Source: Rhodoferax sp. (GTDB lineage: Bacteria; Pseudomonadota; Gammaproteobacteria; Burkholderiales; Burkholderiaceae_C). From it: 51,346 nt of DNA. The notes beneath the pieces are model-generated. The model worked only from the letters and a program-made list of their open reading frames with translations. It did not search any database and was not told the DNA's origin. Both the position numbers and the translations under genes were made by a program. Below are positions 1 to 51,346 of this stretch, piece after piece (positions within the stretch are counted from its first letter, which is position 1; each line of letters starts with the position of its first letter). Where the stretch lies: positions 1 to 51,346 of the forward strand of contig JARLJH010000011.1 in assembly GCA_031291305.1 (NCBI GenBank). The letters are read 5' to 3'.

Positions 1-48
1 CCCCCGGGCGATCCGCCGACCAATGCTTGCTCCCGTTCCTGAACCGCA

Positions 49-65
49 GTAGACGACCGGTCTAC
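49..65. promoter_or_regulatory. Palindromic operator upstream of the TetR-type gene
   Basis: GTAGAC and GTCTAC form a perfect 6-bp inverted repeat around GACCG, and GACCGGTC inside it is itself palindromic. It lies 30 bp before the preferred regulator start at 96. TetR-family repressors commonly bind such sites next to their own gene, and the half-sites resemble TAGAC/GTCTA-type operators of NemR-like regulators as I remember them. Autoregulation, and control of a gene to the left of the window, is inference. Confidence 0.55.
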
Positions 66-95
66 TACGCATTCAACAGGGCCGGGACAAGCACG

Positions 96-719
96 ATGCC
101 GGACATAAGCAAAAAGGATGGCGATCCGCACGACACGCGGGCGCGATTGATCGCGCATGGCCTCTCGGCGATGCTGCGCCACGGCTATGACGGAGTGGGG
201 ATCGGCGGCATTCTATCGTCCGCCGGAGTGCCCAAGGGCTCGTTCTATCATTTCTTCGCCAGCAAGGAGGCCTTTGCGCTGGCCGTGCTCGATGCCTATC
301 AGGCGCATTACGCCGCGATGCGTCAGGCCATCTTTACCGACCGCACCTGCCCCGCGCTCGACCGACTGGTCGCCTGGCTCGACGCGCTGGAACACATTCA
401 CCGCGTCGAAGCGCCGCTCGGCGGCTGTTTCTACGGCGTGCTGGCGCAGACCGCGACGGTCCGCACCGAAGGCTTGCGCACCCGGCTCGCCGCCGTCTTC
501 GCCCTCTGGCAGACCGAACTGGCCCGATTGCTCGAAGACGCGCGCGAAACCGGCGAAACCGATCCGGCGCTCGACGCGGACGAGACCGCCGCGCTGATCA
601 TCGACTGTTACGAAGGCATGCTGGTCCGCGCCAAGACCGACCCTGCCGCACTGAGCGCAGGCTTTGCCCGCCTGCGCCGCCTGGCCCAAACGCCGGGCCT
701 GATCATGATGGAAGTCTAG
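96..719 (+). CDS. TetR/AcrR-family transcriptional regulator (NemR-like)
   Basis: A DNA-binding repressor of 207 residues. The N-terminal helix-turn-helix spans about residues 33-53 and includes AGVPKGSFYHFFASKEAF, the typical TetR recognition-helix region. The C-terminal ligand domain has GCFYGVLAQT at about 110-119, similar to the GCLLGNLAQE motif of NemR-like proteins. The start at 96 is preferred over an in-frame ATG at 27 because the TetR fold begins just after it and the operator at 49-65 would otherwise lie inside the gene. The stop codon ends one base before the CCA-coding end of tRNA-Tyr. Base and codon use (many GCG, CGC and CTC codons) look unlike the following genes, suggesting a transferred segment or an assembly join. 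The ligand is unknown and any target gene is outside the window. Confidence 0.85.
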   Translation: MPDISKKDGDPHDTRARLIAHGLSAMLRHGYDGVGIGGILSSAGVPKGSFYHFFASKEAFALAVLDAYQAHYAAMRQAIFTDRTCPALDRLVAWLDALEHIHRVEAPLGGCFYGVLAQTATVRTEGLRTRLAAVFALWQTELARLLEDARETGETDPALDADETAALIIDCYEGMLVRAKTDPAALSAGFARLRRLAQTPGLIMMEV

Positions 720-805
720 TGGTGGACAGGGCTAGATTCGAACTAGCGTACGCTCTCGCGGGCAGATTTACAGTCTGCTGCCATTAACCACTCGGCCACC
801 TCTCC
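720..805 (-). tRNA. tRNA-Tyr (anticodon GTA)
   Basis: A complete tRNA-Tyr of 86 nt with encoded CCA (722-720). The anticodon GTA lies at 769-771 in the loop CTGTAAA, closed by a GCAGA/TCTGC stem. It has the long variable arm of bacterial tRNA-Tyr and a T-arm GCTAG-TTCGAAT-CTAGC. The acceptor stem has one defect: GGAGAGG faces CCTGTCC, so position 4 (base 802) and position 69 (base 727) are G opposite G. Everything else pairs. The flank at the 3' end is the TetR gene. Confidence 0.95.
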
Positions 806-900
806 ATGGTGAACGCGGGATTATGCCATGGAGTTTGGCTTTTGTCGCCACCTCATGAGGTTTTTGACACGAAGTCCATAAAAAAGTGGGCCAAGCTTGG

Positions 901-1614
901 TCATGTGGGCTGCTTGAGGTCTTGGTGTTTTTCGCGCCAGGCGCGCGCTTGTGAGAAATGACCGCAACCGATAAATGGCACTGGCGGACGCAAGGCAGAC
1001 AACGGTGAAGGGTGGTTGGCACACAACACCAAGTGGCGTGACGCGTCGATCAGGGAGCGTTTGCTCTGCGCGTGGCTGCCCCACAACATGAACACGACAG
1101 GCGGCGCGCTTCGGGAGACGGTCTGAATCATGCTGTCGGTCAAGACCTCCCAACCCTTGCCCGAATGGCTTGCGGGCTGGCCCTCCTCAACGGTCAGGCA
1201 GGTGTTGAGCAGCAACACGCCGTGACGGGCCCAGCGCACCAAGCTGCCACCGGGGTTGGGAAATGGCGGGATAGGCTCACCCAGATCGCGCTGGAGTTCT
1301 TTGAAGATGTTGCGCAAAGAGGGCGGAATTGCTACTCCGGGGGCCACCGAGAAGGCCAATCCTTCGGCTTGACCGCGGCCGTGGTACGGGTCCTGCCCCA
1401 AAATCACCACCCGCACCGACTCGGGTGGCGTGAGTTCTAGCGCGCGTAGCGGTCTTGGTGGAAAAATGGCCGCGCCATCGGCAAGCCGCTGTTGCAAAAA
1501 TGCCAGCAGTGCGCGCCCCTTGGGGGACTCAAAAAAGCTAGCTACAAGCCCTGTCCATCCGGGGGCTACAGGCCAATCTTCCGGGGCAGCGGTCGTGAGT
1601 TGTGTGGCGTCAGA
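901..1614 (-). CDS. ung: Uracil-DNA glycosylase, family 1
   Basis: Removes uracil from DNA in base-excision repair. The 237-residue protein has the water-activating motif GQDPYHG (about 74-80, catalytic Asp in the motif) and the minor-groove/leaving-group motif HPSPLSA (about 202-208), both intact. The start at 1614 is preferred to an in-frame start at 1647 because it places the conserved core at the usual distance from the N-terminus. It follows trpC by 38 bp on the same strand and is probably the last gene of the trp transcript. DNA encoding residues 11-29 matches the interspersed repeat described at 1528-1582, although the peptide still aligns plausibly with normal Ung N-termini. Identification is firm. 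Confidence 0.96.
   Translation of the reverse strand, partial: SDATQLTTAAPEDWPVAPGWTGLVASFFESPKGRALLAFLQQRLADGAAIFPPRPLRALELTPPESVRVVILGQDPYHGRGQAEGLAFSVAPGVAIPPSLRNIFKELQRDLGEPIPPFPNPGGSLVRWARHGVLLLNTCLTVEEGQPASHSGKGWEVLTDSMIQTVSRSAPPVVFMLWGSHAQSKRSLIDASRHLVLCANHPSPLSALRPPVPFIGCGHFSQARAWREKHQDLKQPT
1528..1582. repeat. Interspersed repeat copy inside ung
   Basis: Read on the minus strand it has ATTGGCCTGTAGCCC, a 9-bp spacer, then GGGCTTGTAGCTAGC and a T-run. This is the layout of the other copies (GGCCTCTAGCCC - spacer - GGGCTnnnAGCTAT). It is in frame in the N-terminal coding region of ung. Less certain than the other coding copies because the encoded peptide still resembles the enzyme family. 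Confidence 0.55.
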
Positions 1615-1652
1615 CATAGGCAGGTACGGGCGGTTGGTCCGACCCAAAAGAC

Positions 1653-2441
1653 TCAGTCAAACAAATCCGCGAGGGCCTCGCCAGGTTCTTCGGCGCGCAT
1701 GAAAGCCTCGCCGACCAGAAACGCGTTCACCCCGGCCGCGCCCATGCGCAACACATCGTCACGCGTGTGGATGCCGCTCTCGCACACCAGCAGGCGGTCG
1801 GCGGGAATGTCCTTCATCAACGTCAGCGTCGTGTCCAGCGAGACCTCGAAGGTTTTCAAATTGCGGTTGTTCACGCCGATCAGCGGGGTTTTGAGCTTTA
1901 GCGCGCGCTCCAGTTCGGCGGCGTCATGCACTTCGACGAGCACGGCCATGTCCAGACTGCGGGCGATGTGCTCGAACTCCTTCATCTGCGTATCGTCCAG
2001 ACATGCGGCGATCAGCAGAATCGCATCCGCCCCCATGGCCCGCGATTCATAAATTTGGTAGGCATCCACCATGAAGTCCTTGCGCAGCACCGGCAACTGG
2101 CAGGAGGCGCGAGCCTGTTTCAAATAGTCCACGCAGCCCTGAAAAAATTGCTGATCCGTCAACACGGACAGGCAGGCCGCGCCAAATTCGGCATAACTTT
2201 GCGCAATGTCCGCCGGGATGAAATCCGCGCGCAGCACACCTTTGGACGGGCTGGCCTTCTTGACCTCGGCAATCACCGCCGGCTTGCCAGCAGCGATCTT
2301 GGCGCGCAAGGCACCGACAAAGTCTCGGGTGAGAACCCGGCTTTCGGCATCCTCGCGCACCACGGCCAAGGATTTGCGGCTCAGTGCGGCAGCCACTTCC
2401 TCGCGTTTGACGGCGACGATTTTGTTCAGGATATCAGTCAT
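1653..2441 (-). CDS. trpC: Indole-3-glycerol-phosphate synthase
   Basis: Converts carboxyphenylamino-deoxyribulose phosphate to indole-3-glycerol phosphate, the fourth chemical step of tryptophan synthesis, in the cytoplasm. The 262-residue single-domain protein has normal length. Visible family motifs are [10 protein letters not shown] (about 59-68), LRKDFMVD (about 119-126) with its catalytic Lys, NNRNLKTF and the phosphate-binding VCESGI near residue 219. It is not fused to TrpF, as is usual for betaproteobacteria. Its ATG overlaps the stop of the small ORF at 2438-2602 by ATGA, so its translation is probably coupled to that ORF. Confidence 0.97.
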
Positions 2442-2602
2442 AAGGGGTCGATCTCGGATTGGGCAAGTGGTTGCTCAGGTTCTTGCGGGCTTTGCTTCAA
2501 GATGGTGACAAATACACGTTTCATCGCAAACCCGACAAAGATAAAGAAGACCGAGATGCCAATCGCGATCCAGGCCCCGTCGGTGTCCAGCAGTTTCATC
2601 AT
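2438..2602 (-). CDS. Small single-pass membrane protein between trpD and trpC
   Basis: A 54-residue ORF too short for routine gene calls. It begins [14 protein letters not shown], continues with a hydrophobic stretch of about 18 residues around [13 protein letters not shown] (about 13-26) that would form one membrane helix, then MKRVF and an acidic, Gln/Pro-rich tail ending EIDPL. Its start overlaps the trpD stop by ATGA, and its stop overlaps the trpC start by ATGA. This double overlap is strong evidence that it is translated as part of the trp operon. Function is unknown; a membrane anchor or modulator of the pathway is only a guess. Confidence 0.75.
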
Positions 2603-3648
2603 GATGCGGTACTCAGTTTGTGAGCCAGCGTCACCAAATCGGCGAGCTTGGCTTTGGCAGCTCCTGATTCAAGAGCTGCCCGCGCCTGAGTGATGCCCGC
2701 TTCGATCGAACTAGCCACATTGGCAGCGTACAGCGCGACACCGGCGTTGAAGATCACAATCTCTTTGGCCGGACCATCCACATTGTCCAGCACGCCTAGC
2801 AACATGGCGCGCGACTGGTCGGGCGTTTCAACCTTGAAGGCGCGGGTGCTGGCCATGGCCAGACCGAAATCTTCAGGGTGGATTTCATACTCGGTGACCT
2901 TACCGTCCTTGAGTTCGCCCACCAGCGTGGCGGCACCCAGTGACACTTCATCCAGGCCGTCCTTGCCGTAGACGACGACGGCGTGCTCGGTGCCCAGGCG
3001 CTCCAGCGCGCGCACCTGGATGCCGACCAGATCGGGGTGGAAAACGCCCATCAGAATATTGGGAGCCCCCGCCGGGTTGGTCAGTGGTCCGAGCAGGTTG
3101 AAAATCGTCTTGACGCCCATTTCACGCCGCACGGGTGCAACATTTTTCATGGCCGGATGGTGATTCGGGGCGAACATGAAACCTACGCCGACCTGGGCGA
3201 TGCATTGCGCGATGGCTTCGGGTTTCAGGTTGATGTTGACGCCCAGCGACTCCATCACGTCGGCACTACCGCTCTTGCTGCTGACGCTGCGACCACCGTG
3301 TTTGCTGACCTTGGCCCCGGCTGCGGCAGCCACAAACATGGCGCAGGTCGAGATGTTGAAGGTGTGCGAACCGTCGCCGCCGGTGCCGACGATGTCAACG
3401 AGGTTGCTGCGGTCGGCCACCTCCACCTTGGTGGAAAACTCGCGCATCACCTGCGCGGCGGCAGTGATCTCGCCGATGGTTTCCTTCTTGACGCGCAGCC
3501 CGGTGATGAACGCGGCCAGCATCACCGGCGACCACTCGCCCTGCATGATCTGACGCACGATGTACAGCATCTCGTCGTGAAAAATCTCGCGGTGCTCGAT
3601 GGTGCGCAGCAGCGCTTCCTGCGGGGTGATCTTGATGGTGTGAGGCAT
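2599..3648 (-). CDS. trpD: Anthranilate phosphoribosyltransferase
   Basis: Joins anthranilate and PRPP to give phosphoribosyl-anthranilate. The 349-residue protein shows the PRPP-binding GTGGDG (about 88-93), [12 protein letters not shown] (about 116-127) and NLLGPLTNP, all intact. The start at 3648 is chosen because it is preceded by AGGAG at good spacing and gives the usual N-terminus; an in-frame ATG lies seven codons upstream at 3669. It follows the LysE-type gene by 51 bp and overlaps the small membrane ORF at its end. A short perfect hairpin (2657-2679) lies in the last part of the gene. Confidence 0.97.
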
Positions 3649-3699
3649 GCTTTCTCCTGATTCGTTCAACGTGTGTCCAAGGGTTTGCCGTGGGCTTGC

Positions 3700-4407
3700 T
3701 CAGTTCGCCGGATTGTCCATCAAGGCCAGTTTCAGGCCAAACGCCAGGAACAGCGTGCCCGCAGCCCGTTCCAGCCAGTGCAAGCGTCGGCGTACCCAGA
3801 CCCAGCGCGGCGACTGCGCACCGGCAAACGCCACCCCCATCGAAGCGCCCAGCCAGCCGTAGCCCAGGTTGATCCACAAACTGTTGAGGTTGAACACCAA
3901 GCCCAGCAACAGGAAGGCCAGGGTTTGATGGGGGGCGTCGTGTGCGATGAACTGTGGCACAAAGGCCAGGAAAAACAACGCGACTTTGGGGTTCAGGACG
4001 TTGGTCCAGAAGCCATTGATGAAAATAGTTTTCAAATCAAATTGGCCTGTATCCCTCGTATCGTCTTGGCTAGCAGCTATTGAAGTTGTAGCTTTTTTGG
4101 CGCGCAGCATGCCCCAGCCGACATAGGCCAGATAGGCGGCCCCGAGCCATTTGAGCCCCGTGAACGCCGCGCTGGAGGCGGCTATCAATGCGCTCACGCC
4201 CAACGCCGCAGCGGTGATGTGCACACAGCACCCCGCGACAATGCCCAGCGCCGCCGCACTCCCAGCGCGTGCGCCGCGCTTAGCACCTTGCGCCAGGATG
4301 TACAGCACATCCGGCCCCGGCGTCAGGTTCAGCAGGATGCCCGCAGCGACGAACAAACCCAGGTGTTCAATGCCCAGGCTCGTCAGCAAGGTATTCAGTT
4401 CGCCCAT
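3700..4407 (-). CDS. LysE/RhtB-family amino-acid exporter
   Basis: An inner-membrane exporter with about six membrane helices. It shows the N-terminal signature LLNLTPGPDVLYILAQGAKRG (about 26-46) and a central NPKVALFFLAFVPQF that are typical of RhtB-type members. The 235 residues exceed the usual 205-210 because residues about 103-126, a charged loop (ATTSIAASQDDTRDTGQFDL), are encoded by a copy of the interspersed repeat at 4030-4098. Its ATG shares a base with the ltaE stop (TGATG), so the two are co-translated. Placement within the trp operon suggests export of threonine-like or aromatic amino acids, but the substrate cannot be read from the sequence. Confidence 0.88.
   Translation of the reverse strand: MGELNTLLTSLGIEHLGLFVAAGILLNLTPGPDVLYILAQGAKRGARAGSAAALGIVAGCCVHITAAALGVSALIAASSAAFTGLKWLGAAYLAYVGWGMLRAKKATTSIAASQDDTRDTGQFDLKTIFINGFWTNVLNPKVALFFLAFVPQFIAHDAPHQTLAFLLLGLVFNLNSLWINLGYGWLGASMGVAFAGAQSPRWVWVRRRLHWLERAAGTLFLAFGLKLALMDNPAN
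4030..4098. repeat. Interspersed repeat copy inside the LysE-type gene
   Basis: On the plus strand: AAATTGGCCTGTATCCC, a short spacer, TTGGCTAGCAGCTATTG, then GTTGTAGCTTTTTT. It is one of the best-preserved copies of the family and lies wholly in the coding region without breaking frame, adding about 23 residues to a loop between membrane helices. Confidence 0.8.
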
Positions 4408-5606
4408 CAGGCCTTGGCCTCAAAAAAAGTGCGCATCACCGCCACGGCGTGGTCAATGCCTGCGGCGTCCACGTCCAGGTGGGTGACAAAGCGCAGCCGG
4501 TACAAGCCGGTGGCCAGCACACCTTGGGATTTCAAATAACTGAGCAGCTCAGGCGCTCTGGACTTGGCCTCACCTTGCAAATCGACAAACACCATATTGC
4601 TCTGTGGCGGCTCCACCACCACGCCGGGCAAACCTTGCAAGCCCGCTGCCAGTCGGCTGGCCAGTGCGTGATCGTCGGCCAGACGGAGGATGTGATGTTC
4701 CAACGCGTAAATCCCCGCAGCCGCCAGAATGCCCGCCTGGCGCATGCCGCCACCGGCCATCTTGCGAATGCGGTGGGCGCGGGCGATGAAGTCGGTACTG
4801 CCGCACAACACCGAGCCGACCGGCGCGCCCAGGCCCTTGCTCAGGCACACGGACACGCTGTCAAAACATTGGGCGATGCGGCGCGCCTCCTGCCAGATGG
4901 CGTCCGCAGTGGGCACAGCCGCCTTGCCGTTTGCCGCAGCGGCACCCGTGGCATCCTGCGCCAGGGATGCTTTGATATTGGTTTTATCAAAATGCATAGC
5001 TGCTTGCGCAGGTATTTCTGGGGCTAGAGGCTTATTTGATGCACTATTTTCAAACATCTGCATGGCCTGTGCCACGGCGGCGTTGAACAACCGCGCTCCG
5101 TCCAGATGTCGCGCCAAACCGCGCTGCCTAGCCAGATCGGTCGCCGCTTGCACATAGTCCAACGGCAGCAGCTTGCCGCCCCAGGTGTTTTCCAGTGTCA
5201 GCAGCCGGGTCTTGGCAAAGTGCGCGTCATCGGGTTTGATGGCGGCTTCGATGTCTTCCAAGGCCAGTGTGCCGTCCGCCTGGTGGTTCAAGGGTTGCGG
5301 TTGAATGCTGCCCAGCACGGCGGCACCGCCGCCTTCCCAGCGGTAGGTGTGTGCCATCTGGCCGACGATGTATTCGTCGCCGCGCTGGCAATGCGCCATC
5401 AGTGCGCACAGGTTGCTCTGTGTGCCGGTGGGCATGAACAACGCGGCCTCGAAGCCCAACATGGCAGCGAGTTTGTCCTGCAAGGCGTTGACGCTTGGGT
5501 CGTCGCCAAACACGTCATCGCCCACCGGGGCGGCGGCCATGGCGGCGCGCATGGCGGATGTGGGCTGGGTCACGGTGTCACTGCGAAGGTCGACGGTTTT
5601 CATCAT
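4407..5606 (-). CDS. ltaE: Low-specificity L-threonine aldolase (PLP enzyme)
   Basis: Cleaves threonine or allo-threonine to glycine and acetaldehyde. The N-terminus VDLRSDTVTQPTSAMR and the PLP-lysine motif VCLSKGLGAPVGS are characteristic. At 399 residues it is about 55 longer than usual. The excess lies between LFNAAVAQ and AQCFDSVSVC, at about residues 185-235; its first half is encoded by the interspersed repeat at 4975-5052 and the rest is Ala-rich. The gene lies between trpG (114 bp upstream, containing another repeat copy) and the LysE-type exporter (overlap TGATG). The insertion precedes the active-site lysine; whether the enzyme tolerates it is unknown. The start is 5606, or the adjacent Met codon at 5603. 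Confidence 0.92.
   Translation of the reverse strand: MMKTVDLRSDTVTQPTSAMRAAMAAAPVGDDVFGDDPSVNALQDKLAAMLGFEAALFMPTGTQSNLCALMAHCQRGDEYIVGQMAHTYRWEGGGAAVLGSIQPQPLNHQADGTLALEDIEAAIKPDDAHFAKTRLLTLENTWGGKLLPLDYVQAATDLARQRGLARHLDGARLFNAAVAQAMQMFENSASNKPLAPEIPAQAAMHFDKTNIKASLAQDATGAAAANGKAAVPTADAIWQEARRIAQCFDSVSVCLSKGLGAPVGSVLCGSTDFIARAHRIRKMAGGGMRQAGILAAAGIYALEHHILRLADDHALASRLAAGLQGLPGVVVEPPQSNMVFVDLQGEAKSRAPELLSYLKSQGVLATGLYRLRFVTHLDVDAAGIDHAVAVMRTFFEAKA
4975..5052. repeat. Interspersed repeat copy inside ltaE
   Basis: Read on the minus strand: AAATAAGCCTCTAGCCCC, a spacer, GCGCAAGCAGCTATGC, then TTTTGATAAAACC. It matches the family consensus well, is in frame and adds a segment absent from typical threonine aldolases. 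Confidence 0.8.
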
Positions 5607-5610
5607 CAGT

Positions 5611-5671
5611 TACATGCCTTTTTGGCCTCTAGCCCTTATATAACCTGGGCTGTCAGATATGGAATAAATAG
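5611..5671. repeat. Interspersed repeat copy between trpG and ltaE
   Basis: Plus strand: TTTTTGGCCTCTAGCCC, TTATATAACC, then GGGCTGTCAGATATGG. It occupies over half of the 114-bp intergenic space within the trp operon and ends about 50 bp from the trpG stop. Confidence 0.75.
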
Positions 5672-5720
5672 CGCGCGCGTGACTGCAAAACAGCGCCCGG
5701 TTGAGGGGCGCTCTGACGAG

Positions 5721-6323
5721 TCAGCCTGCCTGGCTGGCAGAGTCACGCGGCTTCAGAAAGTTCTTCAGCATGGCATGACCATGCTCGGTCAAGATGCTTT
5801 CCGGGTGAAATTGCACGCCTTCAATGTCCAGCGTGCTGTGCTTCACGCCCATGATCTCGCCGTCGTCCGTCCAGGCGGTGACTTTCAGACACGCCGGGCA
5901 GGTGGTGCGCTCAATGGATAGGGAGTGATAACGGTTCACCGTGAATTGCTTGGGCAAGTCTGCAAACACGCCTTCTTGCGTGGTCGTCATGACACTGGTC
6001 TTGCCGTGCATCAGTTGCTGCGCCCGGATGATCTTGCCGCCAAAGGCTGCACCAATGGCCTGGTGGCCCAGGCAGACACCCAGAATCGGCAGCTTGCCCG
6101 CAAAGTGCTGGATCGCCGCCACCGAAATGCCCGCCTCGGCCGGGGAGCATGGGCCGGGCGACACCACCAACCGATCCAGTTGCCCGGCGGCCAGCATCGC
6201 GTCGATCTTGTCGAGGGTGATTTCGTCATTGCGCGCCACGGTGACCTCCGCGCCCAACTCACCCAGGTACTGGACGATGTTGTAGGTGAAGCTGTCGTAA
6301 TTGTCGATCATCAGTAATTTCAT
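5721..6323 (-). CDS. trpG: Anthranilate synthase glutamine amidotransferase subunit
   Basis: Supplies ammonia from glutamine to TrpE. The 200-residue class-I amidotransferase has catalytic Cys84 in LGVCLGHQ and the His/Glu pair in QFHPES (about 172-177). The start at 6323 gives the canonical N-terminus [15 protein letters not shown] and has GGAGG four bases upstream. An alternative in-frame ATG at 6377 overlaps the trpE stop by ATGA and would add 18 residues unlike the family; it may serve translational coupling. The protein is in the PabA/TrpG group, and with pabB-type genes absent here it may also serve folate synthesis. Confidence 0.96.
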
Positions 6324-6373
6324 GCTGCCTCCGCCGTGTGGACTGGGGTTTGTTACGTTGGTTAGAGCGTCAC

Positions 6374-7981
6374 TCATTCCAAGCCCTCGTCAACCAGTTC
6401 CGCCGCCCGCAGCAAGGCACGTGCCTTGGCCTCGGTTTCTCTCCACTCCAGTTCGGGCACCGAATCGGCCACCACTCCCGCCGCCGCCTGCACATACAGC
6501 ATCTGGTCCTTGATGATGCCGGTGCGGATGGCAATGGCCACGTCCATGTCGCCCGCGTAGCTCAGGTAGCCGCAGGCGCCGCCGTAGAGACCGCGTTTGG
6601 TCGGTTCCAGCTGGTCAATCAGCTCCATGGCGTGGACCTTGGGCGCGCCGGTGAGCGTGCCTGCCGGGAAGGTGGCTTTGAGCACATCCATGCTGCTCAT
6701 GCCGTCCAGCAGCGTGCCTTCGACGTTGCTGACGATGTGCATCACATGGCTGTAGCGCTCCACGCAGAATGCGTCGGTGACCTTGACGCTGCCGATCTGC
6801 GCGATGCGGCCGATGTCATTGCGCGCCAGGTCGATCAGCATGACGTGTTCGGCGCGCTCTTTGGGATCGTTGATCAACTCGACCTCGGCGGCCTTGTCCA
6901 GCTCGAGCGTGGCCCCGCGTGGGCGGGTGCCGGCCAGCGGACGAATCGTCACCTTGACCTCTGGCGTGAGCGCCGCTGGGCCGCCCCGAGGCGCGAGGGC
7001 CCCCTCGGGGGGCAGCGACCCATGCTCCGCAGGGGAGCGTGGGGGCATGGCTTCCTGGCGCACCAGAATCTCCGGACTGGCCCCCACCACATGAAAATCG
7101 GCGCCGCCGTCGATGGCTCCGCTGAAGTTGTAGTAATACATGTAGGGACTGGGGTTGAGCGCGCGCAAAGCGCGGTACAGGCTCAGCGGCGACTGGGTGT
7201 ACGGCTTCTTGATACGCTGGCCGACTTGCACCTGCATGAAGTCGCCACCGGCAATCAGCTCCTTGGCGCGTTCCACGGCGGCGATGTAGTCGGCCTTGGC
7301 AAAGTCACGTACCGCAGGCTGGCTGGGGCTCGGCAAAATCTCGGGCGCCTGCACGCTTTGACGCAGCCGTGCTTTCAATTCTGCTAGTCTATTTGTAGCT
7401 GTCTCATAAGCGTGCGCCTGGGCTGGATCGGCATAAACCATTAAATGCAGGGTGCCCGACAGGTTGTCGATGACGGCCAGTTCCTCGCACTGCAGCAACA
7501 GGATGTCGGGGCAGTGCAGTTCGTCGGGCGGGCAGCTGTGCTGCAGTTTTTTCTCGATGTAGCGCACCGCGTCATAGCCAAAGTAGCCTGCCAGACCACC
7601 ACAAAAACGCGGCATATTGGGTTGCAGCGCCACCTTGAAGCGTTTCTGGTAGTCGGCAATGAAGTCCAGCGGATTGGCTTGGGAAGTTTCCACCACCACG
7701 CCGTCGGTGACGACTTCGGTGCGTGCCTGCTCGCCAAAACCGCTGGCGCGCAACAGCGTGCGCGCGGGCAGGCCAATGAAGCTGTAGCGGCCAAAGCGCT
7801 CGCCACCGACCACCGATTCCAGCAAAAAGCTGTTAGCGGCGCTCTGGGTGAGCTTGAGGTACAGGGACAGCGGGGTTTCCAGATCGGCAAAGGCTTGCGC
7901 CATGACCGGGATGCGATTGAAGCCTTGGGAGGCCAACTCATCAAATTCGGATTGAGATATCACGGAACGGGTTCTTTCCAT
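6374..7981 (-). CDS. trpE: Anthranilate synthase component I
   Basis: Forms anthranilate from chorismate with TrpG. The 535-residue protein has the N-terminal [10 protein letters not shown] feedback-site region (about 35-44) and a C-terminal chorismate-binding domain with [25 protein letters not shown] and [16 protein letters not shown]. It is longer than usual because residues about 308-335 (Pro/Gly/Ala-rich, between EILVR and VTIRPLAGT) are encoded by a very GC-rich repeat. A GTG at 7963 (VISQSEF) matches the start position I would expect from relatives and is preceded by GGAAAG, so the true start may be there. The leader peptide trpL precedes it. Confidence 0.96.
6974..7050. repeat. GC-rich palindromic repeat inserted in trpE
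   Basis: The element contains the hairpin GCCCCC-TC-GGGGGC, a GGGCCGCCCC flank and a CTCCGCAGGGGAGCG segment. I recognise this composition as a repeat widely scattered in Acidovorax/Variovorax-type genomes. Here it lies in frame in trpE in front of the conserved VTIRPLAGT motif. Confidence 0.7.
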
Positions 7982-8086
7982 AAAGCGCCGTTGGCCTGAG
8001 CCGCCCTGTCAGAGAGACACGGGCCATGTCATCAGGTTCCATCCGGCTGCAGCGCGGGGCTGCGGTTCATTCAAGCAGGTAGATTG

Positions 8087-8176
8087 TCAGCGCAGAGCCG
8101 ACGGCACGTGCAGCGGACGCCAGGGCCAGGCTCCCCGGTCACTGCAACCTGTGATGGTGGTTTTGTGGATGAACAT
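8087..8176 (-). CDS. trpL: Tryptophan operon leader peptide (candidate)
   Basis: A 29-residue ORF beginning MFIHKTTITG and containing Trp-Pro-Trp (codons TGG CCC TGG) at residues 17-19. It ends 105 bp before trpE on the same strand. Clustered Trp codons in a short ORF upstream of trpE are the hallmark of attenuation leaders. There is no Shine-Dalgarno. A TGC-TACACT extended -10 at 8183-8188 would place the transcript start at or within a few bases of the ATG, implying a leaderless or nearly leaderless message, as known for rhizobial trpL. I see only a short GC hairpin (8049-8063) downstream and no U-run, so the terminating structure is not identified. Confidence 0.6.
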   Translation of the reverse strand: MFIHKTTITGCSDRGAWPWRPLHVPSALR

Positions 8177-8182
8177 CGTTTT

Positions 8183-8188
8183 AGTGTA
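8183..8188 (-). promoter_or_regulatory. Extended -10 promoter element for the trp operon
   Basis: On the minus strand TGC precedes TACACT, an extended -10 arrangement six bases before the trpL ATG. The nearest good -35 (TTGACC) is 24 bases upstream, too far for a normal sigma-70 spacer, so the extended -10 would have to compensate. Inference from sequence only. Confidence 0.4.
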
Positions 8189-8285
8189 GCAAAGACCTTG
8201 TGCTGGCGCTGAGGTCAACCCAAAAGTGCGCGCCGGTGTCCATCTTCAAATTTGCGGTCGTGTAGAGGACAGTTCATGAAATAAG

Positions 8286-8316
8286 CGTCATATGATATTG
8301 AATATATTAAATGACG
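8286..8316. promoter_or_regulatory. Spaced inverted repeat before the first chemoreceptor
   Basis: CGTCAT and ATGACG form a perfect inverted repeat separated by a 19-bp AT-rich centre, ending 10 bp before the chemoreceptor ATG. It could be an operator overlapping the promoter. No regulator is assigned. Confidence 0.3.
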
Positions 8317-8326
8317 TAGGGGTGCC

Positions 8327-10108
8327 ATGAATCATCTCAAAATCTCAACCCGACTTACCCTCGGCTTTGCGAGCATCACTCTTGCTTTTCTGGTGTTGGC
8401 CGCTTTTGCAGTCTTGCGGATGAATCACGTGTCACAGGCCATTGATCAAATGGAAACCGAGTCGCGACTGCTGAGTCTCGCTGAACAGTGGCATGCGGAT
8501 GTGCGTCAGAACTCCGCGCGATCGCTGGCGGCTGCGTTTTCTCCAGGTCCAGCGATGTTTGAGTTTTTCAAGGCCGACATGGCTGCCACCAGTGCGGAAA
8601 CCACAATAACCCAAAAGAGTTTTCTTGAGATAGCCAAGGACGAAGGCTCTCTCAAGCGGGCTCAAGCGGTGGGTGAGGTGCGCAAATCCTGGTTGGCGAT
8701 GCGAGATCAAGTCAATACATTGAAAGCTGCCGGTGACGACGCAGGAGCTCAGGCGCTGGTGCGTGACAAGCTGGTACCCGCCACCACCGATTACCTGCGT
8801 GTGACACAACTGCTGGTGGACGGCGAGATCGCCAACGTGCACACAACACGGACCGGCATCGAAGCCATGCTCCGTCAGCTGTTTATGCTGGGGGGCGTTC
8901 TGCTTGCGCTGTGCATTGGCATTGCTGTGTTCGCCAGCTGGAGCATCTCGCGTGGTATTGCCAAAGGCATTGACATGGCCAGTAGCGCGGCTGAGCGTTT
9001 TGGTGAAGGCGATCTGAGCCAGGCTCTGCCACAAGAAGGCAAGGACGAAATCGCCCACCTGCTGCAAGCCCTCTCCAGGATGCAGGCCAGCCTGATTGGG
9101 GTGGTCCAGCGTGTTCGCCAAGGCTCCGAATCAGTCGCCACCGCCAGCGCCGAGATCGCCCAAGGCAACAACGACCTGTCCGCACGTACCGAGAGCCAGG
9201 CCAGCGCGCTGGAGCAAACCGCTGCCAGCATGGAGCAGCTCAGCGCCACCGTCAAACAAAACGCCGACAACGCCCGCCAGGGCAACCAGCTGGCCCTGAA
9301 TGCCTCCAACGTCGCTGTGCAGGGCGGAGAGGTGGTGGCCCAGGTGGTGGAAACCATGAAAGGCATCAACGAGGCCTCGCGCAAGATTGCCGACATCATC
9401 AGCGTGATTGACGGCATCGCTTTCCAGACCAACATCCTGGCTCTGAATGCGGCGGTGGAAGCCGCCCGTGCGGGTGAGCAAGGTCGTGGTTTTGCCGTGG
9501 TGGCCAGTGAAGTGCGCTCACTGGCCGGGCGCAGTGCTGAGGCCGCCAAGGAAATCAAGACACTCATCAACACCAGCGTCGAGCGGGTCGAACAAGGCAC
9601 CATGCTGGTGGACGAGGCGGGCAGCACCATGACCGAGGTGGTCACCGCCATCAAGCGCGTGACCGACATCATGGGCGAGATCAGTGCTGCCAGCAGTGAA
9701 CAAAGCCAAGGGGTCAGTCAGGTGGGCGAAGCGGTTACGCAAATGGACCAGGTCACGCAGCAAAACGCCGCCTTGGTGGAGGAAATGGCCGCTGCGGCCA
9801 GCAGTCTCAAGTCACAGGCACAAGAGCTGGTGCAGACAGTGGCTGTTTTCAAGCTTGGGGCCAACGACCACAGCGGCGTCGGCCCCTTGCCGACTGCCGC
9901 TGTGCGTGCCCACCCGCCCAAGCCGGTGGCTTTCAAGGGCGTGGATCGCCGGGCAGTGGGTGTTCCCAAAGGGGCTGCAGCACGCAGTGCTTCACCGGCC
10001 TCTGCAACCCAGGCCAAGGCAGTTCCCGCGCCTTTGGCTGCGCCAGTTGCGAAATTGCCAGCCGTGCAAGCCAGTGGAACTTCCGATTCTGATTGGGAAA
10101 CGTTCTGA
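8327..10108 (+). CDS. Methyl-accepting chemotaxis protein
   Basis: A transmembrane chemoreceptor of 593 residues. Membrane segments lie at about residues 10-30 and 187-207, flanking a periplasmic four-helix-bundle-type sensor domain. These are followed by a HAMP domain and a long signalling coiled coil with the conserved hairpin tip around [22 protein letters not shown]. The C-terminus has a flexible Ala/Pro-rich tail ending DWETF, the docking pentapeptide for CheR/CheB adaptation enzymes. It is followed in the same orientation by a second receptor sharing nearly identical signalling and tail sequences. The ligand cannot be predicted. No che or flagellar genes are in the window. Confidence 0.95.
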
Positions 10109-10218
10109 CGCGGATATGTGTAAAAGTGCCGACATCGCGGCGCTTTCCCCACGTAAACCCGCTGTGGGTGTGAGGTGTCGAGGCGTAAACTCTCCTACTA
10201 TACACGTTGGAGAAGCAT

Positions 10219-11976
10219 ATGAAGTTCAGCTCCCGCATTACTGCGTTCGGGGTCATCCCGGCGGTCATTTTTATTGTGGCGCTGATCAGCAGCATTGGTG
10301 CCTTGATCAATGAGCAGCGCGAATTTGACCGCTATACCCACACGGAGCAGGCCGTCGACCAGGCGCTCTCCGACATGTACGCGCAGGGCTTGCAAATGGG
10401 CCAGGCGATGCGCAACATCCTGCTTGACCCGACAAATCCCAAAGCCTTCGACAACCTGAAAGCCGCACAGAAAGATTACGACACTGCCTTTGCGCAGGCG
10501 CAGCAAAACGCTCAGGGCAGCGAATTAGCCGCCGATTTGGCCAAATTGCCCGCGCTGCGCGCCACCCAGCTCCAAGCGCAAGAAAAAGTTCTGGCCCTTG
10601 TGGCAGCGCAGGGTGATGCCCGGGAAATCCTCAACAAGGAAGAAACGCCTGCCTGGCGCGCGCTCAAGGCAGAGTTGCTCAAGCAGGGCAAGGCGGCAAC
10701 GCAAGCCTCGCAGGCAACCTATGTCAGGGTCAGCAGCGCCATCAGCACGGCGGTGACGGTCTCTATCGTGCTGGCGGTATTGGCGGCTCTGGTGAGCTTT
10801 GTGCTGAGCCTGCGCATGGCGGGCACCCTGCGCAAGGAGCTCGGTGGTGACCCGGCCGATGCACGTTTGGCGCTGCAGGCGATCGCACGCGGTGACCTGG
10901 ACACGGCTATCGATAACCAGGGCAGCGCCGACAGTCTGATGGCCGTGATGATCCAGATGGACAACGCGCTCAAAAAGCTGGTGACAGATGTTCGCGATTC
11001 GGCCGATGGCATTGCCACCGCCAGCGCCGAGATAGCCCAGGGCAATCAGGACTTGAGCAGCCGCACCGAAAGCCAGGCTGCGGCGCTGGAGCAAACCTCC
11101 GCCAGCATGCAGCAGCTCAGCGACACCGTCAAGCAAAACGCCGGTAATGCCGCCCAAGCCAACCAGCTCGCGATGAACGCATCCAGCGTTGCCGTGCAAG
11201 GTGGTGAGGTGGTTTCTCAGGTGGTTGAAACCATGAAAGGTATCAACGAAGCCTCGCGCAAGATTGCCGACATCATCAGCGTGATTGACGGCATTGCTTT
11301 CCAGACCAACATCCTGGCCCTCAATGCTGCCGTGGAAGCCGCCCGTGCTGGCGAACAGGGTCGAGGCTTTGCCGTGGTGGCCAGTGAAGTGCGTTCACTG
11401 GCCGGGCGTAGCGCCGAGGCTGCCAAGGAAATCAAAACCCTGATCAACACCAGCGTCGATCGGGTCGAACAGGGCACCATGTTGGTGGATGAGGCGGGTG
11501 TCACCATGAACGAGGTGGTCACCGCCATCAGGCGCGTCACCGACATCGTTGGCGAGATCAGCGCCGCCAGCAGCGAACAAAGCCAGGGCGTCAGCCAGGT
11601 GGGCGATGCGGTGGCGCAGATGGACGACGTAACCCAGCAGAACGCCGCACTGGTTGAAGAAATGGCCGCTGCCGCGACCAGCCTGAAGAACCAGGCGGGA
11701 GAGCTGGTGCAAACCGTGGCCGTGTTCAAACTAGGCGATGCCAGTGCATCCGGTCTGACGCATGCGACCAAGCTGCCTACGGCTGCCGTGCGCGCCCATC
11801 CACCCAAAGCCACACCATTCAAAGGCGTGGATCGCCGTGCTGCGGGTGTTCCCAAGGGGGCTGCTGCGCGCTCGCGTGCCAAACCGGCCAGCCAGGCGGC
11901 AGCTCCGTTGCCAGCACCGGCCGCCAAATCGGCGGGTGCCACGGGTACGTCCGACTCTGACTGGGAATCCTTTTAG
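10219..11976 (+). CDS. Methyl-accepting chemotaxis protein, tandem paralogue
   Basis: A 585-residue receptor. The membrane helix at about 10-30 precedes a helical periplasmic sensor that differs from its neighbour and contains [16 protein letters not shown]; a second membrane helix is near 175-200, then HAMP and signalling domains. The signalling region around [22 protein letters not shown] is almost identical to the upstream receptor at both protein and DNA level. The tail ends DWESF, a CheR/CheB docking pentapeptide. The ATG at 10219 is preferred (GGAG upstream at 10209-10212) to a TTG at 10207. The pair probably arose by duplication with replacement or divergence of the sensor domain. Confidence 0.95.
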
Positions 11977-11989
11977 GCCCCGTTGTGGG

Positions 11990-12062
11990 TTGTCTATTTT
12001 GCTACATTATTGCTAGCTATAAACTCTTTGTATAAAAGGGCTTCAGGTCTATTTTTCTTGAA
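11990..12062. repeat. Interspersed repeat copy after the second chemoreceptor
   Basis: Minus strand: AAAAATAGACCTGAAGCCC, a TTTTATACAAAGAG centre, then TTTATAGCTAGCAATAATG and GTAGC. It lies between the convergent chemoreceptor and recQ genes. Confidence 0.7.
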
Positions 12063-12128
12063 GTTTCTGGGTTGATTGTCATCGTGCCAGCCCGCATTTG
12101 GCCAGTGCACTGCTGGGTTGAAGCGCTG

Positions 12129-13976
12129 TCAGCCTTCGCCCATCACGGTCAGCACAGCTTCCCCGTAGGCTTCCAGCTTGCGCACGCCCAGGCCGCTGAT
12201 GCCTTGCAGGTCCGACAGCGATTGCGGCGCGGTCTGCGCAATGGCCATCAAGGTGGCATCGTGAAAGATCACGTAGGCGGGCAGGTTGTGCTCTTTGGCC
12301 ACGTTGGCGCGCCAGGCTTTCAGGGCCGCAAAGCGCAGTTGCTGCTCGGCGTCGAGTGTCGCCACCGCTTTGGGGGCCGATGTGCGGCTGGTGCTTCGCT
12401 GGGTTTTTCGTGCCGATGGTTTGGGCTGAGCGATGCGCAGACGTATTGGCACCTCGCCCTTGAGCACGGAGCGTGACACCTCGGTGAGCGCCAGCGTATT
12501 GAACGCCTGCGCATCAACGGCCACGGCGCCAATGGCCAGCAATTGGCGCAGAACGCCACGCCACTCCGTCTCACTCAAATCGGCACCAATGCCGAACGTG
12601 CTCAGCGCCTCATGCCCGCGCTGCGTCACTTTTTCGGTGGTCTTGCCGCGCAGGATGTCCACAATGTGCCCGGCGCCGAAGCCAAAACCGCTCATCTGCT
12701 GCACGCGGTAAACCGTGGACAACAGCTTGCGCGCGGCGTCGGTCGCATCCCAGACATCAGGTGCCTGCAAGCAGTTGTCGCAGTTGCCGCAAGGCGCACT
12801 GGCTTCGTCAAAGTAGCGCAGCAGGCGCACGCGGCGGCAGTCAGTGGCCTCGGCTAAGCCCAGCAATGCGTCGAGTTTGCCGCGCAAGCCTTGTTTGAAA
12901 GCTTCCTCGGCCGGGCTTTCGTCGATCATGCGGCGCTGGTTCACCACATCTTGCAGGCCGTAGCACATCCAGGCATCGGCAGGCTCGCCATCGCGCCCGG
13001 CGCGGCCGGTTTCCTGGTAGTAGCCTTCGATATTTTTGGGCATATCCAGGTGCGCCACAAAACGCACGTCGGGCTTGTCGATGCCCATGCCGAAAGCGAT
13101 GGTCGCCACTATCACGATGTCTTCCGTGCGCAAAAATCGGTCCTGGTTGGCCTGGCGCACCTTGGCGTCAAGCCCCGCGTGGTAGGGCAGGGCGGCAATG
13201 CCGTGGTCGCAGAGCAGGTCGGCGGTGTCTTCCACCTTCTTGCGCGACTGGCAATACACCACACCCGCGTCACCCATGTGTTCGTCACGGATGAAGCGCA
13301 GCAGCTGCTGGCTGGCATCGCGTTTTTCGACGATGGTGTAGCGGATGTTGGGGCGGTCAAAACTGCTGATAAAGAGGCGCGCATCCTGTAGCTGCAGGCG
13401 TTCGATGATGTCGGCGCGGGTCAGCGCGTCGGCGGTGGCGGTCAGGGCGATGCGCGGCACGCTGGCATAACGCTCGTGCAGCACCGTCAGCGCGCGGTAT
13501 TCGGGCCGGAAGTCGTGGCCCCACTGGCTCACGCAATGCGCCTCGTCAATGGCAAACAGGCTCAACAGCCCGCGTTCTTGCAACGAATCGAGCTGTGCCA
13601 GAAAGCGCGGTGTGGTCACGCGCTCGGGGGCGGCGTAAAGCAGCGTGATGTCGCCTTGCAGCAGTCGGCGTTCCACCTGTGTGGCTTCCTGCATCGACAG
13701 CGTGGAGTTCAAAAACTCGGCCTTGACACCAGCCTCATGCAGCGCACCGACCTGGTCGTGCATCAACGCAATCAGCGGAGAAATCACCACCGTGATGCCC
13801 CGGCCTGTCTGCTGGCGGGTGATGGCCGGGATCTGGTAACACAGACTTTTGCCGCCGCCCGTGGGCATCAGCACCAGTGCATCACCTCCAGCGGTCACGT
13901 GTTCGATGATGGCTTGCTGCGGCCCACGAAACGCTTGGTAGCCAAATACTTCTTGGAGAATGGATTCGATGGACAA
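12129..13976 (-). CDS. recQ: ATP-dependent DNA helicase RecQ
   Basis: A 3'-5' helicase of recombination repair. The 615-residue protein has Walker A PTGGGKS (38-44), a DEAH box in [20 protein letters not shown] (about 142-161), the helicase C-domain motif [10 protein letters not shown], the RQC zinc-binding cysteines ([12 protein letters not shown], then CGNCDNC), a winged-helix region and a C-terminal HRDC domain (about 540-612). Length and motif order are normal for the E. coli type. A Lys/Arg/Ser/Thr-rich linker precedes HRDC. It stands alone between repeat copies on both sides. Confidence 0.97.
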
Positions 13977-14048
13977 ATTAATTAACTACATGTTTTATAG
14001 CTGATAGTCCTTATTTCATAAGGGCTAGAAGCACAAAAAGCTTAAATT
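13977..14048. repeat. Interspersed repeat copy upstream of recQ
   Basis: Minus strand: TGCTTCTAGCCCTTATG, AAATAAGGACTATCAGC, TATAAAACATGTAG. The central inverted repeat CCCTTAT/ATAAGG is the clearest of all copies. It fills most of the 105-bp gap between the GGDEF/EAL gene and recQ and therefore overlaps the recQ 5' region. Confidence 0.75.
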
Positions 14049-14081
14049 TGCAGGGGGTGAACGGTTCGGTTCTTTGGGTGC

Positions 14082-17000
14082 CTATTGTCCCACCGTTGGC
14101 TTGCCGACCGGCGGCGTCGTCACCGGCGCACGAAATTGCTTGACCCAGGCCTGGAACTCATCGGCGGGCATTGGTCTGGCCAGGAAATAACCCTGAGCGA
14201 TGTCGCAGCCAAACGCGGCCAGTTGGTCCCAATGTGCCTGCGTTTCCACACCCTCTGCCACCACCAGGCGGCCAAGATCATGTGCCAGGTCGATGGTGGA
14301 GCGCACGATCAGCGCCGACTCTTTGCTGGTTGACATGTCGTTCACAAACGACTGGTCGATCTTGATGTACGCCACGGGCAAACGCTGCAAATAGCCGAGC
14401 GAGGAATAGCCGGTTCCAAAATCATCGATATAGAGCGGAATGCCTGCGTCACGCAGACCGAGCAGGACACGCAGCGACAGTTCGGCGTCGTCCATGACTG
14501 TACTTTCGGTGATTTCCAGTTCAAACAGGCCCGCCGACACGCCCCATTTGGCCTGTAGCTGGCGAACCTTCTCCAGCAGGTGCTCATCGCGCAGGTTGCG
14601 TGCGGAAAGATTGACGGCAATCGGTAACGCGCAACCCGCGCGTTCCCAGAGATGGTTCAGCTGCAGGCCGGTTTCAATCACCCATTCGGTGAGCGGTTTG
14701 ATCAGGCCGGTGTGTTCGGCCAGGCCGATGAACTCGCCGGGCATGATCAACCCGCGCTCGGGGTGCCGCCAGCGAACCAGTCCTTCAGCGCCGCAGACAC
14801 GGCCGGTCGCCATGTCTACCTTCGGTTGCAGGTAAAGCGCCAGATCTCCCGCATCAATGGCGCGCCGGAGTTCTCCGGCCATGTTCAGGCGTAGAGACTG
14901 GCCCTGATTGCGCATGGGGTCAAAGATCACATAGTCACGGCCCATTTTTCTGGCCTGATGAATGGCTATATCGACATGGCGATACAGATCATGGGGTGTC
15001 GAGCCATGCGCCGGGAACACGGTGATACCGGCCTTTGCGGTTACTTCCAGCGCAATATCGGCCAACTGGAAGGGTTGCGTCAATTGTTGGTTGATTCGTT
15101 GCACGAAGGCAATGGCTGCATCTGTGCCACTATCGGGCAGCAGTACCGCAAATTCATTGCCGCGCAAACGTGCCACCGTGGCAGATGGGGGCACAGCGCC
15201 GCTCAGTCTGGCAGCATACTCACGCAGCATCTGGTCACCTTGGCCAAAACCAAGGGTGTCATTGATGTCACTCAGCTGTTCGACGTTGGTTTGAATCACT
15301 GCGAACGGTTGGTTCATTTGCTGGCCGGTCTCGACGGCCTCGGCCAGAAATTCGGTGAAGCGCATCTCGTTTGGCAACCCCGTCAATGTGTCGTACCGCG
15401 ACAGGCGATAGATGGATTCCTGGGCTGTTTGCTGCTCGGCACGCGCACGCAAGGTGGTAATGCCAAAGGCCAGGTCATCCGCAGACTCGGTCAGCAGTTC
15501 GATTTCGTCCGGCGCAAAGGTGTTTCTTTCATGGTGATAAATGGTGAGTGCACCGATGATTTCGTGGCCCACCCGAAGCGGACAGGCGATCGCAGACAGG
15601 TTGCTGGTCAAAAAAGACCGCCATGGGGCATAGTTTGGGTCGGCCAACATGTCACTCACCACGCTGGTCCGTCCTGTGCGCACGGCTACGGCGGCCGCAC
15701 CACGGCCATGCTCGTTGTCTGCCCAACTGACGGTCAAGCTGCGCAATGCGGTCAGACCTTCGGCATATCCGCACTCTGCCATGGCCAGCAGGGAGCAGGC
15801 TGCGTCGTCCTTGCGGTACCACACCACCGCCATGCCATACCCTCCTGCACCCACAATGGCCTGGCACATGCTCTCAAGCAGTTCAAGTTCATTGTTGGCA
15901 CGAAGCATGGTGCGGTTGCCCGCACTCAGGGTTCTGAGCGCGCGGCTGACGTGTTCCAGCTCGCGCAGGCGGACCTCCAATTCAACATTGAGTGTTGTTA
16001 TTTTTTCTTCGGCGTGCTTGCGCTCGGTGATGTCGGAGCCCAGCACGTAATAGCCGACGACACGACCCTGGTCGTCGCGCTTGGGCAAGTAATTGATGAC
16101 CTGCCAGACACCGTCGAAAGGTTGCCAGTCGTAGTGTTGTGCCTCGCCCTGTAAGACCTGGGCAATCAGCGGGGAGGCCACCGCATAACGCTCGGCCCCC
16201 AAAATCTCGCGCACCGTACAACCCGAGATGTCGCTACGTTCGGGGGCAAAACGTTCCTGATACTGCTGGTTGACATAGACATAGCGCTGTTCGGCATTGA
16301 CGTAAGCAATCAATGCCGGGACATTGCTGATCACACTGCGCAAATGACCTTCGCTCTCTTGCAATTGCAGTGTTCGCTCGTGGACACGTTGCTCCAGAAG
16401 TTCGTTGTGCTCACGAATCGTTTGGCGGGCTTGGCGTTCGGTGCTCACATCGCGGAAAACCAGAACCACGCCCGTCATTTGCCCTGTGGTATCTCGTATG
16501 GGCGCCGCACTGTCAGAAATGGGGCGCTCGCTGCCGTTGCGTGCGATCAGCACGGTGTGATTGGCTAGTTCCTGAATGCTGCCTGTTGCCAGTGCCGCCA
16601 CAACGGGGACCTCGGCGGGTGCCCGTGTCTGCTCATGAACAATACGGAACACCTCATCAACAGGGCGCCCCGCGGCCTCGGGCATGGACCATCCGGTCAG
16701 TGTCTCGGCCACCGGATTCATTCGGGTGATACGCCCCTGGGTGTCTGTTGCCAGCACCCCGTCACCAATTGAATACAGTGTGGTGGACAGGCCCTCTTCG
16801 CTATCAGCCAGTGCGCGTCGGCTGAGCTCTGTTGCCCTGAATTGCCTTCGAATCAATCCATAGGTGGCGGCCAGTAACATCAGCAGCAGTACCGCCACCA
16901 GCGCACCCGAGACCACCATGGCTTGACGCGCACGCATTTGCTCGGCCCCACGCGTTGCCAGCAGCCTGCGCTCAACTTGTTCCATGTCTTGCAGCAGCTG

Positions 17001-17519
17001 GTAGGTGCGTTCGCGAGTTTCCCTTAGCGGGGCTGTTGCCACATAGGCATTTGCGGCGTCCATGCCGTGCGTCTTGCGCAACTGTTCGACGTTTTTGGAG
17101 ATCATGATGCGCTGATCAATCACCTCTCTCAAACGCTTGATGCGTTCTTGTTGCTGAGGGTTGTCGAGCGTGAGTTGCCTGACCTGACCCAGTGCGGTTT
17201 CCCGTGCCAGCAGTGCTGCATCGCGTTCATCAAGGAGGGCTGCATTACCCGAAATTCTGAAGCTCTGGGTGTCAAATTCGATCTGAAGCGTGTCGCCCTT
17301 GATGCTTGCCAGGCCGTCGAGAACGCGGTGGGTGTGCGCCACCCGGTCTGCAGCTTCTGACGCGTCATTGGCGACTTTCCAGGTGGTTGTGGCAAGGCCA
17401 ATCACCACCAGAACCGCAGTGGCAAACGCGACCAGCACTTTGGTTTCAAATCCGTGGGTTGATTTCACGTTGGGCTTGGTATCAGGTCTCATGTATTTTG
17501 TTTTTAGGCATTCTGTCAC
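14082..17519 (-). CDS. Membrane-bound CHASE3-PAS-PAS-GAF-GGDEF-EAL cyclic-di-GMP protein
   Basis: A 1145-residue sensor. The first membrane helix is at about 28-48, a CHASE3-like periplasmic helical domain follows to about 200, and the second helix is at about 202-224. Next come two PAS domains (about 240-365 and 390-500), a GAF domain (about 545-700), a GGDEF domain and an EAL domain. The GGDEF site reads RGNEF, with two key positions changed, so diguanylate cyclase activity is probably lost. The EAL domain reads EGLVRW (ExLxR retained) and has DDFGTGYSSL, so c-di-GMP phosphodiesterase activity looks intact. The start is uncertain: GTG at 17519 has GGAG upstream, while an ATG at 17492 lacks one. 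Confidence 0.92.
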   Translation of the reverse strand: MTECLKTKYMRPDTKPNVKSTHGFETKVLVAFATAVLVVIGLATTTWKVANDASEAADRVAHTHRVLDGLASIKGDTLQIEFDTQSFRISGNAALLDERDAALLARETALGQVRQLTLDNPQQQERIKRLREVIDQRIMISKNVEQLRKTHGMDAANAYVATAPLRETRERTYQLLQDMEQVERRLLATRGAEQMRARQAMVVSGALVAVLLLMLLAATYGLIRRQFRATELSRRALADSEEGLSTTLYSIGDGVLATDTQGRITRMNPVAETLTGWSMPEAAGRPVDEVFRIVHEQTRAPAEVPVVAALATGSIQELANHTVLIARNGSERPISDSAAPIRDTTGQMTGVVLVFRDVSTERQARQTIREHNELLEQRVHERTLQLQESEGHLRSVISNVPALIAYVNAEQRYVYVNQQYQERFAPERSDISGCTVREILGAERYAVASPLIAQVLQGEAQHYDWQPFDGVWQVINYLPKRDDQGRVVGYYVLGSDITERKHAEEKITTLNVELEVRLRELEHVSRALRTLSAGNRTMLRANNELELLESMCQAIVGAGGYGMAVVWYRKDDAACSLLAMAECGYAEGLTALRSLTVSWADNEHGRGAAAVAVRTGRTSVVSDMLADPNYAPWRSFLTSNLSAIACPLRVGHEIIGALTIYHHERNTFAPDEIELLTESADDLAFGITTLRARAEQQTAQESIYRLSRYDTLTGLPNEMRFTEFLAEAVETGQQMNQPFAVIQTNVEQLSDINDTLGFGQGDQMLREYAARLSGAVPPSATVARLRGNEFAVLLPDSGTDAAIAFVQRINQQLTQPFQLADIALEVTAKAGITVFPAHGSTPHDLYRHVDIAIHQARKMGRDYVIFDPMRNQGQSLRLNMAGELRRAIDAGDLALYLQPKVDMATGRVCGAEGLVRWRHPERGLIMPGEFIGLAEHTGLIKPLTEWVIETGLQLNHLWERAGCALPIAVNLSARNLRDEHLLEKVRQLQAKWGVSAGLFELEITESTVMDDAELSLRVLLGLRDAGIPLYIDDFGTGYSSLGYLQRLPVAYIKIDQSFVNDMSTSKESALIVRSTIDLAHDLGRLVVAEGVETQAHWDQLAAFGCDIAQGYFLARPMPADEFQAWVKQFRAPVTTPPVGKPTVGQ

Positions 17520-17743
17520 CTGTTGCGACTCCTGCTGAGATTAACCCTGCCAAGAGTATTGGCATGCCTCGAATACGAAGATACGCGGAGTCTGTGCTTG
17601 TGATCCTGACGCCAGCTCGGATTCGAAACCACCTTTCCCTTCTTTCAGAAGGTGTCAAAGGTAGTCGGTACACCACGCGACCCTCGGCTGACGGGGCAAA
17701 TTCCCTCTATGAGCCAGTCGGTAGCTTTCTACAATGACGCACC
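17520..17743. other. Intergenic region before the MetH half
   Basis: 224 bp between divergent genes. It contains nested inverted repeats, ACCTTT/AAAGGT outside and CCTTCT-TTC-AGAAGG (17638-17652) inside, which could fold in the leader of the MetH transcript. I do not see a cobalamin, SAM or SAH riboswitch consensus. No ORF is supported. Confidence 0.4.
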
Positions 17744-18790
17744 ATGATCACACACCCCTACACTCGCGCCCAAGCGCTGCCCGGTCTTCTTGAAAAACGC
17801 ATCCTGGTGCTTGATGGCGCCATGGGCACCATGATCCAGCGTTTCAAGCTGGATGAATCGCAGTACCGGGGTGAGCGCTTCAAGGATTTTCATAAGGACA
17901 TCAAAGGCAACAACGAGTTGTTGAGCCTGACGCGCCCGGACGTGATCACCGACATTCACGAGCGGTACCTGGCCGCCGGTGCTGACATGATCGAGACCAA
18001 CACCTTCGGCGCCACCCGTGTGGCCCAGGCCGACTACGACATGGCGGATCTGGCGTTTGAGATGAACCTGGCCTCGGCCAAACTGGCGCGTGCCGCCTGC
18101 GACAAGTTCTCGACGCCGGACAAGCCCCGTTTTGTGCTCGGTGCGCTCGGCCCCACGCCCAAAACGGCCAGCATCAGTCCTGATGTGAATGACCCCGGCG
18201 CGCGTAATGTGACCTTTGAGGAGCTGCGCGCCTCGTATTACGAACAGGTGGACGCATTGGTGCAGGGCGGTGCTGATGTGCTACTGGTGGAGACCATTTT
18301 TGACACCCTGAACGCCAAGGCCGCGCTGTTTGCCATTGACGAATTCTTTGAAGCCAGTGGGGAGCGCCTGCCCATCATCATCAGCGGCACCGTCACCGAC
18401 GCCTCCGGGCGTATCCTGAGCGGCCAGACCGTCACGGCTTTTTGGTACAGCGTGCGCCATGCGCAGCCGCTGGCCATCGGCTTGAACTGCGCGCTGGGTG
18501 CGGCACTGATGCGCCCCTACATTCAGGAACTCAACCGCGCCGCGCCCGACACCTTTATCAGCTGCTACCCCAATGCCGGTCTGCCCAACCCGATGAGTGA
18601 TACCGGCTTTGATGAAACCCCCGATGTCACCAGCCGCCTGGTGGGTGAGTTTGCGGCGGAAGGCCTGGTCAATATCGTGGGCGGCTGCTGTGGCACCACG
18701 CCTGACCACATTGGCGCGATCCATGCCAAGGTGGCACCGCTGGCCGGGCGCACGCTGCAAAAAAACGTCTTCTACAAAGAAGCTGCCTAA
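17744..18790 (+). CDS. metH: Homocysteine S-methyltransferase half of split cobalamin-dependent methionine synthase
   Basis: Binds and activates homocysteine for methyl transfer. The 348-residue protein corresponds to the N-terminal barrel of MetH. It has [10 protein letters not shown] near residue 24, [13 protein letters not shown] near 86 and the zinc ligands Cys249 (GLNCALG) and Cys315/Cys316 ([10 protein letters not shown]). Folate, B12-binding and reactivation domains are absent. A split MetH is known in several Burkholderiales, where the second gene normally follows directly; here the next gene is a GatC-like permease, so the partner must lie elsewhere or be missing. An alternative reading is a stand-alone methyltransferase using another donor. 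Confidence 0.88.
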
Positions 18791-18840
18791 CGGCTATCTT
18801 GGGGCTGACAGTCCGTCACGCCCCTTTACAAATCCACACC

Positions 18841-20223
18841 ATGCAACATCTCCAAGAGTTTTTGAAGGTCTTTTTCAGTTTCAAGGCCTATGTGATGTTG
18901 CCAATCATCATCTTCTTCATTGCGCTGGCGGTGCGGCTGCCGATGCGCCAGGTGGTGCTGAGCACGGTGAGTCTGGCAGCGGGTTTTGCCGGGGTGTTCA
19001 TCGCCTTCAATTTTTTTGTCGCCAACATCAGCCCCGCCGTGCAACAGCTCACCAGCGTGCGGGGATTGAACTTTCCGGTGCTGGACGTGGGTTGGCCCCC
19101 GTTGGCGGCCATCACCTGGGCCTCGCCGCTGGCGGCGATTTCCATCCCGCTGGTGTTGGTGGCCAATCTGCTCATGCTGGCTTTGGGCTGGACTCGCACC
19201 ATCTACATCGACATTTGGAATTACTGGCACTTTGCGTTGATGGGGGCGCTGGTGATGTCGGCCACTGGCAGCATGGCGCTGGGCTTGTCGGCGGCCCTGT
19301 TGATTGCGGTGTACTGCTTCAAGATGACCGAATGGACCGCACCCGACGTGGAGAGGGAAACCGGTCTGGTGGGTATTTCTGCCTCTCCCGTGTCGGTCAA
19401 CGGACTGGTGCCCTATACCGTGTGTGTGGACTGGTTGCTGGACCGCATTCCGGTGATCAACAAACTCAACTACAACCCGCACAGCAAGGGCGACGAGCCG
19501 TCGGCCGTCAGCGGCCTGGACCTGCTGGGCGAGCCCATGATCATTGGCGGCTTGATGGGCCTGGCCTTGGCCATCGCTGCTGGCTATAGCCTGGGCGCCA
19601 CGCTCGAATTGGCGGTGCATATCGCCGCCGTGATGTTTTTGCTACCCAAGAGTGCAGGGCTGATTGGAGACGCCATGATGCCGGTGACGGTGGCCTTGCG
19701 TGACCAGGTGACGCGGTTCTTCCCGCATCGCAAAAACCTGATTGTGGCCATGGACACGGGTTTTTTGATGCACCATAAATCAGTGATGGTCACCGGGCTG
19801 ATCCTCATGATGTTGGCGGTGCTGATTGCGCTGGTGCTGCCGGGCAACAAAGTCTTGCCGCTGGGCGATTTGCCCAACCTGATCTCGGTCATGTCCTTGT
19901 CGGTGTTGATTCTGCGCGGCAACGTATTTCGCGCGGTGCTGGCTGGCATTCCGGTCATCATCACGTTTTTGCTGATCGCATCCCATATGGCGCCGCTTTA
20001 CACGCAGCTGGCCAGCCAGACAGCGTCCTTCAATTCCGCCGGGTTGGGGCAAATCACCGCCTTCACCGATGGTGGGCATCAGGTGCGTTTTCTGATTTAT
20101 GCGCTGTACCGGGGGGATCTCTGGGCGATGCTGGCGCTGCCCCTGTTGTTGGGTGCGATCATCATGGTCTGGCGGCGTTTTCGGGTTAGCGGCCCCCTGC
20201 CACATCCAGCAACGCACCCGTGA
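18841..20223 (+). CDS. GatC-type PTS sugar permease IIC component (orphan)
   Basis: A membrane protein of about 460 residues with 9-12 hydrophobic segments. It resembles the galactitol permease subunit GatC along its whole length: VDVGWPPLAAITWAS, RTIYIDIWNYWHFALMGALV and VLPGNKVLPLGDL correspond to conserved stretches I recall from GatC. No EIIA or EIIB partner, sugar kinase or polyol dehydrogenase is adjacent, so classical phosphotransfer transport seems unlikely; it may act as a facilitator or serve another solute. The ATG at 18841 is preferred to an upstream TTG at 18799. Its last 38 bp overlap the convergent short-chain dehydrogenase gene. Confidence 0.8.
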   Translation: MQHLQEFLKVFFSFKAYVMLPIIIFFIALAVRLPMRQVVLSTVSLAAGFAGVFIAFNFFVANISPAVQQLTSVRGLNFPVLDVGWPPLAAITWASPLAAISIPLVLVANLLMLALGWTRTIYIDIWNYWHFALMGALVMSATGSMALGLSAALLIAVYCFKMTEWTAPDVERETGLVGISASPVSVNGLVPYTVCVDWLLDRIPVINKLNYNPHSKGDEPSAVSGLDLLGEPMIIGGLMGLALAIAAGYSLGATLELAVHIAAVMFLLPKSAGLIGDAMMPVTVALRDQVTRFFPHRKNLIVAMDTGFLMHHKSVMVTGLILMMLAVLIALVLPGNKVLPLGDLPNLISVMSLSVLILRGNVFRAVLAGIPVIITFLLIASHMAPLYTQLASQTASFNSAGLGQITAFTDGGHQVRFLIYALYRGDLWAMLALPLLLGAIIMVWRRFRVSGPLPHPATHP

Positions 20224-20932
20224 CGTAGCTGGCGGCGTCTGACAGCAGCCAGACGATGCTTTGCGCTACTTCCTCGGCGCTTCCGGGGCGCTGCATCGGC
20301 AATTGCGCAGCCATCTGGCGGGCGCGCTCGGGCTGGCCGCCGCTCGCATGAATGTCGGTATCGATGATGCCCGGACGCACCGCGTTGACGCGGATGCCTT
20401 CGGTGGCCACCTCTTTGGCCAGACCCAGAGTGAAAGTGTCAATGGCACCTTTGGACGTGGCGTAATCCACATACTGACCTGGACTGCCGACCTTTGCCGC
20501 CACGCTGGACACATTGACAATGGCGCCGCCCAGCCCGCCATACAAAGTGCTCATGCGTTTCACGGCTTCGCGACCGCACAGCATGGGACCGATCAGATTG
20601 ATGTCAAACATGCGCTTCAGGCGCGCCACGCTCATGGCATCCACTCTGGACGCCACGTCAACCACACCGGCATTGTTGACCAGAGCGCTCAAGCGGCCCA
20701 ACGTGGCATCCACGGTATCGAACATGGCGATGATGTCGGACTCTCGTGCCACATCGGCCTGAACCGCGACAGCGGTGCCACCTTCGGCACGTATTTGTTG
20801 CACCACCGCATTAGCAGCGTTGGCGTTGTTGGCGTAATTGACGGCAACTGCGAACCCCTGCCGGGCTGCCAGCAAGGCCGTGGCGGCACCAATGCCGCGT
20901 GAGCCACCGGTGATCAAAACAGCTGGTTTCAT
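20186..20932 (-). CDS. Short-chain dehydrogenase/reductase, classical type
   Basis: An NAD(P)-dependent oxidoreductase of 248 residues, normal SDR length. The cofactor motif is ITGGSRGIG (about 7-15), with NNAG near residue 87, the catalytic Ser in NVSSVAAKVG and YATSK as the catalytic Tyr-x3-Lys. The start has AAGGA at acceptable spacing. Closest resemblance is to FabG-like and glucose-1-dehydrogenase-like members, but the substrate cannot be inferred and the neighbours give no clue. Confidence 0.92.
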   Translation of the reverse strand: MKPAVLITGGSRGIGAATALLAARQGFAVAVNYANNANAANAVVQQIRAEGGTAVAVQADVARESDIIAMFDTVDATLGRLSALVNNAGVVDVASRVDAMSVARLKRMFDINLIGPMLCGREAVKRMSTLYGGLGGAIVNVSSVAAKVGSPGQYVDYATSKGAIDTFTLGLAKEVATEGIRVNAVRPGIIDTDIHASGGQPERARQMAAQLPMQRPGSAEEVAQSIVWLLSDAASYVTGALLDVAGGR

Positions 20933-20985
20933 GGGCTAGTCCTTGGGTTGTGATTGCGGGTCATACGCGCTGCCAAAGGTGCTGG

Positions 20986-21016
20986 TTGCGTCCTTATGGA
21001 GAAAAGATAGGATAAT
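20986..21016 (+). promoter_or_regulatory. Candidate sigma-70 promoter of the 55-residue basic protein
   Basis: TTGCGT (20986-20991) and GATAAT (21011-21016) are separated by 19 bases, followed by a 35-base leader. Spacing is slightly long but both boxes match well. Confidence 0.45.
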
Positions 21017-21051
21017 CGCGTTTTTTACCAACTTGCCGGAGCCCATTCATC

Positions 21052-21219
21052 ATGGCCAAAGAATTTCGTACCGAAGCTGATCGTAAAGCTACTCCTCGCC
21101 CTGTCGCCCCCAAAGGCGTTTGCTACACCGCTGGCCACGGCCAACTGCGTAGCCTGGAGCGCGGCGTAGCCACCAACAACAAGAAGAACCCTGGCAAGCG
21201 TTGCAAAAAAGGCGGTTGA
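21052..21219 (+). CDS. Small basic conserved-type protein of unknown function
   Basis: A 55-residue ORF starting MAKEFRTEADRKATPRPVAP and ending KNPGKRCKKGG, with two Cys, many Lys/Arg and no membrane segment. It stands alone with a promoter-like pair at 20986-21016 and a strong intrinsic terminator at 21274-21294, which supports a real monocistronic gene. Codon choice fits the host. I do not recognise a named family. The basic, extended composition suggests nucleic-acid or ribosome binding, which is inference only. Confidence 0.75.
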   Translation: MAKEFRTEADRKATPRPVAPKGVCYTAGHGQLRSLERGVATNNKKNPGKRCKKGG

Positions 21220-21273
21220 TTGTTGAGCTGGGCTCGTTGGCCCGGCATCCAACAGATGCACTGTATACATGAG

Positions 21274-21294
21274 CGGCCCTTTGGGGCCGTTTTT
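21274..21294 (+). terminator. Intrinsic terminator after the small basic protein gene
   Basis: CGGCCC and GGGCCG form a six-pair GC stem with a TTTG loop, followed directly by TTTTT. A textbook Rho-independent terminator 54 bp after the stop codon. Confidence 0.85.
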
Positions 21295-21451
21295 GTTGGT
21301 GCAACGCCAATGCGATGCAACGACTCAACTGAGTTTGGACCCGGCAGTCTACGACAGTGTGAGGGTGCTAATGCTTCGCAATATATAGCGTATTGTCAAG
21401 GATTAATAAGGGTCTTTGACGCATTTCATCCCAAGTCATGCAAATGAGTAT

Positions 21452-22105
21452 TCACAACCCCCGCTCCCGAACCGATAGTGCGTTGCGGTATTTCTTGCTT
21501 ACCCGGTAGACCTGGCTGGGGCGGCTACGGCCCCCGCTGCGCAGACAACCGGGTATTTCCTCCAGCACCTGCAGGTCTTCCAGCTTGCGCCGAAAGTTGG
21601 CGATGTTCAGTTTTTCGCCCATGACCACTTCATAGACTGCATGCAGCTCGGGAATGGTGAACTCCGGTGGGCAAAGATGCACCGGCAAGGACGAGTAGCT
21701 GGCTTTGGAGCGCACCCGCTCAAGAACCTTGGCGATGATTTGCGTGTGGTCAAAGGGCAGGTTGGGCAAGGCATGCACCGGGAACATCTGAACCTGTCCC
21801 GAGACCACCGGCGCCAGTGCAAAGTACACCACGGTCAGTGACCAACCGCGCGGATCACGCACCGGGCCCGAGAAGGTGCCGTACTCCTCCAAATAAGGGC
21901 TTTCCACCCCGGCCTTGGCCTGGAGTACCCGAGCAATGGCTGCCTTTGCTGAGTCGTCTTCCTGTTCGTGAATGTAGCCACCTGGCAGCCCCCAATGTCC
22001 GGCAAACGGTTCGGCTTCCCGACGAATCAGCGCCACATGCAGTTCAGCCTCAACCAGTGTGAGCAAGACGGCATCGACCGTCAGAATGGCTTGGGAAGTG
22101 GTCAT
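21452..22105 (-). CDS. nrtR: NrtR, Nudix-related transcriptional regulator of NAD metabolism
   Basis: A 217-residue repressor whose N-terminal Nudix-like domain senses ADP-ribose-type metabolites and whose C-terminal winged helix binds DNA. The Nudix box is degenerate: it begins GLPGGYIHEQEDD but has ARVLQAKAGV where hydrolases have the RExxEExG core. This is the known pattern for NrtR regulators rather than active enzymes. The C-terminal part (about 150-210) includes ELHAVYEVVMGEKLNIANF. It is divergent from the NAD salvage operon, its expected regulon. The candidate operator lies at 22173-22195. Confidence 0.9.
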   Translation of the reverse strand: MTTSQAILTVDAVLLTLVEAELHVALIRREAEPFAGHWGLPGGYIHEQEDDSAKAAIARVLQAKAGVESPYLEEYGTFSGPVRDPRGWSLTVVYFALAPVVSGQVQMFPVHALPNLPFDHTQIIAKVLERVRSKASYSSLPVHLCPPEFTIPELHAVYEVVMGEKLNIANFRRKLEDLQVLEEIPGCLRSGGRSRPSQVYRVSKKYRNALSVRERGL

Positions 22106-22172
22106 CTTGCTAAAAAGGTGAATCTGGTGTTACTTATATTCATTATGTTCCTAAGTGGTAAGGTTGGTACTT

Positions 22173-22202
22173 ATTGATATAAATGCAATATGAATCTATA
22201 TG
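22173..22202 (+). promoter_or_regulatory. Candidate NrtR operator and NAD-salvage promoter
   Basis: ATTGATAT and ATATGAAT, separated by 7 bp (22173-22195), form an imperfect inverted repeat with seven of eight pairs. TTGATA (22174-22179) and TATATG (22197-22202), 17 bases apart, could be the -35 and -10. A repressor bound here would block the promoter. The assignment to NrtR follows from position; the consensus was not checked. Confidence 0.45.
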
Positions 22203-22252
22203 CTATGATGGGATCGCCGTTTCAGGAAAATAGTCCTTCCAAGGAGTTGAAA

Positions 22253-23059
22253 ATGCGTCAATTGCTCATCATCGATCCACAAAACGACTTTTGCGACTCG
22301 CCTGGCGCTGCGCTGCCGGTGGCGGGTGCCAATGCTGATCTTCAACGGCTCGCGGGTTTTATCAACGGGATGCCTCTAGAAGCCATCACCGTGACGCTCG
22401 ATTCGCACCCCAGCGTTGCGGTGGAACGCACATCCTTTTGGCGCACGCCGGATGGCGGTGATGTTGCGCCATTCACCTTCATCACCGCATACGATGTTCA
22501 AAACGGCGTGTATCTGCCCAAGAACCCGTCGCTCACTGAGCGTGTGCTTGCCATGTTGGCGCAACTGGCCGCGCGTGGCCGTGCCGGCTTGGTGGTGTGG
22601 CCCATCCACTGCGTGACCGGTACGTGGGGACACAACATTCAGCCTGATTTGATGCAGCAACTCAACCAGTGGGAGTGCACGCAGCAGCGTGCGGTTTGCA
22701 AAGTGTTCAAGGGTGAATATTTCTTGACCGAACACTTTGGTGTTTTTGAGGCTGACGCACCAGACGCCAATGTGCCATCCACACTCTTTAACAGTACTCT
22801 GGCCCAAGCGCTGCTTCATGGAACCACCACACTTTTTATAGCAGGGCAGGCGTCGAGCCACTGCGTCGCAGCAAGCTTTGACCAGCTGGTGGGTTATATC
22901 CAGGCACACAGCCTGGCGATGCCGCGCCTGGTCTTGCTCAAAGATTGCATGAGCCCCGTCACCGGGTTTGAAGCCGATGCCACCGCTCTTTTTGAGAGGG
23001 CGACTGCCGTGGGTGCAGAGCAATTGACAGCGCAAGAGGCCGCCCAGGCGTATGCCTGA
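22253..23059 (+). CDS. Nicotinamidase-like cysteine hydrolase
   Basis: Probably deamidates nicotinamide to nicotinate for salvage by PncB. Isochorismatase-fold residues are visible: Asp8 in IIDPQNDF, the metal-site pattern LDSHP (50-53), and the nucleophile Cys204 in [11 protein letters not shown]. At 268 residues it is clearly longer than the usual 180-215 residues of PncA, with added segments around residues 60-95 and 145-180. The start at 22253 has AAGGAG at ideal spacing; an upstream in-frame ATG at 22190 lies inside the putative operator and is rejected. It is the first gene of the salvage operon, 20 bp before pncB. Confidence 0.82.
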
Positions 23060-23079
23060 ATCACGACAAGGAAAGAAAA

Positions 23080-24306
23080 ATGAACCAAGCATCAGCCGTC
23101 TTTGAACCGGTCATCCACAGTCTGCTGGAGACCGACCTCTACAAGTTCACCATGCAGCAGCCCATGCTGCACTCCATGCCCACCAATCAGGCGGAGTACC
23201 ACTTTGTCTGCCGCAATGCCTCGGCTTTCCCGTTGGCAGAGTTGGCGCCGGATGTCAATGCGCAACTCGATCACCTTTGCACACTGCGCTTCAGCGTTGA
23301 TGAGCTCAACTACCTGGCGGGGCTGCGCTACATCTCGTCGGACTATGTCGACTTCTTGCGCCTGTTTCAGTTTCAAAGGCATTTCATCTCGGTGGTAATC
23401 GATGGAGAGGGGCTGCAGGTCATCGCCAAAGGCCCGCAAGTGCATGTCATGGGCTTTGAGATTTTTGTGCTGGCCATCATCAACGAGCTGTACTTCAGAC
23501 GTCTGAGCGCCGAGCAGGGCGGCGCGGCCAAGTTTCTGGACGAGGGGCGAAAGCGACTGAATGCCAAGATTGAGATGCTGCGCCAATACGACACTGAGGC
23601 AGTCTCTTGCCAACATCCGTTTGAACTCTTTGACTTTGGCGTGCGCAGGCGCTTCTCAGGTGCCTGGCAAGAAGAAGTGGTGCAAACGCTGGCGCGCGAG
23701 GTGCCGCAGTATTTCAAAGGCACCTCCAACGTCTATTTGGCCAAGAAATTCCAACTGGTCCCGATTGGCACCATGGCCCACGAGTACCTGCAAACCTTTC
23801 AGGCCACAGGCGTGCAGCTCAAAGGGTTTCAAAAAGCTGCGCTGGAAATGTGGGTGCAGGAATACCGTGGCGATCTGGGCATTGCGCTCACCGACGTGGT
23901 GGGCATGGATGCTTTTCTGGCGGACTTTGACCTGTACTTTGCCAAGCTGTTTGACGGTTTGCGCCACGACAGTGGCGACCCCATCGTCTGGGGAGAAAAA
24001 GCCTTGGCCCACTACGCCAAGCTGAAAGTCAACACCAAGGACAAGCGTTTGGTGTTCTCGGATGGGCTGGACATTCCTACTGCTTTGAAGCTGTACCAGC
24101 ACTTTGCCAACCGCGTGCAAACCGGCTTTGGTATCGGTACTAACCTGAGCAATGACACCGGGTTGAAGCCGCTCAACATCGTCATGAAGCTGGTGAGCTG
24201 CAACGGCCAACCTACGGCCAAGTTGGCAGATACCCCAGGCAAGACGCTGTGCGATGACGAAACCTTCTTGGCTTACCTGCGGCAGGTGTTTCATAAACCG
24301 GCGTGA
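23080..24306 (+). CDS. pncB: Nicotinate phosphoribosyltransferase
   Basis: Makes nicotinate mononucleotide from nicotinate and PRPP with ATP hydrolysis. The 408-residue protein has the expected length. The N-terminus includes [13 protein letters not shown], and His234 in GTMAHEYLQ matches the autophosphorylated histidine. The phosphate-binding [11 protein letters not shown] and [11 protein letters not shown] are intact. AAGGAAAG precedes the ATG. It is co-directional with the nicotinamidase-like gene (20 bp) and nadE (46 bp), giving a complete nicotinamide-to-NAD route. Confidence 0.96.
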
Positions 24307-24352
24307 GGCCATCACCCGCTCGTGGCCCGCCTTGCCCCTTTGAAAGCCTGAC

Positions 24353-26062
24353 ATGCTGAAAATCACCAGCGCCCAAATCAACCCAACCATTGGCGACATC
24401 AGCGGCAACATCGCCCTGATGTTGCGCGCGGCAAGGCAAGCGGCTGATGCCCAGTCCCAGTTGGTGGTGTTCCCTGAACTCAGCCTGACGGCCTACTACC
24501 CCGGTGATTTGCTGGACGACCTCCAGTTCCAGCAGCGCATGGCCGATGGCTTGGCGGCGCTGAAGTTGGCCACCCGAGAAACGCCAGACCTCTATTGGGT
24601 GGTCGGCACACCCATGCTCAAAGGCGGTGTGGGCAAGCGCTTTTACAACGCGCTGCTGGTGCTTAAAAACGGTGAAGTGGTCGTGGAATACGCCAAGCAA
24701 CTGCTGCCCACCTACAACGTGTTTGACGAACGTCGCCACTTTGAGCCAGGCCCGGACGTGGCGCGGGTGCTGCGCATCAACGGGACCCAGGTGGGCTTTT
24801 TGATTTGCGAGGACGGCTGGAATGACGAGGGCCAGGACTACGCCGTCAACCCCTTTCTGCGCCTGGCCGATGCCGCCCCTGACCTGGTGGTGTCGATCAA
24901 CGCTAGCCCCAGCAACGTGGGCAAGCGTGAACAGCGCCACGCCGTTTTCAGCCAAGCCTGCCAGCGGCACACGCTGGCGCTGTTGTACGTGAACCAGATT
25001 GGCGGGCATGATCAACTGGTGTACGACGGCGCATCGTTCGCTGTCGATGCGCGAGGAAGTGTGGTCTTCGAGGCGCAACGCTTTGTCGAAGACATCCGCA
25101 CCCTGGTGTTTGATGCGGCATCGCAGTCTTTTCTGGATGCCAAGTCCCAGGCCTTACCCCCGGTTTGCGCCACAGGCTTACCCGTGCAGGAGTTCTACCG
25201 CCAGCAAATCGTGTTGGGCTTGAAAGACTACGCACGGCGTTGTGGCTTTTCGAGTGCCGTGGTCGGTTGCTCCGGGGGCATTGACTCGGCGCTGACACTG
25301 GCCTTGGCGGTGCAAGCACTCGGGGCCGAGCACGTGGTGGGCATCACCATGCCCTCGCGTTTTTCCAGCGAGGGCAGTGTGTCTGACTCCGTGGCCCTGT
25401 GCGGCAACTTGGGGCTACGCCTGATTGAGCACCCCATCAAGGACATCGTGACGGCGTATGAAGCTAGTTTTCAGACTGCCTTTGGCCAAGCCTTGGCAGG
25501 TCTGCCGCTGGAGAATCTGCAAGCGCGGGTGCGGGGAACGATTCTGATGGAGTATTCCAACAACTTCGGCCACCTGCTGCTCACCACCGGCAACAAATCA
25601 GAAGTCAGCGTGGGCTATTGCACCCTGTACGGCGACACCAACGGCGGCCTGGGTTTGATTGGTGACTTGTACAAAACCGAGGTGTATGAGCTGTGCCGCC
25701 ACCTTAACGCTAGCAGCGACCGTGAGCTGATCCCCGCCGCCATCATTGACAAACCGCCATCCGCTGAACTGGCGCCAGGGCAAAAAGACACCGACAGCCT
25801 GCCACCTTACGAACTGCTGGATGAGGTGCTGAAACACCTGATCGAGGGTGAGCGCCTACCCCAGTGGGAGCGCTCCCAGTCTCTGGCGGTTGTTGCCAAA
25901 CTGCAGGCCGATCAGGCGGGCCAACAACTGCTCATGCGCGTCCAGAAAATGATTGCCCGCAACGAGTACAAGCGCCGTCAAGCCCCGCCCGTGCTCAGAG
26001 TGCGTGGTCTGGCTTTTGGCAATGGTCGGCAAGTACCGATCACCGCTGTGCAATACGTTTGA
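24353..26062 (+). CDS. nadE: Glutamine-dependent NAD synthetase
   Basis: Amidates nicotinate adenine dinucleotide to NAD using ammonia from glutamine. The 569-residue two-domain enzyme has an N-terminal nitrilase-type glutaminase with the triad Glu42 (FPELSLT), Lys125 (EYAKQLLPTYNVF) and Cys162 (LICEDGW). The C-terminal synthetase has the P-loop SGGIDSALT (about 317-325) and GNKSEVSVGYCTLYGD. Both active sites look intact. It is the third gene of the NrtR-associated operon. Confidence 0.97.
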   Translation: MLKITSAQINPTIGDISGNIALMLRAARQAADAQSQLVVFPELSLTAYYPGDLLDDLQFQQRMADGLAALKLATRETPDLYWVVGTPMLKGGVGKRFYNALLVLKNGEVVVEYAKQLLPTYNVFDERRHFEPGPDVARVLRINGTQVGFLICEDGWNDEGQDYAVNPFLRLADAAPDLVVSINASPSNVGKREQRHAVFSQACQRHTLALLYVNQIGGHDQLVYDGASFAVDARGSVVFEAQRFVEDIRTLVFDAASQSFLDAKSQALPPVCATGLPVQEFYRQQIVLGLKDYARRCGFSSAVVGCSGGIDSALTLALAVQALGAEHVVGITMPSRFSSEGSVSDSVALCGNLGLRLIEHPIKDIVTAYEASFQTAFGQALAGLPLENLQARVRGTILMEYSNNFGHLLLTTGNKSEVSVGYCTLYGDTNGGLGLIGDLYKTEVYELCRHLNASSDRELIPAAIIDKPPSAELAPGQKDTDSLPPYELLDEVLKHLIEGERLPQWERSQSLAVVAKLQADQAGQQLLMRVQKMIARNEYKRRQAPPVLRVRGLAFGNGRQVPITAVQYV

Positions 26063-26088
26063 ACCAGACATCCGCAGGAAACCTCAAA

Positions 26089-27117
26089 ATGACCAACACC
26101 TTATCCAGCAGCGCATCCGATACCGCCATCATCGTCGGCCGTTGGCAGATTTTTCACAAAGGGCACGAGACGCTGCTGCAAGCCGCCTTGGCCACGGCAG
26201 CCAAAGTCATCGTCGTCATCGGCTCGTCCTTTCGCGCGCGGGACGCCAGGAACCCGTTCAACTGGCAGGAGCGCGCCGCCATGATTCGTGCCACGTTGTC
26301 GCCAGCGCACATCGAACGCGTCACCTTCTTGCCCGTCAGAGATTACTTTGACGATGGTTTGTGGAATTCGGCCGTCGCCCTTGGGATCAAAGAGCAGACC
26401 CAAAACCTGGACAAGATCAGCTTGGTCGGTTTCAAAAAAGACCACACCGGCTATTACCTGGACAACTTTCCCCAGTGGGAATACAAAGCCATCGAGCAAG
26501 CTGTCGACATCAACGCCACGTCACTGCGTAATGTATTTTTTGAAGCTATTGACCCCGACGCTGGCCTGGAGGTTTTGCGCCCCTACATCAGCGCGCCAGT
26601 GCTGGCCTACCTGCAAGCCTGGGCGCGCCTGCCGGAGTTTGAGCGCCAGCTCAAGGAACACCAAGCGGTGCAGCAATACCGCCAACGCTGGACCGCCAGC
26701 GCCTACCTGACCGCCGATGCTCTGGTGCAGGCGGCCGACCACGTACTCTTGATCCGGCGCGGTGGCGACATTGGCCACGGCCTGTGGGCCTTGCCCGGTG
26801 GGTTTGTCGAGCCCAACGAAACCTTTTACGCGGCGGCCGTGCGCGAGCTTGAAGAGGAGACTGGTTTTAACCCGCTGGCCTCGACCTTGCGCGCGGCTCT
26901 CAAAGGAAGTCAGGTGTTTGACCACCCGCTGCGCAGCCCACGCGGGCGCATCATCACCAACGCCTTTTACTTCAACCTGGGCCATATCCGCCTGCCCGAG
27001 ATTCGAGGTGCCGACGACGCCATGGAGGCCAAGTGGGCGCCAGTCGCCTCGTTGGCCGATATGGAAGAGCAGCTGTTTGAGGATCATGCCAGGATATTAG
27101 AGACTTTCCTGAGGTAG
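26089..27117 (+). CDS. nadM: Bifunctional NMN adenylyltransferase/Nudix hydrolase
   Basis: A 342-residue fusion. The N-terminal nucleotidyltransferase has GRWQIFHKGHETLL (17-30), the GxFxxxHxGH-type motif, followed by VVIGSSFRARDARNPF; it adenylates NMN or NaMN. The C-terminal half (about 200-342) carries an intact Nudix box starting GGFVEPNE and including RELEEETGF (about 237-260), typical of ADP-ribose pyrophosphatase domains. Thus it both makes NAD and recycles its breakdown products. The start at 26089 has AGGA upstream and fits the family. It is the last gene of the salvage operon. Confidence 0.95.
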   Translation: MTNTLSSSASDTAIIVGRWQIFHKGHETLLQAALATAAKVIVVIGSSFRARDARNPFNWQERAAMIRATLSPAHIERVTFLPVRDYFDDGLWNSAVALGIKEQTQNLDKISLVGFKKDHTGYYLDNFPQWEYKAIEQAVDINATSLRNVFFEAIDPDAGLEVLRPYISAPVLAYLQAWARLPEFERQLKEHQAVQQYRQRWTASAYLTADALVQAADHVLLIRRGGDIGHGLWALPGGFVEPNETFYAAAVRELEEETGFNPLASTLRAALKGSQVFDHPLRSPRGRIITNAFYFNLGHIRLPEIRGADDAMEAKWAPVASLADMEEQLFEDHARILETFLR

Positions 27118-27227
27118 CCCACATTCTGCTTGGGTATACAGCTGCAAATATAATAGTGTCTAGCGCGGCATCTGTGCCGTTGGCCAAGCCGCCGATCTAT
27201 CTTCACGGCGGCCAACTTTGTGCGGTC

Positions 27228-30200
27228 TCACATATTCCTCCGGTACTGCCCCCCCACCTCAAACAGCGCGTTGGTAATCTGACCCAGCGAGCAAACCCGC
27301 ACCGCGTCCATCAGCACCTCGAACACATTCTGGTTGTCGATCACGGCTTGCTGCAGTTTCTTCAGCATGGCTGGGGACTCAGTGGCGTGGCGGGTGTGGA
27401 AGTCCTGCAGGCGCTTGAGCTGGCTCTGCTTTTCTTCGTCGGTCGAGCGCGCCAGTTCCAGCTTGTCATTGACCGGGTCGCCATGCGGATTGCGGAAGGT
27501 GTTGACCCCAATGATGGGCAACTCACCCGTGTGTTTGAGCATTTCGTAATGCATCGATTCGTCCTGAATCTTGCCGCGCTGGTAGCCGGTTTCCATCGCG
27601 CCGAGCACACCGCCGCGTTCGCTGATGCGTTCAAACTCCAGCAGCACGGCCTCTTCCACCAGCTCGGTGAGTTCTTCGATGATGAACGCGCCTTGTGACG
27701 GGTTTTCGTTCTTGGCCAGGCCCCACTCGCGGTTGATGATGAGCTGGATGGCCATCGCACGCCTGACGGAATCTTCGGTCGGTGTGGTGATGGCTTCGTC
27801 AAACGCGTTGGTGTGCAGGCTGTTGCAGTTGTCGTAGATGGCAATCAGCGCTTGCAGCGTGGTGCGGATGTCGTTGAACTGAATCTCTTGCGCGTGCAGG
27901 CTACGGCCGCTGGTCTGGATGTGGTACTTGAGCTTTTGGCTGCGCTCGTTGGCGCCGTATTTCTCCTTCATGGCCACGGCCCAGATGCGTCGGGCCACAC
28001 GGCCCATCACGGTGTATTCGGGGTCCATGCCGTTGGAAAAGAAGAAGCTTAGGTTGGGCGCAAAGTCGTCAATGTGCATGCCGCGCGCCAGATAGGCTTC
28101 GACAAAGGTGAAGCCGTTGCTCAGTGTGAAGGCTAGTTGGCTGATCGGGTTGGCTCCGGCTTCGGCGATGTGGTAGCCGCTGATGCTCACGCTGTAGAAG
28201 TTGCGCACGTTGTGGTGCACAAAGTAGCTGGCAATGTCGCCCATCACCTTCAAGGAAAACTCGGTGCTGAAAATGCAGGTGTTCTGGCCCTGGTCTTCTT
28301 TGAGGATGTCGGCCTGCACCGTGCCGCGCACATTGGCCAGCACCCATTCGCGGATTTTTTGCGCTTCGGTGTCGGTGGGTTCGCGTTGGTTGTCGGCCTT
28401 GAATTTGTCCAGGTTCTGGTCAATGGCGGCGTTCATGAACATGGCCAGAATGCTGGGCGCTGGGCCGTTGATGGTCATGCTGACGCTGGTGCTGGGGCTG
28501 CACAAATCAAAACCGTCGTAGAGCACCTTCAGGTCGTCGATGGTGGCAATGCTCACGCCGCTGTTACCCACTTTGCCGTAAATGTCCGGGCGCGGGTCGG
28601 GGTCGTTGCCGTAGAGCGTGACCGAGTCAAACGCGGTGGACAGGCGCTTGGCGGGCATGCCGGAGCTGAGCAGCTTGAAGCGTTTATTGGTTCGGAACGG
28701 GTCACCTTCACCGGCGAACATGCGCGTGGGGTCCTCGTTTTCGCGTTTGAAGGCGAAGGTGCCGGCGGTGTAGGGGTAACTGCCGGGCACGTTGTCGAGC
28801 ATGAGCCACTTCAAAATCTCTCCGTGGTCCTCATACTGCGGCAGACAAACCTTGCGGATGGTGGTGCCAGACAGCGTTTTGGTGGTGAGCGCGGTGCGCA
28901 ACTCCTTGTCGCGTATTTTGACCACGTACTCGTCACCCGCGTAGGCGCGCTGCATCTCGGGCCACTGGGCTAGCAACTTGTGTGCGGCGGGGTCTTGCAC
29001 CTGTTCGCGCTGTTGGGCCAGGTCGATGACCGCTTCGGCAGCCTTGGCCCGGTCGGGCTTGTCCTGTTCCAGCATGGCGGCGGCGGCGCGCAGTTGCTGG
29101 ATTTCGCGCGCCAGCTTGGCTTGGGCGCGGGCTTTCTTCTTGTAGCCGCGCACGGTGTCGGCAATCTCGGCCAGATAGCGCGTGCGCGCAGCGGGCACCA
29201 CCGGACTCTGGTTGGTGCTGTGACGCACGGCCACCGTGGGCAGAAGCGACTCGCCCAGCGGCAAGCCGAGTTCGCCCAGGCGTGTCTTCAGCGCCTGGTA
29301 CAGCGCGGTCACGCCGTCGTCGTTGAAGCGTGCGGCCATGGTGCCAAACACCGGCATCTGCTCGGGCGGCACGCCAAAGGCCTCGCGGTTGCGCTGCACC
29401 TGTTTGGCCACGTCGCGCAGTGCGTCAGATGCGCCTTTGCGGTCAAACTTGTTGATCGCCACAAACTCGGCAAAGTCCAACATGTCGATTTTTTCCAGCT
29501 GGCTGGCGGCGCCGAACTCAGGGGTCATCACATACAGCGGCACGTCCACCAGCGGCACGATGGCGGCGTCGCCCTGGCCGATGCCCGAAGTCTCGACGAT
29601 GATCAGATCAAACTCCGCCACCTTGCAGGCAGCAATCACGTCGGGCAGGGCGGCGCTGATCTCGCTGCCAAAGTCGCGCGTGGCCAAGGAGCGCATGAAC
29701 ACTTTGGGGCCGCTTTGCCATGGACTGATGGCGTTCATGCGGATGCGGTCGCCCAAGAGCGCGCCGCCGCTCTTGCGCCGTGACGGGTCAATGCTGATCA
29801 GCGCCACCCGTAGCGCATCGCCTTGATCGAGTCGCAGACGGCGGATCAGCTCGTCGGTAAGTGACGATTTGCCCGCACCGCCGGTGCCGGTAATACCCAG
29901 TACTGGTATCTTTTTGCTAGCTGCTTGCTCCCGTATTTCCTGGGCTAGGGCCTTAAAAGATGCTGATAACTCGCCTTTGGCCTGACCCGCAGCCTCTTCG
30001 TTCTCCAGCGCGGTGATGAGCTGCGCCAGCGCGCGCCAGCTCTGGTCGGAGTGGCCTTGGATGGCCTCGATGCTGGTCGGTGCAAATCCGGAGATGTCCT
30101 GGTCACAGCGCTGGACCATATCGCCAATCATGCCTGCCAGCCCCATACGCTGGCCGTCCTCGGGGCTGAAGATGTGGGCAACGCCGTAGGCTTGCAGCTC

Positions 30201-30554
30201 GGCAATCTCGCTGGGCACGATCACGCCGCCACCGCCGCCAAACACCTGGATGTGCGCGCCGCCCCGGGCCTTGAGCAAATCGACCATGTACTTGAAATAC
30301 TCCACATGCCCGCCCTGGTAAGAGCTGATGGCAATGCCCTGCGCGTCTTCTTGCAGGGCGGCGGTGACCACTTCATCAACGCTGCGGTTGTGGCCCAGGT
30401 GGATGACCTCGGTGCCCATGCTTTGCAGGATGCGGCGCATGATGTTGATGGCCGCGTCGTGCCCGTCAAACAGGCTGGCCGCGGTGACAAAGCGCACCTT
30501 GTGGGTCGGGCGGTACTGGGCCAGGGCCTTGAAATCGGTGGATAGGTCGGTCAT
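27228..30554 (-). CDS. icmF: Fused isobutyryl-CoA mutase IcmF
   Basis: An adenosylcobalamin enzyme interconverting isobutyryl-CoA and n-butyryl-CoA (often also isovaleryl/pivalyl-CoA). The 1108-residue fusion has a B12-binding domain (about 10-140, with [14 protein letters not shown] and the GGGG loop of [11 protein letters not shown]), a MeaI-type G-protein chaperone with P-loop GTGGAGKSS (about 220-230), and a C-terminal mutase barrel. Residues about 197-215, in the linker before the P-loop, come from a repeat copy (29906-29962). The start at 30554 has GGAG upstream; further in-frame upstream Met codons overlap the operator and are rejected. It is divergent from the persulfide dioxygenase gene. 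Confidence 0.96.
29906..29962. repeat. Interspersed repeat copy inside icmF
   Basis: Minus strand: TTTTAAGGCCCTAGCCCAGG, AAATACGGGAGCAAGCAGC, TAGCAAAAAGATACC. In frame, encoding [17 protein letters not shown] in the linker between the B12-binding and G-protein domains. Confidence 0.75.
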
Positions 30555-30623
30555 GGGTGTCTCCGTAGCGGGTTTGTATCGTTTTTCGCGGGGTTGCATC
30601 ACACCCCGTTTGTCTGACTCAAG

Positions 30624-30647
30624 ATTGACGTTAACGTAAACGTCAAT
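30624..30647. promoter_or_regulatory. 24-bp palindromic operator upstream of icmF
   Basis: ATTGACGTT and AACGTCAAT are perfect 9-bp arms around a 6-bp centre; ACGTTAACGT inside is also palindromic. It lies 70 bp before the icmF ATG and 125 bp before the divergent gene. The pattern resembles sites I recall for the MerR-family regulator LiuR of branched-chain acyl-CoA catabolism, which would suit IcmF. The regulator itself is not in the window. Confidence 0.6.
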
Positions 30648-30771
30648 ACAAGCGGCGATATTAACTGGAATGGACAGTTTTGCCACCCGGTACAACCCTT
30701 GGCCATTTTTGGTTACATTGCTGGCTTGAGCCTTCGCAGCAGCCCCATCGAACACCCGAGCGAGCGACACC

Positions 30772-31884
30772 ATGAAACCCATCCAACTCTTTGACACGGC
30801 TTCTTCCACCTACACCTATGTTCTGTTTGATCCAGATAGCCGCGAGGCCGTGATCATTGACCCGGTGGACGACCAGGTTGAGCGCGACTTGCAGGTGCTG
30901 CGCGAGTACGGCCTGAAACTGACGTGGACACTGGAAACCCATGCCCACGCCGACCACATCACCAGTGCTGGGCTGCTGGCTGAATTGGCGGGTGCCAAAA
31001 CCACCGCACCGGCAGACTGCGGCATCAACACCGCCTCGGTGCAACTGGCCGACGGCGACGTGCTGAGCTTTGGTAGCGAGCATATCCGTGCCCTGCACAC
31101 GCCCGGCCACACGGCGGGCAGCATGTCGTTTGTCTGGCGCGAGCATGTGTTCACCGGTGACACGCTCTTGATCAACGGCTGTGGCCGCACCGACTTCCAG
31201 TCGGGCAGCGCGGTGGCGATGTACCACAGCTTGACCGAGGTGCTGTTCAAGCTGCCCGACGACACCACCGTCTGGCCGGGGCACGACTATCAGGGCAGAA
31301 CGCAGTCCAGCATCGGTCAAGAGAAGGCCAGTAACGCGCGCGTGGCGGGCAAGACGCAGGCAGAGTTCATCTCCATCATGGACGCCCTGAATCTGCCGCC
31401 GCCCAAACGTATTCTGGAAGCGGTGCCTGCCAACCTGCACTCAGGCCTGCGTCACGACGCGCCAGTGGCCCATGAACTGGTGCAGCGCCATGCTGACGGC
31501 TACGCGGGCGACGTGTCGGTGACTCTGGCGTACCAGTGGTTCGAGGCTGGCGAGGCGGTGCTGGTGGATGTGCGCACCGATGCTGAGCGCGCCTGGGTCG
31601 GCTTTGTGCCCGGTGCCGAACCGGTGGCCTGGAAACAATGGCCGGGTATGGATATGAACCCAGAGTTTGATCAACAACTCAAGGCGGCTGTGCCCGAAGG
31701 CAAGAAGGTACTGCTGTTGTGCCGCAGCGGCGTGCGCTCGGTGGCCGCAGCCAAGCGCGCCACCGAACTAGGTCTGACGGCCTACAACATTCTGGACGGC
31801 TTTGAAGGCGACCCTGACGAGCATGCCCAGCGCAACCGGCGCGGTGGCTGGCGCTTCAACGGTCTGCCCTGGCGCCAGAGCTAA
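30772..31884 (+). CDS. Persulfide dioxygenase-rhodanese fusion protein
   Basis: Oxidises glutathione persulfide to sulfite and transfers sulfane sulfur, in sulfide detoxification. The 370-residue protein has an N-terminal ETHE1-like metallo-beta-lactamase domain with THAHADH (56-62), the iron-site [16 protein letters not shown] and CGRTDFQ. The C-terminal rhodanese domain (about 255-370) has the active-site loop CRSGVRS (Cys at about 317). This order matches the PRF proteins known from Burkholderia. It is divergent from icmF and followed at once by the inverted-repeat element at 31887-32042. Confidence 0.92.
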
Positions 31885-31886
31885 GA

Positions 31887-32042
31887 ATGTGGCAAGGAAT
31901 AACCCCCCGGTTTGCTGCAGGGAGTTGAGATACGCGGCTAGGCGCAAAGCGTGCCGTTTAGCTCTGCAAAACAAGCGATTTGCAACGACGCTGCGCGCCC
32001 AAATCCGCCGAACCAAATTGGGGAAGCTATTTCTTGCCACAT
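31887..32042. mobile_element. 156-bp MITE-like element with terminal inverted repeats
   Basis: The left end ATGTGGCAAGGAATAACC and the right end (read inward) ATGTGGCAAGAAATAGCTT match over about 22 bp with four differences. The interior is non-coding and contains AAAGCGTGCCG- and GCAAAACAAGCG-type segments. It begins three bases after the preceding stop codon. No transposase and no clear target duplication are visible, so mobility is inferred from the ends only. Confidence 0.5.
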
Positions 32043-32057
32043 CCCAGGCACCACGGG

Positions 32058-32078
32058 AGGGCATTTTTTGCCCTTGTT
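32058..32078 (+). terminator. Intrinsic terminator before coaX
   Basis: AGGGCA and TGCCCT pair around a TTTTT loop, followed by TGTTTT. It probably terminates the persulfide dioxygenase transcript. It lies only about 20 bp before the coaX start. Confidence 0.6.
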
Positions 32079-32098
32079 TTGTGCCGATAATCTCCGGC

Positions 32099-32863
32099 AT
32101 GACTTTTTTGGCTATTGACATTGGCAATACGCGCCTGAAATGGGCGCTGCATGCCGCCCCAAGGCCTGACGCGCCTGTGCTGGCGCAAGGGGTCGAATTT
32201 CTGGAAAACGTCGAAAAGCTGGCCGACGGTGACTGGGCACGTATTACTCCGCCACGCTATGTGTTGGGTTGCGTGGTGGCAGGAGACGCCGTCAGGCGAC
32301 GGGTTGAAGAGCAGATGGAGCTTTGGGACGTGTCCGCCCAGTGGGTGGTCGCCAGCAGCCACGAGGCGGGTCTGACCAATGGCTATGACTACCCGGCGCG
32401 CCTGGGTGCGGACCGCTGGGTGGCCATGATCGGTGCTTGGCACCGTTGTTTGGCGCATGGCCCGGCGCGTCCCTTGGTGGTGGTGATGGTCGGCACGGCG
32501 GTCACGGTGGACGCCATTGATGCCAGTGGCCGCTTTCTGGGTGGGCTGATCCTGCCGGGGCACGGCATCATGTTGCGTGCGCTCGAATCGGGCACCGCTG
32601 GCCTGCACGTACCCACCGGCAATGTCGTCGAATTCCCCACCAACACCAGCGATGCGCTCACCAGCGGCGGCACCTACGCCATTGCCGGTGCAGTGGAGCG
32701 CATGGTGGCGCATGTGCGCCAACGCTGCGGGGCCGAGCCCTGCTGCATGATGACCGGCGGCGCTGGCTGGAAGATGGCACCCAGCATGTCGCTGCAATTC
32801 GAACTGGTGGACAACCTGCTGTTTGACGGTCTGCTGGAAATGGCATCACGCCGGTTTGTATAA
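32099..32863 (+). CDS. coaX: Type III pantothenate kinase
   Basis: Phosphorylates pantothenate in the first step of CoA synthesis. The 254-residue protein has the ASKHA-type phosphate motif DIGNTRLKW (7-15), [13 protein letters not shown] in the middle, the catalytic region [10 protein letters not shown] and [15 protein letters not shown], then TGGAGWKMA near the C-terminus. The start at 32099 gives the canonical N-terminus [12 protein letters not shown]. In many betaproteobacteria coaX follows birA; here it stands after a terminator, separated from any birA. Confidence 0.95.
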
Positions 32864-32927
32864 AAAATAGACCTCAAGCCAAAGTGCATAAACGGGTTGT
32901 AGCTATTGATATAGTAGCTTATCCTGG
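32862..32927. repeat. Interspersed repeat copy after coaX
   Basis: Plus strand: AAAAAATAGACCTCAAGCC, a spacer, ACGGGTTGTAGCTATTGAT, then ATAGTAGC. It starts at the coaX stop codon and lies between convergent genes. Confidence 0.7.
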
Positions 32928-32960
32928 TTGACTGCCCAGAAGCCAGCATCGCCATGGGTG

Positions 32961-34163
32961 TCAGGCAACTTTTGCCAGCCAGGCTTGCGCCAGTCGCACC
33001 CAATAGGTTGCCCCCAGCGGCAACAGTGCATCGTTGAAGTCGTAACTCGCGTTGTGCAGCATGCACGGCCCGCCGCCGTGGCCCATCTCTCGGTGCGCGC
33101 CGTCGCCGTTGGAAATGAAGGCGTAGCAGCCGGGTTTTTGCATCAGCATGAATGAGAAATCTTCCGCCCCCATGGTAGGTTCCTGCACCTCCACTTGGTC
33201 CGCCCCGACGATGTCGGCCATCACTTGGCGGCAAAACTCGGCCTCTGGTGCCGTGTTGATGGTGGGCGGGTAGTTGCGATGGAACTCGAAGTCGGCTGTC
33301 ATGCCAAACGCCGCGCAGAGTTGCGCCGTCATGTCTTGCATGCGCTGCTCGATCTGATCGAGCACCGCCAGCGAGAAAGTGCGCACCGTGCCTTGCAGCT
33401 CCACGCTGTTGGGGATGACGTTGTTGGCCTCGCCCGCGTGGATCATCGTCACTGAGATCACCGCTGCGTCAATCGGCTTGATGTTGCGGCTGATGATGCT
33501 CTGAAACCCCTGCACCAGCTGGCACGCCACCGGCACCGGGTCCAGCGCGTTGTGCGGCATGGCTGCGTGGCCGCCCTTGCCGCGGATGGTGATCTTGAAC
33601 TCGTTGCTCGACGCCATCACCGGCCCCGGGCTGGCGGCAAAAAAACCAACCTTCGAACCCGGCCAGTTGTGCAGGCCAAACACGGCCTGCATGGGAAATC
33701 GCTCAAACAGGCCGTCCGTGATCATCTCGCGTGCGCCGCCACCACCTTCTTCGGCGGGCTGGAAGATCAGATAGACAGTGCCGTCGAAGTCGCGATGGCT
33801 GCTGAGGTATTGGGCTGCGGCCAGCAGCATGGCGGTATGGCCGTCGTGCCCGCAGGCGTGCATCTTGCCGGGCTGCGTGCTGGCGTGGGCGAAGGTGTTG
33901 GCTTCGGTCATGGGTAGCGCGTCCATGTCGGCGCGTAGGCCCAGGGCCCGCCCGCTTTTCCCCCCGTCGCGCCCGTGCACGATGCCGACCACGCCGGTGG
34001 TGCCCAGGCCACGGTGGATGGGAATGCCCCATTCCGTGAGTTTTGCAGCTACAACGTCGGCGGTGCGGATTTCTTCGAAACATAGTTCGGGATGGGCGTG
34101 GATGTCACGTCGCAGGGCGGCAATGGTGGGGCTTTGCTGGGCAATGGCGTCGATGAGTTTCAT
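32961..34163 (-). CDS. M20-family amidohydrolase (hippurate hydrolase-like)
   Basis: A cytoplasmic metallopeptidase-fold amidohydrolase of 400 residues, probably hydrolysing N-acyl amino acids. Visible metal-site motifs are GLRADMDALP (about 75-84), HACGHDGHTAM (102-112), the catalytic Glu pair in QPAEEGGGGA (about 138-147) and HNASYDFND near the C-terminus. Substrate specificity in this family (hippurate, IAA-conjugates, acetyl-diaminopimelate) cannot be told from sequence. Its stop faces the repeat copy after coaX; upstream lies the large hairpin region. Confidence 0.92.
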   Translation of the reverse strand: MKLIDAIAQQSPTIAALRRDIHAHPELCFEEIRTADVVAAKLTEWGIPIHRGLGTTGVVGIVHGRDGGKSGRALGLRADMDALPMTEANTFAHASTQPGKMHACGHDGHTAMLLAAAQYLSSHRDFDGTVYLIFQPAEEGGGGAREMITDGLFERFPMQAVFGLHNWPGSKVGFFAASPGPVMASSNEFKITIRGKGGHAAMPHNALDPVPVACQLVQGFQSIISRNIKPIDAAVISVTMIHAGEANNVIPNSVELQGTVRTFSLAVLDQIEQRMQDMTAQLCAAFGMTADFEFHRNYPPTINTAPEAEFCRQVMADIVGADQVEVQEPTMGAEDFSFMLMQKPGCYAFISNGDGAHREMGHGGGPCMLHNASYDFNDALLPLGATYWVRLAQAWLAKVA

Positions 34164-34321
34164 GTTGGGGGCAGGTTGCAGATGGGTCAGAGATTTGACT
34201 TGGCATTATGAAGCGCCCGGTGAACCCTTTCTGCGGGTGATGCTGTTTGTCGGCGTGACGCCTGGGTGTCCGGTTAATTGGTGCTTGTTCAGTTGGTGTT
34301 GTTATCCAGTGGTGTTGGTGC

Positions 34322-34393
34322 GCCGGGGCGGGTATGGCCAGGGGCCTCATACTGGGGTACCAGAAATCGGCCCCTGGTCATACCCACCCCGGC
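34322..34393. repeat. Hairpin A with conserved 22-nt loop
   Basis: Arms 34322-34346 and 34369-34393 pair over 25 bp with two mismatches (GCCGGGG... to ...CCCCGGC). The loop (34347-34368) begins TCATACTGGGG and ends TACCAGAAATC. The same loop occurs inverted in hairpin B, whereas the stems are unrelated. Confidence 0.85.
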
Positions 34394-34509
34394 TTGATCA
34401 GTGGCTTGTGTGCGCCTGGGTTGAATACCGAAAACCAAAGAGTCCGTATCGCTGTAGTTTGGATTCAGGGATTGGGTTTCCAATTTTCTGCGCACCACAA
34501 ACGCTCGCC

Positions 34510-34585
34510 GCATGGGGGCAGACTGGGCCGGGCGCCGATTTCTGGTACCCCAGTATGAGGCGCCCGGCCCAGTCTGCCCCCATGC
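34510..34585. repeat. Hairpin B with inverted conserved 22-nt loop
   Basis: Arms 34510-34536 and 34559-34585 pair perfectly over 27 bp (GCATGGGGGCAG... to ...CTGCCCCCATGC). The loop 34537-34558 is the exact reverse complement of the loop of hairpin A. Confidence 0.9.
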
Positions 34586-34719
34586 CACCCGTGAAGCTCG
34601 CTCTAGTCGCCCCATGTCAACCAAGAAGCCATGCGCGCGAAAGGTACTGACCCGGACCGCCAACGTTTTCTCAAAGCCGGATATGCTCTTTCATCCATTT
34701 CGCCATCGAGAACCCCGCC

Positions 34720-36792
34720 ATGCCCCACAGTAGCCGCCAACCAAGTGAGCAAGCCATTCAGATTAAAGGCGCCTGCCCGCACGATTGCCCCGACACCTGT
34801 TCGCTGTTGACCACGGTGGACAACGGCGTGGCCGTCAAGGTGCAGGGCAATCCGGCGCACCCGCATACCGACGGCGTGTTGTGCACCAAGGTGTCGCGCT
34901 ACACCGAGCGCACCTACCACCCGGAGCGTGTGCTGCAGCCCATGAAGCGCGTCGGACCCAAGGGCAGCGGCCAGTTTGTGCCGGTGAGTTGGGACGCGGC
35001 GCTGAGCGATATCGCCTCGCGTCTGAAAGCCATTGCCGCACGCGACCCGCAGGCTGTGCTGCCCTACAGCTACGCTGGCACCATGGGCCTGGTGCAGGGC
35101 GAAAGTATGGCTGGGCGATTTTTCAACAAGCTGGGAGCCTCGCTGCTGGATCGCACCATCTGCGCCTCGGCTGGTGGGGCCGGACTGGTGCACACGCTGG
35201 GTGGCAAGGTTGGCACGCGGGTGGCGTTTTTTGCGGAATCGAAACTGATTCTGATCTGGGGCAGCAACTCGATTGCCAGCAACCTGCATTTCTGGCGCTA
35301 CGCCAACCAGGCCAAACGCGACGGCGCCAAGATCATCTGTATCGACCCGCGCAAGAGCGAGACGGCTGATAAATGTCATGAACATATTGCCTTGTTGCCA
35401 GGTACTGACGGGGCTTTGGCGCTATCGATCATGCAGCAGTTGATTGTCCACGACTGGCTCGATCACGACTACCTGGCCAACTACACCTTGGGTTGGGAAC
35501 AGCTGCGCGAGCGCGCACTGCAATGGCCTCCTGAGCGTGCAGCGGCGGTCTGCGGCATCACGGTCGCGCAAATCGAGTCGCTGGCGCGTGATTACGGTGC
35601 CAGTGTCAAAACTGGCGCGCCCGTCGCCATTCGCATGAACTATGGTTTGCAGCGTGTGCATGGTGGTGGCAACGCGGTGCGACTGATCGCCATGCTGCCC
35701 GCGCTGATTGGTGCCTGGCGGCACCGTGCTGGTGGCGTTTTGCTGTCAAGTTCAAGTGCTTTCCCGGTGCAGCGTGCCAAGTTGGAGCGGCCAGACTTGC
35801 GGGCTGGGCGCAGCCCACGCACCATCAACATGAGCACCATCGGCGACGACTTGTTGCACCCGGCCAGCGCAGAATTTGGCCCGGCTATTGAGGCGCTGAT
35901 CGTTTACAACAGCAACCCGGTGGCCATCGCGCCTGATTCGGCCAAGGTTGTGCAGGGCTTTGCGCGTGAAGACCTGTTCACCGTGGTGCTGGAGCATTTC
36001 CAGACCGACACCGCCGACTACGCTGACTACATCCTGCCCGCCACGACACAACTCGAGCATTGGGACGTGCATTCCAGCTACGGCCACACCGACGTGTTGC
36101 TGAACCGCCCGGCCATCGCTCCGGTCGGCCAAGCCAGGCCCAACACGCAGATCTTTCGGGAACTGGCTGCGCACATGGGTTTCACCGATGCCTGCTTTGC
36201 CGATACCGATGAAGCACTGTGCCGCCAGGCTTATGGTGATGCGGTGGATTTCGACACCTTGTTGGACAAGGGCTTTGTCACGCTGGATACCCCCGAAGCA
36301 CCGTTTGCCCAGGGCCGCTTTCCCACGCCGTCGGGCAAATGCGAGTTTTTCAGCCAACGTCTGGCTGATCGCGGGCTGGACGGTTTGCCCGACCACGTGC
36401 CCAATCATGAAGCACCGGGTTCCTCGGCGGCCTATCCACTGGCGATGATCTCGCCACCGGCGCGCAACTTCTTGAATTCGAGCTTTGTCAACGTCCAGAG
36501 CCTGCGCGACACCGAGGGCGAGCCGCGGCTGGAAATGCACCCGCAGGACGCCGCCACACGTCAAATTCAGGACGGTGACACCGTGCGTGTCTTCAACGCC
36601 CGCGGTGAACACCGCTGTCGCGTCAGCCTGAACCACCGGGCCCGCCCCGGCGTGGTCCACGGCCTGGGCGTCTGGTGGCGCAAATTCGGCCTCAATGGCA
36701 CGAACGTCAACCAGCTCACCAGCCAGGCGCTCACCGACCTGGGTAACGCGCCGACGTTTTACGACTGCCTGGTGGATGTGCAGGCGGCTTGA
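34720..36792 (+). CDS. Molybdopterin oxidoreductase, DMSO-reductase superfamily
   Basis: A 690-residue cytoplasmic-type Mo-bisMGD enzyme without a visible Tat signal. N-terminal cysteines 19, 23, 27 and 55 (ACPHDCPDTC ... VLCTK) fit an Fe-S cluster domain with unusual C-x3-C-x3-C spacing. Next come the molybdopterin-binding domains (LLDRTICASAGGAG, LIWGSNSIASN, YNSNPVAIAPD, ADYADYILPATTQLEHWD) and a C-terminal dinucleotide-binding domain with GDTVRVFNARGE. No dedicated electron-transfer subunits or chaperone are next to it. The substrate is unknown; automatic labels such as formate dehydrogenase would be over-interpretation. The ATG at 34720 follows the hairpin region. Confidence 0.88.
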   Translation: MPHSSRQPSEQAIQIKGACPHDCPDTCSLLTTVDNGVAVKVQGNPAHPHTDGVLCTKVSRYTERTYHPERVLQPMKRVGPKGSGQFVPVSWDAALSDIASRLKAIAARDPQAVLPYSYAGTMGLVQGESMAGRFFNKLGASLLDRTICASAGGAGLVHTLGGKVGTRVAFFAESKLILIWGSNSIASNLHFWRYANQAKRDGAKIICIDPRKSETADKCHEHIALLPGTDGALALSIMQQLIVHDWLDHDYLANYTLGWEQLRERALQWPPERAAAVCGITVAQIESLARDYGASVKTGAPVAIRMNYGLQRVHGGGNAVRLIAMLPALIGAWRHRAGGVLLSSSSAFPVQRAKLERPDLRAGRSPRTINMSTIGDDLLHPASAEFGPAIEALIVYNSNPVAIAPDSAKVVQGFAREDLFTVVLEHFQTDTADYADYILPATTQLEHWDVHSSYGHTDVLLNRPAIAPVGQARPNTQIFRELAAHMGFTDACFADTDEALCRQAYGDAVDFDTLLDKGFVTLDTPEAPFAQGRFPTPSGKCEFFSQRLADRGLDGLPDHVPNHEAPGSSAAYPLAMISPPARNFLNSSFVNVQSLRDTEGEPRLEMHPQDAATRQIQDGDTVRVFNARGEHRCRVSLNHRARPGVVHGLGVWWRKFGLNGTNVNQLTSQALTDLGNAPTFYDCLVDVQAA

Positions 36793-36805
36793 GCCGACCA
36801 GCTGA

Positions 36806-37402
36806 TCAGCTGCGCAGTAGCATCAACGCGAGCGTTCCCATCACCAGCGCAATCAGACCGTCCAGCACGCGCCAGGCCAGGGTGGTCTGAAACAGCGGCG
36901 CCAGATAACGCGCGCCAAAGCCCAGCGCTGAAAACCACAGCACGCTGCCCGCAGCGGCACCCGTGCCGAACAGCCAGCGCCCGGCCTCGCCGTGCTGGTT
37001 GGCAATGGCACCGAGCAGCACCACCGTGTCCAGATACACATGCGGGTTCAAAAACGTGAAGCCAAAGCAGGCGGCCAGCGCGCTGGTGAGTGACGCGCCG
37101 CGACTGGCATCGAGCTGCATGTGCCCACCTTGCCAGGCGCGCCAGGTGGCCAGCACGCCGTAGCTGCCCAAGAACAGCGCACCGCCGTAGCGGGTGAGCG
37201 CCATCAGCGTGTCGTTGCCGCGAATCAGCACGCCCGCGCCGCCAATGCCAGCGGCGATCAGCAGCGCATCCGACAAGGTGCAAAACAGCACGATGGGCAG
37301 TACATGCTCACGCCGGATGCCCTGGCGTAGTACGAAGGCATTTTGTGAGCCGATGGCAACGATCAGTGCCAGGCCGGTGGCCAGCCCACTCCAGAAATCC
37401 AT
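36806..37402 (-). CDS. LysE/ArgO-type amino-acid exporter
   Basis: An inner-membrane exporter of 198 residues with about five to six helices. The N-terminus GLALIVAIGSQNAFVLRQGI and NPHVYLDTVVLLGAIA are characteristic of the ArgO/LysE branch that exports arginine or lysine, and differ from the RhtB-type paralogue at 3700-4407. It is convergent with the molybdopterin gene, with only 13 bp between the stops, where a 14-bp palindrome CAGCTGATCAGCTG spans the junction. No LysR-type regulator is adjacent. Confidence 0.9.
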   Translation of the reverse strand: MDFWSGLATGLALIVAIGSQNAFVLRQGIRREHVLPIVLFCTLSDALLIAAGIGGAGVLIRGNDTLMALTRYGGALFLGSYGVLATWRAWQGGHMQLDASRGASLTSALAACFGFTFLNPHVYLDTVVLLGAIANQHGEAGRWLFGTGAAAGSVLWFSALGFGARYLAPLFQTTLAWRVLDGLIALVMGTLALMLLRS

Positions 37403-37431
37403 GTGTCCCGGCCCTTCAGGTGACTGAAAAA

Positions 37432-37497
37432 CTTATAGAAAATCGCCCTCTAGCCCCCGTTAATAAAGGGCTTGTTGCTTTAAGCCTGATAGCAATC
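37432..37497. repeat. Interspersed repeat copy between argO-like and nrfJ-like genes
   Basis: Plus strand: ATAGAAAATCGCCCTCTAGCC, CCCGTTAATAAAGGGCTTG, TTGCTTTAAGCC, GATAGCAATC. It reaches the stop codon of the nrfJ-like gene. Confidence 0.7.
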
Positions 37498-38191
37498 AAG
37501 GTTTGATGCTGGCGTCTTCGATGAGAACTTTGTAAACATAACCAGCGCCAAAGTCCTTGTCGGTATTCACCACGCCCGTGACCGTGATGACGCTGCCGAT
37601 CTGGGTTGGGGCGGCGCTGGTGACCAGAATGTCGTTGGAGTTGCTGGCTGCAGAGCCGCTGCCGTCCTGCAGGTGAATCCAGTTCTTGCCCATGATGCCG
37701 GGGTTGTACTTGACCACCTTGCCGCTGAGCACCACCGTCTTGGTTTTGAGCTGCTTGGCCTTGGCCACAATCTCGGCGACGGTATAGGCGTTGGCACCGC
37801 TGGCTTTAGCCACCTTGATCGGGCCGGTGATCACCGGCGCGGGTGCGCCGCCATGCGGGCTCGTGATCGCCTGGCCAGCGCCGCCCACGGTACCAAACAG
37901 AATTACCGGGAAGGTCCTTTTGAGCGTGTGGCTTTCAAAGTTCTCCATCACCACCACGTTGTCGATGGTGACGCTGGCGCCTTTTTTGAAATCTGCCTTG
38001 TTGACTGCTGCCCAGGTTTCACCGTCTTTGGTTTTCAACAGCAGATAGGTGTATGGCGGCACATCTTTGGTCTCCAGTACCTCGCCGGTGACAGTGGCGC
38101 TGGCTTGGGTGGCTGGTGCGGCCGGAGTGGCGGCCCAGACCATGCTGAGCGGTGTGCTGACCAGCAGAGCGGCGAGAACAATGGATTTCAT
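37496..38191 (-). CDS. Exported OB-fold protein, NrfJ-related
   Basis: A periplasmic protein of 231 residues. Residues 1-20 form a signal peptide (cleavage after AMVWA-like VWAA). Two related segments follow: TGEVLETKDVPPYTYLLLKT (about 35-54) and, after a Pro/Gly-rich linker, YTVAEIVAKAKQLKTKTVVL with SGKVVKYNPGIMGKNWIHLQ. The second half matches the OB-fold module seen in NrfJ-like proteins of cytochrome-rich bacteria. Function is unknown; association with periplasmic redox proteins is suggested only by family context. Confidence 0.75.
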   Translation of the reverse strand: MKSIVLAALLVSTPLSMVWAATPAAPATQASATVTGEVLETKDVPPYTYLLLKTKDGETWAAVNKADFKKGASVTIDNVVVMENFESHTLKRTFPVILFGTVGGAGQAITSPHGGAPAPVITGPIKVAKASGANAYTVAEIVAKAKQLKTKTVVLSGKVVKYNPGIMGKNWIHLQDGSGSAASNSNDILVTSAAPTQIGSVITVTGVVNTDKDFGAGYVYKVLIEDASIKP

Positions 38192-38279
38192 AGGGGGTTT
38201 CCTCGGATCTAAAAAGAAGAAGCATAGCAGTCAAGGCAATTGGGGTCGTCTTGCAATGCGCTACGACCCTACCGCTGCA

Positions 38280-38792
38280 TCAGACGGGTAAGGTGGTCAG
38301 CCAAGTGAGCGCATGCCGCACCGTGGCGTGGCGCACGGCAGCACGGTCGCCGTCAAAGTGGCATACCTCACTGTGCTGGCCACCAGGCCAGGCCCAGCCA
38401 AACCACACCGTGCCCACCGGTTTTTCAGGACTGCCGCCGCTCGGGCCAGCGACGCCGGTCACGGCGACAGCCACTTGCGCGTGCGAATGCGCCAGCGCAC
38501 CAGCGGCCATGGCGCGCACCACGGGCTCACTGACCGCACCGTGTCGCTCAATCAGCGCGGTGTCCACGCCCAGTAGCTCGGTCTTGGCGGCGTTGGAATA
38601 GGTGACAAAGCCGCGCTCAAACCAGTTGCTGGAGCCTGCCAAATCGGTGCAGGCTGCGGCAATCAGGCCGCCGGTGCAGCTCTCTGCGGTGGCTAGCATC
38701 CAATGATTTTTATAAAGAAAATTGGCCACCAGCCCAGATATATCCTGGATAGACAGCTCTTGATTCCGTAGCAATGTTGAGGCTCCTGGCAT
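38280..38792 (-). CDS. pncC: Nicotinamide-nucleotide amidase (CinA C-terminal domain type)
   Basis: Deamidates NMN to NaMN in NAD recycling. The stand-alone domain of 170 residues has the active-site motif ATAESCTGG (about 34-42, catalytic Ser) and VAVTGVAGPSGGSPEKPVGTVW. The start at 38792 overlaps the pgpA stop (TGATG), indicating translational coupling. Residues about 5-30 before the active site are encoded by a repeat copy (38703-38779), giving an unusual N-terminus. It complements the NAD salvage operon located 11 kb away. Confidence 0.93.
   Translation of the reverse strand: MPGASTLLRNQELSIQDISGLVANFLYKNHWMLATAESCTGGLIAAACTDLAGSSNWFERGFVTYSNAAKTELLGVDTALIERHGAVSEPVVRAMAAGALAHSHAQVAVAVTGVAGPSGGSPEKPVGTVWFGWAWPGGQHSEVCHFDGDRAAVRHATVRHALTWLTTLPV
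38703..38779. repeat. Interspersed repeat copy inside the start of pncC
   Basis: Plus strand: AAAATTGGCCACCAGCCC, AGATATATCCTGG, ATAGACAGCTCTTGATTCC, GTAGC. In frame, encoding about 25 residues just before the catalytic motif. Confidence 0.7.
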
Positions 38793-39373
38793 CACCACAC
38801 CCGCCACAGTGCGATCACCAGCAGGGCGCAAAACGCCGCCACCAGATCGTCAAGCATGATGCCCCAGCCCGCCTTGCGCCAGGCCGCAGGGTCGGTGGTC
38901 GGGTCCACGTTGTGAAACAACTGGTCGGCCCAGCCCACCGGCCCGGGTTTGACAGCATCAAAAAATCGGAACAACCCAAACGCCACCAGCTGTCCCCAAA
39001 ACCCGGTGGGACTCACCAGCCACAGCACCAGCCAGAAGGCAGCAATCTCGTCCCAGACGATGCTGCCCGGGTCCATCACCCGCATGTTGCGGGCCGTGAC
39101 GGTGCAGGCCCACCAACCCAGCGGAATACTCAGGCCGATCAACAAGCCCCATTGCAGCTCGCTCAGGCGGTTTTGCAGCAGCACAAACGTGATCCACGCC
39201 CACAGCGAGCCCATGGTGCCGGGCGCCTTGGGGCTCAGACCCGAACCAAAGCCCAGCGCCATCACATGCGCCGGGTGCGACATCATGAAGCGTGCGCTCG
39301 GTGCCGCCGGGGCGAGCGGCACACCTGCTTCGCGGTAGGGGATGTCTTGCACTTGTTTGGAGTCAAAGGTCAT
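38792..39373 (-). CDS. pgpA: Phosphatidylglycerophosphatase A
   Basis: Dephosphorylates phosphatidylglycerophosphate to phosphatidylglycerol at the inner membrane. The 193-residue protein shows GFGSGLSPKAPGTMGS (41-56), the metal-binding WDEIAAFWL and MLDDLVAAF near the C-terminus, with about four membrane helices. The start at 39373 is preferred; the longer frame to 39472 adds non-family residues. It is co-directional with pncC, a pairing common in betaproteobacteria, where thiL often precedes pgpA; thiL is absent here. Confidence 0.93.
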   Translation of the reverse strand: MTFDSKQVQDIPYREAGVPLAPAAPSARFMMSHPAHVMALGFGSGLSPKAPGTMGSLWAWITFVLLQNRLSELQWGLLIGLSIPLGWWACTVTARNMRVMDPGSIVWDEIAAFWLVLWLVSPTGFWGQLVAFGLFRFFDAVKPGPVGWADQLFHNVDPTTDPAAWRKAGWGIMLDDLVAAFCALLVIALWRVW

Positions 39374-39699
39374 GGCGTGATTATCCGGTTTGTGGTTTTG
39401 GAAGCCGCGCAGTGCTGCTGAACGCAGCGTCGCTTGTTGTCCAACTGTCAATAGGCTGAATTGTGTAGTCACCGCGATATCAAATTACCGATTGTTACGG
39501 CTTGGCTGTTGCGGGCTAAGCAGGTCTTGATTAGGATCAATCTGTCAATCAGCATTTACAAAAGTAATTTCAATCTGGCACAGATCAGTAAGCGCCATTT
39601 TGGGGACAAACACCAAGACGTTTTGACCTTCAAGGTTTGGGTGGCTATGCCATGCCATCGGGGGTAACGCGCGTCTTTTACATATGGAGGGGAGATGCA
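39374..39699. other. Regulatory gap upstream of the nine-haem cytochrome
   Basis: 326 bp between divergent genes. It carries the FNR box and promoter described separately, and a 130-bp leader before the cytochrome start. No supported ORF. Confidence 0.5.
39527..39540. promoter_or_regulatory. Perfect FNR/ANR box
   Basis: TTGAT-TAGG-ATCAA matches the FNR consensus TTGATnnnnATCAA exactly. A -10-like TAATTT at 39565-39570 would put the transcription start near 39576 and centre the box near -42, the class II activation position. It predicts anaerobic induction of the downstream cytochrome gene. Confidence 0.75.
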
Positions 39700-41541
39700 A
39701 TGAATAAGCAAATATCTCGCGTGGCCGGCATGGGCTTAAGTGCAGTCGCCGTGTTGATGCTGGTGGCTTGCGGCGGCGGTGGCGGCAGTGGTGCTGTTGA
39801 CACCACTTCCCAGCTCGCCAGGAGCAGTAATACTTCGTCAGAATCGAACAATAACAACGGCAATAGCAATAGCAATAGCAATAGCAATAGCGAAAGTGGC
39901 AACAGCCATAGCGGTAGTAGTGATGGAGGAAGCAATAGCGGAGGTGGAACACCAACGCCAACGCCAACGCCAACGCCAACAGCGTCCACTGGCTACACCT
40001 TGCTGGCCTGGAATGATCTGGGCATGCACTGCGTTGATGGCAAGGACTACTCGGTTTTCTCCATCCTGCCGCCCTACAACAACCTGCACGCGCAGCTGGT
40101 CAATGCCACCCAGAGCGGACTGGTGACCTCTGGCGTGACGCTGACCTATGAGGCCATGGCAGACGCTACCGGCTCCATCAACACCACCAGCGTGACCAAA
40201 ACCAATTTCTGGACCTGGGTCAAGTCGCTGTTTGGCGTGTCCCCGGCGATTGACGTGGGCCTCAAGGGCAACGCGGTGACATCCACCGCGCCGCGCCCGA
40301 TGAACTTCAACACCACCAACAACTGGTTCGAGGCCGAAGGCATCCCGATGACGCCCTACGACGACGGCGGTGTCAAGAACTTCTATCCGATGGTTAAGGT
40401 GGTGGCCAAAGATGCCAGCGGCAAAGTTCTGGCCACGGCGCGCACCGTGCTGCCGGTCAGCGACGAGATGAGCTGCAAATCCTGCCACGCATCTTCCACG
40501 GTCAGCCCGGATGCCAAGCCACTGGCAGGATGGGTCAATGACGCCAACCCCGAGAAGGACTGGAAACGCAACATCCTGCGCCTGCATGACGAGAAAAAGC
40601 TGTCTGATCCCAAGTTCATCGCCGCTTTGGCGACACTGGGCTACAACCCGGCTGGCTTGTCTGCCACGGCAGATGGCGGCAAGCCCATTCTGTGTGCTTC
40701 CTGCCACAGCTCCAATGCACTGCCGGGCACCGGCGTTGCCGGCATCACGCCGCTGACGCAAGCCTTGCACACGCTGCACGCCAGCGTCAAGGATCCGCTC
40801 ACAGCGTTGACGTTGAACAGCAGCACCAATCGCACCTCTTGCTACATGTGCCACCCGGGTTCCGTCACCCAGTGTCTGCGTGGGCCAATGGGCAACGCGC
40901 TGGATGCCAGCGGCAAACCGGCCATGAATTGCCAAAGTTGTCACGGCAGCATGCTGGCCGTGGGCAATGCGGCGCGCACCGGCTGGCTCAATCAGCCGAC
41001 CTGCCAATCCTGCCACCACGACGGCAAGCGCGAACTCAGCGGGGTCAACGCCGTGGGCATCCCCAACGTCTGGACGGATCAGCGTTTTGCCTCCAACGCC
41101 AATGTGCCCGCAGCCGGGTTCAATCTGTACCGTTTCAGCAATGGCCATGGGGGGCTACAGTGCGAGTCCTGCCACGGGGCAACGCACGCCGAGTACCCCA
41201 CTTCACATGCCAATGACAACGTGCTGAGCAATGATGTCCAGGGTCATTCGGGCACCATCAGCGAATGCAGTGCCTGCCACACCACGGTGCCCAGCACCGT
41301 GAGTGGTGGGCCGCACGGCATGCATACCATGGGTGATGCCTGGATATCCATGCACAAGAGCGCAGCCAAAGGTTCTTCATTGACCAACTGCGCGTATTGC
41401 CATGGCGCCGACTACCGTGGTACGCCCTTAAGCCAGGTGAAGATGACCCGGACGTTGAAGGTCGAGAATTCGACAAAGGTCTTTGCCGTCGGGAAAAACG
41501 TGGGCTGCTACGACTGCCACAACGGCCCCAAAGGCGGGTAG
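39700..41541 (+). CDS. Nine-haem c-type cytochrome lipoprotein
   Basis: A 613-residue outer-surface or periplasmic electron carrier. The signal peptide ends in lipobox LVAC (Cys24), so it is a lipoprotein. A low-complexity Ser/Asn/Gly linker and a Thr-Pro repeat (to about residue 92) precede a conserved domain with WNDLGMHCVDGKDYSVFSIL. Nine CxxCH haem motifs follow: CKSCH, CASCH, CYMCH, CQSCH, CQSCH, CESCH, CSACH, CAYCH and CYDCH. The start at 39700 has GGAGGGGAG upstream; the longer frame to 39637 is rejected because it lacks a signal peptide at its start. The context suggests extracellular or metal respiration; the terminal acceptor is unknown. Confidence 0.93.
   Translation: MNKQISRVAGMGLSAVAVLMLVACGGGGGSGAVDTTSQLARSSNTSSESNNNNGNSNSNSNSNSESGNSHSGSSDGGSNSGGGTPTPTPTPTPTASTGYTLLAWNDLGMHCVDGKDYSVFSILPPYNNLHAQLVNATQSGLVTSGVTLTYEAMADATGSINTTSVTKTNFWTWVKSLFGVSPAIDVGLKGNAVTSTAPRPMNFNTTNNWFEAEGIPMTPYDDGGVKNFYPMVKVVAKDASGKVLATARTVLPVSDEMSCKSCHASSTVSPDAKPLAGWVNDANPEKDWKRNILRLHDEKKLSDPKFIAALATLGYNPAGLSATADGGKPILCASCHSSNALPGTGVAGITPLTQALHTLHASVKDPLTALTLNSSTNRTSCYMCHPGSVTQCLRGPMGNALDASGKPAMNCQSCHGSMLAVGNAARTGWLNQPTCQSCHHDGKRELSGVNAVGIPNVWTDQRFASNANVPAAGFNLYRFSNGHGGLQCESCHGATHAEYPTSHANDNVLSNDVQGHSGTISECSACHTTVPSTVSGGPHGMHTMGDAWISMHKSAAKGSSLTNCAYCHGADYRGTPLSQVKMTRTLKVENSTKVFAVGKNVGCYDCHNGPKGG
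39861..39980 (+). repeat. Two in-frame hexanucleotide repeat tracts in the cytochrome linker
   Basis: Five tandem CAATAG units (about 39861-39890) encode Asn-Ser repeats, and about five CCAACG units (about 39953-39980) encode Thr-Pro repeats. Both are multiples of three, so slippage would change linker length without frameshift. Confidence 0.8.
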
Positions 41542-41627
41542 GCTGCCTAAACGTTCATGATTTTTGCAATTCAGGGTATCTTAAGGCGCCAGTTTGCAGA
41601 CAAAAAGTTCCTGCAATAATCCGCCCG

Positions 41628-41984
41628 ATGCAACACCTGCGTAACGCTCACTTCCTTGCCCGCTTCGTGCTGGTTTGGTTCGCGTTGACGATTGGGGTTG
41701 CCATTGCATCACCCATTGTCAATCCTCAGGCTATGCAACTTGTTTGCTCGGCTTCTGGCGGGATAAAGGTGCTGGTTGCCAATGATGATGGAAGCCCAGC
41801 GGTAGCCAGCCATACCTTGCATTGCCCGCTGTGTGCAGGGATTGGTGCACCACCACCGGTGGTATCTGCCACGTTTGACTCGGTTCAGCCACTGGCCTAC
41901 GTACTGCGAAGTATTGTCTCGGCGCACATTGCTTCTGCCACTGCTGCGCCAATGCCAGCTCGTGGCCCTCCAGCATTTCTGTGA
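41628..41984 (+). CDS. DUF2946-family small exported protein
   Basis: A 118-residue protein with one N-terminal hydrophobic segment (about 10-30, signal peptide or anchor). It carries the HCPLC motif (about residues 65-69) that marks the DUF2946 group. Function is unknown; relatives often sit near metal, especially copper, uptake or resistance genes. It lies 86 bp after the cytochrome and 211 bp before the barrel gene, all co-directional. The Cys/His motif suggests metal binding, by inference. Confidence 0.7.
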   Translation: MQHLRNAHFLARFVLVWFALTIGVAIASPIVNPQAMQLVCSASGGIKVLVANDDGSPAVASHTLHCPLCAGIGAPPPVVSATFDSVQPLAYVLRSIVSAHIASATAAPMPARGPPAFL

Positions 41985-42195
41985 ACCTCTAAATTGCTTG
42001 GCCTGGGCTTGTTGAGCTGAGGCCTCATTTTTTTAGGTATCCATAAGGGTTTGCTTTTCGCTTTTGTCAGCCATCGGGCATCCTGCCTGGAACGCTTGTC
42101 ACGTCATCTGCGCGCTCGTTTGGGTTGGGTGATGGGTCAAGTGAAAGCCTGGCTGACGAGCTTTCCCTTCACATTCAAGTAACTTGACACAGAAC
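41985..42195. other. Gap before the outer-membrane barrel gene
   Basis: 211 bp without an ORF. TTGACA at 42183-42188 lies too close to the start to serve as a -35 for this gene. I see no confident operator or terminator. Confidence 0.3.
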
Positions 42196-43206
42196 ATGAT
42201 GAAAAAATTCACCCCTTTGACCCTGGCATTGGTGCTGGCCCTGCCTTCAGGTGCCGCCTTTGCGTGCGCCAGCTGCGGTTGCACACTCAACTCGGATTTC
42301 GGAACCCAAGGCCTGTCCACCGCGTCGGGCTGGAGCCTCGATGTCCGCTACGACACGCTGAACCAGAACCAGTTACGCACCGGCACAGGCACCATCTCCG
42401 CCACCGATGCGGCCAATGTCATCAACCCGACAAGTGGAGACCCTGCCGAGGTTGAAAAATTCACCAACAACAGGTATCTGACCACCACCCTGGACTACAA
42501 CAACGGCACCTCATGGGGCGTCAGTATTGCAGTGCCTTACATTGACCGCTCGCACAGCACGCTCGGTGTGGGTGGCGATGGGATCAATCCCGACCCGTCC
42601 AGCGGTTATGACTCCAGTGCCTCCGGCGTGGGTGATGTGCGTGTCATGGGTCGTTATTACGGGTTTTCTGTGGGAAAGAATTTTGGCATCCAGTTGGGTC
42701 TCAAACTGCCCACTGGGAAGACCAACCAGACCTCCATGGCTGCAGATGGCACCACGCCCGTGGATGTCGATCCCGGGCTGCAACTCGGCACCGGAACGAC
42801 TGACGCCATCATCGGCGCCTATTACTTTGACAATCTGAACCAGAATTGGGACTACTACCTGCAAGGCCAGTTCCAGTCCGCGCTCAACAGTTCCAACATG
42901 GCCGCGGGTTCTTATCGTCCAGGTGACAGCATCAACTTGACAGGTGGACTGCGATATCACGGGTTTGAGTCCTTCACGCCCACCATGCAACTCAACGTGC
43001 GCCATGTCAACACCGACTCGGGTGACGCTGCTGACACGTATGCCACTGGCGGAACACTGGCGTATTTCACGCCTGGTGTCATTGTTCCGCTCACGTCAAC
43101 GCTGTCGGTGTATTCGAACTTGCAGATACCGGTGTATCAGAACGTCAACGGCATTCAGTTGGCTCCGAAGACGATTTTTTCCATCGGAGCCCGCGTCGCG
43201 TTTTAA
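42196..43206 (+). CDS. Outer-membrane beta-barrel protein with N-terminal cysteine cluster
   Basis: A 336-residue exported protein. A signal peptide of about 23 residues ends at AFA, followed directly by CASCGCTLNSDF with Cys24, 27 and 29. The rest shows alternating hydrophobic strands (SLDVRYDTL, VRVMGRYYGF, FGIQLGLKLPTG, DYYLQGQFQSA, TGGLRYHG) and ends in Phe, as outer-membrane barrels do. The Cys cluster at the mature N-terminus could bind metal or carry a redox cofactor; it could also act as a lipoprotein Cys. The start is one of two adjacent ATGs (42196 or 42199), without a clear Shine-Dalgarno. The neighbouring multihaem cytochrome and TlpA thioredoxin suggest a redox/metal module. Confidence 0.75.
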   Translation: MMKKFTPLTLALVLALPSGAAFACASCGCTLNSDFGTQGLSTASGWSLDVRYDTLNQNQLRTGTGTISATDAANVINPTSGDPAEVEKFTNNRYLTTTLDYNNGTSWGVSIAVPYIDRSHSTLGVGGDGINPDPSSGYDSSASGVGDVRVMGRYYGFSVGKNFGIQLGLKLPTGKTNQTSMAADGTTPVDVDPGLQLGTGTTDAIIGAYYFDNLNQNWDYYLQGQFQSALNSSNMAAGSYRPGDSINLTGGLRYHGFESFTPTMQLNVRHVNTDSGDAADTYATGGTLAYFTPGVIVPLTSTLSVYSNLQIPVYQNVNGIQLAPKTIFSIGARVAF

Positions 43207-43207
43207 G

Positions 43208-43708
43208 CTACTGAGCCTTGCTGAGCAACGGCGTGACCAGTGATTCAAGTTCGGTCATGGTGATGGCAGCATCACCGACCTGACCGTTCTTTCGGAGGAT
43301 GCCTTCCCGGTCAATGACAAAGGTCGTTGGCATCCTCCAGATCCGCCCCAGTGCCTTGATATTGGCATCTGGCTTGATTGCCACCTGAAAACTGTATTGC
43401 TGCGCAATTTTCCTGACCTCTGGCAGATCACGGGGGTCATCCATGCTGATGGACAGAATCTCCAACCCGTCGGATTTGTGCTTGTCAAAATAAGCTTGTA
43501 GCGTCGGCATCTCCGCCTTGCAGGGAGCGCACCAAGTGGCCCAGAAGTTCACGATGACCGTCTTGCCGTGCTGTTGTGACAGTTGAAAGACTGTTGTGCT
43601 ATCGAGCAGTTTGGCCTGGATGTCGGGAGCAGGACTGCCCACCGACAGGTCTGCGCCCATGGCATTGGAACCAAAAATAATGCACGCCACCAGAGCAAAG
43701 CATTTCAT
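43208..43708 (-). CDS. Periplasmic TlpA-type thiol-disulfide oxidoreductase
   Basis: A thioredoxin-fold protein of 166 residues with an N-terminal signal peptide (about 1-19) and active site WCAPC (Cys60, Cys63) in VNFWATWCAPCKAEMP. The cis-Pro loop reads MPTTFVID. TlpA/ResA-like proteins reduce cysteines of apocytochromes or of other periplasmic proteins, which would suit the nine-haem cytochrome and the cysteine-bearing barrel. It is convergent with the barrel gene, with a single base between stop codons. Confidence 0.92.
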   Translation of the reverse strand: MKCFALVACIIFGSNAMGADLSVGSPAPDIQAKLLDSTTVFQLSQQHGKTVIVNFWATWCAPCKAEMPTLQAYFDKHKSDGLEILSISMDDPRDLPEVRKIAQQYSFQVAIKPDANIKALGRIWRMPTTFVIDREGILRKNGQVGDAAITMTELESLVTPLLSKAQ

Positions 43709-43936
43709 GAGGCGATTTCCCCTGTTTTACTGTCGTTCAACTTTGGCTTGTTAGCCTTGGAATGCATCATGGATAGTCTTCGCGCAAGACCAGCGTGATG
43801 TCGCTCGACACTCTAAATTGAAAATTGGGAGACCGGAAATGGCGACTGGTACGGTGCATTTTGCGAAGGCGTTCCACGGGTTGCAATAGGTGACTGATCT
43901 GCAGCGAAACAAAGTGTTCTCCCAATCGCCGCCTCA
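43709..43936. other. Gap between tlpA-like and nikR
   Basis: 228 bp between the start of the thioredoxin gene and the stop of nikR. No ORF, tRNA or clear operator was found. Confidence 0.3.
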
Positions 43937-44365
43937 TCAATGTGAGTGGTTTTTTCTTGTTTTAGCACCAACGGGGATCAACTGAACTTGCCCGTGGCGT
44001 ACCCCTGTCTCAGCAATCACGGTCTGGGCAAAGTTTTTAACTTCAGCCGTAGCCCCGCGCAGAATGACGGTTTCTACACAGTCTTCGTGGCTGATGTGGG
44101 CGTGCATGGTGGCAATAGCCAAATCCTGATGATCATGCTGCATGTCGGTCAGGCGCGTCGATAGCTGGCGCGCATGGTGGTCGAACACATAACTCAGAAT
44201 TGCCACGCACTGCTTGGTCACACCGCTGGATAGATCGTTTTCTCCCAGCTCTCTTCGCAACAGATCGCGCACAGCTTCTGAGCGATTGGCGTAACCGCGT
44301 CGGCGCATCAGTTCGTCGAAAGCCTCAGCCAATTCATCATCCAACGAAATAGTCAGTCTTTGCAT
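43937..44365 (-). CDS. nikR: Nickel-responsive regulator NikR
   Basis: A ribbon-helix-helix repressor of nickel uptake, 142 residues. The DNA-binding domain is residues 1-45 (MQRLTISLDDELAEAFDEL). The metal site is intact: His77, His88, His90 and Cys96 correspond to the His76/His87/His89/Cys95 site of E. coli NikR. The start at 44365 gives the canonical N-terminus; the frame extends upstream to 44476 without family similarity. It is divergent from the nickel ECF transporter, its probable target. Confidence 0.95.
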   Translation of the reverse strand: MQRLTISLDDELAEAFDELMRRRGYANRSEAVRDLLRRELGENDLSSGVTKQCVAILSYVFDHHARQLSTRLTDMQHDHQDLAIATMHAHISHEDCVETVILRGATAEVKNFAQTVIAETGVRHGQVQLIPVGAKTRKNHSH

Positions 44366-44594
44366 GGTCGTTGTCCCCAAATAACAACTTGAGAGCATAC
44401 CTGACACGCTGAAATCAGGCGTGTCGTTGATAGCGTAGGCGCAGAGACAAAATCGGCCTTGGCTTTTGTCATACAAAGATAATTTAGTTCATACAATATC
44501 AGCGCCGTGTGCCAACCATCGTTCGGGGGTAACAACTCCCCACTATTGCGGTTAGATATCGGGCGCGCGACGTCCTGTCAATCCGAGGTGTTTC
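44366..44594. promoter_or_regulatory. Shared nikR-nikMN control region
   Basis: TCATAC occurs twice in direct orientation (44469-44474 and 44489-44494); on the minus strand this is GTATGA, the half-site of the E. coli NikR operator, but here not as an inverted repeat. A GACACGC/GCGTGTC hairpin (44403-44425) lies in the nikR leader. The AT-rich stretch around 44470-44500 is the most promoter-like part. Confidence 0.4.
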
Positions 44595-45671
44595 ATGCAT
44601 ATTCCTGATGGGTATTTGAGTCCGGCCACTTGTGCAGTTGCTTACGCGGTAGCCTTGCCGTTCTGGTACGTGGCTTTTGCACGGGTCAAACGCCTGCTGC
44701 ACACCCGAACGGTGCCACTGCTTGCGGTGTTTTCTGCATTCAGCTTCGTGATCATGATGTTCAATCTGCCTTTGCCCGGTGGCACAACGGGGCATGCCGT
44801 GGGAGTGGGGATTGCAACCATCGTACTGGGGCCGTGGGCTTCCATCGTGGCGGTATCGATTGCTCTACTGATCCAGGCGCTGTTTTTCGGAGACGGGGGG
44901 ATTACTTCCTTTGGCGCTAACTGCCTGAACATGGCCGTCGTGGGGTCTTTGGTCACGTACTGGACATATCGACTGATCGCTGGAACATCCGAGCTGACTT
45001 CCGCGCGGCGTGTCATTGCAGCCGCCGCCGCAGGTTACATCGCCATCAATGTGTCCGCGTTGTTTGCAGCAGTCGAGTTTGGTGTGCAACCGATGTTGTT
45101 TCTCGATGCGGGGACGCCTCTCTATGCGCCATATCCGCTATCGATTGCTATTCCCGCAATGATGATCGGCCACCTGACATTTGCTGGGTTGGCTGAGTTG
45201 GTGGTCTCTGGTGGGTTGGTGGCCTACCTGCAACGGACCAATCCGGATTTGCTGGTTGCCTCGGCACCTGGAGTTGTCCAAAAACTGGCCGCTACCAGTG
45301 TCTGGAAATCCACGCGGGCGCTTTGGTACACGCTGGCGGGCCTGATGGTTCTCTCGCCGCTGGGTTTGCTGGCGGCAGGCACTGCATGGGGTGAATGGGG
45401 GGCAGAAGACTTTACGAATGCCGAAGCCCGTCAGCAAATGTTGCAGGCCTCTGCCAACGTAGCACCTCCGGCCACGGTTCCGCAGGGGCTTGAGCGGCTA
45501 TCCAGCGTATGGACTCCGCCATTTCCGGACTACGCGCCAAGTTTCATGCACAACGCCAGTTTCGGCTACATCTTGTCTGCCGTGTTTGGTACAGGTCTGA
45601 TCCTGTTGGCATTCCTGCTGATTTCAAGACTGGCGTTCAAGAAAGCGCAATCAGAATCAGAAGCAAGTTGA
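44595..45671 (+). CDS. nikMN: ECF-type nickel transporter substrate-binding component, NikM-NikN fusion
   Basis: A membrane S-component of 358 residues. The N-terminus MHIPDGYLSPAT carries the conserved Met1-His2 metal-binding end of the CbiM/NikM family, so the start is firm. About seven hydrophobic segments follow to residue 215 (LPLPGGTTGHAVGVG is a conserved loop). A C-terminal extension with two further helices separated by a soluble region (about 235-345) corresponds to a fused NikN/CbiN-like part. Similar proteins carry cobalt or nickel; the adjacent nikR favours nickel. Confidence 0.9.
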   Translation: MHIPDGYLSPATCAVAYAVALPFWYVAFARVKRLLHTRTVPLLAVFSAFSFVIMMFNLPLPGGTTGHAVGVGIATIVLGPWASIVAVSIALLIQALFFGDGGITSFGANCLNMAVVGSLVTYWTYRLIAGTSELTSARRVIAAAAAGYIAINVSALFAAVEFGVQPMLFLDAGTPLYAPYPLSIAIPAMMIGHLTFAGLAELVVSGGLVAYLQRTNPDLLVASAPGVVQKLAATSVWKSTRALWYTLAGLMVLSPLGLLAAGTAWGEWGAEDFTNAEARQQMLQASANVAPPATVPQGLERLSSVWTPPFPDYAPSFMHNASFGYILSAVFGTGLILLAFLLISRLAFKKAQSESEAS

Positions 45672-45741
45672 TGCCAACAAGCGAAGTAGGCGTTACAGCG
45701 CAGACTCCGCTATTTCTTTCTGGTGCAGCGAAATCCCCTTT

Positions 45742-46596
45742 ATGAGTGAGCAGTCGTTTACCCAAGGTTGCCGTCGTCATCGTCATCACAATTTTGCCGA
45801 AAGGCTGGTGCGCGGTTTCGCCTTGGCCATGGAGCATGCATTGGATGCAGAGGCGCTGGGTGCCCGTTCTGGTTTCTTGCAGGGGCTGGACCCGCGCACC
45901 AAGCTCGTCGGGATTCTCGCCTTGATTCTCAGTGGGGTGCTGACCCGCTCTTTGCTGGTGCTGGTCGCATTGTTTGTGTTGGCGCTGATCCTGGCATTCT
46001 TTTCTCATGTCACGCTGGCACGTTTGGCCAAACAAGTCTGGATCAGTGTGCTGCTGTTCACCGGTGTATTGGCGGTGCCTGCCATGGTGCTGGTCCCCGG
46101 TCATCCCATCTGGCGGCTTCCCTGGCTGCATTGGACCGTGACCCTCCAAGGGCTGCGTAGCGCAACTTTTCTGATCGGACGGGCTGAGACTTCTGCCACG
46201 TTTGCCTTGTTGCTGATCCTGACCACGCCCTGGACGCATGTGCTCAAAGCGATGCGTAGCTTGGGTGCTCCGGTTGTTCTTGTCGCCCTTCTTGGCATGA
46301 CGCACCGCTATATTTTCGTGATGTTGCAGACCGCATTACAGATGTTTGAAGCGCGACGCAGCCGCATCGTGGCGCCCATGGATGGCGCGCAGCAGCGCAA
46401 GATGGTGGCGGCTGCGGCAGGCGTGTTGCTCAACAAGACCTTCCAGCTCAGTACGGATGTCCACTTGGCCATGCTCTCGCGCGGGTATCGCGGAGAAGTC
46501 CATCTGCTGGATGAGTTCCACACCCGGCGAAGCGACTGGATCGTGCTGTTTTGCGCCCTGGCGGCACCGGTTCTGATGTATTGGTGGCAACAATGA
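45742..46596 (+). CDS. nikQ: ECF transporter transmembrane component, CbiQ/NikQ type
   Basis: The scaffold T-component of 284 residues that couples substrate binding to ATP hydrolysis. About five to six membrane helices are visible, beginning after LDPRTKLVGILALILSGV (about 50-67). The coupling helices carry Ala-Arg-Gly-type motifs, seen here as MFEARRSRIV and MLSRGYRGEV. The N-terminus has a His/Arg cluster (RRHRHH, about 11-16). It lies 70 bp after nikMN and overlaps nikO by ATGA. Confidence 0.92.
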   Translation: MSEQSFTQGCRRHRHHNFAERLVRGFALAMEHALDAEALGARSGFLQGLDPRTKLVGILALILSGVLTRSLLVLVALFVLALILAFFSHVTLARLAKQVWISVLLFTGVLAVPAMVLVPGHPIWRLPWLHWTVTLQGLRSATFLIGRAETSATFALLLILTTPWTHVLKAMRSLGAPVVLVALLGMTHRYIFVMLQTALQMFEARRSRIVAPMDGAQQRKMVAAAAGVLLNKTFQLSTDVHLAMLSRGYRGEVHLLDEFHTRRSDWIVLFCALAAPVLMYWWQQ

Positions 46597-47417
46597 GTGA
46601 CTGTATTTTTGAGCTGACCGACGTGTCCTTCGCCTACCAGAATCAGTTGGCATTGGATGCGCTTTCCATGCAAATCCGGCGCGGTTGTCGCGTCGCGCTG
46701 CTTGGTGCGAACGGCTCAGGGAAATCCACGCTGTTGCGCCTGCTTGATGCCCTTTATTTTCCCGCATGCGGGGAATTGAAGGCCTTCGGCAATGTGCTCT
46801 GCGAAGCGGGGTTCGCTAATGACAAAGTCAATTTTGCATTCCGGCAGCGGGTCGGGCTGGTGTTTCAGAATCCGGACGTGCAGCTTTTCAACCCCACGGT
46901 GTTTGACGAAGTGGCTTTTGGTCCGCTACAAATGGGTTGGCCCAAAGAGAAGATTTGGCAGAGCGTGGAAAACATCCTGGCGCGGTTCGCGATCAGCCAC
47001 CTGAAAGATCGTGCGCCGCACCGCCTTTCCGGCGGCGAAAAGAAACGTGTGGCACTGGCCTCCGTGCTGATCCTTGAACCCGAGGTGTTGCTGCTGGATG
47101 AGCCTACCTCCGGACTCGACCCAGAGAGTCAGGGCGAAGTTATCCGTTTCCTGATTGAAAGCCGTGTCACGGGCCGAACGGTTGTGACCGCAACGCATGA
47201 CCTGGACATCGTTGAAGACATCGCCGACCACGTGTTCGTGTTGGCAAACGGCAAGGTTGTCGGTGCGGGCACGCCTACCGATATTCTGGCTGACGAAAAC
47301 TTGCTACGAGCCACCCATCTTGTGCACGCTCATTGGCATGTACACAACGATGGCAAGGTGCATGAACATCCGCATGCGCATCGCCACCGACATGATCACC
47401 ATGATGGGTCTGCGTAA
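46593..47417 (+). CDS. nikO: ECF transporter ATPase, NikO/CbiO type, with His-rich tail
   Basis: The cytoplasmic ATPase of the nickel ECF transporter, 274 residues. Walker A is GANGSGKST (38-46), the ABC signature is LSGGEKKR, and Walker B is VLLLDEPTSGLD. The last 30 residues hold twelve His in patterns such as HAHWHVH and HEHPHAHRHRHDHH, likely a metal-storage or sensing tail. The start at 46593 overlaps the nikQ stop by ATGA; the upstream in-frame Met at 46551 is rejected. Confidence 0.94.
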   Translation: MSDCIFELTDVSFAYQNQLALDALSMQIRRGCRVALLGANGSGKSTLLRLLDALYFPACGELKAFGNVLCEAGFANDKVNFAFRQRVGLVFQNPDVQLFNPTVFDEVAFGPLQMGWPKEKIWQSVENILARFAISHLKDRAPHRLSGGEKKRVALASVLILEPEVLLLDEPTSGLDPESQGEVIRFLIESRVTGRTVVTATHDLDIVEDIADHVFVLANGKVVGAGTPTDILADENLLRATHLVHAHWHVHNDGKVHEHPHAHRHRHDHHDGSA

Positions 47418-47541
47418 GACTAGCGGCCTGTTCCAGCATCGGGAATCACACTGGACCTGGATGCGGTAGGGTCGCACGAATTGAGACGCGGCGATGCGTG
47501 TAAGGGCGAGCAGATGTCAAGGTGCCAATGCCAATGCCCTG

Positions 47542-48837
47542 TCACGGAGTGCGCCGAACCGTGGCAAGAGGCACTGCGTTGGCCATTGCGGCATAGCCGG
47601 CATCGCTTGGATGGATATGGTCTCCGCTGTCGTACGCCAAACGAAGCCGTGATGGCGAGGCCGGATCTCGCAGCGCCGCGTCGAAATCGATGACCCCGTC
47701 TGATAGTTCTCCCAAGCGAATCCACTGATTCACAGTCTGGCGCATCGCTTCACGTGGCGTCGGCAAAGAGGCAGGCGTCAGGGTCGCCAGGAAGAGCCGC
47801 ATTCCGGCCTGATGCACCGCCGCGATCACCCGTCGATAGCCATTGATCAAATCGTTCGGCGTTGGCGCGGTATGCGGAAAATCGCAATCGAGCCCCTGTC
47901 TGGCTGGCATCGCGGCGAAGTTGATATCGTTGATGCCGATCAGCAAGATGACGCTTGTCACCCCCGTCTGATGGATCAGGTCGCGATCAAGTCGTTTGAC
48001 GAGTGCTTCGCCGTAGCAGGGCGAGTCAGAAAGCAATCGGTTGCCACTGATTCCGAGATTGATGACGGCAGTCTGCTGCGTATTTGTGGTTGCAAACCGC
48101 CTCGCCAGTGCGTCAGGCCAACGTTGGTTTCGGTTGACGCTTGATCTCATTCCATCGGTGATGGAGTCGCCCAGGGCGGCGATCACATTGGCCGAGGGTG
48201 CCACGACCGATAGTGCGGTCAACCAAGCGTACTGCGTGATTCGTTTTTCGTAGGCAGTGCCGGAAACATCCGCCACGTGGTTTCCCGGTGTGGAGATGTA
48301 GTTCACCTGACTGGCGATGCGGTGCCAGGCGACAAGTCGCTGCTGCGCCCCGACATAAAGACTGATCGCGTATGGCGAACCCTTGGAGATGGCAATGTTC
48401 ACCGGGTCGCTGTCTATCTCGGCGCCTGGCGCGAGGGTGAGTGACGAACGCCCGGCAAAACTGACGCGCACAGCGCCGTTGGCTTGAAGCGCCGCGCCTG
48501 CTGCCGAAGGTCCGATGCTGATCTCACGAATAACCAGCGGCTCTCGAGAGAACGCATTGCTGACATGAAGGCGCGCGATGCTTGCATCCAAGGTGGGATA
48601 GATGATCTGCCTGATCGTCCGTCCCGCGACTTTCGGCGCACTGTACAAAGCTGGCAACTGGGCGCCTTGCGGAATGGCCTGCAGGGCACTTGACCAGGCA
48701 GTCACCAGTCGTTGACCTCCTTCAGCCCACGATGTTGTGGGCGATGCAAGGGCTGGTAGCAGCACCGCCGCAGTACCGAGAATAGTGACGGCCCAAGTTC
48801 TCATTTGCAACAGAAATCTGGTCAATAGCCCGTTCAT
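47542..48837 (-). CDS. Exported SGNH/GDSL-family hydrolase
   Basis: A secreted esterase-like protein of about 431 residues, with a hydrophobic signal segment at about residues 12-32 (AVTILGTAAVLLPALA). A beta-rich N-terminal domain (about 40-200) precedes the SGNH domain. All four blocks are visible: GDSITDG with the nucleophile Ser, the Gly in NLGISGNRL, the Asn in IGINDI, and the Asp/His pair in DHIHPSD. The natural substrate is unknown; relatives hydrolyse acyl or carbohydrate esters. The start is uncertain among Met codons at 48882, 48837 and 48804. Confidence 0.88.
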   Translation of the reverse strand: MNGLLTRFLLQMRTWAVTILGTAAVLLPALASPTTSWAEGGQRLVTAWSSALQAIPQGAQLPALYSAPKVAGRTIRQIIYPTLDASIARLHVSNAFSREPLVIREISIGPSAAGAALQANGAVRVSFAGRSSLTLAPGAEIDSDPVNIAISKGSPYAISLYVGAQQRLVAWHRIASQVNYISTPGNHVADVSGTAYEKRITQYAWLTALSVVAPSANVIAALGDSITDGMRSSVNRNQRWPDALARRFATTNTQQTAVINLGISGNRLLSDSPCYGEALVKRLDRDLIHQTGVTSVILLIGINDINFAAMPARQGLDCDFPHTAPTPNDLINGYRRVIAAVHQAGMRLFLATLTPASLPTPREAMRQTVNQWIRLGELSDGVIDFDAALRDPASPSRLRLAYDSGDHIHPSDAGYAAMANAVPLATVRRTP

Positions 48838-48929
48838 GGGATTCGGCTGTAAGTCAGCGCGGAAGGGAAAACATGCGCACATGTATCGGTGCTCGACGAT
48901 GCCTGCTTAAGCGTTCACCAACTCAAACC

Positions 48930-49964
48930 CTAGACGGCACGCTTGTGCGAGGCCGGTCGCAGGTCTGGCAGGTGGCGCGCCATTCGCACGATCCCCAGCC
49001 ATTGTTGCGCCCAGAAACCATCGCCATAGTCCTCGCCCTGACCCTCAGGCGGCGGCAATTGCGCCCGCACCCCCGTGGGTTGGACAGGCGTGTCGAAGTC
49101 CGCTGATCGAAAAAACATGTCCCACCACGGAAACAGGATGCCGAAGTTGCAGCCATAGAGCCGGGCGTTGTTGTGATGGCCAAGTTCATGGCCGTAGCCA
49201 ATGGCATGGTGTACACGGTGAAAGCGTGGGCTGACGAGCAGCCTTTCGCCCAACCAGCCGAAAGGGACTCGCACATTGGCGTGCTGCAGGCTTTGGAGCG
49301 CACCCGACACCAGCGACAGCGCGACGAATTGCCCGGGCGGCACGCCGATGATCAACGCCAGGCTGGCGAACCAAGCGGCCTGTAGCAGGTTGTCGAGTAG
49401 ATGGTTGCGGTCATCGGCCCAAAGACTGAGTTGGCGCTGGCTGTGGTGTACCGCGTGCAATTCCCACCACCACTGGATCTGGTGCTGCCAGCGGTGATAC
49501 CAGTAACCAGCGAAATCAAACACCACCAGGTAGAGCAGAAAACTCACCAAGGGCCGGTCGCTGATTCCTGGCCAGAGACTCTCCAGGTTGAGGTTGTCAA
49601 TGTCACGCAGCCGCAGCCATTCCTGAAGCGAATCGTACATTGGCTGCAAGGTGAAAAACAGCAGAAGACTGATCAGTCCTAGACGGTTGATCAGGGTGTA
49701 AATCACGTCCACCCGCAATGCCTTGCGGCTGGACCAGCGCTCAATGGGCCGCCATGCCTCAAGCGGACGCAGCACCGCGTAGACCGCAGCAATCTGCAAT
49801 ACCCCGGCCAGGAACCAAAGCAAGCCATCATAGGCAAAGTCGTCGTCCACCATCAAGTGGAAGTGGAAAAGCACGGGTTGTACCAAGTTGACGAACAGCC
49901 AGGTTTGTGCCTCCCCCACCAGCAAGTTGGCGGTGAGAAAGAAAAAGTCGATCATCTTTCCCAT
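48930..49964 (-). CDS. Fatty-acid-hydroxylase/sterol-desaturase superfamily membrane protein
   Basis: An integral membrane di-iron oxygenase-type protein of 344 residues with about five helices. The histidine boxes are visible as HRWQH (about 157-161), HAVHH (about 170-174) and HRVHH (about 250-254), with HELGHHN nearby. The substrate could be a fatty acid, hopanoid, carotenoid or ether lipid; nothing in the window decides. It starts 9 bp after the stop of the beta-propeller gene, so the two form an operon. Confidence 0.9.
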   Translation of the reverse strand: MGKMIDFFFLTANLLVGEAQTWLFVNLVQPVLFHFHLMVDDDFAYDGLLWFLAGVLQIAAVYAVLRPLEAWRPIERWSSRKALRVDVIYTLINRLGLISLLLFFTLQPMYDSLQEWLRLRDIDNLNLESLWPGISDRPLVSFLLYLVVFDFAGYWYHRWQHQIQWWWELHAVHHSQRQLSLWADDRNHLLDNLLQAAWFASLALIIGVPPGQFVALSLVSGALQSLQHANVRVPFGWLGERLLVSPRFHRVHHAIGYGHELGHHNNARLYGCNFGILFPWWDMFFRSADFDTPVQPTGVRAQLPPPEGQGEDYGDGFWAQQWLGIVRMARHLPDLRPASHKRAV

Positions 49965-49973
49965 GAGGCCGAC

Positions 49974-51044
49974 TCAGCTTCGCTTTTGGGTAGCAGGGGC
50001 AAACTCTGTCGGCACCGCGCGGCTGGACTGTCTGCTGCCCGTATTTCCAGGCAAGTTGTCATAGAAGGGGGCACGGTTGTAGAAGTAGAGGCCGTGTGGT
50101 GACTTGCCCACCCGAATCAGGTCCACCAGCTTGTGAGTCATCATGTCGATGACCCCCACCGACCGGTCAAAGCGGAACGTTACCCATAGCCATCGGCGAT
50201 CAGCCGACAGCTCCATGTCGTCCGGGCCTGGGCGCAAGCCGTCGATCTCGCCAACCTTGGTGAGTGTGAGCATGTCCACGATGCTGATGGTGTTGGAAAC
50301 GCGGTTGCTCACCAGCACGTGCCGTCCGTCAGCCATGGATCGGAAGTTGTGGGCCGCATTGCCGGTAACGATACGTTTGATGATGGTGTGGTTGACCAGA
50401 TCAACGGCCACCACTGCATTGCTGCCGGTCAGCGCGACCAGCAGGGTCTTATCTCCTCCAGGCGTCAGCCACAGGCCAGCGGGGGTGTCTCCTACTTTCA
50501 TGGTCCACAACACCTTCTGGGTATCGAGGTCGATGGCCGCGACCTCGTTGGCATTTTGCAGGGTCACATAAACAGTGCGGCTGTCTGCGGTGAACGCCAT
50601 GTGGCTGGGCAGTGAAGACTGAAACGGGATCCGCTTGGCGAGCGTGAATTTGCCGTTGTCGTAGCGGTAGATGTCTACCCGATTCAGTCGCAGGCAGTTG
50701 ACCATGAACCAGCGGTGGTTTGGTGAGAATCCGATCTGATAGGGATCGGCGATGCCAGATACCGAGCCGATGGATCGGCCGGTGCGTGGATCAAGCAGAC
50801 GCAGGTCGTTGCTGATGGCATCTGCCACGATCAGGTCGCGGTTATCGGGGGTGGCCATCAGATGGTGAGGCTCCTTGCCAGTGGCAAAACTGTCGATCAC
50901 CTTATGGCTGGTTTGGTCGATCAAACTGATGCGGGCATCACCGGAGTCGAGCACCACCACCACGTCATTGTGCGCTTCCTGCGCATGCACCACGCCTGCC
51001 GCCAGCAGGGCAGCCACCATGAACCCACTCCACAATCTGCACAT
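49974..51044 (-). CDS. Exported YVTN-type beta-propeller protein
   Basis: A periplasmic or secreted seven-bladed-type propeller of 356 residues. The signal peptide is about residues 1-21 (AALLAAGVVHA). Repeats of the pattern xxVxxIDxxTxKVxxxIxxGxxPxxLxxxPDxxxLxV recur, for example ISLIDQTSHKVIDSFATGKE and VGVIDMMTHKLVDLIRVGKS. Such proteins bind other proteins or cofactors and have no readable enzymatic residue here. The start at 51044 has GGAG five bases upstream. It leads a two-gene operon with the hydroxylase-like protein. Confidence 0.9.
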   Translation of the reverse strand: MCRLWSGFMVAALLAAGVVHAQEAHNDVVVVLDSGDARISLIDQTSHKVIDSFATGKEPHHLMATPDNRDLIVADAISNDLRLLDPRTGRSIGSVSGIADPYQIGFSPNHRWFMVNCLRLNRVDIYRYDNGKFTLAKRIPFQSSLPSHMAFTADSRTVYVTLQNANEVAAIDLDTQKVLWTMKVGDTPAGLWLTPGGDKTLLVALTGSNAVVAVDLVNHTIIKRIVTGNAAHNFRSMADGRHVLVSNRVSNTISIVDMLTLTKVGEIDGLRPGPDDMELSADRRWLWVTFRFDRSVGVIDMMTHKLVDLIRVGKSPHGLYFYNRAPFYDNLPGNTGSRQSSRAVPTEFAPATQKRS

Positions 51045-51346
51045 AGTTTCTCCAATTTTGCCGTCTTGAGGCATCGCAATTGGCAATTGTCGTTTAACTG
51101 TGGCTGTGAGCGTCGCGCTTGGGTGGTATTGCCATGCGGGCTAGCGTGATAAAAACTACCGCAATACCGGCGCATCTGGTATCGCTGTCTCGGACGCCAA
51201 TGCTGATAGTATTTTCCAATCCAGGTATGAGCCTGAAGGCGGAGGAAGTTGAGAACTTCTGACTGGTGGCTTGACCGGGTTAAAGCTGGAAGTTTACGGT
51301 GCCCGGTTTTTGGGCTTGGTTTCTCTTGGCTTCTTTTTCTATCAGG
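51045..51346. other. Right-end intergenic region
   Basis: 302 bp upstream of the propeller gene, reaching the end of the window. It has the inverted repeats GAAGTT-GAG-AACTTC (51245-51259) and GCCC/GGGC (51301-51315, T-rich after it on the plus strand, possibly a weak terminator for a gene to the right). No ORF is supported. Confidence 0.35.

Follow-up and report, generated by a model that had tools for sequence, protein, structure and literature searches.

The two long hairpins at positions 34322 to 34585 of the window, by which we mean the whole stretch of 51,346 nucleotides of Rhodoferax sp. DNA that was analysed, are one copy of an intergenic hairpin-pair family of Comamonadaceae-type bacteria (Rhodoferax, Limnohabitans, Polaromonas and relatives). 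The reading that we prefer, and to which we give perhaps an even chance of being right, is that these hairpins are structural sites, i.e. inverted pairs of an approximately 27-bp stem of nearly free sequence with a GATTT/YATGA loop, read by a protein on a single strand, most likely of DNA.

The hairpin pair and its neighbours

Hairpin A (34322..34393, minus strand) consists of 25 paired positions, 34322-34346 with 34369-34393, around a 22-nt tip (34347..34368, minus strand); 23 of the 25 pairs are Watson-Crick, the remaining two being one of the G-T and one of the A-C type. It is followed by a spacer of 116 bp (34394..34509, without strand) and by hairpin B (34510..34585, plus strand), where 27 perfect pairs, 34510-34536 with 34559-34585, enclose the same tip in inverted orientation (34537..34558, plus strand; 22 nt, the exact reverse complement of the tip of A). 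The initial annotation had described these unlike stems of 25 and 27 pairs, the exactly complementary 22-nt tips and the 116-bp core, and all of this was confirmed. Each tip contains a small stem of its own (CTGG with CCAG, closed by a 4-nt loop), and the unpaired part thus comes down to a 5x5 internal loop plus a tetraloop. The GATTT...TATGA strand is the minus strand in A and the plus strand in B and reads outward in both, i.e. leftward and rightward, respectively; the distance from tip to tip is 168 nt. The R1 covariance model matches A at G000:C41:34318-34397:- with 79.2 bits and B at G000:C41:34508-34587:+ with 91.8 bits, G000 being the window's genome. Folding energies calculated for the two hairpins as RNA are -63 to -75 kcal/mol (z -8.2 to -11.1), the z values for DNA being -7.6 to -12.3. 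Two matches to the tip (up to 3 mismatches) are observed in the window and none in 100 window shuffles.

The pair lies upstream of both of its neighbours, in a divergent gene context: on one side there is an amidohydrolase gene (32961..34163, minus strand; TIGR01891, over the cut-off) and on the other a gene for a molybdopterin oxidoreductase-like protein (34720..36792, plus strand; all matches below the curated cut-offs). Both tips are unchanged in the orthologous locus of two other genomes, G004 and G054 (79% identical over the stretch). A degenerate third trace of the element had been suspected at 34207-34220; a similar TTATGA(A/G)GC, however, is found upstream of the amidohydrolase gene where hairpins are present (G004, G054) as well as where no tip was found (G005, G024, G025), and thus the trace belongs to the neighbouring gene and not to the element. 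In the orthologues of window positions 34170-34720 from G005 (L263) and G024 (L264) another long palindrome, of the GGGTCATGCG ... CGCATGACCC type, is located where the window has the hairpin pair.

Recurrence and spread of the family

The initial annotation proposed an element with a fixed loop and a variable stem, and the tip does recur elsewhere, in paired inverted copies with differing self-complementary stems. Allowing up to 3 mismatches, we find it 20 times in the window's genome, as opposed to 0 for the reversed control. With up to 2 mismatches it is present in 34 out of 60 genomes of the genus and in 13 out of 200 family genomes (9 of 141 genera), the highest number per genome being 61; both samples contain one genome per species and include the window's genome. 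The R1 model, used with stricter filters, finds hairpins in 40 of the 200 family genomes (34 of 141 genera) and, at the level of the class, in only 2 of 274 genomes, both from the hairpin-bearing family. The tip pattern itself (up to 2 mismatches) is present in 6 of the 274 class genomes; four of these are not members of the family and show one match each, with 1-2 mismatches, and we regard these matches as chance. Named records with the tip belong to Rhodoferax, Limnohabitans, Polaromonas, Curvibacter, unclassified relatives and one MAG titled Singulisphaera (at least 117 stretches). The exact tip pattern was not found in viral contigs, and the window copy had no DNA match in plasmid and phage collections, a comparison that would miss the tip on another stem. 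In the Polaromonas genome with 61 tips there are 17 alignable copies of a repeat of about 230 bp whose flanks are largely different, from which we conclude that the family has spread by copying, at least in that genome. The copy totals given here and below (270, 291, 296, 297 and 304) differ because of the flank lengths or gene calls required by the scripts and because some loci were fetched later.

At the gathering score of Rfam the window gives only a tRNA and 20 hairpin loci give no match; a permissive regional scan yielded 41 sub-gathering matches, mostly to microRNA models but also to C4, MAT2A_F, VA and sraL, and a known Rfam family was thus rejected. No description of the hairpin family was recognised in the open-access literature, surveyed mostly at the level of titles and abstracts and including parts of PMC3733652, PMC6006769 and PMC2817692. 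Open-access papers were also searched for the letters of the tip core, and titles and abstract beginnings offered no related description. The earlier remark that no named element has this design thus stands against Rfam and the open-access paper searches. A betaproteobacterial toxic small RNA was considered as well and dropped, as the literature search showed nothing relevant.

Stem geometry and the constant core

The family combines a fixed geometry with a stem that is free in sequence but covaries. Among 297 distinct copies the pairing frequency is 0.60-0.99 at 25 of the 27 stem positions, and it drops from 0.88 at position 27 to 0.51 at position 28, while the letters of the stem are nearly free. 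Positions 2 and 3 pair weakly (0.44 and 0.31, respectively), and it is here that G.A mismatches sit: if unpaired, the two positions form G.A + A.G on the GATTT strand, e.g. TGAC-tip-GGAA in 86 of the 297 copies, near the same two mismatches of the internal loop. In an alignment of 73 diverse copies 92.1% of the stem cells are paired as compared to 59.5 after shuffling, the covariation score is 0.805 as compared to 0.171 for shuffled and 0.12-0.15 for slid controls, and the observed value for pairs with double-sided changes is reached by 9 of 500 shuffles. For this alignment a minimum of 19 pairable positions was required (269 of 297 copies were kept), and the set was thinned to 80 under 78% identity; of its 75 references L076:592 and L197:6789 were omitted.

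The tip deviates at 23 of 6080 fixed positions; as the copies were found via the tip (up to 3 mismatches) this conservation is partly built in, but the deviations nonetheless pile up at 0. The R1 model finds 31, 33 and 20 matches in G000, G054 and G004, respectively, a few of which are one hairpin read on both strands. The additional matches keep GATTT ... YATGA or close variants of it and have different apices, such as CTG-GGCCTTTGA-CAG, CTG-CGCATTTGG-CAG, the GCAAAGCGAAGCGC type and CTG-CTCG-CAG; in a further variant, GATGT/GTCTGA, the U-A pair within the internal loop became G-C. The constant core is thus the GATTT/YATGA internal loop, which is smaller than the 22-nt tip, and the apex varies. 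This bears on the earlier idea that the constant tip serves the formation of kissing loops between two RNA hairpins: as partners can carry different apices, kissing is not supported as the reason for the constancy, although A and B of one transcript could pair in this way. A loop variant with an insertion of 20-odd nt (GGCTACGCCGAAACTTCGTTTTC type) after GATTT is seen at L020, L077 (three hairpins), L293 and L304. A likeness of the internal loop to K-turn or hammerhead motifs was rejected, the bulge that these motifs require being absent.

Persistence at fixed loci

In many species the element occupies the same loci, and there are signs that its folding is under selection. There are 103 locus types with hairpins, 20 of which have at least four distinct ones; the richest are parE|parC (19 distinct hairpins), boxA|boxB (16), acetaldehyde dehydrogenase|unnamed gene (14) and glyA|nrdR (8), the gene names being derived from 110-residue pieces. 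In 237 comparisons between copies matched by their flanks, rather than proved orthologous, we counted 840 double changes that preserve pairing, 490 changes between Watson-Crick and G.T and 139 between Watson-Crick and A.C. A further 522 single and 220 double changes are non-pairing or unclassed and count against our preferred reading, their numbers being inflated by indels; the comparisons are ungapped and not independent of each other.

The parE|parC locus was matched in 57 of the 60 genus genomes, and 33 genomes were examined (31 fetched ones as well as G000 and G021). At least one tip is present in 21 of the 33, the others being empty or containing genes. The covariation score is 0.394 for the hairpins on the parE side (n=17; 0.170 shuffled) and 0.439 for those on the parC side (n=14; 0.155 shuffled). 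The value for further pair types was reached by 5 of 500 shuffles in the parE-side set, and that for pairs with double-sided changes by 36 of 500 in the parC-side set. The parC-side alignment (A4) uses 14 of 15 hairpins, since the half-hairpin L464:1892 was left out whereas the chimeric L076:592 was kept. The tandem G.A/A.G beside the internal loop is kept in all 14.

Two further explanations can be judged from these data. According to the initial annotation a copying mechanism might rewrite the stems, but there is no need for it, as the differences between flank-matched copies are compensatory and wobble changes made in place; moreover, the fixed mismatches, i.e. the internal loop and the tandem G.A/A.G of the parC side, stay "uncorrected". 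The same mismatches argue against palindrome correction alone, in which template switching during replication keeps the arms complementary without selection. This process would produce pairing-preserving double changes such as the 840 found, but it would be expected to repair the 5x5 internal loop and the parC-side tandem mismatches as well, and it gives neither a strand bias nor a limit at 27 bp; we consider it very unlikely, indeed the least probable of all the explanations discussed here.

A few single parE-parC regions deserve description. In G003 (L437) only 74 bp are left between the genes, with the apparent foot of a right hairpin arm (GCCTGCCTCGCGGGTT), and this remnant is perhaps a deletion scar of the element. 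An AlwI-like restriction-modification pair is located in this region in G045 (L466), and hydrolase and ABC-transporter genes (names from reading) in G002 (L465); the spot looks like an insertion hot spot. A lytic transglycosylase-like gene (by reading) lies between parE and parC in G010 (L461) and G036 (L462); other species may have lost this gene or have something else in its place.

Pair arrangement and strand preference

The hairpins are mostly arranged as divergent pairs whose partners have unlike stems. Neighbouring tips follow each other in "+ then -" order in 98 cases, 93 of which are 83-278 nt apart, and in "- then +" order in only 3 cases, all more than 1.5 kb apart; there are 8 neighbours in the same orientation, 2 of them close. 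In the "+ then -" order both GATTT strands of a pair are directed outward. The stems of partners are seldom the same: 5' arms that are at least 80% alike were seen in 1 of the 98 pairs. A tip-bearing partner is lacking in 101 copies. In 18 of these a second long hairpin lies at a distance of up to 400 bp, in all cases on the inner side (6 of 101 in controls); the remaining 83 have none within this distance, which counts against our preferred reading and, together with the 8 same-orientation neighbours, indicates that the inverted pair is common but not obligatory.

Among 95 paired elements 65 are located between tandem genes, 15 between convergent and 6 between divergent ones, a flank is missing in 9, and 8 overlap a called gene; these counts rely on a home-made gene caller and take loci of related species separately. 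Three of the 6 divergent elements are the window locus and its two orthologues. Spacers differ between loci and species, and the sequence adjoining the hairpin has almost nothing in common over 291 copies; CCA precedes many class-1 stems (57 of 118 examined). An autonomous transposase within the widely spaced pairs was rejected, the five checked or nearby loci holding ordinary genes. One locus, L077, holds an apparent IS5-type transposase and another, L076, restriction-modification genes (names from reading).

There is a strand preference for GATTT...TATGA. At stem positions 4-27 the tip strand has 609 mismatches of the A-C type as compared to 132 of the G-T type, which is equivalent to an excess of G.T on the GATTT strand. 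As RNA the GATTT strand is the more stable one in 272 of 304 copies and the less stable one in 17, with a mean advantage of 7.0 kcal/mol. The ratio of G.T to A.C is 117:23 in hairpins that are sense (n=64) and 130:18 in hairpins that are antisense (n=63) to tandem genes, 57:9 in the convergent context (30 hairpins) and 21:10 in the divergent context (12 hairpins). The weaker bias in the last group runs against our preferred reading, as does the window pair itself, which has no strand bias (one mismatch of each kind in A and none in B). The equality of sense and antisense hairpins shows that the preference goes with the element and that selection does not act on the neighbouring mRNA; the selected form is more likely to be a hairpin in single-stranded DNA, or an RNA made inside the element.

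It is in this light that an action as structured RNA has to be considered. Promoters in the spacer could give two divergent, outward RNAs, each ending in a hairpin read by a protein such as a double-strand RNase, or else the last hairpin of any crossing transcript could be the active one. The geometry suits both versions, as the last hairpin reached by transcripts from within the spacer, or by those running across a paired element, is the one in the preferred orientation, and so does the higher RNA stability of the GATTT strand; tolerance of G.U and tandem sheared G.A are also typical of RNA. However, a bias that is as strong antisense as it is sense to tandem genes argues against read-through mRNA, the spacers vary and hardly any sequence apart from CCA is common next to the hairpins, and neither a terminator T-run nor an Rfam match is found. 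A T-run follows the hairpin on the GATTT strand in 1 of 304 copies, where 3.8 are expected from shuffled outer flanks, and an intrinsic terminator was rejected for this reason; on the other strand the raw count is 12 of 304. We regard the RNA alternative as a genuine possibility, though not a probable one. The equal bias, the variable spacers and the missing terminator favour, but do not prove, the DNA form of our preferred reading. As G.T and tandem G.A are compatible with either RNA or DNA, the step involving single-stranded DNA is founded mainly on the sense/antisense comparison.

Links to mobile DNA

In 27 of 296 copies (among them L117, L123, L141, L154, L189, L191, L195 and L211) the hairpin forms the middle of a larger palindrome, whose constant arms are of the AATTGGGGTCAGATCAACATTAATTT type and contain GGGGTCAG. 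The other 269 do not have GGGGTCAG arms on both sides, 8 of them having an arm on one side only, and the arms also occur as short dimers without a hairpin (6 cases). GGGGTCAG fits GGGGWSAS, which section 16 of PMC3733652 gives as the consensus of TIRYT, i.e. terminal inverted repeats associated with Y1 transposases. The window's genome has a Y1 protein of 231 aa (Pfam Y1_Tnp) that, judged by its length and Y-motif, resembles subclass 2.1 of PMC6006769; that paper is reported to have no REP near Y1 genes of this subclass. The gene (L322:1171-1866, minus strand, and its relatives) is single-copy and near-universal, being present in 182 of 200 family genomes, as if domesticated. By a cross-count made by hand it occurs in 39 of the 40 genomes with R1 hairpins and in 143 of the 160 without. 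Its presence in nearly all hairpin genomes counts against our preferred reading, and it may yet be a partner.

The family might accordingly be pictured as a mobile element of the REP/TIRYT kind; a Y1 (HUH) transposase would recognise the hairpins and move the element, whose persistence at loci would be slow decay and nothing else. The 17 Polaromonas copies in largely different flanks, the palindromes whose arms fit GGGGWSAS (PMC3733652), the patchy spread and the Y1 gene in 39 of 40 hairpin genomes all agree with this picture. On the other hand, the gene is nearly as common where hairpins are lacking, no R1 hairpin was found within up to 1.5 kb on either side of it in the 15 loci scanned of 26 fetched, tblastn found no Y1 gene in the other fetched loci, and flank-matched copies keep the structure of tip and stem. 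The Y1 transposase was therefore rejected as a proven partner, and the REP-like transposase suggested by the initial annotation is not demonstrated by these data; a purely mobile origin appears doubtful to us. Structural sites read by a protein are still the reading that we prefer, and it counts against them, too, that the searches found no protein partner of the hairpins.

A restriction-modification gene pair is inserted at parE|parC in two genomes. In G047 (L464) genes for a BglII-like endonuclease and an N6/N4 methylase start directly after GATTTCTGG of a half-hairpin; in G021 (L076) closely similar restriction-modification translations follow directly after GATTTCTGG. In both, the gene pair is followed, in the same orientation, by GATTTCTGG again and by the remainder of the parC-side hairpin. 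In L464 the similarity of the two half-hairpins extends along the arm, whereas in L076 it is confined to the last 20 or so nt. These junctions are what one would expect of a recombination site at which cassettes enter at the hairpin tip, as at integron attC sites. However, they involve one gene pair at one locus in two genomes, and one shared ancestral event, a duplication or homologous recombination would explain the insertion too, so that we hold a recombination site to be very improbable. A similar methylase (by reading) is located between parE and the contig end in G013 (L463), without the GATTTCTGG junction.

Comparison with known systems

The hairpins can be compared with several known structures. 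In the attC sites of integrons, the structure is read on one strand, the sequence is largely free and mismatches fix the strand, all of which is similar to the present family; in attC, however, the constant part is at the foot, whereas here it is at the tip, and here the pairs are inverted. NEMIS and similar miniature elements have hairpin-forming ends of 26-27 bp that are cut by RNase III. They share with our hairpins the approximate stem length and the intergenic location, but the ends of NEMIS form one joint hairpin, while here each end folds alone and the stems differ.

There is also a likeness in general features to the REP/BIME/REPIN sequences (GTAG and CGTC families), as they are described in PMC3733652: both are intergenic multi-copy hairpins with inverted dimers, heterodimers with unlike stems, G-T pairs in the stems and a patchy species spread, in mostly tandem or convergent gene contexts. 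The dimer trait is evident in the 98 inverted neighbours, 93 of them at 83-278 nt between tips. According to the same source, the CGTC REP families have no known transposase, a feature in which they can be likened to the hairpins described here. At the same time, REP stems are 5-13 bp long and defined per family (Table 1 of PMC3733652), as opposed to a stem of about 27 bp with nearly free sequence and a constant part near the tip. In 13-nt windows before the stem a GTAG tag occurs in 6 of 291 copies, without excess over four windows further out (6, 4, 13 and 31), which led us to reject a GTAG-type REP; a CGTC tag occurs in 25 of 291 as compared to 13, 9, 6 and 9 further out, a slight excess but no defining tag, and the CGTC type was rejected as well. 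The present family thus differs from REP in tag, stem size and transposase link. For a REPIN mobilised by a RAYT one would look for a Y1 gene flanked by the repeats, and R1 had no match in the 15 Y1 loci scanned of 26 fetched. As regards TIRYT, the likeness is in the 27 of 296 copies inside GGGGTCAG arms (PMC3733652 and PMC6006769); the differences are that 269 copies do not have the arms on both sides and that arms occur also without a hairpin.

Proposed mechanism and meaning

In the mechanism that we suggest for the structural sites, a site would consist of about 27 bp of any sequence, followed by the GATTT/YATGA internal loop with its tandem G.A + A.G and by a short apical hairpin. A structure-reading protein would bind or cut the GATTT...TATGA strand when this is single-stranded, in a manner similar to the reading of REP hairpins. 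The single strand would most likely be DNA, either the lagging-strand template or an extruded strand. An inverted pair would present one correct hairpin on either strand, so that the element could work in both directions, and the unlike stems would prevent the partners from folding onto each other.

One may speculate further that the hairpins represent a new class of geometry-coded single-strand sites. A putative protein would recognise 27 bp of duplex, whatever the sequence, together with a cap formed by the tandem-G.A internal loop, and would do so on only one of the strands. Bacteria would retain inverted pairs of such sites over genus-level times at fixed places like parE|parC, and gene cassettes (restriction-modification) would enter at the tip, which would also be the core of transposase-type palindromes. 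Taken as a whole this is a tentative proposal that is rather unlikely to hold in full.

The family amounts to a natural covariation experiment, in which approximately 300 sampled copies keep the stem length, the internal loop and the strand while the letters change, so that much of what is read can be inferred from the sequence. It offers a testable case of apparent selection on a single-strand hairpin that is independent of neighbouring transcription, and the constant internal loop provides a bait for finding the reading protein. If the reader is a DNA-processing enzyme, the REP problem would extend beyond the GTAG and CGTC repeats to the Comamonadaceae.
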